Part shown: in pieces, positions 1-64,000 of the stretch
How the letters are laid out: every line of letters starts with the position of its first letter
How positions within the stretch are numbered: position 1 is the first letter of the stretch
Source of the DNA: Metallosphaera hakonensis JCM 8857 = DSM 7519
Lineage (GTDB): Archaea > Thermoproteota > Thermoprotei_A > Sulfolobales > Sulfolobaceae
Direction of reading: 5' to 3'
Assembly: GCF_003201675.2 (NCBI RefSeq)
Contig: NZ_CP029287.2
Coordinates: 992,001-1,056,000 of the forward strand
Length of the DNA: 64,000 nt
Translations under genes and position numbers: made by a program
Notes under the pieces: model-generated
Told to the model about the DNA's origin: nothing
Databases searched by the model: none
Seen by the model: the letters and a program-made list of their open reading frames with translations, nothing else

Positions 1-223
1 AACCACCCTTCCTTGTCCTCGGAACCCTAAGCCTAAGAACACCCTCTTCGGTCCTCAGGTATCTGAAATAGGTCCCGTTCTTGTCGTCGTCCTCCACCTC
101 AAGGTAGGCCTCTCTTTCCTCCATCATGGCCTCCTGCAGGACAATCTCCTCTATCTCCCTGAGGCTGACTCCTCCCCTCATGATTCTCTTTATTTTCTCC
201 AACACTTCCTCATTCAGTTTCAT
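1..223 (-). CDS. IS256/mutator-type transposase, N-terminal part (cut by window edge)
   Basis: The minus strand from position 223 encodes about 74 residues beginning MKLNEEVLEKIKRIMRGG and continuing through an acidic stretch to a segment ending VLRLRVPRTRKGG. That basic VPR.R.G motif, preceded by a short hydrophobic beta-strand-like run, matches the N-terminal part of IS256 (mutator) transposases. The catalytic DDE region would lie left of the window. The frame is open to position 1. It is a different protein from the IS256-like transposase near 60 kb. Whether the element is intact cannot be seen; the AT-rich stretch just upstream (about 224-300) should hold its terminus, but I could not fix an inverted repeat. 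Confidence 0.7.
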   Translation of the reverse strand, partial: MKLNEEVLEKIKRIMRGGVSLREIEEIVLQEAMMEEREAYLEVEDDDKNGTYFRYLRTEEGVLRLRVPRTRKGG

Positions 224-427
224 GATATTATCCCCTTCCTGGTTATTTTTATTTTTTGCCATTATTTTTCACTCTTGACTATCACAACTATAGTGGTTCA
301 GATGAGGGGACTTCTACATATAGATGGGTACTAAACGGTATTTTCGTGAAATATACAGCTATTGCAGGTAACCCCATCATTGACTTAAGAAAATGTAAGA
401 GTCAAAGATGTGCCTTATGCACTCTCC

Positions 428-1174
428 CTATGTCTTCTTGATTTTGTTAGATCGGGATAAAAACTTCCCCATTCTCTCCTTAGCTTCCCTAGAGGTAGAC
501 ATGAGGGTAAGTTCCCTTATGGCCTCCCTGACCTCTACCCTGTTCTTTCTAAGCCAGGCTTTAATTACGTCAATAGATTTGGGTTCCATGAGAGCAATCT
601 TATCTACCACGGCCTCGACTTCGCGGTCAAGATATGGATCGCTAACCACGATGTCCACAAGTCCAATCTCCCTAGCTCTATGGGCATCGATTTCCTCTCC
701 GGTTATGGCGAGCCATGAGAGGGGACGCCCTATGGCCTTATATCCTACCGAGAGGGCCATGGGAGGAATGAGACCTAATCTTCCCTCAGGTATGGAGAAC
801 TTCGCTGAAGCCACTGAGACCACCACATCCATAAAGAGAAGAATCTCGCAACCTCCACCATAAGCTAGTCCGTTAACTGCCCCAATTACGGGCTTCTTGG
901 AATCAATAAGACCGTCAACAGCGTACAGCAAGGTGTTAAAGAACTCCTCTGCCTTGTCCTGCTCCTCTAGGTTAGCCATGGCACCTATGTCATCGCCTGC
1001 ACTGAAGGCTCTCCCAGTGCCGGTGATTATTGTAGCTAACGATCTTGATGAGTCCGCTTTCCTAACATAGTCGCCTAAAAACTTCCATCCCTCGAGATCA
1101 AGAGCGTTAAGTTTCTCTGGCCTATTGAACACTATCCACGTGGTTCTCTCCCTTTCCTGATATAATACTTTCAT
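428..1174 (-). CDS. enoyl-CoA hydratase/isomerase (crotonase) family protein
   Basis: A 248-residue soluble protein of the normal size for the crotonase superfamily. The first oxyanion-hole segment is FSAGDD around residues 57-62 and the second is the GGG of AYGGGCE. Both glutamates used by hydratases are present: E110 in GGGCE and E130 in IPEGRLGL, so dehydration/hydration chemistry of an enoyl-CoA is plausible, for example in fatty acid or amino acid breakdown or in the 4-hydroxybutyrate branch of carbon fixation. The substrate cannot be read from the sequence. The gene is monocistronic in appearance: its left neighbour is an insertion sequence and its right neighbour is an IS relic. Confidence 0.85.
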   Translation of the reverse strand: MKVLYQERERTTWIVFNRPEKLNALDLEGWKFLGDYVRKADSSRSLATIITGTGRAFSAGDDIGAMANLEEQDKAEEFFNTLLYAVDGLIDSKKPVIGAVNGLAYGGGCEILLFMDVVVSVASAKFSIPEGRLGLIPPMALSVGYKAIGRPLSWLAITGEEIDAHRAREIGLVDIVVSDPYLDREVEAVVDKIALMEPKSIDVIKAWLRKNRVEVREAIRELTLMSTSREAKERMGKFLSRSNKIKKT

Positions 1175-1337
1175 GGACTACCTATCTGCGTCACAAACTT
1201 AATTTTATTGTTCCCCTCCCACACCTTACATCTGTTTAATCTTTTGATGAATTGAAATGTCCTAAATTTCTTCTTGTATAGCTAAATACTTTTCAATAAA
1301 ATCAGCGGGACTATACTATCAACAATAGAACTGTTAA

Positions 1338-1645
1338 TCCTGCCTGCTACCTCGTTGCGAGCAAGAAGCTCTGGAAGTTCAAGTCCAACAACCTGGTCGA
1401 GACCTTCAACTAGCTCCTGGAGAAGAGGAGGTTCGGGTTGTTTCACTCTCCCTGGAGGATACTTCAGATCGCGCGGGCCATAGCCCTTTACTACAACCTA
1501 TTCACCTGTTTTCTCATCACTGTAATAATATTACGATTGTCTTTGTTTCTCTCACTTCCTCAGTAACATACCCAATACTTTGTACATTAAATAAGCCTAA
1601 TTCGGAGCATAATATTACAATTCGCAATGGACTCCTGAACCGCCC
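1338..1645 (+). pseudogene. 3'-end relic of an IS256-like element
   Basis: About 300 bp closely match the right end of the IS256-like element at 59877-61130. Shared parts are the AAGAAGCTCTGGAAG block, the segment encoding RRRFGLFHSPWRIL, the CTACTACAACCTATTCAC block, and the terminal inverted repeat ending TCCTGAACCGCCC at 1645. The coding frame is broken by TAG right after the NNLVETFN segment, the region carrying the third catalytic glutamate. No left terminal repeat is seen, so only the 3' end of an old copy remains. Confidence 0.75.
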
Positions 1646-1776
1646 AAGTGTCATTAAAGGAATAATTTTCGCTATATTCTAATTTTTTACTATAAACTAT
1701 CAAATTAGATGACTGCATGAGGGCACTCCCTAGCAGGTTAACACCTTGGTTAAGGTTACCTCTCATCTCATCAAGA

Positions 1777-1782
1777 TTTATA
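1777..1782 (+). promoter_or_regulatory. TATA box of vWA gene
   Basis: TTTATA is centred about 27 nt upstream of the ATG at 1807. That is the archaeal TATA-to-start distance expected of a leaderless transcript, and it supports 1807 rather than 1717 as the start. Confidence 0.5.
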
Positions 1783-1806
1783 ACTAAGTTTCCAGAAAAA
1801 ATACTA

Positions 1807-2991
1807 ATGACCTTATCCCTTAGACTTGATGGCTCTCACGCCTTTTCTTGGACGTCGGAGATGAGATCTGCCTTCGCGATTACCATAGTTCCGGAGAAGA
1901 GAAGGGAGGCCCCCCTTGACCTCTTCGTTCTCTTGGACGTCAGCGGATCCATGAACACGTTGGACATAGACCCTGACGGCATAGATCCGAGCATGATTCA
2001 AGGATATGGGGTCGTGGATGGCAAGGAAGTGATGTATATTAATAAGGCCGAAAAGAAAACTAGACTGGAGCTGGCCCTTGAGGGGATAAGATATCTCCTG
2101 GAAAAAGTTGACCCGAAAACTCGGGTGACACTGATAACTTTCGCGGACCAGGTTAAGGTCCTCTGTAGGAGGGCTCCCCCTAACGTAGCGCTGGGTTACC
2201 TTGAGGAAATGGAGCCTGATGGGAACACAGCCCTACACTCAGCCATCAAGAAGGCGATATCACTGATAGACGAGCACCCGGCTAGGATAATTCTGCTCAC
2301 CGATGGTTACCCAACTGACGTGGAGGATGAAGACGAGTACTCCAAGTTTTCCCTTCCCCAGTTCTCACAGATGATTCCAATAGGGGTCGGGGAGTATAAC
2401 GCCAAGATAATGAACAGGTTAGCTGAGAGGAGCAACGGTAGGTTCTACCATCTCAACAATTTGGAGGAGTTGAGCGAGATCCTCGAGCAGGAGAGACCCA
2501 AACCCTCTGCAGGTATTAAGGTCAGATTGAACCTGATCTCTGAGTTTCCCTTGTCCCTGATCAATTACTCTGCCCCAATAAACATCGGGACCATTGAGGG
2601 GGTAGTCAGGATCTTCGGTTTCCTAAATGTACCACCCCTTTACTCGGGGGAAATCCTTAAGGTAAGGCTTACATACGTTGACACGGCAGACAATAGGGAG
2701 AAGAGCATTGAGAAATCTCTCGCGGTAACGCCCGCTAAGGACGTTAATCAATTTAGGAGCGGAGTGAATCAATCGGTCCTACTTGAGGCAAGTTATTATC
2801 AAAAGATGAGGGAGGTACAACAGCTAATTGATCAAGGGATGCAGGTGGAGGCGACCAAGAAGATCGCTGAGCTGGGTCAGATAGCTGAGAGGACCAGGAA
2901 GCAGGATCTCATAGAGTCCACGAGGAAAATGGCGGGGACCAGCAATCCCAACGAGATATCCAGCGAAATAACCAAGAGAATGAGATCGTGA
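1807..2991 (+). CDS. von Willebrand factor type A (vWA) domain protein
   Basis: A 394-residue protein starting MTLSLRLDGSH. The vWA fold begins around residue 35 with the MIDAS motif DVSGSMN, followed by a conserved threonine in the GNTALHSA segment and the LLTDGYPTD strand carrying the third metal-site aspartate. A beta-rich region and a charged helical tail follow. No signal peptide is visible, so it is probably cytoplasmic and acts as a Mg-dependent protein-binding module; its partner is unknown. An in-frame ATG exists 90 nt upstream at 1717, but the extension is poorly protein-like, and a TATA box lies 27 nt upstream of 1807. Similar single vWA proteins are common in Sulfolobales. Confidence 0.85.
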   Translation: MTLSLRLDGSHAFSWTSEMRSAFAITIVPEKRREAPLDLFVLLDVSGSMNTLDIDPDGIDPSMIQGYGVVDGKEVMYINKAEKKTRLELALEGIRYLLEKVDPKTRVTLITFADQVKVLCRRAPPNVALGYLEEMEPDGNTALHSAIKKAISLIDEHPARIILLTDGYPTDVEDEDEYSKFSLPQFSQMIPIGVGEYNAKIMNRLAERSNGRFYHLNNLEELSEILEQERPKPSAGIKVRLNLISEFPLSLINYSAPINIGTIEGVVRIFGFLNVPPLYSGEILKVRLTYVDTADNREKSIEKSLAVTPAKDVNQFRSGVNQSVLLEASYYQKMREVQQLIDQGMQVEATKKIAELGQIAERTRKQDLIESTRKMAGTSNPNEISSEITKRMRS

Positions 2992-3208
2992 CTGGATATA
3001 TTTGAGTGAAAATCCGTGTAGTATTTTTACGGGAATCTCTAATCTCTATGGCTAGCTATTTTTTCAAGAACTACGAATATAGATTAAAAGTTTCTATTGG
3101 AGCTTCATTATACGTTATTATTTATCTTAAGAAAAGAATAAATATCAAAGTAATTATTTATAAGAATCATGTCGTGCACGATTTTCCAACAAATGCTATC
3201 CGTGAGGT

Positions 3209-4045
3209 TCACGCTCTTTTCACGCTGGCCCCAGGGAGAAAGGTAAGGAAAACTCCCAACAAAGTTATTGCAGATCCGAGTGCCTCGGGCAAAGTAGGAA
3301 TTTCCCCGAGAAGAACTAAAGAGAACAGATAGGATGACACTGGGACCAGCAGGACAGCGGAGCTGGCTCTCACTGGACCTATGGTCCTGACTGCATTGAA
3401 CCAAAGTATGAATCCCAGGGCCTGCGCCGTCACTGATACGAGGAGAGCCAAACCTATACCCATGGGGTTGAGAGTAAGGTGAAAGTCAAGTAGAGACACG
3501 GGAAAAATGAATAGAGAAGAGAACAGGGACATATAGGCGTTGAGGGACATGACCTCCCTATCCCTTAGGTTCACTCTGTAATATATGGTACCTAAAGCCC
3601 ATGTGAGACCCCCGGCTAAGGCAATGACACTGCCAATATTGAAGTCCGTAACTCCCACTGCGGAAACTATGCCAACGAAGGCAATCACGGTCCCCAATAC
3701 CTGAATTAGGTTCAATCTCTCCTTGAGTACGAGCCGAGACAAGATTAGAACAAAAACAGGTTGAGTGTAGATCAACGTGGAGGCGAGCCCAGGATTAGAG
3801 GAGTATTGTATACCTAGATTAAGCAATATAAGGAAAATACCTATGTTCAGTAATGCCGAGACAGACTCCTTAACCCCTATGGTAAGTCTTCTAGTTATTA
3901 AGAAGAGAATTGTGCCACCTACGAGAACCCTTATGAGGGCTATCACGAAGGGTGACATGAAGTTCAGCGTAATCTTTATGATAGGAAACGCTGACCCCCA
4001 GAACACAATAAGCGCGAATAAATTGAGGATCTGTCTCGGTGACAC
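3209..4045 (-). CDS. EamA/DMT-family transporter
   Basis: A 278-residue, strongly hydrophobic protein with about ten predicted membrane segments arranged as two related halves, the architecture of drug/metabolite transporter (EamA) proteins. The start has the family-typical FWGSAFPIIK segment, and the second half begins near LAGGLTWALGTIYYR. It probably exports small metabolites or amino acids across the cytoplasmic membrane; the substrate is not predictable. It stands alone, convergent with the vWA gene to its left and followed upstream by a long gene-free stretch. Confidence 0.85.
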   Translation of the reverse strand: MSPRQILNLFALIVFWGSAFPIIKITLNFMSPFVIALIRVLVGGTILFLITRRLTIGVKESVSALLNIGIFLILLNLGIQYSSNPGLASTLIYTQPVFVLILSRLVLKERLNLIQVLGTVIAFVGIVSAVGVTDFNIGSVIALAGGLTWALGTIYYRVNLRDREVMSLNAYMSLFSSLFIFPVSLLDFHLTLNPMGIGLALLVSVTAQALGFILWFNAVRTIGPVRASSAVLLVPVSSYLFSLVLLGEIPTLPEALGSAITLLGVFLTFLPGASVKRA

Positions 4046-4683
4046 AGTCGTGGGTAACTCCCAAAGCTTAAAAAGTTCTCTTCTCTATGAGGATCAGGAT
4101 CTGGGGAGTTTAATTGCACCATAACCGTGAACTCAACCTGCCCGGACGGACTGCGCTATCTCACGGTAGGGATTTACTACCTCTCGTCTCCATCTCGCAC
4201 TTAACGTAACTGGTAAAATGTGAAGCTTCAAAAGCTTAAGAACGATTCTCATCTGAATTGAACGTTACCTCAGTAGTTTCCCACTATAGACTCACAACGT
4301 AGATAATGGCATATCCCATAGGCCCCACTGTAACCAAGGTATCTTACTTACACTAACTCCATCCTTGGCTATCATGAAAAATAAATGCCGGACATATTTT
4401 AAGTACGAGAGGCTATCTAGCCTATGGGAGATACTGGGTAAAGTTGTGTAGACTATCTAAAAACACCCTATCAACACATCTATATCCCTAGAAGTCCATA
4501 CAGTGATCCTCTGCCCCTAGTTCCATAAAGACGACGGTCGTGCATCGCTTCCTAGAAGTAAAAGTGAAGATCTTCTCCCAACATAGGGAGGCCTTTATGT
4601 TTTTAGGGACATATTGCCCTCTAAACAATAAAGCCCATCACTAAAGACCTTATGAATTTCGACCTATTGAAAGAACAAGAAAG
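4046..4683. other. gene-free interval
   Basis: About 640 bp with many stops in all frames. I see no convincing gene, RNA or repeat. A GC-richer patch near 4130-4200 could be debris of a mobile element but matches nothing else in the window clearly. Confidence 0.4.
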
Positions 4684-5541
4684 CTAAGGCCTCAAAACGC
4701 TAAGAAACACCACTAAGCCCAACAGCATTAATAAGGAATCGAAGACTTTTATGTCTCCGTTCTTCATTAGGGCATAGGCCAGCATACCTACGAAGAATGA
4801 TACCTCAACAAGAGGAGTAAGTGACGCCAAGGCTATACCTTGAATCCCTGAGGCGAAACCAATTATGGAAAGCAATAAACTTGATGCCATGAGATTTTCG
4901 TTGATCACGCCCAACAGGAGATCTCTCATGACGTTTTCCTTCTTAGACCTTAACGCTGTGGATATCTCTTGAAGGTTTGACATTATGGGCACAATCAGGA
5001 TCGCAACGTAATAGGGTGGCACATGAAACGCCGAAGAAAGAGAAAAGATGTCCTGAAGTAACCATGAGGAGGACACCCAAACTATGAGGCTCCCAATAAC
5101 AAGGGCTGGAATTGCTGTGGAAGATCTAATAAGATTGGAATTCATCTTCATTGCACTATAGACCAGGAATAATGCTAGTAGGACTATCCCCCACCATATG
5201 TCTATTTTCCCAGAAATGCCAAGTAAACCTATTGAGATGGAGGTTAAAATCACGAAAGTGTACTCGCGCTGAGCACCAACCTTGAAATCGCTCTTCCACC
5301 TAATAAAGTGCAACAGCCCAAAGAAGGAGACTCCGATTACATAAAGGGAGATTACGCTTCCAAGAACTGTGGACAAGGCCACGTAGTAATTGGATCTGAA
5401 CGAGGCCTGAAGTGTAATTATCAACTCGGGGAGTATGGACACTAGGGCAATGACATAAGGGCTACTGAACTTTGCCCCCCTGTAGATGAGCTCCACTCCT
5501 AACATAAAAAGAGGAATGGAAAGTAACTCTGTGACTAACAC
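4684..5541 (-). CDS. Na+/Ca2+ exchanger-like (CaCA) membrane protein
   Basis: A 285-residue integral membrane protein with about ten hydrophobic segments and two inverted alpha repeats. The first repeat has SILPELIITL near residue 35, and the second has SNLQEISTAL near residue 190. These correspond to the acidic ion-binding motifs of cation/Ca2+ exchangers, with both glutamates kept. In the second repeat the usual proline before Glu is replaced by glutamine. Role inferred: exchange of a divalent or monovalent cation against Na+ or H+. The ion is not predictable. Confidence 0.7.
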   Translation of the reverse strand: MLVTELLSIPLFMLGVELIYRGAKFSSPYVIALVSILPELIITLQASFRSNYYVALSTVLGSVISLYVIGVSFFGLLHFIRWKSDFKVGAQREYTFVILTSISIGLLGISGKIDIWWGIVLLALFLVYSAMKMNSNLIRSSTAIPALVIGSLIVWVSSSWLLQDIFSLSSAFHVPPYYVAILIVPIMSNLQEISTALRSKKENVMRDLLLGVINENLMASSLLLSIIGFASGIQGIALASLTPLVEVSFFVGMLAYALMKNGDIKVFDSLLMLLGLVVFLSVLRP

Positions 5542-5708
5542 ATTTAATAATACGCTTTCATTCCCTTTAAGCTTTCGAGTTTTGCAAAGTGATCAATTGA
5601 CAAATTTTTGATATCAATTGGATGTTGAAGATAAACGTTTGTTACTCTAAAGATGGGTCTCTTGTTTATCACCTTGGCTGAACAGACGTCGGTTGTTCCC
5701 TTGGTACC

Positions 5709-5805
5709 TTATACTTCTTGAGGCTTTAAAGGGAAACGAAACCTTATCTGATACGCCGAGATGCTCTAGAGGCTACGTTATGCCTTGGACTATGACTTAG
5801 TATAA
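5709..5805 (+). repeat. dispersed short repeat R2, copy 1
   Basis: A 97-bp unit that starts TTATACTTC and ends AGTATAA. It shares the order CTTTAAAGG, AAACG, ACC, TCTGATAC and GACTATGACTTA with copies at 59234-59332 and 61722-61816. The ends are imperfect inverted repeats. This is the most diverged copy. It lies in the 430-bp gap between two genes, and I see nothing else in that gap. Confidence 0.7.
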
Positions 5806-5971
5806 ATGACTTAGTCTCGCGTCAAAAACTTTCCGAAAACACAGATAGTAAGTGTGATTATCTTACTAGTGCAATGAAGGGCGGAAAATATCCAATCCCT
5901 TAGCTGAACATAGATTACTACTTAGACGTTATTATCGTAGAGATAAAGGAAGTCGAAGATCTGAAAACTTG

Positions 5972-6937
5972 TTAACTTAATCCAGCAAGGTGAGCCAAGA
6001 GACCGAGCACATGTGTTATTAATGCAGCGCCCAAGGCGAGTCCAGTCATTACCCCGCCCTTTTTCCAAGGACTTACATCACTAAGTATGCCTATCAATGA
6101 GCCAACAACAAACGTAGCTGTACCAGTTGCCAAGTAGGAGGTGATTAAACCTAAATACCCGTTCAGACCCATTAGAAATGGTATTACTGGAATAATAGCA
6201 CCTGATATGTAGGATATAGCTGTGGTTTTCACGCTCTCTCCGGTTCTTGACTCGTTGGGCTCCTTTTCTATCTCGGTCCCCTCGAGCGCACTCTTTAGCC
6301 TAGCTTTCCTTAACGCGTTATTCCTTATGTCTTCCTCTGATTTCGCCGAGAGATAAGCACCGATACTCATCGAAATCATTCCAGATACTCCCACTATCAA
6401 CCCCCCTAGAGCTACGTAAATGGGAACCGAGAAGATCCCAGCAAGTCCAGATACCGACGCCAAAACTTCTATTAACCCGTCACTTATCGCGTATATGGCA
6501 TCCCTTACCGAGTCAACGTTCACCTGGCTCTGGACGAGTAAATCCTCATGGATCATCTCTTGCATCATGATATCCCTGAACCCTTGCCTCTCCGTATCAG
6601 TGAAGTCTGAGGAGTTCGAGAGGTTGTAGTACTTCTCTGCATCGTTTTCCTCCCCAGCCTCAACCATCTTGAGAACTAAGGCTAACCCAAGAAGCCTTCT
6701 TAGTCTTTTCAAAAGCCAAAGCTTGATCCTGTCCAGTAAAGTCAACTTGCCTAAGCTTACACCTCGACTTTTGGCTATCTCCTCCCAGAACCTAGCATGT
6801 TTCCCTTCCCCTTCCGACAGTTCCTGTAGTACTTCCTTGACCTTCTCAGACTTCTCCCCTGAGGCCAGAGCGGAGTAAAGTTCGCTACCGAAGAGCTCTG
6901 CCTTATAATTTTTCCTAATCATCTCTTCCATATACAT
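5972..6937 (-). CDS. rubrerythrin-like domain fused to VIT1/CCC1 transporter
   Basis: A 321-residue fusion. Residues 1-140 are a ferritin-like (rubrerythrin) domain with two glutamate/ExxH units: E14 with EGKH (residues 44-47), and QEMIHEDLL near residue 130. Residues 145-321 form a VIT1/CCC1 membrane domain with about five hydrophobic segments and a charged cytoplasmic loop near residues 205-235. Known members bind Fe(II) or Mn(II) in the N-terminal domain and move it across the membrane, usually to protect against excess metal. In an iron oxidiser this would be an iron-homeostasis pump. The start is either the ATG at 6937 or one two codons later; a TATA-like box at about 6953-6963 fits either. 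Confidence 0.8.
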   Translation of the reverse strand: MYMEEMIRKNYKAELFGSELYSALASGEKSEKVKEVLQELSEGEGKHARFWEEIAKSRGVSLGKLTLLDRIKLWLLKRLRRLLGLALVLKMVEAGEENDAEKYYNLSNSSDFTDTERQGFRDIMMQEMIHEDLLVQSQVNVDSVRDAIYAISDGLIEVLASVSGLAGIFSVPIYVALGGLIVGVSGMISMSIGAYLSAKSEEDIRNNALRKARLKSALEGTEIEKEPNESRTGESVKTTAISYISGAIIPVIPFLMGLNGYLGLITSYLATGTATFVVGSLIGILSDVSPWKKGGVMTGLALGAALITHVLGLLAHLAGLS

Positions 6938-6957
6938 AGTACTGGAAGAACTTGTAT

Positions 6958-7437
6958 TTAAGAGTTATTCTTAATTAGCTCTTGCATGTAAACCTTCTTG
7001 AAAGAGGGAGGCACGTTCAGGTCCTTAGTTGAGGCTATGAGAACGCAACACCACTCCTTGTATTCCTCAGGGTTGGCGTCTTTCAGGACGAAGTACTTTA
7101 GACGATTGGGGGAAGCACTGTTTTCTACCCTCTTATACTCCGACTCGGACCTCAGCACTAGGTAAACGTTGTCTGCCTCAATTTGGTTATCAAGGATATA
7201 CCAGATCACTTTTCTCCCCTTGATTTGGTCCCAGCTCTCCCTGGGAGGAGAGAGCTTAAATCCCGCCGGTGCCCTACCAATTACCTCGTCAATCTCCATT
7301 AGCTCAATCCCACCTCCCTTGAGTACAAAGAGGGCGTCTCCCTTGGGGTAGTAAAGGTAGGTCTTGTCGGCAGAACTTCCCAAAAGTATAACAAATACTT
7401 TCTCATTCATATAATTAATAAAATACTCTTCAGACAT
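6958..7437 (-). CDS. conserved hypothetical protein, 159 aa
   Basis: I do not recognise this soluble 159-residue protein. It is mixed alpha/beta, has a CC pair near residue 129 and no signal peptide or membrane segment. It lies 20 bp upstream of the VIT1-fusion gene on the same strand, so the two may be cotranscribed. A TATA-like TTTTATTT lies about 27 nt upstream of its ATG. Confidence 0.6.
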   Translation of the reverse strand: MSEEYFINYMNEKVFVILLGSSADKTYLYYPKGDALFVLKGGGIELMEIDEVIGRAPAGFKLSPPRESWDQIKGRKVIWYILDNQIEADNVYLVLRSESEYKRVENSASPNRLKYFVLKDANPEEYKEWCCVLIASTKDLNVPPSFKKVYMQELIKNNS

Positions 7438-7473
7438 GATATGGAGAGAGAAGAACGGAAATAAAAGGCTGAC

Positions 7474-10273
<2,800 letters not shown>

Positions 10274-10535
10274 TATTCTCTCATGATAATATGCTAGAGA
10301 AGGTATTAAAGTGAATCGCCTGATAATTATAAACACGTTCGATACAGTTTAAACTATTGAACTCATGTAGTGAATATTTCATGTTATTTTTCTAAGTTTT
10401 AGCTTCCTTAAGCTTCGTATGCCATTTCAAATTTTACAACGATCAAAGACAGACTCCTTTTGAATTGACGTTAATTTTGAATTTAGTAGGATAGGATGAG
10501 CTTAACACTCATGAGAGTGGAAGGTATACGCGGGT

Positions 10536-10698
10536 GGGCGATTCACGTCTCCTTTGCAAATTCAGTCTATTTATCAAAATAGAATGAATTTAATTGAATG
10601 TTCTCGTATGGACTGGGCAAGGATTTACGCTTAACAAATTCCTTTATTTGATCAATTTTCGCCATAATTACAATTCGCAATGGAAACCTGAATCACCC
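10536..10698. mobile_element. 163-bp MITE with 8-bp target-site duplication
   Basis: Inverted terminal repeats of about 27 bp begin GGGCGATTCACG at 10536 and, on the other strand, GGGTGATTCAGG from 10698. Each runs on to a TTGCRAATT block. The element is flanked by perfect direct repeats ACGCGGGT (10528-10535 and 10699-10706), the duplication length of IS256-type elements. The termini resemble those of the IS at 59877-61130 (GGGCGGCTCAGG then CCATTGCGAATT), so a relative of that transposase probably mobilised it. The interior has no coding capacity. Confidence 0.85.
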
Positions 10699-10948
10699 AC
10701 GCGGGTATCCTTTCTGAGAACATTGTGGTGCTCCCCCAGAAAATTGTTAACATTGGGTACTCAAGATGATATCTTCCTTTAGTTTGTCATATTTTAATTA
10801 GATTAAAGGACCTTGATGACGGTTGACAGTCGATTATAGGGTCATCCATAGCTCTAAAATCACACAGAGATCCAACATTAACTCCTCAAGAATTATAAAA
10901 TAGTATTATAAACTGCAGAATTTAACCTAGACCAAGTTTGAGGTTTTA

Positions 10949-11431
10949 ATGAATAATCTCGAGTTACCCAATACGATCCTCACGTGGCTTGAGTCCGTAA
11001 GCCAAGTTGAGCATAAAAGGCCCAGCGATGTGATAGTAGATCTAGTTCTTAGTAGCATGGATACGAGCGAAAGACTCTCAACGTTAATTAAACTGAGCCA
11101 GGAGTTTGAAGAAATAGGCGATAGTCTCATCACAAAGGACTTGGTGGAGGCTGGGGAGGCCTACTGGAGATCCTTGTCCTATCTAATGAGGGCGGTAGCA
11201 TTGAATATGGGATTCGAGATAGCAACCTATCAGGATCACTACGCCTTCATAGAGTACCTGGCCTATAAACTAGGTAAGGGATCCCTAGTGGTTAGCTTCG
11301 TGAACGCTGAAAGACTCCATGGGGAGTTTCATCCCAGGCCGCAGAGCCCAGAGGAGTTTGAGTTCAGGAAAAATCACCTTAAATCTCTCCTCGTAGAACT
11401 AAGATATTTAATCAACGAACTAAAGAAATGA
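10949..11431 (+). CDS. PaREP1/HEPN-like family protein
   Basis: A 160-residue, mainly helical protein. The segment around residues 45-80 (a short helix, then KDLVEAGEAYWRSLSYLMRA) matches PaREP1 proteins of Crenarchaeota, which look like HEPN-type helical bundles. Function is unknown; HEPN proteins often partner with nucleotidyltransferases, but none is adjacent here. A GAGGT ribosome-binding site lies 5 nt upstream of the ATG. The stop overlaps the start of the molybdenum hydroxylase gene (ATGA-type overlap), so the two are translationally coupled. Confidence 0.7.
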   Translation: MNNLELPNTILTWLESVSQVEHKRPSDVIVDLVLSSMDTSERLSTLIKLSQEFEEIGDSLITKDLVEAGEAYWRSLSYLMRAVALNMGFEIATYQDHYAFIEYLAYKLGKGSLVVSFVNAERLHGEFHPRPQSPEEFEFRKNHLKSLLVELRYLINELKK

Positions 11432-13530
11432 GTATGCGAAGACTGGATGTGGAGGAACTCATTCAAGGTAAAGGTAAATACGTTGATGACTTGAAATTCA
11501 AGGGCTATTACGGTGTCTTCGTCAGAAGCCCGTACCCCCATGCTAACATTAAGTCCTTGGACTTCACGGACATTGGCAAAAAGGGAGGTTTAGTTCTCAC
11601 CGGAAAGGACATGACCATTGGCGAAACAGAGGAAGTAGAGAGGGAGGGATCTTCCCTGGGACAATCGCCCTTAGCCTTGAAAAAGGTCAGATATATGGGA
11701 GAACCCATAGCTATGGTCCTCTCTGACGACCCATACAAAGCCATGGACTTGGCCGAATTAGCACAGGTGGATTTTGAGGAATTACCACCAGTAAATGACA
11801 TAGACGAGGCACTAGAGGGGCGGAGTTTAGTCTTTGAGGAACTGGGTTCGAATATTGTGGGGAGCAAGACCTTTGAATACGGGAACATGCCCAGTGGTGG
11901 AAGGGAGGTCTCCCTTGATCTCTACTGGTCTAGGTCTTCAGGGAATCCCATAGAGCCCTTTGGGGTAGTTGCTTATCCCGAGACGTGGGGGATCAGACTT
12001 CTGGCCAATATGCAGGCACCTAACTTTCTAGCTAGCGAGATATCCAGGGCATTAAACATTAAGGTAGTAGCTGAACCCTTGAGGCAGGGAGGGAGTTTCG
12101 GGGCTAAGTTCTCACTTCTAAATTACGCAGTCATTACTGCGTTTGCTTCCTGGAAGTTCAAGGTACCGGTCAAGTGGATAGAAACTAGAACCGAGCATCT
12201 AATGGCGTCAAATAGTTCCGGACCGGAAAGGAAGTTTAAGGCAAGAGCTACCTTTCTCGCGGACGGTACAGTTACAGGTTTGGATATGAGGGTATGGGAA
12301 GACGTGGGAGCTGCAACGTCGGGAGGGCAGGCCTTCAAACCTACGGGAATTCTTGCGGGACCTTATGCCATAAGGAACATCAGATACGAAGTTAATTTAG
12401 TTGCCACAAACAAGAATCCTCCAGGAGCTTTCAGAGGTGCTGGAACTCCTCCCCATACCTGGGCTTTAGAGAGACTGATGGACGCAATCGCAGACGAACT
12501 GGATGTGGAGAGAGAGGAGGTAAGGAGAAGAAATCTCATAAAGTCTTTTCCTTATGAGGCACCTTACGCCTTTTATGATTCGGGTAACCCGAGCCAATTG
12601 CTTAATTTAGCCCTATCTAGGAACGATATATTCTCGTTGAGGGAGAAGGGATACGGAGTTGGAATAGCGTGCTCCACAGATCCAAGTACCCCCTCAGGCC
12701 AGGAGGAGATCCTACTTAGTGTGAGGAATGGAAAGGTAGTAATTGGAGTGGGATATGGCCCGGAGGGACAAGGTAACGAACATACGGCCATGAGATTGGT
12801 GTCCAACCTTCTTGGGGTTCCAGTTGATAGGGTCGCAGTGGAAACCATCGATTCAACTAAACTCACCTCCAGTTTCGGGCCAGGGGGAAGCAGGATGGCT
12901 GTATTCATGGCTGGAGCAGTTAAGGGCGCTACCGAAGAACTTGTCAGAAAGGTTAGAACAAAGTTGGAGAGGGAACTAGGTGAGGAAGTTACCTACAGCA
13001 ACGGGACCTTTAGAACCAAGAACGGGATGGAAGTACCGCTTACCAAGGTAGAGGAGGAGGTGAAGTACACTTTCACACTGCAGGGGAAGTCTAGGTTCAA
13101 TGCTTACCCCTTTGCCTGTGATTTGTCGGTGGTAAAGGTAGATGAAACCACCGGCCTAGTGAAACCAGTGAAACACGTGGTCTACATAGATCCAGGAACT
13201 CCAGTCGATGAGGATTTAGTGAGGGAACAAGTTATAGGCGGTACGTATATAGGTATTTCTCTGGCTCTATATGAAAGCTACGTCTACAAAGAGGGGAAAC
13301 TCCTGAGCTTAAGCTTGTCCGACTACAATATACCTACGGCTGCGGAGATCCCTGAAATAGAGGTAAACATAGTACCTACTCCCTCACCTTACACCCCCAT
13401 GGGAGCTAAGGGAATAGGCGAAATACCCGTGGGAGTTGCTGCCGCTGCTGTGACCTCTGCGGTGGAAGATGCCCTGAAGAGGAAAGTTAACAGAATACCC
13501 ATAACACCCGAGGACGTGACCTCAGACTAA
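11428..13530 (+). CDS. molybdenum hydroxylase (xanthine/aldehyde oxidase family) large subunit
   Basis: A 700-residue member of the xanthine dehydrogenase/aldehyde oxidase molybdopterin subunit family. It has the N-terminal a/b hammerhead (residues about 8-110) and Mo-cofactor domains with QGGSFGAK, the GAFRGAGTP segment and the C-terminal GAKGIGE, whose glutamate is the catalytic base. Relatives oxidise aldehydes (for example glyceraldehyde), CO or purines. The Fe-S and FAD subunits that normally pair with it are absent nearby, and the PaREP1 gene precedes it with a 4-nt overlap. Partners may be encoded elsewhere. It ends tail-to-tail with the next gene, overlapping by 9 bp. Confidence 0.88.
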   Translation: MSMRRLDVEELIQGKGKYVDDLKFKGYYGVFVRSPYPHANIKSLDFTDIGKKGGLVLTGKDMTIGETEEVEREGSSLGQSPLALKKVRYMGEPIAMVLSDDPYKAMDLAELAQVDFEELPPVNDIDEALEGRSLVFEELGSNIVGSKTFEYGNMPSGGREVSLDLYWSRSSGNPIEPFGVVAYPETWGIRLLANMQAPNFLASEISRALNIKVVAEPLRQGGSFGAKFSLLNYAVITAFASWKFKVPVKWIETRTEHLMASNSSGPERKFKARATFLADGTVTGLDMRVWEDVGAATSGGQAFKPTGILAGPYAIRNIRYEVNLVATNKNPPGAFRGAGTPPHTWALERLMDAIADELDVEREEVRRRNLIKSFPYEAPYAFYDSGNPSQLLNLALSRNDIFSLREKGYGVGIACSTDPSTPSGQEEILLSVRNGKVVIGVGYGPEGQGNEHTAMRLVSNLLGVPVDRVAVETIDSTKLTSSFGPGGSRMAVFMAGAVKGATEELVRKVRTKLERELGEEVTYSNGTFRTKNGMEVPLTKVEEEVKYTFTLQGKSRFNAYPFACDLSVVKVDETTGLVKPVKHVVYIDPGTPVDEDLVREQVIGGTYIGISLALYESYVYKEGKLLSLSLSDYNIPTAAEIPEIEVNIVPTPSPYTPMGAKGIGEIPVGVAAAAVTSAVEDALKRKVNRIPITPEDVTSD

Positions 13531-14313
13531 CTTACTGGCGAAAGCCTCGATGATCTCGTTTTTGAAAATCGATTTCTTTTTGTAGTCATAATAGATTGAG
13601 GCCTTGGATCTAGGGGTTAACGTGTTCCCAGATAGGACTTCGTCCTTGGGCATCTTCCCCTCAATCCCGTCAAATACTATTTCCTCCCCTTTCCTACTCA
13701 ACCTAACCTCGTTTTCGAAGGGTTTCAAGTTCATGGCTAGAACTGAGGAGAATAGAGTGAACCTGGTCGGGTAGAAGTTTAGGAAAACTAGGTCCTTCGT
13801 TAACGCGTTAACCGATTTATTCTCTATGAAGATATTTCTCTTGATCTCCATATCAACGACTTTTCCGTCCTTGAAGGAGACGATTATATCGTCCTCCCCT
13901 TGAGTCGATATAGCCCTAGATAGGGCTTCGTAGGACTCATAGGGGACGAAGGTTAACCTCACCTTACCCTCCTTTACTAAAACCCTGGGGGGTATGAGAT
14001 TGTTTTCCACAAAGGTAATAACAACCTCATCCCACGGGAGAGCGTAATATGGGAACAATACAGCTTTGTTATGGGTGCCCCCTAACTTCCTCACAGCCAT
14101 CTCAATAAAAATATCTCTATCACCACTAAATTGTTTATATATATCTGAAAGTGTAGTATCAAGTTTTCTTATCAAATCTCTTAAAAGATCATCTTCCAAA
14201 TAAAAAGAGATTATAGGAGTTAACTCAAATTTTGATGAGTAACTCAAGGCGAGATCGGCCATGTCTTTTGCCGAGGAGTTTTGCAGGAATGCCTTAAGTG
14301 ATATGGGCTCCAT
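13522..14313 (-). CDS. conserved hypothetical protein, 263 aa
   Basis: Not recognised. The sequence is soluble, alpha/beta, without signal peptide or membrane segments, and has normal codon use for the region. It is divergent from the exported protein at 14492 and convergent with the molybdenum hydroxylase gene. No motif lets me name an activity. Confidence 0.6.
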   Translation of the reverse strand: MEPISLKAFLQNSSAKDMADLALSYSSKFELTPIISFYLEDDLLRDLIRKLDTTLSDIYKQFSGDRDIFIEMAVRKLGGTHNKAVLFPYYALPWDEVVITFVENNLIPPRVLVKEGKVRLTFVPYESYEALSRAISTQGEDDIIVSFKDGKVVDMEIKRNIFIENKSVNALTKDLVFLNFYPTRFTLFSSVLAMNLKPFENEVRLSRKGEEIVFDGIEGKMPKDEVLSGNTLTPRSKASIYYDYKKKSIFKNEIIEAFASKLV

Positions 14314-14461
14314 GGATCAGAGAAAGGATTTCAGCAATAAATATTTAGGCGCTTAATCTCAGAATAGTTAATAAATATGGAGTTTTCATTCAGTGGAACA
14401 ATGAAAATGGCTTTAGAACTAGGTTTCATGGCGTTATCAAAGATGGGCTCAATGGGTCATC

Positions 14462-14468
14462 TTATATA
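14462..14468 (+). promoter_or_regulatory. TATA box of exported-protein gene
   Basis: TTATATA is centred 27 nt before the ATG at 14492. It supports that start over the ATG at 14474, and it implies a leaderless mRNA. Confidence 0.5.
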
Positions 14469-14491
14469 GAGGAATGGTTGGAATAAGCTTA

Positions 14492-15052
14492 ATGAAGCCG
14501 ATATATCTAGGTCTAATAGCCTTAGCTCTTCTAGGTTCAGGAGTAGCAGTGTCGTCAGTGGCTGGATTTGGTCCAATAGCGTATATATCATATCATATCA
14601 TTTCTAATCAAAATGAGAATATAACAATAATACCAGCTAATATAGATTTAGGTAATTTAACCCCGGGAATGAAGGGAAACGTTAGTGTCAACTCCACAAT
14701 AACACTAAGCAAGACAGATAATTACACAATAATGTTACTTCATGTAGAGAAGCTAAGAAAGGACTTTTCGAAATTTGTTATAGAAATAACCATTAACAAT
14801 GAAACCTTTAACGTAAGTTTAGATCATCCGCGCCATGTAGTTCAATTGGAGAACGGTACATACCACGTAGAGCTAACAATTTTCTATAAGGTATCTCTGC
14901 ATCCCAAGGGCGATCTTACGGTAAACAATGAGCCTCTGCTAATTATCCATCCAGGAATCTACAAGGATCACGGGGACCACGATCACGGAGACCTAGGTCA
15001 TCACGGTAAAGGAAATGATAACCAAGGTCAAGATGATCAGGGCGATAGTTAG
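14492..15052 (+). CDS. exported protein with His/Asp-rich C-terminus
   Basis: A 186-residue protein starting MKPIYLGLIALALLG, a clear N-terminal signal/anchor (residues 1-25). A beta-rich extracellular domain with several NxT/NxS glycosylation sites follows, and the tail (about residues 158-186) alternates His, Asp and Gly (KDHGDHDHGDLGHH). Such a tail is expected to bind divalent metals such as Cu, Zn, Ni or Fe. The domain itself is not a family I recognise; its spacing of strands recalls secreted TasA/camelysin-type proteins only loosely. It stands alone with its own promoter. Confidence 0.65.
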   Translation: MKPIYLGLIALALLGSGVAVSSVAGFGPIAYISYHIISNQNENITIIPANIDLGNLTPGMKGNVSVNSTITLSKTDNYTIMLLHVEKLRKDFSKFVIEITINNETFNVSLDHPRHVVQLENGTYHVELTIFYKVSLHPKGDLTVNNEPLLIIHPGIYKDHGDHDHGDLGHHGKGNDNQGQDDQGDS

Positions 15053-15154
15053 ATTGATCTAAATTCCTTAGAACTATAAAGATATTTTCAGTTTTTTAAT
15101 GTACCTATATTAAATTGAATAGTAAAGTATTAACATGAGTAAATAATTCTCTAC

Positions 15155-15877
15155 TCAACTGTTCTCAAGCTCCTGTACAGAGAACTGTAATATTTCGTTC
15201 CTCCTCTCGAGCCTGAGATGAAGATAGGAGATAGGATCGATATCGGCGATGGTGAAACCGTCCTCTTCACCCATCACCGCGACCACTTTTAAGTCCACTA
15301 TGTCTCCTCTTCTATATGGAACTACAGCTATACTTCCTCCTATGAAGTTGGGTAACTCCACCGAGTTTGCATTAACTACAGCAATCCTGTTCTCCAGGGA
15401 TCTCATCCTTACGTAATCTCTCCATCTATCCATTCCCTCCTTGGATATCCTAGATGGAACCAAGAGTATCTCTACCCCGTTCATGAATAGGGTTCTGGCA
15501 ACCTCCGGGAAATCGAGATCGTAACATATCACGACGCCAATCTTTACGCCGTTAACTGAGAAATAAGTTGCACTGGTTCCAGGAAGAAGTCTACCTTTCT
15601 CCTTTCCAAACAGGTGAATCTTCTTGGCAAGCCCCAGGATTCTACCCCTGGGTGAGATAATGGGAGAGACCACTGAAACGTCGTCTTCAACTGCTCCCGG
15701 AATGATGAACGCTGTGTATTTGACTGCAAGCCGTTGGAACTCCGATATGGGAAGTTCGTCTAGGGTCCTCACCCATTTCTCAGGCAAGACAATTACCTGG
15801 GACCCTCTTTCGAGGGCCATCTCTGTGCTACGAATCGCTGATTGCTTACTGGTAGGTTGTACTATGCCTATCTTCAA
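15155..15877 (-). CDS. carbon-nitrogen hydrolase (nitrilase superfamily)
   Basis: A 240-residue soluble enzyme with the complete nitrilase triad: E33 in LPEKW, K86 in KKIHLF and C118 in VICYDLDFPE. It hydrolyses a C-N bond in an amide or nitrile; relatives include omega-amidase, N-carbamoyl amidases and deaminated-glutathione amidases. The substrate is not predictable. Its ATG overlaps the stop of the upstream CBS-domain gene by 4 nt, so the two form an operon. Confidence 0.88.
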   Translation of the reverse strand: MKIGIVQPTSKQSAIRSTEMALERGSQVIVLPEKWVRTLDELPISEFQRLAVKYTAFIIPGAVEDDVSVVSPIISPRGRILGLAKKIHLFGKEKGRLLPGTSATYFSVNGVKIGVVICYDLDFPEVARTLFMNGVEILLVPSRISKEGMDRWRDYVRMRSLENRIAVVNANSVELPNFIGGSIAVVPYRRGDIVDLKVVAVMGEEDGFTIADIDPISYLHLRLERRNEILQFSVQELENS

Positions 15878-17001
15878 ATTGCTCCTTCCTTGTCACCCTT
15901 TTTCTCTTGGATTCTCTTTAATTTTTTGATTAACCTTTGCTCTAGGATGTCCACTGCCCTCTTCACTGCTGCCACTGGATCCCTGTCACTGTCGTTGGCT
16001 ACGAAATTCCCTATCTTAGTTGATATATTGACTGAGACCCTATATAGAGGCCTCCCCTGACTTGAGGCTTCCTCTTTAAAGGAAACCCTAAAATTGTTCA
16101 CATCTACAAACTTTTCTAACTTGGAAAGATATCTCTCTAAGACGCCGTCCAGTTGAGCCTTCAATTCCTTGTTTCTCAGCCCGGTGGTTAACTTAGCCTC
16201 TATGGGCATTGATAGTTGGAATTTATGCTCCAACGACTTGATTATATCTACACCGCTTATGACTCCTGAAACGAAATCTCCTTCCATTACTGGGGCTCCA
16301 GAGATCTTGTTCTTAAGTAATTTCTCGGCAACCTGCTTCAGCGACTCCGATCCCGTTACGGTAATTACAGGGGAATTCATTATTTCTTTCACAGGACTTG
16401 CCATAACCCTTTCTTCCTCGTTGAGGATCGAGGCCCTCTTCTTCTCACTCAATGGAACGTATAGGGCATTAACTATATCCCTAGTGGTCACTATACCCAC
16501 GAGCTTCTTCTCCTCTAGAATAGGTATCCTGGATATGTTATCCCTCACCATGCTCCATCTGGCCTTGGCCACCGAATCCTCCGCAGTCAGGGTCACGGGA
16601 GGAGAGCTCATGTATTCCCTTGCTTTCCCTGTATCCAGTTGACCTGAATTTAAGAGATATGAGATTACCGTCTCCCTAGTAATCATCCCCAATAGGTTTC
16701 TTGAATCATCGACAACTGGGATTGCCCTGGCCTTAGTGGTGTAGAACTTTACCACGACCTGAGTGAAATCGTCCTTCTTGGACAGGGAAATTATGGGTGA
16801 GGATACGTTTATTACCCTAGTCTCCAGGTTGACTCTCCTCCTGATGAGCTCCTTGAAACTTAAGATTCCCACAAGTTTCTTGTTATTAACTACTGGGACA
16901 ACCCACTGATTGGCCTCTCTCATTTTATTTAAGATGTCCCTGAGTTTATCGTTAGAACTCGCAACCAGGGACACGTTTGCCATGAGCTCTGAAGCGCTCA
17001 T
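15874..17001 (-). CDS. four-CBS-domain protein with C-terminal HPF/S30EA-like domain
   Basis: A 375-residue protein. Residues 1-265 hold four CBS motifs in two Bateman pairs (conserved VVPVVNNKKLVGILS, AIPVVDDSRNLLGMIT, RIPILEEKKLVGIVT and GAPVMEGDFVSGVIS segments), which usually bind adenine nucleotides. Residues about 270-365 have the strand-helix pattern and the DPVAAVKRAVDILEQRLIKK helix typical of ribosome-hibernation (HPF/S30EA) domains. Inference: an energy-sensing ribosome-binding protein. The C-terminal assignment is by pattern only. A TATA-like box at 17019-17027 lies 22 nt before the start. The nitrilase gene follows with a 4-nt overlap. Confidence 0.8.
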   Translation of the reverse strand: MSASELMANVSLVASSNDKLRDILNKMREANQWVVPVVNNKKLVGILSFKELIRRRVNLETRVINVSSPIISLSKKDDFTQVVVKFYTTKARAIPVVDDSRNLLGMITRETVISYLLNSGQLDTGKAREYMSSPPVTLTAEDSVAKARWSMVRDNISRIPILEEKKLVGIVTTRDIVNALYVPLSEKKRASILNEEERVMASPVKEIMNSPVITVTGSESLKQVAEKLLKNKISGAPVMEGDFVSGVISGVDIIKSLEHKFQLSMPIEAKLTTGLRNKELKAQLDGVLERYLSKLEKFVDVNNFRVSFKEEASSQGRPLYRVSVNISTKIGNFVANDSDRDPVAAVKRAVDILEQRLIKKLKRIQEKKGDKEGAI

Positions 17002-17048
17002 AATGTCACGTGTAATCTTTTATTAAACTGATTATAAAAGCTACTAGG

Positions 17049-18095
17049 ATGCACAAGACTGTGTTCGTTTGGGATGACGCTTACTTAGATTACTCTTTCC
17101 CAGGAGACCATCCCTTCAAGTCCTTGAGAGAGAGTAGAGCTAGAAAGTACATGGAGGAAAGGGGATTCTTCCATCACATGGACATAAGAAGACCTGATCC
17201 AGCAGACGAAAGTATCTTACTCACTGCCCACTCCAGAGAATACGTAGACTTCGTTAAAGCTAAGAGTGAGGAGGGGGAAGGGTTACTTGATTACGGCGAC
17301 ACTCCCGCGTTCAGGGGAGTCTTTGAAAGTGCCGTAGCCAGAGTCATGGGAAGCGTGACTGGGATAAGGTTACTAGCCCAGGGGTATGATCACGCGGTCA
17401 ATATTGGCGGAGGTCTTCATCATGCCCAGAGGGGTACGGCCTCAGGTTTCTGCGTATTCAATGACGTAGCCATAGCTGCTAAGGAGGGAGAGAAATATTT
17501 CACTAGAATAGCCATAGTTGACGTCGATGGACATCACGGAGATGGAACCCAAGCTCTCCTTTATGAGGATCCTAACGTTTTGAAGATATCTCTTCATATG
17601 TATCACAGGGGTTTCTTTCCAGGATCGGGGGAGATAAATGAAATAGGTTCTGGAAAAGGCAAAGGATATACAGTGAACGTACCTCTTCCCCCAGGCACTG
17701 CCGACGATGCCTACATTTACGCTTTCGACTCCATAGTCCTGCCATTGCTTGATAGGTATCAGCCAGAGGCTATCATTATCCAGGAGGGAGGAGATTCCCA
17801 CTTTGATGATCCACTGGTGGAGCTCAAGCTCAGCACTAGAGGTTACCTTTCAATCATTGAGAGAATACACAAGTTCTCCCATAAGGGAAGTGGAAAAATA
17901 CTTCTCTTGGGAGGTGGAGGGTACAATTACGATGCTACCGCGAGAGTGTGGACGGTGTCTGTAGCTGAATTGGTGGGAATAAATCAGCTTGAGGTTGAAT
18001 CTCTCCACGACTGTTGCTTTACCTCCTCCTCAACGTTTGTCATGGAGAAAGTGAAGGAGGTAGTTGAAGGAGTCAAAAAGGTCCATGGGATCTAG
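17049..18095 (+). CDS. histone deacetylase/acetoin-utilisation (AcuC-like) family deacetylase
   Basis: A 348-residue zinc-dependent deacetylase. The catalytic histidine pair is in GGGLHHA (H124, H125). The zinc ligands are D160 and H162 of [10 protein letters not shown] plus the aspartate of EGGDSH. The GGGGYN motif near residue 285 completes the family signature. Archaeal members deacetylate acetyl-lysine proteins or acetylpolyamines. It is divergent from the CBS-HPF gene with 47 bp between starts, and convergent with purT. The substrate is undecided. Confidence 0.9.
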
Positions 18096-18112
18096 CCTAT
18101 ATGATGATTCAC

Positions 18113-19300
18113 TTATTTTACTAGGATCATGGATGAGGCTTTCCTGGCCTTCTCCCTTGCCTCCGTGACGTCGTTACCGTTGGCTAACACTACTCCCATC
18201 CTCCTCTTATCATAGGTAGATGGCTTACCGAAAAGTCTAATCTGAACTCCTGGGATTGACAACGCCTTCTCCAGGTTAAGATATGATGGAGCCCAGGTCT
18301 CATATTGAGCCAATATCACATGAGATGCAGCCGGCGTTAAGACTCTAGCTTGGGGTATTGGAAGTCCCAAAGCAGCCCTAACGTGAATCTGAAATTCGCT
18401 TATATCTTGACTCGCCAAGGTGACCAGACCAGTGTCGTGGGGTCTAGGAGAAACTTCGCTGAACAGCACCCTATTACCTGATACAATAATCTCAACTCCA
18501 AATATACCTAGACCTCCGAGCTCATTCACCACCCTAACTGCATATTCTTTGGATCTCTCTATTACGTCCTGACTCACCGTGGATGGATGCCAGGACTCAA
18601 CGTAATAGTAACTGGGCCTCTGATGTTCAATGGGCTCCAGAGTCCTGGTCTCAACTACCCCATTGCTCATATGCCTGTAAGTTAAAACAGTGAGTTCAGT
18701 GTCGACTTTCACGTACTCCTCCACTATGACAGTTTTACTCTTCCCTCTAGCATGGGAGACCGATTCCCTGAATCCTGGTCCTACTTCCTCCTCTGACTTC
18801 ACCAGCACGTGGCCGTGTCCGCTTGAACTCATCTCCGGCTTCAGAAGACAAGGAAATCCAATGTCCTTACAGGCCTTTCTGGCCTCCTCTTCGTTACTTG
18901 CGAATGCGTAGGCTGTCGTAGGAACCTTGACTTTTTCAGCTGCGAGCCTTCTCAGTTCCATCCTGTTCATGCAGGTCTTAACGGCTTTTGCGTTGGGTAT
19001 TACTCTAATGCCTTGATCCTCTAGGTCTAGTAAGGCATCGGTATCTATGGCCTCGATTTCAGCGATGATCGCGTCAGGGTTCTCTCTCTTAGCTATTGAT
19101 CTAATAGCATCACCGTTTAGCATATCAACTACGTACTTTCTATGGGCCACCTGCATGGCTGGAGCTAAGTCGTATCTATCAACAGCGATGGTCTCAACGC
19201 CCAGTCTTTGGGCCTCTATAACCATCTCCTTTCCAAGCTCTCCACTTCCAAGAAGCATCAACTTCTTGGCGTTCCACAATAAAGGAGTTCCGAATTCCAT
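18113..19300 (-). CDS. purT: phosphoribosylglycinamide formyltransferase 2 (formate-dependent)
   Basis: A 395-residue ATP-grasp enzyme of normal PurT length. It begins with the glycine-rich [20 protein letters not shown] nucleotide-fold motif, has the central ATP-grasp region with [11 protein letters not shown] and the [10 protein letters not shown] strand, and the C-terminal [10 protein letters not shown] metal/ATP motif. It makes formyl-GAR from GAR, formate and ATP in purine synthesis, replacing the folate-dependent PurN. It is monocistronic, with a TTTTTTAT promoter element about 22 nt upstream of the start. Confidence 0.95.
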
Positions 19301-19356
19301 GAGGGTTATTACTTAACCAAGATAAAAAAGTAACTGATAAACGGATTAATTTTTAC

Positions 19357-19959
19357 TTAACCATGTAAAGTCCCTTCAATCCATGAGATGAGTGGCTTCT
19401 GATCCGCTAAAAAGTTTGAAAAGTGTCTCCATCCATGTGGAACCCTACATTGAGACGAGAACGGCAGGACCAGTGCGCCCATAGGAAATCTTTTCGAGTA
19501 CTCGAGGAGTTGTTGAAAGCCGTAATAGGAAACCTTGGCCTCAACTGCTATTTTGCCCTCGACGATCAAGTCAGGAGTGTTATGATACCTCTCACCGGTG
19601 AATTTGGAAAGGGACTCGAAGGTTTTCACATGTCTCTCAACTACGAAGTGTTTTGAAAGGATTTCGTAGACGAAGTCTTCGAAGAGACTGCCCATGATCT
19701 TGCTCAGCATTAAACTCCTCAACTTCCCTGGATATGCGAGAGCCCAAAGAGGATTCACTTGAAGTCCGGTCTTTTCAGCCATTAATTTCAGCCTGTCGAG
19801 GAGGACTCTCTCCTCTCTGGAGAGGTGAAACATCGGGTTCTCAATTTCTTTGCCGCCAGACATGACGGATATCAGGTTATTGTCTACGACAACTAGAACC
19901 TCCCCCTTCTCGTCATAGTATAGTTCGCCATTGATCAAAGTGTAGCGGAAAGCCTGCAT
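19357..19959 (-). CDS. PD-(D/E)XK nuclease-like protein
   Basis: A 200-residue protein whose second half carries a restriction-endonuclease-like core: the helix glutamate in GSLFEDFVYEIL, then the aspartate in TPDLIVEG and the EAK of IAVEAKVSYYGFQQLLEYSK. This D-x(n)-ExK with an upstream Glu is the PD-(D/E)XK signature. Role inferred: DNA nuclease in repair, defence or mobile-element upkeep; no methylase or helicase is adjacent. A TATA-like sequence lies about 25 nt upstream of the start. Confidence 0.65.
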   Translation of the reverse strand: MQAFRYTLINGELYYDEKGEVLVVVDNNLISVMSGGKEIENPMFHLSREERVLLDRLKLMAEKTGLQVNPLWALAYPGKLRSLMLSKIMGSLFEDFVYEILSKHFVVERHVKTFESLSKFTGERYHNTPDLIVEGKIAVEAKVSYYGFQQLLEYSKRFPMGALVLPFSSQCRVPHGWRHFSNFLADQKPLISWIEGTLHG

Positions 19960-20344
19960 AAAATAATGAAGACTGGGGGTTTATGAACTTGGGTCCACTA
20001 GCATTACTGAATAACGAGCGTGAACTCTACCCCGACCTAACCGGTAGACCCAAAATCATTTAACTAAATATAATAATGATTGATTAATAAATCTGAATCA
20101 TCCTATCTATGATTAAATACGAAGAAAAAGGTTGATTTTATCTAAGATTTTTATGAGTTGAATGTATTCTTTTCCTTTTTTTTAAAATTTTCAAGATAAT
20201 ATGAGAATATCCCTAGAATTATAATGTAGTTTCTTAAGTAATATACACATCTGATCGTGTGATGAGGATTTTACTTTAACTTTTTACTGACTATAATGAG
20301 ATTATATACTTTAATTATAAAGGTGCTATAATATCTGGATGTGA

Positions 20345-20600
20345 ATTATTTCTGGGAATAGATTTTGGGGTCTACCGTAACGGACGAGGCTTCCCACCTC
20401 GTAGTAGGGATTTCCTGTTTCTCAGCCCCACCTTGCCCAGAGGGCAGAGGGCGGAACTCCACATCTGAGGGTCGCACCGACCCCGAAGTGAACGTGACGG
20501 TGCCCTGAGGAATGCTGATTGGAGTAGAGGTGTACCACATCGACCCTCGCACCGAGACGCCTCGGTGACGCTTTCTCCGTCGATGACTGTCATCAATATG
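20345..20600 (-). pseudogene. probable TnpB (IS200/IS605) C-terminal relic
   Basis: A GC-rich island in an otherwise very AT-rich gap. Two overlapping minus-strand frames read like the variable tail of archaeal TnpB proteins, one including VWYTSTPISIP and ending AEKQEIPTTRWEASS. An adjacent hairpin CCAACCCTTACGGGTTGG lies at about 20643-20660. No zinc finger or RuvC part is present and no single frame covers the unit, so I read it as the 3' debris of an IS605-type element. The assignment rests on style of sequence only. Confidence 0.4.
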
Positions 20601-20847
20601 TTGAATGCGAATCGGGTACTAAAATTTATACAAAAGGGCCATCCAACCCTTACGGGTTGGGTCTTCCGCCCCTTTGGACTCCCATTAAGATTAAGATAAA
20701 CAAGTGCAATAACCTTGTGTATAACGTGTTATTCCTAGTACAATATTGGCAACTGCTAGTATATTACCTCAGTTCATGATAGGCCTCAAGCTATCGGCTA
20801 CATCATTTCAATATTGCGGTGCTTTTTAAAAAAATTCTCTGAAACTT

Positions 20848-20967
20848 TTAGCTTTTACCAGATAAAATTCTTTTTATCCTCTCCTTGTCGAATCCTGTGG
20901 GGACTACGTAGGTCCCACTCCAGCTATTGGGATCGCTAGCCCAACCTACCTTCTTCCTTTCTATCAT
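20848..20967 (-). CDS. possible 39-aa small protein
   Basis: A short frame that starts MIERKKVGWASDPNSWSGTY and ends KRILSGKS. It is unusually protein-like for this AT-rich gap (charged N-terminus, a Trp/Gly/Thr strand region, a basic helix). I do not recognise it. The rest of 19960-21029 holds the TnpB-like relic and otherwise nothing I can identify. Confidence 0.35.
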   Translation of the reverse strand: MIERKKVGWASDPNSWSGTYVVPTGFDKERIKRILSGKS

Positions 20968-21029
20968 ATAGATATTATATTACTTATAGCATATAATGTT
21001 TTTGCTTGAAGACCTAACTCAAATGTCTC

Positions 21030-21809
21030 TTAAAGATCAACAAGGTTCACAGCTTCCTTGACTTTCTCTCTTTGTAAGTTGATTAGCTCCTTATGTTTCT
21101 CTCTGATTTTTGTCAGAGTATTCTCATCAACAACTTTGCTAACAAATTTCCCTTTATCACTGTAAACCACTATCACATCAGTTGCCTCTCCAACGCCGTG
21201 AGATTCTTCTGATTGAAACTTTGCAAACAGCCCCAATGTTAATACAGTTTTCATATCGCTATTGGGTGAGTAACCTAAGTGAATCAGAGTCCACAAAGCC
21301 GAGTTAGACCCAGTTCCTATCACTCCGAAACCTTGGGTAGTTAAGTCTGCACCGACTGAGGAATTTATATTGTGTATTGAAATTTTATTATTCTTAATAG
21401 TTCCGACTAAAATATCTAAATTATTCCATACCTCATTAACCCTAGCATTTATCATGTTAAAGATTGTTGGATTGTTAGTGTAATTTTCCACATTTACAGG
21501 ATCATATAAAATACCCAATGGACCTAAAACGTAGTTCTTAATCTTCTGCACGATAACGTCGTTATATGAATCAACTAGATGATCTATAATTCTCTCAAAG
21601 TCTGCTGAAATTCTAGCCCTAAGGAAATTAAAGTAAGCAGTGATTAACGGACCAGAACCTGAACCTATTCCGTAAACTACATTGCAGTTATCAGTATAGA
21701 TATTCTCTACCTTCGAAACGTCACTTTCTACACCTATTATTCCCTGATATGTGTACGTCCTGTCTGGAATAAGAATTATACCTTCTCTATTACTTTCTTT
21801 AAATTTCAA
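21030..21809 (-). CDS. proteasome-like (Ntn-hydrolase fold) protein, divergent
   Basis: A 259-residue protein that I assign tentatively. The C-terminal half has VIGTGSNSALWTLIH followed by a helix ending FAKFQSEESHGVGEATDVIVVYSDKG. This resembles the proteasome beta-type sequence in which G.GS..A precedes two helices and a VGG..DV..I strand. The N-terminal part has YQGIIGVESDVSKVENIYTD, similar to the AG..aD...l strand pair. No N-terminal catalytic Thr, Ser or Cys follows a plausible propeptide, so it may be inactive or not a peptidase. It lies alone between the relic-filled gap and another hypothetical gene. Confidence 0.45.
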   Translation of the reverse strand: MKFKESNREGIILIPDRTYTYQGIIGVESDVSKVENIYTDNCNVVYGIGSGSGPLITAYFNFLRARISADFERIIDHLVDSYNDVIVQKIKNYVLGPLGILYDPVNVENYTNNPTIFNMINARVNEVWNNLDILVGTIKNNKISIHNINSSVGADLTTQGFGVIGTGSNSALWTLIHLGYSPNSDMKTVLTLGLFAKFQSEESHGVGEATDVIVVYSDKGKFVSKVVDENTLTKIREKHKELINLQREKVKEAVNLVDL

Positions 21810-21995
21810 AATTATGCCAATAGTAATTATAACGAATTTTGGAGTCTAATGAATAAGTCTTTCTCGATAAAAATTGGTATTACAAGCTCGGTAGAGGTTT
21901 ATATAATTTTCTAAATATTTCAGGCAATTTCACTAGCCTTAACGGTCCAATTATCTAAAGCTCCTTTTAAGGATAGTCATCATGATCCTGAGTCC

Positions 21996-22430
21996 TCACT
22001 TGGACGAAAGGATCTCTAGATGCTTCTTTTCAGCCTCAGGATCTGTGGGATTTACATCGAGGTGAGCCCTCTGTTTAGACTCACACTCCCTACAATCATA
22101 CAGAGCCCACCCCCCTTGAAACTCCCATTGATAATAGTACTCTATCCCCCTCCAAGATTTCTTGGAGACTAACCTCCTTAACACGCTCAAGTCAAATACG
22201 GGGAAAGCCACGTAATCCCTTAGCTTAAGATATGCAGGTTTCAGTAACCCTATGTTCTTCGGATGTATCAAAACAGTAACTTGAGAGTGAAGAGGCTCTA
22301 TATCGGACATCTTTATGAGCTCAACTACGTTATTCTGATTAGCGTAGACAGCAACGTTCTCGACGTCCTCGAATAGATCTCTCATGTACTCCCAAGTTGG
22401 AACTTGAGAGCCCACCAGCCAAGATATCAT
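21996..22430 (-). CDS. conserved hypothetical protein, 144 aa
   Basis: Not recognised. A soluble protein with several Trp/Tyr residues and a CRECESKQRAH segment near residue 112 that might bind metal with the downstream His. It is divergent from the gene at 22533, about 100 bp away. Confidence 0.55.
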   Translation of the reverse strand: MISWLVGSQVPTWEYMRDLFEDVENVAVYANQNNVVELIKMSDIEPLHSQVTVLIHPKNIGLLKPAYLKLRDYVAFPVFDLSVLRRLVSKKSWRGIEYYYQWEFQGGWALYDCRECESKQRAHLDVNPTDPEAEKKHLEILSSK

Positions 22431-22532
22431 GGGAAATTGTTTTTAATGACTTCCCATAAAGTTTTACGATGATGACGTGACGGTTTCCTGAACGATGAGG
22501 ACCGTTTCCCATACCTGACGTGGTGATAACAA

Positions 22533-23153
22533 TTGAAAAACAGGTTTCACGAGAAACTAAAGACCTTCAAGGAGGACCTGGTTAAGAGGGGAGAATTCGA
22601 TGGACTTGAGGGAATCTACAAGACAATCTGTTCCCTTCACTTAACTAATATTAATCATGCTATACTACAATTAATCGTAGCAAGGAAACTCATTCGAGAG
22701 GGTAGGCACGTTGAGGCCGAGGTGGAGATAGGGGGTAGGATCTACGATCTTTTCAGTCAGGGAGAGGATACCATGGGTATAGAAGTGGAAACCGGTTTCA
22801 TTCCATCAGAATACGCATTGAATCCTGAGGAGTACTTAGAGGTGAAATTCGCAATAAAAATTGCAAGATATAGTTTAATGGTAGAGAAATTCTATATTGC
22901 GGTGCCCTCATATTTATCTCCTCCCGTACCTAGAGAACTATTGAAATCTCCCGCTGAAAGGGACGACAGAGAGCTAAAATTAATATTGAGCAAAGTGAAG
23001 AAATTCAACGGTTCTCCGGATGTCAATCTCAAGACACTTAAGAATGGTAAACTCAATGGCCTCCTCACGGTAAATATATCCAACCACAACGTTTCCATGA
23101 TCCATCTAAGCGAATCTGATCGCAGCGTAAAGGAAAATGAAAGAAAAGAATGA
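22533..23153 (+). CDS. putative nuclease-like protein, 206 aa (TTG start)
   Basis: The TTG at 22533 begins MKNRFHEKLKTF and is preceded by GGTGATAAC, a weak ribosome-binding sequence. Residues about 65-90 read GGRIYDLFSQGED then MGIEVETG, an Asp followed by E-x-E/K, as in many PD-(D/E)XK nucleases. The canonical lysine is replaced by Thr in EVETG, so activity is uncertain. The last 48 bp overlap the convergent kinase-like gene. No operon partner. Confidence 0.55.
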   Translation: MKNRFHEKLKTFKEDLVKRGEFDGLEGIYKTICSLHLTNINHAILQLIVARKLIREGRHVEAEVEIGGRIYDLFSQGEDTMGIEVETGFIPSEYALNPEEYLEVKFAIKIARYSLMVEKFYIAVPSYLSPPVPRELLKSPAERDDRELKLILSKVKKFNGSPDVNLKTLKNGKLNGLLTVNISNHNVSMIHLSESDRSVKENERKE

Positions 23154-23753
23154 AACGCTCAGGTTGTCGTCCAAGAACGGCAAGACCTCCACGGCAGTAG
23201 CAAGAATAGCCGACAACATTCCTGGCACGGAGAGAAGAAAGTAGCCTATAGGCAACGTTAAGATCAACATTCCCACCGATCCCCAGAATCCCTTGAATCT
23301 CCTACCGTAAACTAGATTTCTTATAATTCCCGTTACACCGTCCCCGAAGGACATGAAAATTAACGGTAGAAGAGCTACGTATAGATATTTGTCTCCTATA
23401 TGCCAGAAATTGGGTTCCAACAACCAGCTAAGCAATAAGATTGTACCGAAGGAGAATGAAAAGAAGACTTCTCCCATGTTCCCTCTTTCCTGAAACCAAG
23501 ACATGGGCTTTCTGAATCTCACTATTAAGAGATAGAACATCATTAAATAGGAGGCTATGATAACTATTAGTGGTGATGTTAAGAGAAAAGGAGAGGTTAC
23601 CGCAACAACGCCTCCCCCAGCCATATGGATGAATTTCCTTGCAACATATGTGTTGGTTTTCCTAGCAACAATTTTTGAAAGTTTTAATGTTACTATAGCA
23701 ACCCATGCAACGTAAATGAGCCCTATCACCACGTCCTTTATTGTAACGAGCAT
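23106..23753 (-). CDS. dolichol/phytol kinase-like membrane protein
   Basis: A 215-residue protein with about seven membrane segments. The conserved block near residues 140-165, FGDGVTGIIRN then YGRRFKGFWGSVGM, matches the CTP-binding region of the SEC59/DGK1/VTE5 group of CTP-dependent polyprenol or lipid kinases. In an archaeon the likely substrate is a polyprenol or isoprenoid lipid precursor, for S-layer glycosylation or membrane lipid recycling. It overlaps the 3' end of the gene at 22533 by 48 bp. Confidence 0.7.
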   Translation of the reverse strand: MLVTIKDVVIGLIYVAWVAIVTLKLSKIVARKTNTYVARKFIHMAGGGVVAVTSPFLLTSPLIVIIASYLMMFYLLIVRFRKPMSWFQERGNMGEVFFSFSFGTILLLSWLLEPNFWHIGDKYLYVALLPLIFMSFGDGVTGIIRNLVYGRRFKGFWGSVGMLILTLPIGYFLLSVPGMLSAILATAVEVLPFLDDNLSVSFFSFIFLYAAIRFA

Positions 23754-24144
23754 CCAGTGTGAAAAGGAGAGAAGAAACTTATAGCTTTAACCGTGTCAAG
23801 GATTTGCGAATAACGGTTCTTCTTAGCACATAAATAAAATTCTCTTTAGAATAAATAGATTATATTGTAGTATTTTTCATTTAACTTTTACATAATCTAA
23901 GATAATATCAAATCAGGGTTAAGGTAAACTCTTCATATTTGTGGAGTAAGGAGAATTCACATCCACAAATAATTTCTTATGACTTGACCATTCTAGGGTG
24001 GGATTTGGAAGTGACCTGAAATTTGAAACCCATCTTGATATCGGTACTTCTTGAGAATCAGGAAACGCTCGCTATGGAGTTTAGAGTTTAAAGCATCGAG
24101 AATGATGGCCTGGTTAGCGACAATACATGTACTAACAAATAGTG
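23754..24144. other. gene-free interval
   Basis: About 390 bp, AT-rich. I see no supported gene, RNA or repeat. Confidence 0.4.
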
Positions 24145-24570
24145 TTAGATCTTTCTTCTTATCCTTTCCATTCTCAACTCTTCTTCCAAACCCTCCGTGA
24201 AAGAGTCTAACCATTTCTTTAACAAACCCCTAGACAGATCTTCCATCCATCCTTCGTACTCAAGGGTTACCATCAACTCACCTTGCCTAAGATAAAAGGT
24301 TAATTTTCCCACTCCGATGTCAGAATCGTGGGATAAAGTGAACGGGTAATTGATTTCGGTTGATGAAACGTAAACGTTACCCTTGACCTCATGATTAAAG
24401 AATAGATATTTCGCCTTACCATGAAAAGACCTATTCACGACCTTGAGATCCTTAAGGGTAGGGAACATCCTCGGAATAGTAAACTGCGGATCAGCTAGTA
24501 TGATCCTCAGGCTATCCACGTCATGTTGAGTCCTTATTACTTTAGACACTTTCATTACAGACCTACCCAT
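24145..24570 (-). CDS. DUF3211/STK_08120-like SRPBCC-fold protein
   Basis: A 141-residue soluble protein. The pattern MKVSKVIRTQHDVDSLRIILADPQF, the central FFNHEVKGNVYVSS strand and the C-terminal long helix rich in Glu/Arg resemble the Sulfolobales STK_08120 family (DUF3211), which has a START/SRPBCC ligand-binding fold. The ligand is unknown. A TATA box TTTAAAAAG at about 24589-24597 lies 23-26 nt before the ATG at 24570, supporting that start over the internal ATG at 24555. Confidence 0.6.
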   Translation of the reverse strand: MGRSVMKVSKVIRTQHDVDSLRIILADPQFTIPRMFPTLKDLKVVNRSFHGKAKYLFFNHEVKGNVYVSSTEINYPFTLSHDSDIGVGKLTFYLRQGELMVTLEYEGWMEDLSRGLLKKWLDSFTEGLEEELRMERIRRKI

Positions 24571-24684
24571 AAATCAATACTACTTATACTTTTTAAACTT
24601 TTCACTCATATTACAAAAATTATAAAAAAGTAATAAAGTCTATATTAACTAAAAATAGAATATTATGAAGCTAAATGATTAATA

Positions 24685-25455
24685 TCATGTGGGACATTCT
24701 GAAGCTAAATTACCTGCAGCCTCCAACGTAACGTTCTGTAAAAGCTGAGAGGCTTGAATAATCTGGGGAAATTGATCCAAGTGAGTAAGAACGTACTGAG
24801 GTGTATACTCCGAGAGGATCTCGGGGTTGATTATAGGTGTAGTAATGATGTAGGTTCCTCCAGGTCCAGAGATTAGAATGGCGAAATTTAGATGAGGTGG
24901 AGTTACGTAAAACGCTGAGGGTTTACCATAGGTGGTTACGGGAACTTGAGTCTCGTATTTTAGAATGAGCTGGGATACCTGAGGTGATAACCCCATGTCT
25001 GAATACTGACTCTGTAGGATTTGTTCTCCAGCTTGTACCAGTTCGCTTTGAGGTATGGGTGTGCCATTATATGAGGCATTTAGATACTGATTATAAACGT
25101 AGGCTACGTAGAAGTTCAGGATAGACGTGGAGTTGAAACCCTTAAAGAGAAGCCCTGGTATGTTTGCCGGACTATGTAGGGGATCGGAGTAATGCAGTTC
25201 AAAAGAGAAGTTACCGTAATTCCTTAGTGCATTGTAGATGGCCCAAGAAGCTGCAGCACCCACAGGACACCCTATCCATGATTGCTCGACAACGATAATT
25301 CTTCCGGTGGGGGCAAGATCTTGATTACTGACTTTCACGAACCTTCCAGGGGGAACTGATTGTGCACCAATAACGTCTGTTTTGGAAAACATGAAAATAA
25401 CCAGTCCCACCAATAATACTAGGGTCACGAAAACTCCAAGGAGTCTCCTATTCAT
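24685..25455 (-). CDS. exported DUF929 (thioredoxin-like) protein
   Basis: A 256-residue protein with an N-terminal membrane anchor (residues 5-25). Its extracellular part includes PGRFVKVSNQDLAPTGR, then WIGCPVGAAASWAIYNAL. Those are hallmarks of the Sulfolobales DUF929 family, whose fold is thioredoxin/DsbA-like; the single GCP cysteine sits where the active-site cysteine would be, and a second cysteine lies near the C-terminus (ASECPT). Several NxS/T sites suggest glycosylation outside the cell. Role inferred: thiol chemistry on exported proteins. Confidence 0.75.
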   Translation of the reverse strand: MNRRLLGVFVTLVLLVGLVIFMFSKTDVIGAQSVPPGRFVKVSNQDLAPTGRIIVVEQSWIGCPVGAAASWAIYNALRNYGNFSFELHYSDPLHSPANIPGLLFKGFNSTSILNFYVAYVYNQYLNASYNGTPIPQSELVQAGEQILQSQYSDMGLSPQVSQLILKYETQVPVTTYGKPSAFYVTPPHLNFAILISGPGGTYIITTPIINPEILSEYTPQYVLTHLDQFPQIIQASQLLQNVTLEAAGNLASECPT

Positions 25456-25523
25456 GATCTAAGCTTTCGGAGATTTAACTTAAAAATATTTCTATATATT
25501 CGTGAAACTATTAGGTAAAAAGA

Positions 25524-26504
25524 TCATATCTCATGGGGTTCTCTACCAATTGAAAATTCCTCCACCTGTGAGAATCTATCCAGGAAGTAATCCCTTTCGA
25601 TCTCTCCGCTAACAATGTACTTAATCAGGAGTTTGGCCACACCAGGTCCAACCTCGGCCCCGTACCCATCTAGTCCTCCCGCGTAATATATGCCTTCAAT
25701 CACCTCTCCATAGGAAGGTCTCATGTCCGGTGTGCCCTCACAAAACTCCCCTGCGGTGTAAATTGGCTTCAATTCCCCTAATCTCTCTCTGACCTTTTCA
25801 AGTACCTCCTCCCTGTTCACAGTCATCCTAGTCCCTGGTGGAGACTCCACGGCCTTTCCATCTCCCACTATTACCACTCCTGTTCCTAGTCCCATCAAGG
25901 GTCTTGAATAGAATCCCTTCTCGTAATCATAGACGAAATATCTTCCGAGTTCCCTAATCCTTGTGAAGGCTAAGGTTGCCCAACAATAGTAACTCTTGCT
26001 TTTCACCTTGAGCATACAGGGATTCCACGGTCCTGCTGTGATTATATATTTGTCAGCCTTAACTTCTTTGTCATCCACATATACCTTCCCTCTCTCCAAA
26101 TCAACCTTGGCCTTACCCCTAACGTAATCCACTGAGGAGATTAGTCTCGATACGTAGACTAGCCTGTCACCGCCCTTAGCCACTAGCCCCTCTGCACCCA
26201 ACCACGGAATGTAACTTTCCTTTATCTCCACGCCCTCTGATAACCATTGACGTATTATTTCGTCCCTTATATCCCCCAGAGTGATCGATGGAAGTTCCCT
26301 CATTGGAACATTTAGCTCCCTGTAAAACTTAAGGCTCTCCTTGGCGAGATCTACATCTTTACCCTTGAGTAGAAGTGAATGAATTAGACTGGGGAAGATT
26401 CTCCTCTCCCCCGATTCTATAACGGTGACATCGTGGCCTTGTCTCCTCAACATGTGGTAGAGGGAACTTCCGAGTATTCCTCTTCCGACAATAACGAACT
26501 TCAA
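25524..26504 (-). CDS. FAD-dependent oxidoreductase (DAO family)
   Basis: From the TTG at 26504 the product starts MKFVIVGRGILGSSLYHMLRRQG, an N-terminal Rossmann FAD-binding motif with a Glu (VIES) at the end of strand two. The C-terminal FAD contact GLDGYGAEVGPGVAK completes a D-amino-acid-oxidase type flavoprotein of 326 residues. Substrate unknown (amino acid, sarcosine or glycerol-3-phosphate-like). A longer frame starting at 26570 exists, but the extra 22 residues would overlap the divergent gene, and a TATA box at about 26526-26533 lies 26 nt before 26504. Confidence 0.8.
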   Translation of the reverse strand: MKFVIVGRGILGSSLYHMLRRQGHDVTVIESGERRIFPSLIHSLLLKGKDVDLAKESLKFYRELNVPMRELPSITLGDIRDEIIRQWLSEGVEIKESYIPWLGAEGLVAKGGDRLVYVSRLISSVDYVRGKAKVDLERGKVYVDDKEVKADKYIITAGPWNPCMLKVKSKSYYCWATLAFTRIRELGRYFVYDYEKGFYSRPLMGLGTGVVIVGDGKAVESPPGTRMTVNREEVLEKVRERLGELKPIYTAGEFCEGTPDMRPSYGEVIEGIYYAGGLDGYGAEVGPGVAKLLIKYIVSGEIERDYFLDRFSQVEEFSIGREPHEI

Positions 26505-26525
26505 CAGTTTTTTTGGATCGTCAAG

Positions 26526-26533
26526 AGATATAA
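26526..26533 (-). promoter_or_regulatory. TATA box of FAD oxidoreductase gene
   Basis: On the minus strand the sequence CTTATATC is centred 26 nt upstream of the TTG at 26504. It lies within the 33-bp space between two divergent starts. Confidence 0.5.
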
Positions 26534-26537
26534 GATT

Positions 26538-27356
26538 ATGGAAATTTACGAGGGTTTCATGCTGATTCACGGTGGCGGAATATGGTCAGTTAAGGGTTGT
26601 GTTCATCCTGAGGGATATGCCGTAGCTTTACCCAGGTACTTCAACGGTAGAAAGCTTAAGACATTGAGCGATGGGATGAGGCTAGTTAGGGAGAGATTCC
26701 CCAGTTACCTTTCCTATGTCCCTGACATAGGATTCGAGGTTCCTCTTGTTCCACTGGAGGAGAGCGAGATCCTGAATCCCTATCTGAAAAGGGAAGTGCA
26801 AGACGAGAGAGTGACTAACTTCATGTCATGGTTTAAAGAGATTGGACTCACTGGTAGTTGGCTTTACCTGGGAAGAGGAGATGACCTGGACCTGTTGAGC
26901 TCAAACCTTGAAAATTATAGAATACTGAAGGAACTTAGGCTAAGGGGGATAACCCATTCCCTCAAGACAATTAACCACTCGGAAGTTGAAACTCTGAACA
27001 CGGATAACTTCTCATTTCTTAAGTCCATTAGAGTTCTCGAGGGGTCGTACTTCGGGTTGCCCTACACCTTCAAGATTGTGGAATGCGAGCAATTCGGGAA
27101 AGTCCTCCACAAAGAGAGATTCGTGGGAACAGTGGAGATAGAGAGGGGGTTGAAGCCCTTCTCTCTTCCCGTAAAGTATGAGGCGGGGAAATTCATCCTC
27201 ACAAGTTTCAGAACCAGGTTCACCGAGTTGCCTGAAGGGACTGTCCTCAAGGTGAAGGGGTACCTCCTCCATAGAGAGGACTTCCTTGACCTGGACCTTG
27301 ATCTTGCGGAAGAGGTGAAGATTCTAAAACCTGGTAAAGTTGAAGGAGTCTACTGA
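26538..27356 (+). CDS. conserved hypothetical protein, 272 aa
   Basis: The start is taken at the ATG at 26538 (MEIYEGFMLIHGGGIWSVKG); an upstream ATG at 26433 would run antisense deep into the flavoprotein gene. The N-terminal part, GGGIWSVKGCVHPEGYAVALPRYFNG, resembles a small strand-rich nucleotide-binding or nucleotidyltransferase-like region, but I cannot assign a family. It has no signal or membrane segment. Its last 110 bp are antisense to the next gene. Confidence 0.6.
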   Translation: MEIYEGFMLIHGGGIWSVKGCVHPEGYAVALPRYFNGRKLKTLSDGMRLVRERFPSYLSYVPDIGFEVPLVPLEESEILNPYLKREVQDERVTNFMSWFKEIGLTGSWLYLGRGDDLDLLSSNLENYRILKELRLRGITHSLKTINHSEVETLNTDNFSFLKSIRVLEGSYFGLPYTFKIVECEQFGKVLHKERFVGTVEIERGLKPFSLPVKYEAGKFILTSFRTRFTELPEGTVLKVKGYLLHREDFLDLDLDLAEEVKILKPGKVEGVY

Positions 27357-27924
27357 TCATGAAACCAAAGGTGAAACCGTTGGTCAATATGGTGGCGAGC
27401 TCCAGCCCAATCGCGTCAGGAACGTATCTACCTCCTAACCCAAGTTGATTGTATACCATTAGGAGATTTCTCATTCTCCCGTACTCTCTCCCAAGGTAAT
27501 AGGTAAGAGGTAAGATATTAAGGATTGGGACCTCGTTGATCACTGAGAAGATGAGCAAGATGATCAGGAGTTTAACTTCACTCTCTCCACTCCCTTTGAG
27601 TTCCTGTATACTCCGATAGCCGTACAGATAAACGGGCGAATTGAAGGGATGAGACTCCACATAGGCCCTTAGTTTTTCCAGGATTGAGGTATACGCCCTA
27701 TCCGTGGTTACGACTGTAACGTAAGTCTCGTACACCATCCCCATTCCGCTAATGAAGTAGATGGCTAGAAAGAGACCAACTATGGAGGATACTTTTGCAA
27801 GAGAAACTCCTCCACCTAGGAAAGACACCGGGACACTGAGCAGAGCCAAGAGCCCAGAGATGGAGTGAATAATGCCTAAAGCGGTAACGAATGCCCTATT
27901 CATTAACCCTTTTATGGTCTTCAT
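27247..27924 (-). CDS. membrane protein, 225 aa, unknown
   Basis: Four to five hydrophobic segments (residues about 12-35, 42-65, 118-140, 175-195) and a Pro/Gly/Gln-rich C-terminal tail ([19 protein letters not shown]). The layout resembles DUF973-type crenarchaeal membrane proteins with proline-rich tails, which is a weak assignment. The tail region overlaps the 3' end of the convergent gene by 110 bp. The start is 20 bp from the divergent moaB start. Confidence 0.6.
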
Positions 27925-27943
27925 GGTATTTAACTTGATTCCA

Positions 27944-28483
27944 ATGTCCCACGCACATGAGACTCACAGGGAAAAAGCTCCGAAGAAACTGGGCTTCTAC
28001 GTTATAACCGTGAGTACGTCTAGGTATCAGAAGCTGTCCAGAAGGGAGCCTGTAGTGGATGAGTCCGGAGACAAGATTAAGGAAATCATTATTTCCAATG
28101 GACATGACCTCAAGGGATATAACCTCGTTCCAGATGACAAGATAAGAATCTTGAAAGCTGTGATAGATGCTTTACTCACTGAGGGAGTGGACGTTATTGT
28201 GACAACAGGAGGCACAGGGTATACTCCTTCAGATTTAACTGTTGAAACTATAAGAGGAGTTTTGGACCGAGAGGTTGAAGGATTCAGAGACGTGTTTAGG
28301 GGTCTAAGTTTATCCGATCCAAAGGTAGGGCCTGCAGCATATCTCTCAAAGGCTAGCGCAGGGATAATAGCGGGGAAATTAATATACATGTTACCTGGAT
28401 CTCCAGATGCGGTTAAGCTTGGAATGGAGAAACTCATAATACCGGAAGCCCCCCACCTCGTATACTTGGCTAGGTCGATTTAA
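27944..28483 (+). CDS. moaB: molybdopterin adenylyltransferase MoaB
   Basis: A 179-residue protein from the ATG at 27944 ([15 protein letters not shown]). It has the MoaB/MogA signature: [13 protein letters not shown] near residue 90, the GFRDVFR segment and the C-terminal [13 protein letters not shown] motif. It adenylylates molybdopterin during Mo/W-cofactor synthesis, as needed by enzymes such as the molybdenum hydroxylase at 11428. The longer frame from 27872 would overlap the divergent membrane-protein gene and is not favoured. Confidence 0.92.
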
Positions 28484-28958
28484 CATAGGAAGAACTTACA
28501 GTTGCCATGAGGTCTTAACCAAAGAACCCCAACCCGCTCATCATCCTAAGATGACGAAATATGCTCGTGATAAGTGCTAGCCCATAGGGCATCAAACTCG
28601 ACATGTGAGGTCAGTCTCGTCATAGAGTGGCAGATTTAAAGGAGAGAAAGTTCCACCATACCAACCGAGCACGAGTTTTCTCTTCCAATTAATTCACATG
28701 GAAAATAGGAATTTTTACATGATAGTCCTTGATGGGATGAGATCCATGGAGATGCCTTGATTGAAACGAGAGTTTCTATACCAAGCCCCACTCCTTCGAA
28801 GATTCTCATTTGGGCGTCATGGACGTGAGCGTAAATCCATTATGAGAGTAGAAACAACTCTTATAACATATGGAGCCCCACCCCCGTCAATAACATTACA
28901 CTATCATCACGATGAAGTCATGTGCCAAAATTCGTTCCTTTGAAAGGTGTAGCTCAAG
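28484..28958. other. gene-free interval
   Basis: About 475 bp without a convincing gene. Short frames on both strands have a coding flavour (for example a minus-strand piece ending RHLRMMSGLGFFG near 28520-28600) but are broken by stops. Possibly debris of a mobile element; I cannot assign it. Confidence 0.35.
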
Positions 28959-29570
28959 TCAAGAATGTAAGATTCTCGGTAATTCCCATCTCATCTTTAT
29001 AGCCATTATTCTTAGTGTAGTAGTAATTACAAATGAAATAAATATATCGTAATAATTGCTCATTCCTTCATATCTTAGTACAAAGTAAATACCCGATCCT
29101 ATTATAACAGAAGTAGCGTAAAACTCTCTAGTTAATATTAGGGGTACTTCGTTAGAGAGAATGTCTCTAATCACTCCTCCGCCCACAGCGGTTATGGTCC
29201 CAATCATTATAACTAAGAGGGGAGATGGATCAACGGAATAGGCTAAGGAAGCTCCAGACGATGCAAATGCTCCCAAGCCGATTGCATCTGCGTAAATCAA
29301 TGGTTTGTTTACATTGGTAAATACTTTATAAAAAATGAAGGTAAAGAGGCTTGCGAGTAACGCTACCAATGCATTGGGTAAATAAACTAGATTGGTTGGT
29401 GGCATTATTCCAAGAAGAACGTCTGCAATAATACCCCCGCCAAGCGCTGTCGAGAAACCTAATGTCAATACTCCAAGTAAATCCATTCCCTTTCTTATTC
29501 CCTTCATGGATCCAGAGATCCCGAAAGCGGTTATACCAACGTAATTCGCTAATTCAAGTACCAGGCTCAC
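28959..29570 (-). CDS. UPF0126/TRIC-type membrane channel
   Basis: A 203-residue protein with seven hydrophobic segments and an internal duplication. The first half carries [13 protein letters not shown] and the second [13 protein letters not shown], the GGGxxRD motifs of the UPF0126/TRIC family; in the first copy the Arg is Ala. Archaeal TRIC proteins form trimeric monovalent-cation (K+) channels, while bacterial relatives are proposed to carry glycine. Single gene with no operon partner. Confidence 0.85.
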
Positions 29571-29673
29571 ACTTGGAAAAAGTGTGTTTGAAATTAAAAG
29601 TTATTTTAGATCGCTCTGGAAATTTAACCTCTAGTTACAATGCCTTATCCTAACCTTGGTGTTAGATCATAGG

Positions 29674-31512
29674 TTAATTTTCAATCAGCTTTTGGATTTC
29701 ATCAAGTAAAATAGACTTTACTGCATCGTCCTTAATGATCTCCTGCTCACTCAATTTCACGTAAGTGAGGACTGCCATAGCTGGACTCCACTCCTTAATG
29801 AACGTAGAGATCAAACCTCGCACAAACTCCGTCTTTATCTTATCGTCCAGGCCGTCATACCACGTTAAATCTTGAAGAACAGTTTCGTTATTTTTTAAGA
29901 GACTTTGGAGCTCAGATAGAGCCTCATTTACGTTACCGATATCCACGTTTCCCAGTTCCTCAATGTAACTGGGTATACCAAGCCTCTTAGAGGCTATGGG
30001 ACATATGGTTACTTGTGAGTTTACGGCAGACCTTCCTGAAGGTTCCCCATTAATCATCTCAAGGAACGCAAAGCTACACTTGTCATCTCCCGTTATATTC
30101 CCCCTATACATACAAGTCTTGTGGACCTTTTTACTAATTACATTGTTTCTAACTTCCTTGGGCAGAACGTCGAAGACGAAGAGCACGTCTGTGACATTCC
30201 TTGGCTTGGATTGCAAAAGGTAGAAACTCTCCTCCGGTGTCAGGACGTAGATCTCCTCTACACCGCTCGGCAAGTTTATCTCACCGCCCTTAATAAGGGT
30301 CGACAATGGGACGTTGAGCGTCACAATGCCCAATTTCATCCCCATGGAATGAAAATACTGCATCACCTTGAGCGCCTCATTGACCAATCCCATGGAGATG
30401 GGGGTAATAACAATGGACTTTCTACTGGGCAGATTGAGAGAGAAATTTAGAGTCAACTCCTTGGGTTGTGCCTTCTTCTTAAGCCTATCCACTATATTGA
30501 GAGATACGGGACAGACTTCGTCGCATTTCCCGCAGAAATTGCAGTTAGCATAATTGCTTTGGTTACCGTCTACAGATGACACGAAAAATCCCAGTGGCGA
30601 GAAGTCCTTATCTCCTCTCTGATCCGCGTGAGGGCAAATGTTCACGCATTTCCCACAGAGAATACAGCCCGAAAACAGGTCCCTCTCCCCTGTATCGGAA
30701 AACGGCTCAAAGTTCAAGGACAAGTTCAAAGGCTTATTTGAGAGTAAGACGAATTTTGTTACGTCCTTTCTTACAAACAGAATTACTTCCTCAGCGCCAG
30801 CGAAAGTGTCCGTGTCAATGTCCATTGTCTTAATGGATCCGAAGTACCTATACATATAATTTCCAGTACCAAAGGAGTAGGGCCTGACCGATGTCATGTC
30901 ATCCACCTTGTCCTTGAGAAGTTCTCCTCTGGCTAAGGGGAACGACACGAATAGGTTGGCGGTATCTCCTTTCCTAGTTACAGTTATGTCCCTAAATGGA
31001 GGTATACCTGCACTATACCACATCTTTACCCTATTAATGACGAAATCGAAACTTCTTTCAAGCTTCATATACGAGAGAGGCCTAGGATCTTTCCTAACTA
31101 TTACTGCAGAGATGACTCCGCCCTTGTATTGACCGGAGTACATTTTCCCTTCCAGGACGGCCTCCACTTCGACCCTTCTCCTAATTGAACCAAATTCATT
31201 AAATCCAAATCCGGCATCATCAAAGTGTACTGAGCCTCCCACTGCTAGGTCTTCGAGTCCATAGATTTCAACACTGTACTTCATTAAGTCCCTCCAAGGA
31301 GTTCCAGGTAAGATTCTCAACCTATCCCCGAGATCTTCCACTCCTCGAAAGTCAGTCAGATCTAGGATCCTTTTACCTTCTTCTCCCCTGAAGTACTCGT
31401 ATCTGGGCGTTCCATCCCTCGTTAAATCCTGAGGATTCCTAACAACCACGACTTCCTGAGGAGGGCTAACTCTCCTTGTTCTTGATATCGCCGAGTAAAT
31501 GATACCTGCCAC
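29674..31512 (-). CDS. FAD-linked oxidase with two 4Fe-4S clusters (HdrD/GlpC-like)
   Basis: A 612-residue protein beginning at a GTG. Residues about 50-260 look like a reduced FAD-binding/oxidase domain (ILPGTPWRDLMKY, then GGSVHFDDAGFG). Two ferredoxin motifs follow: CILCGKCVNICPHA near residue 283 and CNFCGKCDEVCPVS near residue 325. The C-terminal 270 residues are HdrD/GlpC-like in placement but lack clear CCG repeats. Role inferred: flavin-to-Fe-S electron transfer from a hydroxyacid such as glycolate or lactate. A TATA box at 31534-31541 is 25 nt from the GTG, indicating a leaderless mRNA. Confidence 0.7.
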   Translation of the reverse strand: MAGIIYSAISRTRRVSPPQEVVVVRNPQDLTRDGTPRYEYFRGEEGKRILDLTDFRGVEDLGDRLRILPGTPWRDLMKYSVEIYGLEDLAVGGSVHFDDAGFGFNEFGSIRRRVEVEAVLEGKMYSGQYKGGVISAVIVRKDPRPLSYMKLERSFDFVINRVKMWYSAGIPPFRDITVTRKGDTANLFVSFPLARGELLKDKVDDMTSVRPYSFGTGNYMYRYFGSIKTMDIDTDTFAGAEEVILFVRKDVTKFVLLSNKPLNLSLNFEPFSDTGERDLFSGCILCGKCVNICPHADQRGDKDFSPLGFFVSSVDGNQSNYANCNFCGKCDEVCPVSLNIVDRLKKKAQPKELTLNFSLNLPSRKSIVITPISMGLVNEALKVMQYFHSMGMKLGIVTLNVPLSTLIKGGEINLPSGVEEIYVLTPEESFYLLQSKPRNVTDVLFVFDVLPKEVRNNVISKKVHKTCMYRGNITGDDKCSFAFLEMINGEPSGRSAVNSQVTICPIASKRLGIPSYIEELGNVDIGNVNEALSELQSLLKNNETVLQDLTWYDGLDDKIKTEFVRGLISTFIKEWSPAMAVLTYVKLSEQEIIKDDAVKSILLDEIQKLIEN

Positions 31513-31533
31513 GAGTGGTAATGTACAGTCACA

Positions 31534-31541
31534 AATAAAAA
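31534..31541 (-). promoter_or_regulatory. TATA box of FAD/Fe-S gene
   Basis: On the minus strand TTTTATTT is centred 25 nt before the GTG start at 31512. Confidence 0.45.
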
Positions 31542-31559
31542 TGAATCACTTGAATATTT

Positions 31560-31778
31560 TTACGTTGCTAAACTCTTTTTACCTCTATATTCTAGTATTA
31601 GTTTGAAATAGTTATTAGGTAGATCTTCGGCATCAATTAGGGCGTAATCGTACTTCTTAATGACTGGAATGCACACTGTTAACAAGGGTCTATCTACAAC
31701 TATGGTTATTCTACTTTCTCCTTTTCTCTTCTCGAGAAGGGACGCTAAGTCCTTCTCATTGGTAACTATTTCTGACAT
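31560..31778 (-). CDS. small hypothetical protein, 72 aa
   Basis: From the ATG at 31778 the product starts MSEIVTNEKDLASLLEKRKGE and continues through a hydrophobic strand (RITIVVDRPLLTVCIPVI). It is soluble and unrecognised. A longer frame reaching 31865 would run into the helicase gene. AATTTATTAC about 26-32 nt upstream can serve as TATA, which supports 31778. It is divergent from the helicase with 34 bp between starts. Confidence 0.5.
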   Translation of the reverse strand: MSEIVTNEKDLASLLEKRKGESRITIVVDRPLLTVCIPVIKKYDYALIDAEDLPNNYFKLILEYRGKKSLAT

Positions 31779-31812
31779 ACTTTTTACCTGAGCAAGTGTA
31801 GTAATAAATTGC

Positions 31813-34029
31813 ATGGAATTACTGGAGAGGCTCTCTGAGTCACTGAAAATCATGGGGGCTAACATAGCTCACGTTTATACTGAAACTGCCTTAGACCCTG
31901 AAATGGGACCTTCTGTAGCTGATCTTAACCTAGATCCCAGGATAGTCAACGGACTAAGAAACGTAGGAATAGAGAGGCTCTATAAATATCAGTGGGATAC
32001 AATTAATTCTATATTAAAAAGGGAGAACATAGCAATAATTTCAGGGACAGGAACGGGGAAAACTGAAGCCTTCTTCGTCCCTCTCCTTCAAACAGCGTTG
32101 AATGGGGAGAGATCCGTGTTGATATATCCAACTAAGGCCTTGGCTCGGGATCAGCTCAACAGGATGAGATATCTAACCTCGAGTGTTCCAGACGTGAGAA
32201 TTGAAGTGCTCGACGGGGACGTGGATTACAGGAGAAGAGAGGAGATCTACGAGGATCCGCCGGAAATAATTATAACCAACCCTGACATGATCCACCTGGG
32301 CCTATCCCTTTCGCCCCGATTCAGAAACCTAATGAGATCTGCAGATCATTACGTAGTTGATGAAATGCACGTGTATGATGGAGTATTGGGATCTCATTTG
32401 AGGAGGATATTGGACAGGATAAGGGATATGAACTGCGATATTCACGTTATCGGTGCCAGTGGCACCGTTGAGGCAACTCCCTTTCTCCTGAACGAATTGT
32501 TCGGAGTAGAGGGGAAGATAATTAGGGGGGTCCCAAGACGTAGAGGTATGGCCATCCATGCCCTAGTCTCGTCCAACGGAGTCAGTAGGTGGACGCTCTC
32601 AGGTTTTCTCTCTGGCCTAATGGTAAAAGAGGGATTGAAGACGCTTGTCTTCGTGGACTCACAGCAAATGGCTGAGAGGCTCGCCAAGATCGCTGAAAGA
32701 TTTGGAGCCAACCTCGCAGTGCACAGGGCCGGAATCTTACCCAAGGAAAGAATCGAAGTGGAGGAGAGACTGAGAAGCGGGGAACTTCAAGGAGTTGTGG
32801 CAACTCCTACCTTGGAGTTGGGTATAGACATAGGGAGCCTGGACGCAGTTATAATGGCCGAGAATCCTCCCAGTTTCTCCAAATACCTCCAGAGAGCAGG
32901 TAGGGCCGGGAGAAGGAACAGGACAGGGTTCGTATTCACTGTCATGGGAGATAGCCCCATTGACAGCTATTTCATAAGGAGGCCGGAGGAGTTCTTCAAC
33001 AGGAAATTAACCCCCATAACCTTTGACAACAGCAACATGGAGGTCCTGAAGATTCACGCTGCCTCATATGTCCTAGAAAAATATGGGGTTAGGAAGGAGG
33101 AACTGCCTGACCTTTGGATAAGGGCTCTCCAGGAGCTAGTTAATGAGCAGATTGTAGTTGAAAAGGGCGGAGTTTACTATTCTACTCCAAGAACCAGAAA
33201 GTTTGTAAGCTCCACATCCCTCAGGAGCGCAGGTCCAACAGTAAGGATAATTGAAAGTAAGAAGATAGGGGAGAGAGAACTACCGGCGGCCCTGTTCGAT
33301 CTCTATCCAGGTGCTCTTTATCTTGCATCCAAGAAATCGTATAAGGTAGATAGTCTAGACTTGACCACTCTAGAGGCTAAGGTTAGTAAGGCAGAGGAGG
33401 AGTACTACACTAAACCCCTCTATAAGGTTGATATGAGGGAGTTTCACGAAATCGAGAGCAGGAAAGTTCTGGGCCTCCCGGTCAAATACGGCGAAATTAA
33501 GGTGACCGTTAGTGTGACAGGCTACGTGATGTATGACATTTACTCTAGGAGAGATAAACCCATGGGAGAGATTGCATACGACGAGCCCATTGAGTTCACA
33601 TACAACACTAAGGGCCTGCTCATTAAACATCCCCTAATTGAAGATTGGGATCTTCTCTCGTCCATGGAAGCCTACCATGCTACGGAACACGTGCTGATTC
33701 ACGCCGGTAGGGTAGTTGCAGGTGCGTCAATAACGGACCTCTCAGGAATCAGCTATCCCTCAGGTCACGTGGTAATTTACGATTCAACTATTGGAGGAAA
33801 CGGAGTGTCAAGACTCCTGTATCAACGCTTAGAGTCTGCTTACGATATTGCCTTGGATATAGTCAAGGGTTGCGACTGCGAGGACGGATGCCCTAAGTGT
33901 GTTTTTGATCCCTATTGCGGAAACAACAATAGGGTACTATCTAGAAGGAAGTCCATGAGGCTAATACAGGACGTGATTGGAGGAGAGCTGGTGGAAGACG
34001 GGACACCTATGGGCGAAAGCGTTAGATAG
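31813..34029 (+). CDS. Hrq1/MrfA-like DEAD-box helicase with DUF1998
   Basis: A 738-residue superfamily-2 helicase. Walker A is SGTGTGKT (residues 77-84), motif II is VVDEMH, and the second RecA domain has [13 protein letters not shown] and the QRAGRAGRR motif VI. The C-terminal DUF1998 module carries the cysteines [11 protein letters not shown] and DPYCGN that form the metal site of the MrfA/Hrq1 group. Those enzymes are 3'-5' helicases in repair of crosslinks and bulky lesions. The gene is monocistronic. Confidence 0.88.
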
Positions 34030-34059
34030 GGGTTTGAAGATAAGGCAAATGGTTAACGT

Positions 34060-34122
34060 GAGACTTCCATGTATAGATGTGTAAGAAACGTCATTTTCAG
34101 GTAAAATACACAACTGTACCCG
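34060..34122 (+). repeat. dispersed short repeat R1, copy 1
   Basis: A unit of about 63 bp containing CCATGTATAGATGTGTAAG, the block ATTTTCAGGT, and AATACACAA. It is nearly the same as 62073-62136, and its first half matches 59199-59230. It sits between the helicase and GAT-QueC genes; TGTGTA and TACACA inside it could pair. No coding frame. Confidence 0.65.
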
Positions 34123-34176
34123 GTGGCCCCGTTAACGTTAAATCGAGGTCATTTTAAGATATTTCAGGTCTTTTAG

Positions 34177-35568
34177 TTGTGCAGTGTAACTGGTGTACTT
34201 CTCCTTGACTCTAAGAAACACGTTGAGGTCGAAAGAAAATTAATTTCCATACTAACGAAGGCCGAGGACAGAGGCAGAGACAGCTTCGGCGTTGTGGCTG
34301 TGAAACAAGACGGTAAAGTAAAGTACGTCAAGTCTACAGGTAGACCTTCCCTAAATCCAGGAAAGTTAGAGGGCATAGTAGACGAAAATACCAAGGTGAT
34401 TGTGGCAAATAACAGGGCTGAACCAACTACCGAATTCGTGAGGTTTAAGACCGATTGGGACATCCAACCCTTTATTGGGAGAAGATTCATTGTAACCCAT
34501 AACGGGATTATTGCCAACGACAGGGAAATTGAGACGAAGTTCGAGATCGGGAGGCTCACGAAAATCGATACTGCGGTAATGCCTCCGCTTCTAGATAAGG
34601 TCTGGGACGGTTCCCTAGAGAAGCTCCGTGACATCCTCAAGGAAATTAGAGGAAGTTACGCTTTTGTAATAGCCGATAAGGAGAGACCAGATAGGATTTT
34701 CCTAGCTCAGAACTTCAAGCCTCTCTATATGGCCTACGACTTCAAGTTAAACGCCGTGTTCTTTACATCACTTGACGACTATTTTGGAGTTGGTCCCTTC
34801 GATGAAGTCAACGTAAGGAAACTGGAACCTTACTCTGTGGTTGAGGTCAACACGAGAAAGGAATTCAATGTCCTCTCCCTCTATAATAAACCTCGAAGAC
34901 GGGCTCTTGTAATTGCCAGTGGAGGATTGGACTCCACCGTAGCCGCCACAAAGATGCTCAAAGACGGATATCAAGTCACACTTCTTCACTTCAATTACCA
35001 CCATAAGGCAGAGGAGAAGGAGAAGGAAGCAGTGGCAAAAATCGCATCTTACCTGAATGTGGATCTCATGGAAATAAATACAGATCTATTCTCATTGATT
35101 GGTAACGCTACACTTCTAAAGAACGGGGGACAAATAGTTAAGGAAAGGAAGGGAGAGGAGGGAGCCGAGTTCGCCCATGAATGGGTTCCAGCTAGAAACG
35201 CTATCTTCTTCACCGTAGCCATGGCCATAGCCGAGGCTAAGGGTTATGACGCGATCGTGTCCGGAATAAACTTGGAGGAAGCGGGGGCATATCCCGATAA
35301 CGAAATGGAATTCGTTAGAATGTTCCAGAGGCTTTCGCCTTACGCTGTGGGACCTGAAAAAAGAGTTGACGTATTAATGCCCGTGGGTAACCTTGTGAAA
35401 CATGAGATAGTTAAAATGGGCTTGCAGATAGGTGCACCCCTTCATCTAACCTGGAGTTGCTATGAAGGAGGAGACAAACACTGCGGTAAGTGCGGGCCTT
35501 GTTATATGAGGAAAACCGCCTTCGAAATAAATGGAGTTAAGGATCCGGTGGAATACGAGTCTACTTAA
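34177..35568 (+). CDS. gat-queC: GAT-QueC: archaeosine synthase (glutamine amidotransferase fused to QueC)
   Basis: A 463-residue fusion starting at a TTG that places Cys2 (MCSVTG) as the class II glutamine amidotransferase nucleophile. The amidotransferase part (1-235) has [15 protein letters not shown] and THNGII. The QueC part (240-463) has the PP-loop SGGLDST at 248 and a zinc site in [15 protein letters not shown]. In Crenarchaeota GAT-QueC replaces ArcS and turns preQ0 at tRNA position 15 into archaeosine, which stabilises tRNA. A TATA-like TTTTAAGA lies about 21 nt upstream. It overlaps the convergent DUF1634 gene by 8 bp. Confidence 0.9.
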
Positions 35569-35944
35569 TCACGAATGCTGGGACTATGAATATGGCTATC
35601 ATGATATTGATCAGGACAATCAAAGACAGTATGGTGTATAGGAGATCCCTATTTTTAACGAAGTCACCGATCAATAACGCTACCCTGACCACAGGCGTGG
35701 AGATAAGAACAATTAAACCCAAGTAAATGAATGACAGCCCGTCCAACTTGCTTAATCCTTGAACAACCTTAGGGGGAGAAGTAGTCGACGTGTTCACTAG
35801 GGAGTGTACGTTCCCGATCTGATATATTGTGAACCCCTGGGCACCTCCATGAATAAAGATTAAAGCTACTCCTAGAATGATTAGAGCTATACTGATCACT
35901 ACACCTGCTATCAAAGCGTAACTTATTACGTCCTCAATCTCCAT
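35561..35944 (-). CDS. DUF1634 membrane protein
   Basis: A 127-residue protein with three hydrophobic segments (about 8-32, 70-90, 100-125) separated by a polar extracellular loop. It matches the small DUF1634 proteins regularly found beside TauE/SafE exporters, as here, where the start codon overlaps the upstream exporter stop. It is probably an accessory subunit of that exporter. Confidence 0.75.
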
Positions 35945-36807
35945 TATAACACCCCCAGACCTCTAAGAATCATTTGAATTCCAAGGAACCCCAGGATAAT
36001 TAGAAATACCGCCCTAATCCTTTTGTTTTTCAGTCTCACTAAAACTCTCGTCCCTATCAGGGAGCCTATTAACACACCTATGGCAGTGGGCGCTGCAAGA
36101 AAGGGCTGAATGTAACCTAAGGCCCAATATATTCCGCTACCCGTAGCTGCCGTGACTCCTATCATGAAGTTGCTAGTTGTAGTTGTTACTTTCATAGGAA
36201 GGTTCATCGCGTAATCCATCCCAATCACCTTCAAAGCTCCAGATCCTATTCCCAGGAGTCCCGAGATAAAGCCCGCAAAAAACATGACAATGAGCCCGAG
36301 CCACCACCTCACCCCCCAATACTTCACCGTGGTATTATTAGCTGGATCAAAATACTCGCCGTAGAGGTTAAGGACCCGAGTAGTCCAGTCCGGTGGTTTA
36401 GGGGTTGGGAACTCTCCCTTCATTTTCTTGAGAGTAGGATAAATAGAAAAAAGGAGAACTATACCAAAAATAATGTAAACTAAGTACTGTAAATGCAATG
36501 AATATATATACGCCACAGTCAAGGATCCCACAATGGACCCCGCAGTTGTGGCTATCTCCAGAGATATCCCTATCCTAACACTGGTTATTCTCTCCTTGAC
36601 GTAAGCTGATGCTGACCCACTCGAGGTAGCTATGGTTGAAATTAGACTGGATCCTGTAGCATAAATTATTGGAATTCCAAGATAAAGCGTAAGAATGGGC
36701 ACCAGGACTGTACCCCCGCCTAATCCAGTAAGAGATCCCAGGAAGCCCGCCAATATGCTAAAGACCAAAATTGATAAAAAAGTAAGTATTACACTCATAT
36801 TAATCAC
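35944..36807 (-). CDS. TauE/SafE-family sulfite/organosulfonate exporter
   Basis: A 287-residue protein with about eight membrane segments in two halves. The first half carries GSLTGLGGGTVLVPILTLY and the second GFISGLLGIGSGALKV, the paired glycine-rich motifs of the TauE/SafE family. It likely exports sulfite, sulfoacetate or a related anion, which suits a sulfur-metabolising acidophile. The GTG at 36807 is preferred because a TTTAAAAG box lies 26-29 nt upstream. It is cotranscribed with the DUF1634 gene (overlapping stop and start). Confidence 0.85.
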   Translation of the reverse strand: MINMSVILTFLSILVFSILAGFLGSLTGLGGGTVLVPILTLYLGIPIIYATGSSLISTIATSSGSASAYVKERITSVRIGISLEIATTAGSIVGSLTVAYIYSLHLQYLVYIIFGIVLLFSIYPTLKKMKGEFPTPKPPDWTTRVLNLYGEYFDPANNTTVKYWGVRWWLGLIVMFFAGFISGLLGIGSGALKVIGMDYAMNLPMKVTTTTSNFMIGVTAATGSGIYWALGYIQPFLAAPTAIGVLIGSLIGTRVLVRLKNKRIRAVFLIILGFLGIQMILRGLGVL

Positions 36808-37025
36808 AGTTTATGATCATAGATCACTTTTAAACTCTGTTCTCTATTCTTACATCGTATATCAGAATTTAAACTGGCTAACACTTATCTATAAGTCTTC
36901 TAATCTTCAATAACGATGTAACATATGGCCCAGGGAAGACGGTAAGAGAGTGACAATCCTAACCATTAAACTTATGAACCTGGAGAGGTAAACGAACGAA
37001 AAGTATAATTATAAGTTAAAACATG

Positions 37026-37033
37026 TTTAATAA
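37026..37033 (+). promoter_or_regulatory. TATA box of 93-aa protein gene
   Basis: TTTAATAA is centred 25 nt before the ATG at 37055, consistent with a leaderless transcript. Confidence 0.5.
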
Positions 37034-37054
37034 CTTTCTTTCATCATTTGTGTT

Positions 37055-37336
37055 ATGGATGGTATAAAAGCGGGGTTATTGAAACTTAAAGAGATAACTC
37101 AGGACGTTAAAGTCTTCAGATTCGAGGATCAGTACACCCTTGTGGGTATAGCTAAAGTTGGTTGTAGGGACAAATCAAAGATTGTGGACGCTGTCCTCGA
37201 TGAAGTCTATAAACATGGAGACGAGTTCAATCTAACCATTCTCCTCCTCACTAGGGACTCCTTCGAGAAGATCAAAGATAGCCTTGGGGAGGACATTACG
37301 GAAAGAGTTTTGGCAGGGTCAGAGGAAGTACTTTGA
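37055..37336 (+). CDS. small conserved hypothetical protein, 93 aa
   Basis: A soluble alpha/beta protein with the order helix-strand-strand-helix-strand-helix and one cysteine (VGCRDKS). Not recognised; the fold order would fit a small ferredoxin-like or nucleotidyltransferase-like domain, which is speculation. It has its own well-placed TATA box and stands alone. Confidence 0.6.
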   Translation: MDGIKAGLLKLKEITQDVKVFRFEDQYTLVGIAKVGCRDKSKIVDAVLDEVYKHGDEFNLTILLLTRDSFEKIKDSLGEDITERVLAGSEEVL

Positions 37337-37461
37337 AGCGATATTTAAGTAGTTTGACGCTTTATGGAAATCTCCATGACTAGAGAATTTTTACTTGCGA
37401 ATCCTGATTTAACTTAAAGATTTTACTCTAACTTCGTTCTGAGTTGATATTCCCCTTAAAA

Positions 37462-37644
37462 ATGAAGATAAACATCAAGGTGAGTATTCATATGAAATAC
37501 AACATGAGGCATTTTCCAATACAGGCTATCGGTATAGGGATCCTTTTCGGATTTCGGATGAGACGATCAGGAGCTATTCATCCTTGACACAAGATCGCGG
37601 AATTAGGGTTTGCCTTAGGATTCCTATACGGCTTATCTATATAA
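37462..37644 (+). pseudogene. possible broken small membrane-protein gene with in-frame TGA
   Basis: One reading frame from the ATG at 37462 gives 41 codons ending QAIGIGILFGFRMRR then SGAIHP, reaches TGA at 37585-37587, and continues in the same frame as HKIAELGFALGFLYGLSI to TAA at 37642. Both halves are hydrophobic and Gly/Phe-rich, as if one small membrane protein had been interrupted. The rest of the 37337-37682 gap shows nothing else. It may be chance. Confidence 0.25.
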
Positions 37645-37682
37645 CACCGAAACTTTTGAATCAGAGCTCCAAGGAGTACGAC

Positions 37683-38609
37683 CTAACTCCCCTTAAAGTT
37701 AAAGTCATATAATCTAACGCTCTTATTAACTGCATCATCCATTATGGCAACACAATAGGATCCCATTCTTACGAGCTCCTTTCCTGCCTCATTCTTAGGG
37801 GCGTCTCGTTCAAGAAGCCTAAAGCCTTCCCTGATCCTAGGCATCGAGCTTAGGTCTTCACTTATAAACATCTCAACGGCTAACATGAAAATTTCCCTAA
37901 GTAATTTGAAGCTAGATATTATAGCTCTTGACTGCTCGATCTTTACCTCCTTAAGAAACAGCATCAGATGGGTTACAAATCTGCCGAGATCTCTCATAAC
38001 CACAGCAAAAAGAATCAAGTCCTTGGGATATATATTGAAATTGATATCGTCATCTCTTTGAACCCCTACCGCAATCATCCTGATGAGAACCCTGTAATCC
38101 TTGTTAAGTATGGATATCCTAGCGAGTAGGTCATCCCTCATTTCCTCGTTGAAGTTCTCTAGAAGTAGCTCAGTATCGTTAAGTAAAGTTCCTATTTTCG
38201 ATATGAACTGTTTCATGGAATCGGTTATATTGTTATTCAGAGCTACGTTGACCTTGAACGAGATGCTGTCAAAGGTTTCAGATTCGACCTCAAGTCCGTA
38301 ACATTGAAGTTGAAGTTCCCTTAACTCTTTCTTCACATCCAAAGGTATAACTGATTTAGACTTGACTACTATTTTGTCTAAACCTTGCATATAGTAAGTA
38401 ATGATCAAGTACTTGGTCGTATCCAAATCGGTGAGTTCGATTGCTTTCTCTGCATTGGGTTTGATGGGCGGCCTAATTTTTAATCCATCATAAACCTCGT
38501 AAACTTTTAGTCCCGCCTTCACATCTAAACCCATTTTCCGTACCCAATCACTGGGGAGAGATATAATGTAACTTCCACCCTTTATCTTCTGGAGTCTCCT
38601 TACGCTCAT
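37683..38609 (-). CDS. AbrB-PhoU domain regulator
   Basis: A 308-residue protein. Residues 1-48 are an AbrB/SpoVT swapped-hairpin DNA-binding domain (MSVRRLQKIKGGSYIISLP, then WVRKMGLDVKAG). Residues about 90-300 are all-helical with the repeated PhoU pattern. Proteins of this layout are called phosphate-uptake regulators in archaea and may act on phosphate transport or as general regulators. A TTTTAAAT box about 25 nt upstream supports the ATG at 38609. Confidence 0.8.
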   Translation of the reverse strand: MSVRRLQKIKGGSYIISLPSDWVRKMGLDVKAGLKVYEVYDGLKIRPPIKPNAEKAIELTDLDTTKYLIITYYMQGLDKIVVKSKSVIPLDVKKELRELQLQCYGLEVESETFDSISFKVNVALNNNITDSMKQFISKIGTLLNDTELLLENFNEEMRDDLLARISILNKDYRVLIRMIAVGVQRDDDINFNIYPKDLILFAVVMRDLGRFVTHLMLFLKEVKIEQSRAIISSFKLLREIFMLAVEMFISEDLSSMPRIREGFRLLERDAPKNEAGKELVRMGSYCVAIMDDAVNKSVRLYDFNFKGS

Positions 38610-39011
38610 CTTATAAATAGAATAATATGTATTTAAAAGGTTATGTAGTAAGCTAAGGGTCTATATACGATAACTTTAATCTAGAGAGTTTTAGTGGGAA
38701 TCTCTTGACTTCATATCGCTAATAAAGAAGTATATTTACCATAGATTAATGAGGAATGTAGGGAACTGAGGAGCTTAGGCGATCAGGGTTGTTTTCCAGA
38801 AGGGAACGTTCCTCCCAAATAAATTACAGCTTGGTGTTTCCTCCAGATTGGTTCTATCACAGGTACTCCCTAGATATGCGGTCAATTGTCTCAATACACT
38901 TTGGACAGAAACCAATGGAAATCATGAAGTCTTAATTTTCCTCATGATCTCAATATTAAATGAATTTTAAAATAGATTTAACCCAAAAATAGCGAACCAA
39001 GTTAAAAATTC
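38610..39011. other. gene-free interval between regulator and fox locus
   Basis: About 400 bp with the promoter of the AbrB-PhoU gene at its left end. The only protein-like frame is a 22-codon minus-strand piece at 38857-38925 with a CPKC motif (MISIGFCPKCIET), too short to support as a gene. Confidence 0.35.
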
Positions 39012-40004
39012 TCACCGAATTGATTTAACCTGTATCCATGTGACGTGTTTGGCTATTTCCTTAACACTTATCATCTTTATTGTGTCCTCCTGAAGGACAG
39101 GTAGGTGTCTCAGGTTATGTTCGCTCATGATCGCAATAGCCTTGAAGATGGGGTCTTTGGAGGAAACTGGGGTCACGAATCTCGGTTCTATGAAATCCCC
39201 GAGGGATCTCCCCAGGGCCAGGGCCTTTGTCAAGTCCCTTATGGATATCAAGCCTACTCTGTCCCCCTCCTTGACCACTGTAGCCTTAAGTCCTCTCTGC
39301 TTTAAAACGGAGTAAGCCCCCATGTTGGTTACCTTTCCTAGTATTGGTACATCTATCGCATAGCTCCCTACCAACTCCCTGGGGTTAATGGGTATTATCT
39401 CTCCACCATTTATGGGAGAAGACACGGTTGAGGCCCTTAGGATGTCCCTCAGGGATATCATACCCGCAAGTTTCCCTTTCTCCAGAACTGGCAAGTGGCC
39501 AATTCCCTTCTCGAGCATAATTCTTAATGCTTCGTCTACTGTGGTCTTGCCCTCAATGGTTATTGCTTCCCTCGAAAAGTTAAGTATTGGCTCCGATTCC
39601 TTTCCGTTTACCCAGGCCTCTAAGACGTCCGTTTCCGTTATGATCTTGGGGACACCATCAGGAATAAGGAGAGACCCAACTCCTTCCTTGACCATTATCT
39701 CGGCCCCGGCCTTTACGGTAAGTTTTGGTGTGGCTGTGACCAGTCTCTTGCTCGCGTATCTCCTTACTCGCGATAAGGTTATCTTGGCCCTAATTGGCAC
39801 TTGAGACTCATCGCTCAATACTATGATGCAATTGTAGGGACATGCCCTCTCGCAGGCCATGCAACCTGTGCAGTCCTCAGGCCTAACTACCTCGGCAAAT
39901 CTGGTGAACTCATTGATCTCAATGCATTGAGCTAGGGCGCATGCCCTCTGGCACATGTAACAACCTACGCATCTATCCAGGTCTATTAGAACTATAGGTT
40001 CCAT
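39012..40004 (-). CDS. fox-locus ferredoxin-CBS protein
   Basis: A 330-residue protein. The N-terminal 65 residues carry two 4Fe-4S motifs, CVGCYMCQRACALAQC and CTGCMACERACPYNC, with ferredoxin spacing. Residues about 80-330 hold four CBS-type motifs in two pairs (including HLPVLEKGKLAGMISLRDIL and HLPVLQEDTIKMISVKEI). This would be an electron carrier gated by nucleotide binding. It lies 10 bp downstream of the membrane polyferredoxin gene, so the two probably work as one module in iron oxidation or reverse electron flow. Fox clusters of Metallosphaera and Sulfuracidifex metallicus include such Fe-S proteins; I do not assign the letter. Confidence 0.8.
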   Translation of the reverse strand: MEPIVLIDLDRCVGCYMCQRACALAQCIEINEFTRFAEVVRPEDCTGCMACERACPYNCIIVLSDESQVPIRAKITLSRVRRYASKRLVTATPKLTVKAGAEIMVKEGVGSLLIPDGVPKIITETDVLEAWVNGKESEPILNFSREAITIEGKTTVDEALRIMLEKGIGHLPVLEKGKLAGMISLRDILRASTVSSPINGGEIIPINPRELVGSYAIDVPILGKVTNMGAYSVLKQRGLKATVVKEGDRVGLISIRDLTKALALGRSLGDFIEPRFVTPVSSKDPIFKAIAIMSEHNLRHLPVLQEDTIKMISVKEIAKHVTWIQVKSIR

Positions 40005-40013
40005 GGGATCACC

Positions 40014-41873
40014 TCAGAATGGTGGAGAGGCCTGGAGTGGATTATACAGCAAGTTACCTAGATATGGGTTGTAGAAAGGTAACGATGAAGATGCTGGGGA
40101 GGACATCCAATAGGTCACAAGCATGAATGTGATCCCGAAACCTAGCACCAATGCGTAATAAGACCACTTGCTAACTCCGTCGTTCTGGGCTAGCATCTTT
40201 GAAGCTCTTATCCCTAGGTACACGCCGAACGCCATAACCGCCTCCATTACTATTAGTACGTACCACGACGCAGATGCATTCAATGGATCGTTACCAAGAG
40301 AGTGCAATATGCTCCCCCAGAAAGTGGAGTATATGGCCTGGTTATGCATTCCCGCGCCTGTTGGATTTAGTATCTCATTGAGGATTAGCGGAGATCCACC
40401 TAGAAACTTGGGAAGATTCCTAACCAATATGCTTGCAGCGAACACTGGTATTAAGGCATAGGATAACGAAGTGAACCCCCATTTCAGAGGAACCCCTCTC
40501 CTTTCCTCGAATTTGGCCACTAGTAAAACTGCTAGTATTGGGATCAGATTTATGGCAAAGTAATCGATGGGATTCGGGTACCCGGTAGTGGAATAACCAT
40601 ACTTACTCAATCCAGGGGTCAGAAGTTGCGCGAAGCCCGCCCAACCTGTAACTGTGTTTAGCCAGCCATCAAGGACACTGTAAAAGGGTAGGGCGTTCAA
40701 GAATTGGAACAATACTACCCCGGTTAGTAACGTGACAGTAAGAGCGAAGTCAAACCTCTTCTTCCCTCCGGAGAGGTCGCTGAGCCAGGGAAATCTCTTA
40801 ACCTGCCAATCAATGTTATCGTGGGGGCAGGCCTTATAGCAATCTGAGGCCAGACCGCACATGGGCGAATTCTCTTTGCTTCCTGGAGAGGCAAACCACG
40901 GGCATCCGTGGAACTTGTCATTTCCCTTCATGCAATCCTTGGTTGTGCAGGACTTGCACACTTCGGGGTTCTTGGCTCTGAAAGTTCCCAATGGCGAGAT
41001 TGTAGTGGTGATAGCTAGAGGTGCGCTGAGAGGGCAAATGGTCCTGCAAAAAGTCCTATCCTGAAAGAGGAGACTGATGAACAGCTCTAAGGCCCCTATA
41101 TATATCAAGACTACAGATGTAAGTTCCGGTACTCCTGGACCTCCTATACCATAAAACTCCTCCATCCAGGTGAGCACAGAGAACCCAACCGCAGAGTAGA
41201 AGATAGTGCTGTACTTTATGGGCCACCTGAGATTTAACCCAAGCTTCTTACTCATCTTTTTCCAAGGATGAAGCCTGTGAACCCACTCAGCCTGTCCACT
41301 GAAGGGGCAGGTCTGGCACCACGCCCTTCCGTTCGCGAGCCAGGTCAATAGCCAGAGAAGAGGAAACCAGAACAACCAGCTGATGTCTGAAGCGAAGTTC
41401 ACCAGCGATATTCCTGCAGGTCCCAGTTTCTGATACCCTATAAGCCCGGTGACCATGACAACGTAAAAGATAATGAAGCTGGGAAGAATGATTGCGAAGT
41501 GGGCCCAACTTTTCTTGAATATCTTGGACACTAACCTAGACACGGGATTGTTTCCCTCCAGGAGAGAGGGTCTATGCTCGCATATCTCTTTCCCGATCTC
41601 GTCAACTTTCTTCACAATCTCTCTGGGTGGACTGGCGAAAACCCAAGCGTTGGAATGAGACTTCACCTTCACGTCTAGGATAAGGTTGACTGCTAACACT
41701 GTTAGAGCAGTAGTGAATAGAAGTATACCCGTCTCTATCATGAGTACCTGTTTTAAGAGAATAGCAATCCCTGTAAAAGCCCCGGTTCCCACAGTGGATA
41801 GAGCCGTATAAAAATTGAACTTCCTTTCGTAACTCTTCACTTTACCCTTGACCTTATATTCTAGCTTCTCCAT
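40014..41873 (-). CDS. fox-locus membrane polyferredoxin (NapH/NosR-like)
   Basis: A 619-residue protein with about ten membrane segments and Fe-S cysteine groups in cytoplasmic loops: [10 protein letters not shown] near residue 186, [10 protein letters not shown] near residue 275, [10 protein letters not shown] near residue 310 and [15 protein letters not shown] near residue 340. This is a NapH/NosR/CcoG-style Fe-S electron-transfer membrane protein. In the fox locus it could link membrane quinol or cytochrome b to soluble ferredoxin for uphill NAD(P) reduction. The ribosome-binding sequence GGTGAG precedes the ATG. The ferredoxin-CBS gene follows 10 bp downstream. Confidence 0.8.
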
Positions 41874-42328
41874 GCTCTCACCATATTTGAATATAATTTC
41901 ACATGATTAAACACATTTGTGTTATGCATTACTTCTCTAAATGGAGGTGTTACTTATAAAGATTTCTAAGATTTATTAACTTACCTGAAGTTTGATAATA
42001 AATTATTTAAACTTTATCCAATCTTTGAAGGAAAATATGTAATGATAATTATGGATTTATCATTAAAAGTCGTCTGAATATTTAAGTAAATAACAAGGAG
42101 GAAGGTTAATAATTTTTAATTATAGTATAAATTTATATTATCTCTTTCTACACTATCATTAAAGTTGATGATTAGTTTCTATGGAGCCTCTGTATCCCTG
42201 ACATGCAGTAATCTTCCTAGCTCTGCAAGCGTAAACTGGACTTAAGGAGACAACAAATTAGTCGTTAAATGTAAAGAAATTTGTTAATAAGATTTTTATC
42301 CCTATTGGTACTACTTTATCCTGATATA
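41874..42328. other. AT-rich divergent intergenic region
   Basis: About 455 bp separating the divergent polyferredoxin and AAA-ATPase genes. It contains several TATA-like stretches (for example TTTTTATC at about 42292-42299). I see no RNA gene or repeat. Confidence 0.4.
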
Positions 42329-44431
42329 ATGACTAATGAGTTCTTTGTCAAACTTATTAACGGTACAAAGAAGGTGAGAAGCAGAAACGTGTGCCTAGTT
42401 GACCCAGACCTTATGAGATCCAAGGCAATAGCGTACGGTGATACGATACTCTTGGTCGGGAGTAAGATATTTCCGTTATTAGTTCAAGAGGATAGGGAGA
42501 ACACGGGCGGAATATCGGTTCACGAAGAGGTAATTAGGTTTCTGGGCGTTAGAGCTGGAGAGAAAGTCGTGGCTAGACGAGTGGATCCCGCTCCCCTAAA
42601 GACGCTTGTACTGGCCCCTTCAGCACAACATACCTTTGATACGAGGAGACTTAACCTTGAGCTCAGAAGCGTACCCGTGTCCAGGGGGATTCCCCTTCAC
42701 ACAAAACAGGGAGAGTTCGCGGTAGTGTCCTTTGAGCCCAGAGTAGAAGTCGGTATGATAGTTGGAGAGACTGAAATTGAGATAACTGGAGAAATCATAA
42801 AGCAAACTCAGAAGAACATACCATTGGTGTCCCTAGAGGACATAGGTGGACTTACTGAACAGATAGCTTCCTTAAAGGAGATTATAGATATCTCCCTTGT
42901 TAAGCCAGAGGTTCCAAGGCTTTTCGGTTTCCGTCCACCAAAGGGCGTCCTGCTCTATGGACCTCCAGGAACAGGAAAGACCCTGATAGCTAAGGCATTA
43001 GCCAACTCGGTAATGGCGAACTTCTTTTTCATTAGCGGTCCGGAGATAGGCTCAAAGTATTACGGTGAGAGCGAGAAGAGATTAAGGGAGATCTTCGAGC
43101 AGGCGGAGAAATCGTCCCCATCAATCATATTCATTGACGAAATCGACGCCATTGCCCCGAGCAGGGATGTGACAAATGGAGAAGCGGACAAGAGGATAGT
43201 GGCCCAACTCCTCACTTTAATGGACGGAATAGCGTCTGGCGGTGGGCTTCTAGTTATTGGAGCAACAAACAGGCCCAACGCTATCGATCCTGCATTGAGG
43301 AGACCTGGGAGATTTGACAGGGAAGTCGAAATACCCGTTCCCGATAAGAGGGCAAGACTAGATATAATTAGGATACATACCAGGAGGATACCATTGGCTG
43401 AAGACGTTGATCTGGAAACGATTGCCTCTATGACCAATGGGTTCGTGGGAGCGGACATCGAGGCGTTAGTTCGAGAGGCCACTATGAGGGCGCTAAGGAG
43501 AACTCAGAACCCTGAGGACGTGAAGGTTACCATGGAGGATTTCCAGGACGCACTTAAGAACGTAGAGCCCTCAGCTCTTAGGGAATTCAGAGTCGAGATA
43601 CCAAACGTTACGTGGGAGGACATAATCGGATTAGATATGGTGAAACAGGAGCTAAGAGAGGTAGTGGAGTGGCCTCTTAAGTACTCCAACCTATACGAAG
43701 AGATGAGAGCTGAAGTCCCTTCAGGCGTCATGTTATACGGCCCGCCTGGTACTGGGAAAACCATGTTAGCTAAGGCCGTTGCAAACGGTAGTGGAGCCAA
43801 CTTCATTGCAGTAAGCGGACCCGAGCTCATGAACATGTGGGTCGGTGAGACGGAAAGGGCAATAAGGGAAGTATTTAAGAGGGCGAGGCAAGCCTCTCCC
43901 ACAGTAGTGTTCTTTGACGAGATTGACGCCATTGCGACGGTGAGAGGATCCGATCCCAATAGGGTCACGGATAGGGCACTAAGCCAAATGCTCACGGAGA
44001 TGGATGGGATTGCATCAAGAAAGGAGAGAGTTGTCTTTATGGCAGCAACCAATAGACCAGACATAATAGATCCGGCCCTCCTGAGACCTGGAAGATTTGA
44101 GAAGTTGGTATTCGTACCTCCACCTGACTTCGAGACTAGGAAGATCTTGTTCCAAAGGTTGGTCACAAAACATCCATTTGATGAAAATATAGACTTCTCA
44201 TACCTCGCTAAACTTACAGAGAACTTTACTCCTGCAGATATAAAAGGGGCAGTTAACAGGGCTGTCCTCCTAGCAATAAGGAGGTCTGTCAAGGAGGGCA
44301 AAATTTCTAGAATCACCGGGGAAGACCTTTTGGAATCCTTGAAATCTGTTAGACCAACCGTGAATCAGGCAATGATAAATTACTACAATTCCTTTAGTGA
44401 AAGGGTGAAGCTAGCTGGCACTTACGCCTGA
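42329..44431 (+). CDS. CDC48/VAT-family AAA ATPase
   Basis: A 700-residue protein with two AAA modules. The N-terminal domain (about 1-165) has the double-psi-barrel style of VAT/Cdc48. D1 has GPPGTGKT with [14 protein letters not shown]2 has GPPGTGKT with [13 protein letters not shown], and both have NRP sensor motifs and RPGRFD/E arginine fingers. It unfolds or remodels proteins. Start: ATG at 42329 ([10 protein letters not shown]) rather than 42281, which would add a hydrophobic stretch foreign to the family. It is followed 40 bp later by two small membrane-protein genes, and together they are inserted, convergent, into the fox locus; a CDC48-like gene is reported in fox clusters. Confidence 0.88.
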
Positions 44432-44471
44432 GATATTTTCTGTCGCTGGGTTATGGGTCTATTCGGTTGGA

Positions 44472-44711
44472 ATGTCAGGCGTGTTCACTCTCATAGTCCT
44501 AGGAATTGGGTGGCAAGACTTCATTAGTTGGCTAGATCTCTTCTACTTATCAAGTATTGAGATAAAACTTTTATTTATGATAGTTCTCTACTTGGTCATT
44601 CTAGGCATCTTGGAGGGAACGGTAGTGTATTGGGGCGCTTATTTCATAATCGCTGAGGCAATCCCTTTCATCATAGTACTATTTGCCAGGAAGATATTTG
44701 GTCCGAGGTGA
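44472..44711 (+). CDS. small fox-locus membrane protein, 79 aa
   Basis: A 79-residue protein with two hydrophobic segments (about 33-50 and 52-72) and a Trp-rich N-terminus. Not recognised outside the fox context. It lies 40 bp after the AAA ATPase and overlaps the next small gene, so it is probably in one transcript with both. Confidence 0.55.
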   Translation: MSGVFTLIVLGIGWQDFISWLDLFYLSSIEIKLLFMIVLYLVILGILEGTVVYWGAYFIIAEAIPFIIVLFARKIFGPR

Positions 44712-44910
44712 GATCACGCCAACTGAAGGCCTAAGATCTATTGTAAACGTCGTTCAGATAGGAATACTCTTTGCAATAATTCTCTTCTTTGATATAATAT
44801 TCGTTAAAAATTCGCTTCTATTCATGGGAGTGCTAGGAGTAGATCTAGTTGTATGTGCAGTACTTCTTTTCTATGTTATAAAGGATATTCAGAAATACTT
44901 TGACTATTAG
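44683..44910 (+). CDS. small fox-locus membrane protein, 75 aa
   Basis: Two membrane segments (about residues 20-42 and 46-67) and a basic, acidic-ended C-terminus. The exact start is uncertain: TTG codons at 44683 and 44698 are both in frame and overlap the preceding gene. It ends 46 bp before the convergent 258-aa gene. It probably pairs with the 79-aa protein. Confidence 0.5.
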   Translation: MPGRYLVRGEITPTEGLRSIVNVVQIGILFAIILFFDIIFVKNSLLFMGVLGVDLVVCAVLLFYVIKDIQKYFDY

Positions 44911-44956
44911 AGAGTATTTCTGTTAAAAGGCTATTGCCGTGGTTTTATCATGGCTA

Positions 44957-45733
44957 CTATTGAATCTTGGAAAGCTTCTCAGTTCTGAACGATGTAACGT
45001 AGTACTCCACCATACTCAGCGCTATTGCCAAGTCAAATAACCACGGAGTTATTAGGGTGGAGACTACCCCGACTATTATTAAGATATAGAGATATCTCCA
45101 ACGTCCTTTGAACATTAGACCTACAGCAGAGAATCCAAGGGTCATAAAGAGGGAAATGTACCTCCAGATCAATAGGTCTTGGAATATTACTGGTGGAAAC
45201 GTGGCGACACCTATAAGAGGGAAAAGTTCCGTATTATTTATGCCCTTACTTAACGCAATAAGGTAAATGAATAGCATTTCGGCCATCATTGGATAGAAAA
45301 ACCAATAACTATTAAATGAGTAATATAATCCAGAAATTACAGTGGAGAATTGAGCGACTCCAAACTGTGCTAGCCCAAAGGTCAGTCCCATCATCAGCTC
45401 GTTCACAACAACGAAGACAGAAAGTGAGTAGTAGTGATACCATCTGAGGTTTATTTTCTCGCTTAATTGTTCCGCAACGGCAAAGAAATAACCTATTAGT
45501 AGAATCATTGAGACCATGTTAATTCCAACTGCTATCCCTAGACTAGTTTCAGTGGGTTTGAAGAGATAAATTGATGCACCTACAAGCATAAACAACATCA
45601 TTAAGAAACCGAAGTAGACAAAGAATAGTCCAATCTTTGTTGTCACTTTAAAAACAGCGTAAATGAGGCCAACGATTGCAGTTACCATTAAGGAGGCCAA
45701 GATTATCAGGAGGAAAAGACTAGCGTAAGCCAT
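44957..45733 (-). CDS. fox-locus polytopic membrane protein, 258 aa
   Basis: Seven to eight hydrophobic segments with short loops; no cysteine pair. Conserved aromatic loops (RWYHYYSLS and NSYWFFYPMM) and buried charged or polar residues (NELMMG, DLLIWR) could bind heme or quinone, but no classical bis-His heme pair is evident. It follows the 618-aa gene by 43 bp on the same strand and is probably its operon partner. Confidence 0.6.
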   Translation of the reverse strand: MAYASLFLLIILASLMVTAIVGLIYAVFKVTTKIGLFFVYFGFLMMLFMLVGASIYLFKPTETSLGIAVGINMVSMILLIGYFFAVAEQLSEKINLRWYHYYSLSVFVVVNELMMGLTFGLAQFGVAQFSTVISGLYYSFNSYWFFYPMMAEMLFIYLIALSKGINNTELFPLIGVATFPPVIFQDLLIWRYISLFMTLGFSAVGLMFKGRWRYLYILIIVGVVSTLITPWLFDLAIALSMVEYYVTSFRTEKLSKIQ

Positions 45734-45775
45734 GATGTAATTTTCTCCAGGATAGATAATAAAGGGACATGGAGG

Positions 45776-47632
45776 TTATCTCATTTTGTTTAGATCAATG
45801 GAGCACGTGTTCCCTGCCTTTCTCACCACATATAGGAAAATCCCTATCAAAATTAGGATCGATGCAAGGGTGAAACCAACTTGAGCATACATGGAGAGAA
45901 GTTCGCTCGAGGCGGTCGCAGCTATAGTCATCGCGTAGCCAATTGTTGAGAGTCCACAGGCAGGACATGCAGTTAAGACTCCTATAGCTGTCAGTGAGCC
46001 CATCTTCTTGTTCCTGGACTGATACGCTAACACAATAGTGGCCCCTGCAAGTAATGATGTGGCAATTAATGCCAACACAGAGATGGGATAGAAGTAGAAA
46101 CCGATAATCCCTGGTACATATATGGTCACAGCGGGCGCATACATTGGTTCGCCGTAGGTGAGAAGAAGAACTGGAGGATATGGATAACCATTGGGGGCAA
46201 TGATCATCATCTTAGTAATTAGCATTTCAATGATGGCGTACACCAATGATCCTATTGCGAACCACTTAGTGTTTATCTTGGGTATATTGTACTTAGACTT
46301 AATGAGGCTGTAAAACCCATACCCTATCAACACTAGACCGGAGACCATGAGCAACGTAGAGGATAGGGTCATGGTCTCAAGAAATATCAAATCGTATCCG
46401 TTGTTATCTAGGAAATAGGCAGAATGTGTCATAAAGAAGAGGATTTGAGAGACCACAGCGATCCCACCGAGAACGAACCACTTCAGCCAGGGATAGCCCT
46501 CATTTCTAAGTCTCAGATCATGGGTAGAGGGCAAATAGTAGTTAGTCATCTTATCCCTGATGAACTGAAGGTATTGAATACCGGCCAACCACGCAATCGG
46601 AGTCCCGAAGATCCAGGCCGAAATCCAGAGCAGAATCGCTTGCCCCCCAACAATATCATAGAATGGAATTGGCGTACCCAAAATGAGTGAAATTGGACCC
46701 GGCATAATGAGGGACCAACCGATGAGGTGAAGTAGACCCAGTCTAACCCAAGGTTTCAAAGATAGGTAACCAAAGGCGCCGATCACACCTGAGACAATTG
46801 AAAGAACTTCTATGATTGTAACACTAATTAACGGAAAGGCCAATAAAATAAAAGAAATAATAGCGATGGAACCTATTAGGAGAAGTTTTCTGACCTTGTC
46901 GCTTAGGTTTATTCTCCTAGAGAGAACATACCCCCACATCCCTCCTGCTAAAGTACCGTCGACTAATTTTACAAGAAAGAGATAACGAAGATCAGGAGTG
47001 AGGAAAAGTATCAGGGTAAAAACAAGCGCAAGGGGGATTCCGTGCCTCCATCTCACCCAGGAGAAAGGATTGGTTCCCGTTATTTCAGACGCTATAACCA
47101 GAGAGGAGATCGTGAGGATTACCCCTGCAACGACGGTAAGGGTTTCACCTAGAGTGTCCATAAACGAGATTGATACTAAGAATGGGATATTAGAAACTGT
47201 GGCCCCTATGAGCGCAGTGAAGAGTTCACATGAACACGAAAGTGAAGTAGCAAGTAGACCCAAAGACACGGCAAGTCTATGTGTACTCTTCATTTTAACT
47301 AAAGTAAAGAGTGAAATATACAAAGTTACGTTAAGTGCAACTAGAAACGAAAGAATGAAAGAAATTCCTAGAGATAAGGGAGTAATGGCCCAATCAAAGA
47401 ACCTTGTTGTTACGGACAGAAACGGTCCCCACAACGGGTATGGCATCTGTGACGGAGGTACAGGAGGCGATGTATCCACGACCACGTTGACTCCTTGAGG
47501 TAAAAGAATGTTTTGTATAAGTAGAATTCTATCAGCATATTGGTAGAAGAGAAAATAGCCCACGAAAGTTATAAAGAACGATAATCTAATGGAATTTTTT
47601 TGAAAAAGATCGCTTATCTTAAATTTTTCCAA
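45776..47632 (-). CDS. fox-locus polytopic membrane protein, 618 aa, with CSC and CPAC motifs
   Basis: A large membrane protein (about 14 segments) beginning at a TTG with a strong GGAGGT ribosome-binding site 8 nt upstream. Cysteine motifs are SLSCSCELF near residue 132 and TACPACGLS near residue 562, both at membrane edges; these might bind copper, heme or an Fe-S cluster or form disulfides. Two further segments carry PGPISL and YPYPP. Not recognised outside fox clusters. The gene starts 11 bp after the stop of the 50-aa gene and is followed by the 258-aa gene, making a three-gene operon. Confidence 0.65.
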   Translation of the reverse strand: MEKFKISDLFQKNSIRLSFFITFVGYFLFYQYADRILLIQNILLPQGVNVVVDTSPPVPPSQMPYPLWGPFLSVTTRFFDWAITPLSLGISFILSFLVALNVTLYISLFTLVKMKSTHRLAVSLGLLATSLSCSCELFTALIGATVSNIPFLVSISFMDTLGETLTVVAGVILTISSLVIASEITGTNPFSWVRWRHGIPLALVFTLILFLTPDLRYLFLVKLVDGTLAGGMWGYVLSRRINLSDKVRKLLLIGSIAIISFILLAFPLISVTIIEVLSIVSGVIGAFGYLSLKPWVRLGLLHLIGWSLIMPGPISLILGTPIPFYDIVGGQAILLWISAWIFGTPIAWLAGIQYLQFIRDKMTNYYLPSTHDLRLRNEGYPWLKWFVLGGIAVVSQILFFMTHSAYFLDNNGYDLIFLETMTLSSTLLMVSGLVLIGYGFYSLIKSKYNIPKINTKWFAIGSLVYAIIEMLITKMMIIAPNGYPYPPVLLLTYGEPMYAPAVTIYVPGIIGFYFYPISVLALIATSLLAGATIVLAYQSRNKKMGSLTAIGVLTACPACGLSTIGYAMTIAATASSELLSMYAQVGFTLASILILIGIFLYVVRKAGNTCSIDLNKMR

Positions 47633-47642
47633 ATAACCTCCC

Positions 47643-47795
47643 TCATGAGGCTTCCTGCTTTACAACGTCAGCGATGTCCACTTGCGGGTCTTTATCTGCT
47701 TTCCAGAGAATAATATAGTACCAGATCGGGTATACCACAGCCATCAGGAAATAAATCACTTGATACAGATTGAGCTGCGTTTCGAGCAGTGCCAT
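47643..47795 (-). CDS. 50-aa single-TM fox-locus protein
   Basis: A short frame starting MALLETQLNLYQVIYFLMAV, with one membrane segment (residues 10-31) and a charged cytoplasmic tail ending KQEAS. Its stop lies 11 bp before the TTG of the 618-aa gene, whose ribosome-binding site falls in that gap, so they are probably translated together. Similar small subunits are common in oxidase complexes. Its position and composition support a real gene; its length is the main doubt. Confidence 0.6.
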   Translation of the reverse strand: MALLETQLNLYQVIYFLMAVVYPIWYYIILWKADKDPQVDIADVVKQEAS

Positions 47796-47918
47796 TATTT
47801 ATCAAGATAAGATATTAATGCATTATATAAAAGCCTTTCGATACACTAAGTCCTCTCCTCGGCTCCTCAATGGAACGAAGATTCTTCTCAAGGACAGGAT
47901 CAAATTTATTATCTGAGG

Positions 47919-48200
47919 CATCAGGCTTTACGCCTCTGATAAACCTTGGCTTGCAAACCTTAGTTTACCACTGTAGGAGTGGGCCAAGGGGTCGTGGAAC
48001 CTCATCCCCTTGAAGTTCGCAATTGCAATTAAGTCTCGGCTGTTCTCGTAAGCACACAAAGCTGAACTAACTATGTGAGTCATAAACCCTCTTCTTGCCG
48101 TACCTGGAGTGACAGGTCGACGTGTAGCACGCCGAAATGAACTAGGATATCCAGTGATCGATGTTTCGGAGATTTTTAGCCATCAATTTCAGGTAAACTA
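47919..48200 (-). pseudogene. degenerate TnpB C-terminal zinc-finger relic
   Basis: On the minus strand two frames together resemble a TnpB zinc-ribbon region. One reads SACYTSTCHSRYGKKRVYDSH before a stop; the other continues SSALCAYENSRDLIAIANF and ends at TAA. A frameshift or stop joins them, and a conserved Cys is lost. A palindrome, GAGGC...GCCTC, at about 47923-47947 lies where the 3' end of an IS605-type unit is expected. The rest of the 47796-48539 gap is AT-rich with nothing supported. Confidence 0.5.
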
Positions 48201-48539
48201 TTTAAAGTATATAGTGTTTATATTAACATAACAAAAGTCTCCAATCTCCACAAGTTATTAGGTGAAAACAAGATATAATATAACAAAAATAAAACGTATT
48301 TGACTTTATTTGAGATGTAAGAAGCTTAAGAATCAATTAGACTTTCTAATCTATCATTAAGGGCAAACAAGGTAACTACATTATGTGTCATCTAGCGCTA
48401 ATAACTTGTTAAATACATCGAATCGTAATAAAAACACAAGATTTTATTTGCTATGGAACTCGCATCGCGTCCTCCAATCTCAGCAAACACAGTGATTACA
48501 TTACTGTTCATTAACTTCAGAAAAATCTTGAAATCAGCC

Positions 48540-49097
48540 TTAAAAGATGTCTAGATCCTTCAGTATCTTCACCATGTAGTAGGTTGACGGAATGAACGCC
48601 ATAGCGAAAAGGAAATACGAGGTCTCTACTAACTGAGACACTGAGTAGGGTCTATAAACATCCACTGCGTAATAAGTTCCCATCTCCAAGAATATTTCTG
48701 CCATAGTTGCCATCATGCTAAATACTGCAAAGATTGTGATACTCTTCCATACCTTTGGCATGGCATCCCATCCCACTCCAGACAACAAACCAGCTACAAA
48801 GAAGGATATCACTTGAATAGCCCTAGCGCTAGCTGAGGTAACGCTCGCCTCAAAGGGTCCAGGTATATACCAGTATGTCAATATGGCTCCTCCAATGATC
48901 CATGATAACAATAGCCCTTTCGTTCTATAATTAAAGTCCAGAAATCTTGACGCCGACCTTCCGCCATACTGATAAAGAAATCTCGACATCCAAATACCCA
49001 AAAGTCCTGCTCCCCAAACTAAGGTCATATCAAAGGAAAACTTTGCAATCTCTTGCATAGTAGACAGTTGTAAAGAAAACGGATTTACACTGGCCAC
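48540..49097 (-). CDS. fox-locus membrane protein, 185 aa
   Basis: Five membrane segments with polar, aromatic loops (YWYIPGPFEAS and GTYYAVDVYRPYS). No metal motif. It follows the 68-aa gene by 62 bp on the same strand. Function unknown; its place in the locus suggests a subunit of the membrane electron-transfer complex. Confidence 0.6.
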   Translation of the reverse strand: MASVNPFSLQLSTMQEIAKFSFDMTLVWGAGLLGIWMSRFLYQYGGRSASRFLDFNYRTKGLLLSWIIGGAILTYWYIPGPFEASVTSASARAIQVISFFVAGLLSGVGWDAMPKVWKSITIFAVFSMMATMAEIFLEMGTYYAVDVYRPYSVSQLVETSYFLFAMAFIPSTYYMVKILKDLDIF

Positions 49098-49158
49098 TAC
49101 AAGTACAAGCCCAAGAAAAAGATATGAATTACTTGGCTTAGACGTAGAATCTCACCTC

Positions 49159-49365
49159 CTAATTCCATAGACCTAGTATGACTCCGCCAGCTACCAACAC
49201 AGCTCCTGACAAGGGAACTATTGCCACTAGGGAGTCATTGGCAAATTCTGAATAAGGCAACGTTTGAACTAAGAAAAGATCAGATATCCATGCTGCAACG
49301 CCGATTGCTCCTATTATGGCCCCTAAAACTCTCCTAGCCAACTTAACGCCTGCCATACTTATCAA
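49159..49365 (-). CDS. small fox-locus membrane protein, 68 aa
   Basis: Two membrane segments (about 10-32 and 45-65) joined by a short loop with [14 protein letters not shown]. It resembles in layout the 68-aa protein at 56149 and the 81-aa protein split by the insertion sequence: two-helix hairpins with an extracellular loop. It is likely a small subunit; there is no further evidence of role. Confidence 0.55.
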
Positions 49366-50295
49366 TATTTACTTATTTATTCTGCTTTATAAATGTTTAT
49401 GGAACGTATACTACGTACGACGATCGGATATTAGACTGCTTTGTGACGTTGTCAAAATTTTGCAGGATAAAATAATATTATTAAGCTGTGATTCTTTATA
49501 TAGAATAAACGATCATCGATATTCTTTCATGGCTAAGCCTGTTCTCAACCTCTTAATCAACGGCTAGGTAGCTTATGCTATTCGTAAATGGGGCCAAATT
49601 GAGCCGAGACCTAAAGGCCTTATCGAAATCCTCTCCTTAATGGTTTCATTCAAATTATGCTTGAGCGAAGAGAAGAGGAACTTAATAAGCTGCCTTAAAC
49701 CGTAATTCGCCTCACTCGTAGAATCTAACACCAAGAACTCACTGAAGGTTCTCTACATCAAGGTGAACGCTTCCAGTAGAGACATTCCTCGCATGTGGGA
49801 AATTAACTTCAAACTCCTAAGCCTAGTTGATATCATGAGTCTCATAGCCGTAAAGTTGAGTAACCTTTCCCAGTCCTTTAATTTCTTCATGACGTTTACG
49901 AACTACTTGATCTCAATGTTCGGAATTTCATTGCTGATCATTTTGAGTCCATCTACATCACAATTTCGACTAACTTCGACCCCCCTCTACTTGGCGCCAC
50001 GATATTATCACCTCCTCACCTATACAGGCAGGACTGTAAGTAACGACGTTGAGCTCATCATTATAGGAAAACCCACCTTCATGTTCCTATCCTTCTACAG
50101 TTGATTAATTTATTCTTGTTGATTATTCTCGTGAAAAAATCCCTTATTCCAGAACTCTGATCACCTTATCCTAACGAATTCCATTCTTGCCGAATATCCT
50201 GATAGAAATAATTATAGAATTTCTGTATAATTCTGAAGTAATTCGCAATAACTATAACTCTAAATTTATTCATAATTAAACAAGAAGATCAAGAA
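49366..50295. other. gap inside fox operon holding broken coding-like sequence
   Basis: 930 bp without an intact gene, between fox genes that otherwise run closely spaced. On the minus strand about 49560-49990 reads like a decayed protein (pieces FVNVMKKLKDWERLLNF and RQLIKFLFSSLKHNLNETI) with scattered stops. A degenerate transposase is my guess, since other relics sit in this locus; I found no terminal repeats. Confidence 0.3.
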
Positions 50296-51270
50296 CTATC
50301 TGTCTCCTTTCAATCCTTGTCCTTCTAGTATGGTCCCAAACAATGGTTGAATAGCTACGGCAGTTAAAGGTATTAGCAAGTAGACTGTTGTACTTACACT
50401 ATCGAAAATTAGGGAACCGAATAGTAAGGTAAAACAGGACAATGACAACGCTGGATCCTTTTTATATAGAAGGAATGCAGAACCGAGTCCCATTATACCT
50501 ATCGCAAAAATAAGGGGCGGCATCCAATTCCTGACACCTAATATACCGAAGATATAAGGAAATACAACACCGATCATAATTCCTAAACCTGGTATGGCAT
50601 TAGTGTACACCATAGTTCCTACGACTATTGCAAGAACCACGAATGGGATCATTAATTTCACAGAAATACCTCGCTTAATGGCATAAATAAGGAATCCCGC
50701 CCCCACGACTAGAACCGAGTATGACATTAACTCTCCGCAAATAGCTGTTATACTACCGAACACCGAAGAATTCATGATCTGGATAAGCCAGTTCCCAATG
50801 AGAGTCCCGTATGCTAGAAAATCGGGTATCAAAAGCAACAGTAAAATCCATTTTCTCAAGTAAGTTATGATAAACAACATCGCTGATATTAATATAAGGA
50901 CGTAAACCAAAGAAAAAAGAGCTGGCGGATCAAAAGAGGTATTGTTAACCCCATATATCACATGAACTAGGTCCAGAAGTATTGATAAATACAAGCTGGT
51001 CCATAGGAGTATTTTTCCCGGTCTGTTCAGCTTCCCGATGTAAGCTGCCGAGCCCAACAAGATAGGCTGCATAATAAGAACCATACCAAAAGCTACAGCG
51101 CCAATAACAAACATAATAGAGAATGCTCTCTCTACGACTGGAGTATTTGCAATCATCCCAATTGGGATAACTCCAGCCAAAAATTCCCTGTTAAATATAA
51201 GCTCGAGAAATAGCGCGATAACATAAACTAGAGAAAAAAGGGTTAGATTAATGCCTATCTTGTGCTCCAT
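50296..51270 (-). CDS. membrane partner of FoxC (CbsB-like position)
   Basis: A 324-residue protein with about ten membrane segments and almost no soluble part. Its start lies 23 bp inside the 3' end of foxC, so the two are translationally coupled. The cytochrome b558/566 pair CbsA-CbsB of Sulfolobus has the same arrangement of exported cytochrome and polytopic partner; the gene may be what fox papers call foxD, but I do not assign the symbol. Role inferred: anchoring FoxC and passing its electrons into the membrane. Confidence 0.65.
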
Positions 51271-52894
51271 TTCCTATCTGCCTAAATATCTTGACTATTG
51301 TATTTAACCTTATTAGGTTCTCTGGAACGATTCTGGAGTTCATTAATACGTATGCCATTGCTGGTGCAAGAACTGCATTACCCAGCAAGAATAGAGGCAG
51401 GAATCCTATGGAGCTTGAATCGGCAGGCTGTATATAGATACTCCACCAGAACGATATGGACTTAAAGTCTACAGACTCGCCGGCACCACCTTGAAATACG
51501 GCAAAGGCCACATGGTACGTATGTCCAGGCTGCAACTGTATTTGATAATGGGACTCACCTTGACCTCCCGATACACCTACAGTGGAGAACGTTCTAGCAA
51601 ACTCAGCTATCATATAAGGTCCAGTTGGCGAGTTCACAAACTGGAATCCTGTGGCAACTACGGAAGGATCCCATAACTGAGACGCGTTAGCCATGCCATT
51701 CATTACTAGCCATGGAGACACGTGTGGATTGTCCACAGATGGGAAAGCTACCCTATAGTTACCTCCTATATAGTATATTGATGAGCCATTGACGAATAGA
51801 TCTGCTATTAATCCTTGGTTGGGGAGATATCCTAAGTTTAGCGGATCTTTATACTGTGGATGATGAATGTAAGCTGGAGGAGATGTCCTGCTAAAGAATG
51901 TAGGTCCTGGATATCCAGCATCTTGAGTGTTATTGGCCCTAGGATTATTGTTCAGGACCCATACTTCTTCCTGTCCTGCAGACATTGCACCAGAGGTACC
52001 TGGCATCATGTGAGGAGTGTACGCTACTTGCGTCCAGGAACTTGGAACGTCGCCCAAGAGCCACATTATGGCCAATCTTTCGGGATACATGAACGTGCTG
52101 TTATAGAATAGCGTCACATATTTTGCAGTGTCCTCTGGATAGAAGAGATTATAGGTATCCTGAGCCCACGTCGTACCATTTAGACCCATGGAGAGAAATT
52201 GACCCAACGATGTCACGGGAGTTCCATTATAGTTGAGATTAATTGATGTTATATTAATTGGGTTTCCATTATTCAACGCTATACCATCCGGGTTAATAGC
52301 TCCCACAATCTGTCCGTACAATTTCCCGCTTTGATTATAGACATATATTGTAATAGGGTTAGTTAAGGCTTGTCCAGGAGGATATCCCATCTGTTCTGAC
52401 GTCGGCAAGGTGTAAACTGATGCCACTCCCTCATTACTTGCGCTATAGGAGACGTTCACAACCCACCAGCCGTCGGGAACCACTAAACCGAACGGTTGCC
52501 ATATCTTACCTGTTGTGGTTGTCTCAGGACAGGCAAGCCATGACTCCTGACCCACGACGGGAGCTTTCATTAGGATGAAGATATAGGAGACGTTATCTAC
52601 TTTGGTCCACGCAGCCTTTACATATACTATGGTTGTATGCCCTGATATACCATTTGGAACCGGTACTGTTGGCTCTAGCGGAACAGAACTGAATGGAATC
52701 GACTGCCAGAAGGCTTCAGAGCCAGGATCCCCTTCGTTAATTTGGGCGTTTGGTACATAATACGCGGTGATAGTATTAGAGGCATTAGATGCGGCATTCA
52801 GTAAAACATCGGCTCCATATGCTACCCCAACAAGAACTAACATAAAAATAAATCCCAAAATAAGTAAAGTTTTAACGTTGTTACCATTAGCCAT
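51248..52894 (-). CDS. foxC: CbsA-like mono/di-heme cytochrome b, FoxC
   Basis: A 548-residue protein anchored by an N-terminal segment (residues 9-30) and a C-terminal one (about 505-525). The large extracellular domain (about 45-490) resembles the ethylbenzene-dehydrogenase-type heme-binding domain of CbsA: it has [22 protein letters not shown], a GDVPSSW segment, [13 protein letters not shown] and several Met/His candidates for heme ligands. Many NxT/NxS sites fit the heavy glycosylation known for CbsA. In Sulfolobales growing on iron, FoxC is proposed to take electrons from Fe(II) at the cell surface. A GAGGTGAGA ribosome-binding site precedes the ATG. Confidence 0.75.
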
Positions 52895-53132
52895 TTATTC
52901 TCACCTCATATTTTCCTAAAACGAAATTAAAATAATTCATTTTCTTGACCTCCTCCTTATCTCAGCGTGGGATAGCAGTGAGCCAACTCCGAATAAGAGT
53001 ATCGCTAGACCGAAGAAGTTAATGAAATAGTTAGGTGTAGTATTGCCAGTCACCAAGTTCATACCATTTACATCAAATACTTCCTCAGGATATGACACTG
53101 TCCTGGTACCGGCTACAAGGATTATTATCCCG

Positions 53133-54343
53133 TAGCAGTTGTTCTATTTTCCCTCGGTAATACGAAATTCATGGTACTATCGAAAAAGTTTTTAGATTGA
53201 TGTCTTGTTGAGTGAAAATTGTGAAGTCCCAGAAAGAGAACGAGCTGGACGTCGCGAGGAGCGAGTTCATCAGGGCCTTCAATTTCGTAACTGGGATACT
53301 TAGGATGAAGAGGCTGAGCAGGAAGGTCGCGTTGGGTTTAGCGCTCATGGTATTGATCGGAGGAAGGGCAAGTATTAGGAACGCCTCCATCTCGTTCGGG
53401 CTGAACTACGCGAACTTGTTGAGGGCGCTGGAGCACCTGGAGGAAGCTTGGGGGAAGTACCTGGAGGCTTTGAGGGCGCTGATAGTTGGGCCGGTCGTGG
53501 TGATAGTTGACGACACCTTCGATCACAAGCTCTACTCCAGGGTTGAGAGCGTTGCCAGCAGGTACGGGAACTACTTCGCCTGGTGCTCCATGCACAAGGG
53601 GTACGAGTCCGGAGTGCAGGTCCTCACTGTGGCCCTGCACGACTTGGGTACGGGAAGGAGCTACATGGTTGGGGCGTTCCCCTACGCCACGAGGAAGATG
53701 TGGGAGAGCGGCCAGGTGAGCGAGTTTCGAACCAAGATCGAGATGGCTGCCGAGATGATTGAGGTCCTCAAGACCCGATTCCCCGTGGTAAGGGTGGTGT
53801 TCGACTCCTGGTATTGGTCGGAGAAGCTCGTTAAGGACAACGTGGTGTCTGAGCTGAAGTCCAACAGGAGGCTCCTCAGGGTTAGGTCAGCGGAGGGAGA
53901 GGACGCGTTGGAGGTGGAGGGGCACCTCCACGTGGGAGATCTTCCTCCCGGATCTTACTTCGCTGACCTGACCCTGGGAGACCATGTCATTACAGTGAAG
54001 TTGTTGATACTGGAATATAAAGATAGCAGGCTCAACCTGTACACCACGGACCTGAACATGGAGGACGAGACGATCGAGGAGACGTGGAAGATCAGGTGGG
54101 AGATAGAGAAGTTACACAGGGACGTGAAGACGTTGGGAATGCAGGACTCGTCCTTCCTCAAGAGGAGAAGGCTTCAGGGTTACCTGCTCCTCTTCGTGAT
54201 GGTAGTAAACGCTGTAAGGGACCTGATCGGGTCCCTCAAGCTGAGGAGCGTGGAGGAGCTCCTCAGATTCGTTGAAAATGGTTTAGGGGGCGCACAGGGT
54301 CTGATGAAAATGTTTAAGCTACGTTAAAGTAGAACAACTGCTA
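53133..54343 (+). mobile_element. ISC1217-like insertion sequence, 1211 bp
   Basis: Terminal inverted repeats of about 18 bp: TAGCAGTTGTTCTATTTT at 53133 and TAGCAGTTGTTCTACTTT reading inward from 54343. A perfect 6-bp direct duplication, ATCCCG, flanks it (53127-53132 and 54344-54349). The length is close to the 1217 bp of the type element. The single gene is intact and lies opposite to the fox transcripts. Intact ends and duplication point to a recent insertion. Confidence 0.9.
53212..54327 (+). CDS. ISC1217-type (DDE_Tnp_2-like) transposase
   Basis: A 371-residue transposase beginning at GTG. Candidate catalytic residues are the aspartate of VDDTFDHKLY (about 100), the aspartate of VFDSWYWSEK (about 203) and the glutamate in RWEIEKLHRDVKTLG (about 300), the DDE spacing of the archaeal ISC1217 family. 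No frameshift is visible, so the enzyme could be active. Its base composition is richer in G/C than the flanking fox genes, in keeping with a newcomer. Confidence 0.85.
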   Translation: MKIVKSQKENELDVARSEFIRAFNFVTGILRMKRLSRKVALGLALMVLIGGRASIRNASISFGLNYANLLRALEHLEEAWGKYLEALRALIVGPVVVIVDDTFDHKLYSRVESVASRYGNYFAWCSMHKGYESGVQVLTVALHDLGTGRSYMVGAFPYATRKMWESGQVSEFRTKIEMAAEMIEVLKTRFPVVRVVFDSWYWSEKLVKDNVVSELKSNRRLLRVRSAEGEDALEVEGHLHVGDLPPGSYFADLTLGDHVITVKLLILEYKDSRLNLYTTDLNMEDETIEETWKIRWEIEKLHRDVKTLGMQDSSFLKRRRLQGYLLLFVMVVNAVRDLIGSLKLRSVEELLRFVENGLGGAQGLMKMFKLR

Positions 54344-54403
54344 ATCCCGATTACAGCAAGAATGACTCCCAAGTATAGGAAGGATTTACTGTTGGCCATC
54401 TTC

Positions 54404-55009
54404 TCACCCAGAAGAGTTAACGTATGGATCCCATACTCCCTGTGGCATTAGACCTCCAGTAAGTTCAGAAGCATAGGTAGCGTTAGTCGTAGCTACTATT
54501 GTACCAACTAACCAAGAATGTCCTAACCCTGTAGCTGCAGTACCGCAATACTCTGCACAAGCCACGTGATATAGACCAGGTTGCGGGAACACGTAGACAA
54601 GATAGGAATAGTATCCGGGGACAGCTTCGGCACCTACGCTTAGTGGGATAGTAAAGTTCGAGGTTGCACTCTGAATGAAGAATTCATGGAATACATCAAC
54701 GCTATGTATCACGAATACTACAGGTTCGCCTACAGGAACTACAGTGAGGTTTGTGTACACTCTGTCATGTGGGTAGAAATCCCAGTGCCACTGTTGCCCT
54801 GTAACATAAATTATGACGTATGGCCCTTTATAAGATCCCAGAGCATTGGTGAACTCTGCGTGGACCACGCCTTCCCCAGCGGGAATATGGTCCGAGACAT
54901 AGTTGGGATTAAAGCCCAGGTAGTCGTAAGTGCTGTACTGAACCTCTAGAGAGATTATTGCTACAATAACTAAAATGAAGAATAGAGCTATTACAGTCCC
55001 ACGTTTCAC
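54404..55009 (-). CDS. foxB: heme-copper oxidase subunit II (CuA type) with altered CuA motif
   Basis: A 201-residue protein starting at GTG with an AAGGTGA ribosome-binding site. It has one N-terminal membrane anchor (residues 5-24) and an exported cupredoxin domain with GQQWHWDF (71-78), H108 in SVDVFHEFF and the CuA loop. The loop reads [18 protein letters not shown]151, E153, C155 and H164 are kept, but five residues are inserted between CGT and GH, and the methionine ligand position is leucine (L167). It would take electrons from FoxC for FoxA. The symbol foxB rests on subunit II identity in the fox cluster and is less certain than the function. Confidence 0.75.
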
Positions 55010-55161
55010 CTTTTCACCTTAAATACTACCCTATTAATCCTACTTAAAAACTTTTTGATTGTTTACTTTGATATCTTTTTTTGCCAAACTTCTACCAAAT
55101 TGAAACAAACCAAAGGTAATGAATTCTTGACTTTCCAGACGATCATCTTGATCGGAATCAA

Positions 55162-55461
55162 TTACCTATTCCCATACCTTCCCGAGTATCCATCTAAAAT
55201 ACCTCGGTCGTAGCATAACCCAACAACTTTCCTTATGGTCTTACTCTCAACCCTGAAACCTCTCCCTACTATGCTATGTATAATTAAGTTCTCATGAATC
55301 AGGTCCGCCAAGTGTTCCGCTTCCAGGTCCACTCGATATTCGAAGAGCCATTTTAACACAAACCTCTTCGTCACCATACGATTTTCCACTATCGATAATC
55401 CGGCATCCAAATCAGGAATTCTAGCGCTGGTTGTCGCGATTCTCCTGATGAAACCTTTCAC
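55162..55461 (-). CDS. possible winged-helix-like protein, 99 aa
   Basis: A 99-residue basic protein beginning at GTG. Its second half (TKRFVLKWLFEYRVDLEAEH, then ESKTIRKVVGLCYDRGIL) has the helix-helix-strand rhythm of a winged-helix domain. A TATA-like ATATAT about 20 nt upstream gives it a promoter of its own within the fox locus. I do not recognise the family; a local regulator or a remnant gene are both possible. Confidence 0.45.
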   Translation of the reverse strand: MKGFIRRIATTSARIPDLDAGLSIVENRMVTKRFVLKWLFEYRVDLEAEHLADLIHENLIIHSIVGRGFRVESKTIRKVVGLCYDRGILDGYSGRYGNR

Positions 55462-55686
55462 TTGATTAGATCAATCTTGATATATGGTGGGCTCATTTGA
55501 ATTTTTGTTTGTCTATAAACATTACAGAAATTTGGATGACCATAAACGATTGGGCCTGCCTCCCGCTATGTTGTAATTCAAAACCATATAATCAATTAAA
55601 CTACAGATTATTTCACTAAAGTATAATTAACTGGAAATTTTTGAGATAAACTTCTTTAAACGTTTATAGATGGGTTGCCAGAAGAT

Positions 55687-56136
55687 TTACGTTACATTGA
55701 GGTTTATTTGATTTCCATCGGTGAATACAATATTATAGACACCCGGCGACAGTTTTGCAGGTATAATTATGGTCTGGTATCCCAGGTATATTTCATATGT
55801 CTTGACGTATGCACTCACAATTGAACCGTTACTTAAAGGAACTGATTGAAGCTCATAATAAATTTGCGGAGTAAACGAAAATGTAGAGTTTGAGACCGAG
55901 GATATCCTAAGCTGATTGGTGTCCTCGTTATCCATAGTCAGTTTAATCCCTCGTAGCATAGTGTAATTTATACTGTGCCCATTAGATGAGTAGACTGGTA
56001 TATCAAAGGTCCCGTATGTGGCGTTATATGTAGGGACGAACGATGAACTAGGAAAGAGACTCTCCGCAACGAAATAAGCCGTCACACCAACTAATAACAC
56101 TACAACAATTATTATTAAAAAATTCCTTGACTTCAA
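55687..56136 (-). CDS. membrane-anchored exported fox-locus protein, 149 aa
   Basis: A signal-anchor (residues 6-28) followed by a beta-rich extracellular domain of 120 residues with several NxT/NxS sites and no Cys or metal motif. It follows the 68-aa two-helix gene by 12 bp. Not recognised; cell-surface location would suit a structural or docking part of the iron-oxidising complex. Confidence 0.6.
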   Translation of the reverse strand: MKSRNFLIIIVVVLLVGVTAYFVAESLFPSSSFVPTYNATYGTFDIPVYSSNGHSINYTMLRGIKLTMDNEDTNQLRISSVSNSTFSFTPQIYYELQSVPLSNGSIVSAYVKTYEIYLGYQTIIIPAKLSPGVYNIVFTDGNQINLNVT

Positions 56137-56148
56137 TATTATCTCATC

Positions 56149-56355
56149 TCAATCCTGCATGTAAGCTCCTGCCATTATTAAAGCTAGTCCAATTACTGCT
56201 ATTGCTAGACCTGCTAAATCAGTACCTGTAACGGTAAAAGCGAAAGAGGCTGGATTGGGCTTAAGCAGCGTATAACTGTACAGCGTGAGCATTATAACTG
56301 AAATAGCTACTAAAAATCCTCCAGGTAGTATAAGACCCCATACTTTCATGTTCAT
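56149..56355 (-). CDS. small two-TM fox-locus protein, 68 aa
   Basis: Two hydrophobic segments (about 8-28 and 44-64) with a loop ending in TVTGTDLAG. It is the first gene of the minus-strand fox transcripts, and its start is followed closely by the 149-aa gene. It is similar in plan to the 68-aa and 81-aa fox proteins. Confidence 0.55.
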   Translation of the reverse strand: MNMKVWGLILPGGFLVAISVIMLTLYSYTLLKPNPASFAFTVTGTDLAGLAIAVIGLALIMAGAYMQD

Positions 56356-57377
56356 TTCTAATCACTTATCTTTCGATTCTAACGAAAATAAAAAGCTTTC
56401 CCTTTTTTATGGTTGTGAATTGCTTCGATTCCTATCGAAGCTAACGCTAAACACACTTTTAAATTAACGTTTGGTTTTGAATTTAAGAGAAATCAATGGT
56501 CTTAACTCTTAAGAAAATTGAAGGATTCAACAAAGCACTTTTTTACTAGCGTATAACCTCCAGCCTATTCCTATCTCAAGACAAAAAGGATGTGAGGTTT
56601 GGGTTTTATTAGAATTTCATGATATCTGGCATCAATTCTTACCTGGGCCTCACCGAAATAACGGAAACCGCTCACTTCTTGAGATTCTCACAATAACTGC
56701 CGCGGAATTGAAAGATAAGTGAATCCGAACATCCTGAATATCCTTTGTCCACCGTCATTGGGATTTTCCCTACACCTTAGGAAAACGTAAAAGTACCAAC
56801 GTCACAAGATTATGAACTAATCTTTCGCAAAAACTGTTACCAACGATGAATAGATGATATTTGACCACATGATGAAATTATTGAATGCCCATGAATGCAC
56901 CACAAATTGAGTCCTTTTCTATATCTCGGTTTATATTAGATAAATTATATAATATTATGTAATTTGTTCTACATCGCCAGAAATCATGGTTAAAGTACGA
57001 TAGAGGATTCTTATATTTTTACACTAATAAAATTTTACAATTGAATCTAAGCATTCAAATCTGTTATGCTCTTAAGTCCTGATAACGGGTCCACACCTAA
57101 AGAATGTATGCTTATTGTGACTTTAAAGGGCAAGATCTTCAACCTAATCATATGGAAAGTTCTAGCATTAGATTTAGAGAAGATTTAGAGATATCCTTGT
57201 CCTTCAGACTACGAGAAAATATAACACTATCACTAAAATGTTTCTTATTTAAACATAGCAAATCCCTAAATAAAGAAGCCCTAATTAAATGGTGAACTAA
57301 TAACGAAATGTTTCCCTTAAATCTTTTTTAAATTTATAATGATAAACTTTTTAGTTTATATAATGATATATTTAACA
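56356..57377. other. divergent intergenic region upstream of foxA
   Basis: About 1 kb, AT-rich, carrying promoters for the minus-strand fox genes (right to left) and for foxA. TATA-like AATTTATAAT at 57331-57340 and TTTATATA at 57355-57362 precede foxA. The more distal one would give a 15-nt leader, like the spacing at the second foxA copy. A 63-codon plus-strand frame at 57104 is not convincing. Confidence 0.45.
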
Positions 57378-59138
57378 ATGGCTACTAGGGAAGAATTAAG
57401 AAAAATAGAGAGAGAAAAACTTTTAGAATGGTCTAGGGCATTTCATTCTGTTCAGGATAGAGAAGCCAGAAGGAGCGTATTTATGAAATTACTCTATACT
57501 GAGGACTACAGAATACTGTCAATAAAACTGACACTGGCCGGGATAATGTTCCTCTTCATAGGTGGTGCCTTTGCCCTCTTCCTGAGGGGACAGGCAGGGC
57601 TTACTAGCACTGGTGCGCCAGTAGTTCTAGATCCTGCGTACTACTTCCAGGCGATGACCAACCACGTTATGGATATGATATTCGGAGCTGCCTTTAACGT
57701 TGTCTTTGCAATTGCGTTCTACATGATTCCGGCCCTAAACGGAACCAGGTTGGTGAAGTGGCCAAAGTTGGCGAACACTGGTTTCTGGCTTAACATATTG
57801 GCCCTATTCATGATGAACCTGGGAGGAATAAAGAACCAATACATGTTCACTTTCTTGAATCCGTTACAAGCTTCACCGACTTGGTACATAGGTTACGGGC
57901 TAATGATCGTTGCCGAATGGATGGAAATGGCATCTGTTCTGGGGACATCTTTTTTGGGAAGAATACAGGATAAGTTAGTTCCTACTGCTATAGGCTTCAT
58001 TGTGATGGACATGATACTAATGGCTTTAGGTAATATCTCGGTCTTCATTGCTGACATGTGGAGCCTGTTCTCCCCAATTGGCGGGCTTAACATCTACCTG
58101 TTCGGGATACCCAACGCGGAGGTTTGGAAGGGACTGTTCTGGTTCGCGGACCATCCGCTGGTATACTTCGCCCCTTACACTCTCACTGGAGCAACGATCG
58201 CCATAACTCCACTTTACGCTAGGAGGCCCTTATACAGCGTCAGGTTCACGAGATGGCTGATACCAACCCTCTTCATCTTAGGAGGTAGCGTCTACGTGCA
58301 CCACATAGTTGATGATCCCTGGCCGCTGATTCTTAGGGACATATTCGCTCAGACCAGCACGGCCCTAATCGCCGTACCTTTCGCAGCGCTGTGGCTAGTG
58401 TTCTTCATTACGCTTGGGGATCCTAGGAAGTTGAAGTGGGACCCTGGGTTCGCCTTCATCTACGCAGCTGCAGTCTGGAACATCATAGGCGGTATACAGG
58501 CTGAGCCGACCAACCCGACCCCAGCCCTCGATCCGACCATCCACAACACGGGTTGGATATTCGGTCACTTCCACATAATGCTGGCGATATACTCCGTAGG
58601 TGGACTATTGGGCGCGCTTTACGTCGTCGGGCCGGATCTGTTCGGGAAGCAATGGTACAGCGTTAAGCTGGGTTGGTTGCATTTCTGGGGCTGGCAGGCG
58701 GGAATGGGGCTCTTCGCGATCGCTTCCAGCGAAGGAGGTTTCTTCGGCCTAATCAGGAGGGAAGTGGCCTGGGCCGGGTTCTACGAGGTCTACTACCAGC
58801 TACTGTTGATAGGAGGTTGGCTGGCGGGATTTGCGACGATTATATTCGCGTACAATCTGGCCCTCACTCTACTTTACGGACAGAAAGTGGAGAGACCCGA
58901 AATTCCCCTATGGGCTGTTCAGACTATAGCCATGGAAAGGTACGGAATGAGAAGAGAAGGTTATACGGAGGAAGAACTTCCCCTGGCCTTGCCTGCAAAT
59001 GGGATGACAATCGCAAGAGAAAACAGTAACAATATCTCGACGGGCTCGGCGGCAGGTACCATGGCAAGCGGAACGTATCAAGACAGGGAAGTTCGCGTTA
59101 ATCTAAAGTCTCAAGAGGGAAATGACCCTAGACCATAA
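57378..59138 (+). CDS. foxA: heme-copper oxidase subunit I, FoxA
   Basis: A 586-residue protein from the ATG at 57378 ([14 protein letters not shown]), chosen because the second copy starts at the same residue. About 12 membrane segments. Metal ligands: H96 (TNHVMDM, low-spin heme), H259 with Y263 (ADHPLVY, CuB and crosslinked Tyr; the usual PE is PL), H308 and H309 (VHHIVDD, CuB), H397 and H399 (GHFHIM, high-spin and low-spin hemes). It reduces O2 with electrons from Fe(II). A hydrophilic C-terminal tail (about 545-586) is Ser/Gly/Asn-rich. It is divergent from the minus-strand fox genes and separated from its paralogue by an IS-rich 3.4 kb. Confidence 0.9.
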
Positions 59139-59198
59139 TTTTCTTTTTCTTAAACTGAAGGTTCTTGCTACTATAGTGGCAAGGGACTAAAAAGCTTT

Positions 59199-59230
59199 GA
59201 GACTTCGCTGTATAGATGTGTAGAAACGTA
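59199..59230 (+). repeat. dispersed short repeat R1, partial copy 2
   Basis: GAGACTTC, then TGTATAGATGTGTAGAAACG, matches the first half of R1 at 34060 and 62073. It is truncated where an R2 copy begins 4 bp later. Confidence 0.5.
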
Positions 59231-59233
59231 GTT

Positions 59234-59332
59234 TTATACTTCCTGAGACTTTAAAGGGAAACGTAACCTTACTCTGACACATCGAATGGCTTTGGATGTT
59301 ACATTGCGCTTTAGACTATGACTTAAGTATAA
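59234..59332 (+). repeat. dispersed short repeat R2, copy 2
   Basis: A 99-bp unit from TTATACTTCCTGAGAC to GACTTAAGTATAA, almost identical to the copy at 61722. Inner blocks CTTTAAAGG, ACGTAAC, GTTACATTGCG and GCTTTAGAC can pair into a hairpin. The ends TTATACTT/AAGTATAA are inverted. No coding potential. The remaining sequence to 59876 is AT-rich with nothing supported. Confidence 0.75.
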
Positions 59333-59876
59333 GGCGAGATACAAAATTATACTCTTGTAGTTCCTGGAAAAATCAGTAAGTCCACAAGACAGGTAAGGCA
59401 CAAATTTAACCCTCAAAACATCTCAGGATCATCCCGATAACTCGCTTACAACACTGATCTTGACTGAAATATCATGATCAACATTATAATACTTCGAACG
59501 TAAATTGTTCATTAACAGGGGTTAAAGATTTTTTAATAAAGTTATTGAATGGGTAATAGTAGAAAGTTTATAAAATATAGAAAACAACATGACAAATTTA
59601 TACGAGACTGTTGTCACTGACTCATGATAACATTTATGATATTATTAATGTTGGCTTGACGGTTTATAGATTTTCGGTTCAACATTACTGGAAGAACTAT
59701 AAAATACGATCATCTTTTGAATTGGCCTCATTTGAATATCATAAAGCACGTTTTGTTGTATTATTCAATTTATTTCACAAATATAGTATGATATAAGAAA
59801 TATTTCTTTGTAATCAGATAAAGATAATAGTATTTTATTCAGAAAATATCCAATAGTCACCAAAGTAAGTCATCTC

Positions 59877-61130
59877 GGGCGGCTCAGGAGTCCATTGCGA
59901 TTTCAATTTATTTCTATAGGATTAGATAGTAGAAATTGATTCTACATTTTCGGTAACACTAATAGGGGACGAGCATGAGGTAATATCATGGAACTGTCAA
60001 CTGTGAACGAGGTAACCCTCTACGGGGTCCGGATTATGGAGCTCGTAGAGGGACCTGGGAAGATATCCCTCACGCTCGTCCCCAAGATATTACCCGATGA
60101 CGCCTTATTAAACAAACCGGTCCAGGAGATCGAGAGGATGGCCTTGGAGGAAGCTGAGAGGATTAGTCCCAACTACCAAAGGGGTAAGGATGTGAAGAGG
60201 AAGGGTTACGCGAGCTACAGGTTCCTGAAGGGGTTCAAGATCGTGATGGACGAGAGGCAGACGAAGTACGAGTTGGAGTGGATATCGGTGAAGCTGCCAG
60301 TGCTTTACGGTAAAGGGAGGGTGAGGACCCAGGTCGAGGAGACTCTGTTAAGGGAGGAAAGGAAGGTCTTCGCGTCCCTAATGTTGGTCTACTCAGTGAA
60401 GGGAGGCAAGTTGAACGCCAAGCTCTGGATGCCCGAGATTGAAACGGGCAACGACTTCAAGTACGTTATAGTTGACGGGAAGTACGTGAAGCTCAAGGGA
60501 CGAAAGGCGGTCCTCCTCGTGGCTATGGGCGTGACCCGGGAGGGAAAGAGGGCGGTCCTCGAGGTCATCATAAGCGAGGCTGAGGACGCCATGGCCTATT
60601 GGAGTCTCCTGGTCAGGGTCTGGAAGAAGACCAGCTTCGTCCTGGTGGTAGCTGACGGGATCAAGGCCTTGGACAGGGCGATCTCCCTAGCTGAACTTCA
60701 CGTGGGGAGGCAGGGCTGCCTGGTCCACCTCAAGCGTACGACCAAGGAGGAAAGGGAGGCTTTAGACGCGATCACCTCGTCAGCCGAGCTCGGCAAGATC
60801 AAGCCCGAGACCAACCCGACTCTTCTAAGCTACCTCATCGCCGACAAGAAGCTCTGGAAGTGGCTTAAGTCCAACAACTTGGTGAATCCTTCAACTCCCT
60901 CCTGGAGAGGAGGAGGTTCGGGTTGTTTCACTCTCCCTGGAGGATACTACAGCTCGCGCGGGCCATAGCGCTCTACTACAACCTATTCACTTATTTTCTC
61001 ATCACTGTAATAATATTACAGTCTTCTTCATTCCTCTCACTTTATCCGAAATATACCCAATAATTTGTACATTGGATAAGTCTAATTCAAAGCCAGAAAA
61101 TACAATTCGCAATGGACTCCTGAGCCGCCC
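59877..61130 (+). mobile_element. IS256-like insertion sequence, 1254 bp
   Basis: Inverted termini of about 27 bp: GGGCGGCTCAGGAGTCCATT at 59877 and the same read inward from 61130. A perfect 8-bp duplication, GTCATCTC, flanks it (59869-59876 and 61131-61138). The single transposase gene carries a frameshift. The relic at 1338-1645 is from the same family, and the MITE at 10536 has related ends. Confidence 0.9.
59988..61063 (+). pseudogene. frameshifted IS256-like transposase
   Basis: The first 299 codons read MELSTVNEVTLYG through to KSNNLV. The DDE aspartates are in VDGKYVKLKGRK and VVADGIKALDRAI, and QGCLVHLKR is the IS256 family QxCxxHxxR segment. At about 60884 one base is missing relative to the sense of the relic at 1375 (GTGAATCC for an expected GTGGAATCC). 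Restoring it gives VESFNSLLERRRFGLFHSPW, with the third catalytic glutamate, ending at the TAA at 61061 (358 residues). As it stands the frame leaves the family sequence before that glutamate, so this copy should be inactive unless frameshifting occurs. Confidence 0.8.
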
Positions 61131-61184
61131 GTCATCTCTCAATCTTTATAAGCTTAGTAAGTATAATCTTAAGGTAGATCCCAG

Positions 61185-61703
61185 GTGTGCTATTACAGGA
61201 TCACGAAAGTTCTTAGACCGATTAAAGGTTCGAGCAAGATCCTTATGTTAAAGGAAGAGATCTTTGAAAAGATAATGACTGATCCAATCTTTTCTGTAAT
61301 TATTAATGATAGGTGGGAACAACTTAAGATAAGTAAAAGCTACTACTACTCTCTAGTGAAGGAACTTAGAAGATTGAAAGTTTTAGAGGAAAACGCGCTG
61401 GCATTTAAGGCAATCCTCGCCTATAGGTACGATGCCAATTGTATTAAGCTAATTAACGATAAGTTAGCCTTTCTATCCGAACATAAGATTGGAGTGGCGA
61501 TGAAATTACAACAAGAGCCCAACTGTCTCTCATGCAAACTCATGACAGAATGTGTATACGGATTGAAATTATTGAGGGGTGAACTTCGCATCAGGAATTC
61601 GGATGAAAACTTGACCGATCCGCATGCCAGATGGCTTCAAAGTATGTCAAGCATTTTAGATCGAATAAAAAATAACGAAACGCGAGCCGAGATTATCATA
61701 TAA
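61185..61703 (+). CDS. hypothetical protein with CxxC-type cluster, 172 aa
   Basis: A protein starting at GTG (MCYYRITKVLRP) with a helical N-terminal half that resembles a winged-helix or sigma-like fold (EEIFEKIMTD, then SKSYYYSLVKELRRLKVLEE) and a cysteine group, NCLSCKLMTECVYGLK, near residue 120 that could bind Fe-S or zinc. It may be a metal- or redox-sensing regulator of the fox locus; the family is not recognised. The IS256-like element ends 54 bp upstream, so its promoter region may have been altered; a GTATAATC box remains about 21 nt upstream. Confidence 0.55.
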   Translation: MCYYRITKVLRPIKGSSKILMLKEEIFEKIMTDPIFSVIINDRWEQLKISKSYYYSLVKELRRLKVLEENALAFKAILAYRYDANCIKLINDKLAFLSEHKIGVAMKLQQEPNCLSCKLMTECVYGLKLLRGELRIRNSDENLTDPHARWLQSMSSILDRIKNNETRAEIII

Positions 61704-61721
61704 ATTATGATTTCTTGCAAA

Positions 61722-61816
61722 TTATACTTCCTGAGACTTTAAAGGACAACGTAACCTTCTCTGATACATCGAATGACTTTGGATGTTACATTGCGCTTTA
61801 GACTATGAAAGTATGA
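61722..61816 (+). repeat. dispersed short repeat R2, copy 3
   Basis: TTATACTTCCTGAGACTTTA, then ACGTAACC, GATACATCGAATG, and GTTACATTGCGCTTTAGAC with a shortened right end. It lies just after the stop of the 172-aa gene. It is close to the copy at 59234 over about 80 bp. Confidence 0.75.
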
Positions 61817-62072
61817 GACCAAGTCCTTGATGTGGCAAAAATAACGTAAGGCCATCAAAATTACATAATGCTTTGGCTTAACCCTAAATAAGGGATTTCC
61901 TAGAAATTAATCTTTAAAATTGATCTATTAGTCGGGCATCTATATTTGAGCCAAATAGATTGATACGGCAACGCGGGTGTGAGGGTTCAACTTAAAGATA
62001 TTCTGAAAGGTAATGTTAAGTCCAACATTAGGATTCGATAAACGATTCTCGATGAGTAGATATATGATTTTT

Positions 62073-62136
62073 GAGGTCTCCATGTATAGATTTGTAAGAA
62101 ACGCCATTTTCAGGTGAAATACACAATTATAGCCGG
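62073..62136 (+). repeat. dispersed short repeat R1, copy 3
   Basis: GAGGTCTCCATGTATAGAT, then TGTAAGAAACG, CATTTTCAGGTGAAATACAC and a short tail match R1 at 34060-34122 over about 62 bp with few changes. The remaining 61817-62572 interval shows only AT-rich sequence and the foxA-copy promoter. Confidence 0.65.
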
Positions 62137-62528
62137 CTACGATTTCCATTCTTTGTATTTCCCTGAAATTATCCTTTTGATCTCAAAAGATTTGGTACTT
62201 TAACAATAGTCAAGTTAAATAATGAGCACAATTAATCTCTGTATCACGATAGATTTAGAGCGACTCCCTAACGCATAATTCAGATCCTAATTATAACAAA
62301 CTTACCCATTTCAGCTTAATTAAACTGAAAATAATCTAACAGTTCGTCCTTTACGGTATTATTGTCATCACAGATATAACGGGCTTGGATGTTCTCCTCG
62401 TACTTTTGTCCTCATTTTCGGAGATCTTCTTAATTTCATCTAATTAATTTAAATATTTACTCCATTTTTTCACGTTGCACTAAAGGCATTCAAATTAAGG
62501 ATTGTCTATCGCCTCTTCAAAGAAATCT

Positions 62529-62540
62529 CTTTATTTAAAG
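62529..62540 (+). promoter_or_regulatory. TATA region of second foxA copy
   Basis: CTTTATTTAAAG lies about 38 nt before the ATG at 62573, predicting a leader of roughly 13 nt. The more distal TATA-like box at foxA is similarly placed. Confidence 0.4.
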
Positions 62541-62572
62541 AATTCTCCAGCGTACGAAATAACAGATAGAGC

Positions 62573-64000
62573 ATGGCTACTCGAGAGGAAATTAGGAGAA
62601 TAGAGCAGGAAAAGTTGATGGAATGGGCAAGGAGATACCAGGAAGTACTGAATAGGGAAGCAAAGAGATCCGTGTTTAGTAAGGTCTTATACACTGAAGA
62701 GTATAAGACGTTAAGCATAAAGTTGCTACTAACTGCGGTTGCGTGGCTCTTCATAGGAGGAGCCTTTGCCCTCTTCCTGAGGGGACAGGCAGGGCTTAGC
62801 AGCACCGGTACCCCGGTGGTCCTAGATCCTGCGTACTACTTCCAGGCGATGACCAACCACGTTATGGACATGGTATTCGGGGCAGCATTCACGGCAGTAT
62901 TCTCCCTAGCTTTCTACGTTATACCAGCATTGAACGGCTCCAGGTTGGTCAAATGGCCCAAGGTCGCGAACTTTGGCTTCTGGCTCAATAACCTAGCTCT
63001 TCTTATGATGAACTTAGGAGGAATACAAAATCAATACTTGTTCACTTTCCTGAATCCACTTCAGGCTTCGGTCACCTGGTACATAGGCTATGGTACAATG
63101 GTTATTGCCGAGTGGATGGAAATGGTATCTGTTATAGGCACCAGTTTCGAAGGTAGAGTACCAGGAAGACTAGTACCAACTGCCATAGGCTTCATTGTGA
63201 TGGACATGATAATGATGGCTCTGGCCAATATCTCGGTCTTCATTGCTGACATGTGGAGCCTGTTCTCCCCAATTGGCGGGCTTAACATCTACCTGTTCGG
63301 GATACCCAACGCGGAGGTTTGGAAGGGACTGTTCTGGTTCGCGGACCATCCGCTGGTATACTTCGTACCATATACGCTCTCAGGGTGCATCATTGCAGTG
63401 GCCCCGCTTTACGCTAGGAGGCCCATGTATAGCGTCAGGTTCACGAGATGGCTTATTCCTACGGCATTCGTACTTGGTTCCAGCGTCTACGTGCACCACA
63501 TAGTTGATGATCCCTGGCCGCTGATTCTTAGGGACATATTTGCCCAGACCAGCACGGCACTCGTAGCTGTACCTTTCGCAGCACTCTGGTTACTCTTCTT
63601 CATTACGCTTGGGGATCCTAGGAAGTTGAAGTGGGATGTGGGGCTTGCCTTCATCTATGCAGCTGCAGTCTGGAACATCATAGGCGGTATACAGGCTGAG
63701 CCGACCAACCCGACCCCAGCCCTCGATCCGACCATCCACAACACGGGTTGGATATTCGGTCACTTCCACATAATGTTAGCATTATATTCCGTAGGGGGTG
63801 TCTTGGGGATAGTTTACGTTGCAGGTCCATTCCTTTTAGGGAAGCAATGGTACAGCACGAAACTTGGGTGGCTGCACTTCTGGGGCTGGCAGGCGGGAAT
63901 GGGGCTCTTCGCAGCCGTTTCCAGTGAAGGAGGCCTCTTTGGTCTCATCAGGAGGGAAGTGGCCTGGGCCGGGTTCTACGAGGTCTACTACCAGCTCATA
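62573..64000 (+). CDS. foxA': second heme-copper oxidase subunit I, FoxA' (runs off right edge)
   Basis: An open frame of 476 codons from the ATG ([20 protein letters not shown]) to the end of the window with no stop. It aligns without gaps to FoxA and keeps all ligands: [21 protein letters not shown] and GHFHIM. DNA identity is uneven: long blocks are identical to foxA (for example about 63228-63365 against 58032-58169) while segments between them differ at many synonymous sites and some residues. The C-terminal 110 residues are outside the window. Tandem foxA copies are known from Metallosphaera. Confidence 0.9.

Follow-up and report, generated by a model that had tools for sequence, protein, structure and literature searches.

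A recent ISC1217-family insertion splits a small conserved gene between foxB and foxC of Metallosphaera hakonensis

The stretch of M. hakonensis DNA analysed here (64,000 nucleotides, hereafter the window, in whose positions features are given unless stated otherwise) belongs to a genome assembled as a single contig of 2,544,115 bp. It carries foxB, foxC and foxD, all read from the minus strand, and an insertion sequence that lies between the first two in the opposite orientation. The features at this locus are as follows.

50296-51270, minus strand: foxD, intact, 324 aa, 59-65% identical to genus relatives and in the same order
51248-52894, minus strand: foxC, intact, 548 aa, 81-85% identical in four other Metallosphaera, with a CbsA-like N-terminus
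52937-54399, minus strand: gene for an 81-aa two-helix membrane protein, split into an N-terminal part (54350-54399) and a C-terminal part (52937-53132)
53127-53132, no strand: left copy of the 6-bp target duplication ATCCCG, read directly, its length backed by orthologue alignment
53133-54343, plus strand: complete ISC1217-type insertion sequence, 1211 bp, with terminal repeats, target duplication and an identical second copy
53133-53150, plus strand: left terminal inverted repeat, 18 bp, TAGCAGTTGTTCTATTTT, of an inverted pair matching at 17/18 positions (94%)
53183-53195, plus strand: AAAAAGTTTTTAG, candidate BRE/TATA promoter for transposase expression, ranked 11th among about 128,000 positions in a weight-matrix scan, to be read as weak evidence
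53212-54327, plus strand: transposase, 371 aa, sole gene of the element (PF04693, DDE_Tnp_2, E 1.3e-128)
54326-54343, minus strand: right terminal inverted repeat, 18 bp, TAGCAGTTGTTCTACTTT, the other member of the pair
54344-54349, no strand: right copy of ATCCCG, read directly
54404-55009, minus strand: foxB, heme-copper oxidase subunit II, intact (PF00116, E 1.1e-6), 85-95% identical to genus relatives
55044-55056, minus strand: candidate BRE/TATA promoter of foxB and downstream genes, AAAAAGTTTTTAA, ranked 5th among about 128,000 positions, likewise weak evidence

The Fox genes of Metallosphaera have been described in the order foxA-A'-I-B-C-D-E-F-J-G-H, with nothing named between B and C, and strain HO1-1 of M. 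hakonensis as having a 2.54 Mb genome with a third foxA copy (PMC7325606). The cluster studied here keeps foxB, foxC and foxD intact and arranged and oriented as described there, but it has the unnamed gene between B and C broken, three copies of foxA (each intact and conserved) and a rearranged foxA side. On this side (55687-64000), foxA is preceded by two small genes that are inverted relative to M. sedula, the 172-aa gene that stands beside foxB in M. sedula is found at 61185-61703 in the opposite orientation, and a Mutator-type transposase ORF occupies 59988-60968.

The element resembles the ISC1217 insertion sequences of Sulfolobales in its single DDE transposase gene, its short terminal inverted repeats and its small target duplication. 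The transposase matches the PF04693 profile (archaeal transposase ISC1217) over its full length, with 429 bits against a cutoff of 20.2 and profile positions 4-327 of 327 covered. Read directly from the sequence, the stretch TWKIRWEIEKLHRDVK contains the IS4-type signature W-x2-R-x3-E-x6-K, which together with two aspartates would make up a candidate catalytic D, D and E set. The element departs from known ISC1217 members in that its fox copy has a 6-bp duplication and a second copy one of 7 bp, and in that the nearest complete transposase beyond the M. hakonensis genome is 79% identical. Membership in the IS701 family was rejected (best score 60 bits against a curated NCBIfam cutoff of 170), and the transposase matched nothing in phage records. 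Its candidate promoter lies only 16 nt 5' of the first GTG (53212-53221 region), and this proximity suggests that translation probably proceeds from a leaderless start at the in-frame GTG at 53221. The 6-bp duplications and matching terminal repeats that a first-pass annotation of this DNA had reported hold, coordinates included, and its description of a fresh ISC1217-like insertion is borne out by the Pfam match, the identical second copy and the clean target duplication.

When the flanks are joined with one ATCCCG, a 246-nt frame results that runs on the minus strand from 54399 to 52937 and comprises 81 codons plus a stop, in agreement with the exact 82-codon frame (stop included) first proposed for this locus. 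The ATG lies 4 nt past the foxB stop, also as proposed, and the duplication spans codons 17-19, within the first predicted membrane helix. Around the insertion site the restored length agrees residue for residue with Metallosphaera orthologues, which independently sets the duplication at 6 bp. The ribosome-binding site in front of the gene had been called perfect; the sequence 5' of the ATG, GGGTGAGAAG, is good but imperfect, and the site preceding foxC, GAGGTGAG, is the better of the two. The insertion leaves behind a 26-aa stub, MANSKSFLYLGVILAVIGISSCSTLT, together with some 65 codons of the C-terminal part, which meet a stop within the first few codons of the element and offer no start codon ahead of Met41. 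A search of the M. hakonensis genome found no paralogue of the 81-aa protein elsewhere. Given the stub, the start-less remainder and the lack of a paralogue, the insertion amounts to a null allele, and as far as sequence can tell, loss of the protein is certain.

We then asked how widely the intact gene occurs. Among the 60 relatives covered by the orthologue search, 13 carry an intact orthologue of 80-92 aa that is 53-83% identical, including M. sedula, M. javensis (AS-7), M. yellowstonensis (MK1) and Sulfolobus sp. UBA167 (the latter three being genomes G004, G002 and G023). The M. sedula orthologue spans 436022-435780. The restored protein matches these 13 genomes at E-values of 1e-21 to 1e-39, well past what chance would give, and in the same place every time. 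In each of the 13 other genomes with a true FoxC, the small gene immediately precedes foxC, and foxB flanks its other side in 12 of them. Intact copies between foxB and foxC thus exist in relatives, as does the two-helix architecture that the first-pass annotation had assigned to the product; its claim of a split gene has passed the refutation test that the annotation itself had set. The 14 genomes with a true FoxC are the very ones that have the small gene (counting the split one of M. hakonensis), while the gene is found in none of the 46 other genomes searched, all of which are without true FoxC. One genome, G007, has the small gene along with foxC and foxD but no adjacent foxB ORF and no close FoxB anywhere, an unusual Fox arrangement; because the gene and foxC persist there without FoxB, the small gene appears to track FoxC rather than FoxB. 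A profile search of a 398-genome sample of the phylum returned no full-length relative outside Sulfolobaceae, and the weak matches found there were partial, many with internal stops, and were taken as chance.

The family alignment has 24 invariant columns, which concentrate in the second helix and the inter-helix loop (E-F-V-N-G-M, N-Y-F), and pN/pS values of 0.02-0.35 place nonsynonymous differences far below synonymous ones. On the evidence of its orthologues and their conservation, the 81-aa gene is real. AlphaFold2 models the M. javensis orthologue as two long helices forming a hairpin (mean pLDDT 77), and a fold search with this model gave no match below E 1. A search of solved structures with the orthologue profile retrieved chance transmembrane matches only (best E 0.2). 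The restored protein scored 20 bits against DUF6463 (PF20064), below its gathering cutoff of 26, with weak matches in 13 of the 14 members; DUF973 and DUF7139 likewise matched the small family weakly in Pfam, and wherever a cutoff was given, the score fell short of it. NCBIfam holds no model for the family. Most simply, the protein would serve FoxC/FoxD as an accessory subunit or as a helper in assembly, since the gene for this small hairpin stands between those for a heme-copper oxidase subunit II and a CbsA-like cytochrome and tracks the latter; gene order and co-occurrence likewise suggest that it may be a physical partner of FoxC.

To judge the age of the insertion, we compared the element with its other copies and the remnants with their intact counterparts. 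Genome positions 2462128-2463338 hold a second copy that matches at every one of the 1211 bp, and the remaining copies are fragments (75-99% identical). The restored gene contains no frameshift or stop, its remnant has a pN/pS of 0.14-0.23 against genus orthologues, inside the range among intact copies, and it shows the fewest single-lineage changes (3 versus 6 and 6). FoxB, FoxC and FoxD have pN/pS values like those of relatives, with no decay seen. The identical second copy together with undecayed remnants and neighbours indicates that the insertion is, on sequence grounds, recent, possibly dating from laboratory culture. The second copy is itself flanked by a 7-bp target duplication, TCCAATA, and sits within another transposase gene, a kin of the Mutator-type one on the foxA side. 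The genome also holds short non-autonomous, MITE-like derivatives that consist of element ends only: one of about 212 bp at 939984-940195 carries a 7-bp duplication, TTATCTA, and further end pairs lie near genome positions 550114, 465194, 2465056, 2410397 and 290857.

Two alternatives bear on whether the insertion is a fixed feature of the strain. A second identical copy is the usual source of a mis-join, so that an element copy might have been misplaced at the fox locus during assembly; however, a mis-join would not yield a perfect 6-bp duplication restoring the exact orthologue length, the two copies have unrelated flanks and the element ends are precise, and we regard such an artefact as extremely improbable. 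The insertion might instead be polymorphic, present in some cells or stocks only or in the course of excising, in which case the functional population would be mixed. Against this, DDE elements rarely excise precisely and the assembly is one closed contig carrying the element, and we consider a mixed population unlikely, even though the identical copies and clean duplication speak for recent activity and a second assembly of the type strain exists (JCM 8857, GCA_001315825.1; PMC7325606).

The element is antisense to the Fox genes and may, as the first-pass annotation suggested, block read-through to foxC. The foxB promoter is a strong candidate, 34 nt upstream of the gene, and four relatives within Metallosphaera have a similar site at -33 or -34. 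Between the element and foxC, and in the end of the element that faces outward, the top-scoring sites have ranks of 450-760 in a matrix built from a general consensus, whose ranks are weak evidence, and they are barely better than same-place sites in relatives, whose foxC presumably depends on the foxB promoter for its transcription. The scan thus found no strong separate promoter for foxC; a bacterial promoter scan was set aside, the host being archaeal. Within Metallosphaera, a gap of 32-42 nt precedes foxC, which is equipped with a ribosome-binding site of its own; in other genera the genes abut or overlap, as neighbouring genes do in most relatives. Reduced foxC transcription through the insertion is therefore plausible on this layout, and a partial polar effect on foxC would be about an even prospect.

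A stronger version of this effect, in which foxC and foxD are silenced and Fe(II)-dependent growth is lost or nearly lost, would fit a sole strong upstream promoter candidate at foxB, an antisense element 1.2 kb long and Fox genes that overlap or abut in most relatives. Counts et al. 2022 (Environ Microbiol 24:850) reportedly takes up, in its abstract, how Fox clusters are affected by gene disruption and polarity, which would lend this reading further support; the M. hakonensis insertion may already have been reported there. Weak promoter-like sites in the remnant and element end argue the other way, as do the intact FoxB, FoxC and FoxD with their ordinary pN/pS, although these only bound how old a loss could be. 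M. hakonensis DSM 7519 is moreover credited, second-hand, with high rates of Fe(II) oxidation in a passage of PMC9043896 that cites Bromfield 2011 and Shiers 2013. We thus consider strong polarity rather doubtful, if somewhat less so than a mixed population. Growth of M. hakonensis is listed on sulfur, tetrathionate, FeS and H2S (PMC8551704). With foxB, foxC, foxD and the foxA copies intact and conserved and with the cited DSM 7519 rates, loss of Fe(II) oxidation in M. hakonensis is not supported, and the data lean against it. The stocks behind the rate report may be without the insertion; if they carry it, the 81-aa protein is not strictly required for Fe(II) oxidation.

The account that we favour, and hold to be likely, is that an active ISC1217-family element recently entered and inactivated the small fox gene, that its product is a FoxC/FoxD accessory, and that the strain probably still oxidises Fe(II). 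A copy of the DDE element transposed into the first membrane helix at codons 17-19, thereby inactivating a small conserved gene of the fox operon. The 81-aa protein may assist the cytochrome b module FoxC/FoxD as an accessory partner in the membrane, or help to link it to the FoxA/FoxB oxidase. Continued Fe(II) oxidation would mean either that the protein is inessential for activity or that the insertion is too recent for its cost to have been selected against, and culture on yeast extract or sulfur might have offered a relaxed setting. Transcription of foxC would now come from the foxB promoter through the antisense element, or from a weak start in the remnant or element end. A more specific proposal, which we put forward tentatively as the less probable side of the question, is that the protein is an overlooked dedicated subunit of the FoxC/FoxD cytochrome and HO1-1 a natural null that still oxidises Fe(II), perhaps less well.

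A second Sulfolobaceae genome, G008, of 2,694,756 bp, carries an independent Fox-cluster lesion. Its foxC (L041:3919-5699) is frameshifted by an exact tandem duplication, seen as a 75-bp identical repeat at 74-bp spacing. Both genomes show one lesion in an otherwise intact Fox stretch; in G008, however, the 74-bp tandem duplication shifts the foxC frame, whereas in M. hakonensis an insertion sequence breaks the small gene upstream.

An ISC1217-type insertion into a gene is an ordinary event. We know of no gene-by-gene dissection of the Fox cluster, the proposed archaeal machinery for iron oxidation, and a conserved, unnamed membrane protein found exactly where FoxC is would be a likely missing component of it. 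By the same token, iron-oxidation work on M. hakonensis may have been done on a mutant, which calls for caution. The useful part is the strict linkage of this small protein to FoxC combined with a natural null: a cultured type strain with a fresh loss of the 81-aa protein would offer a natural test of the need for it.
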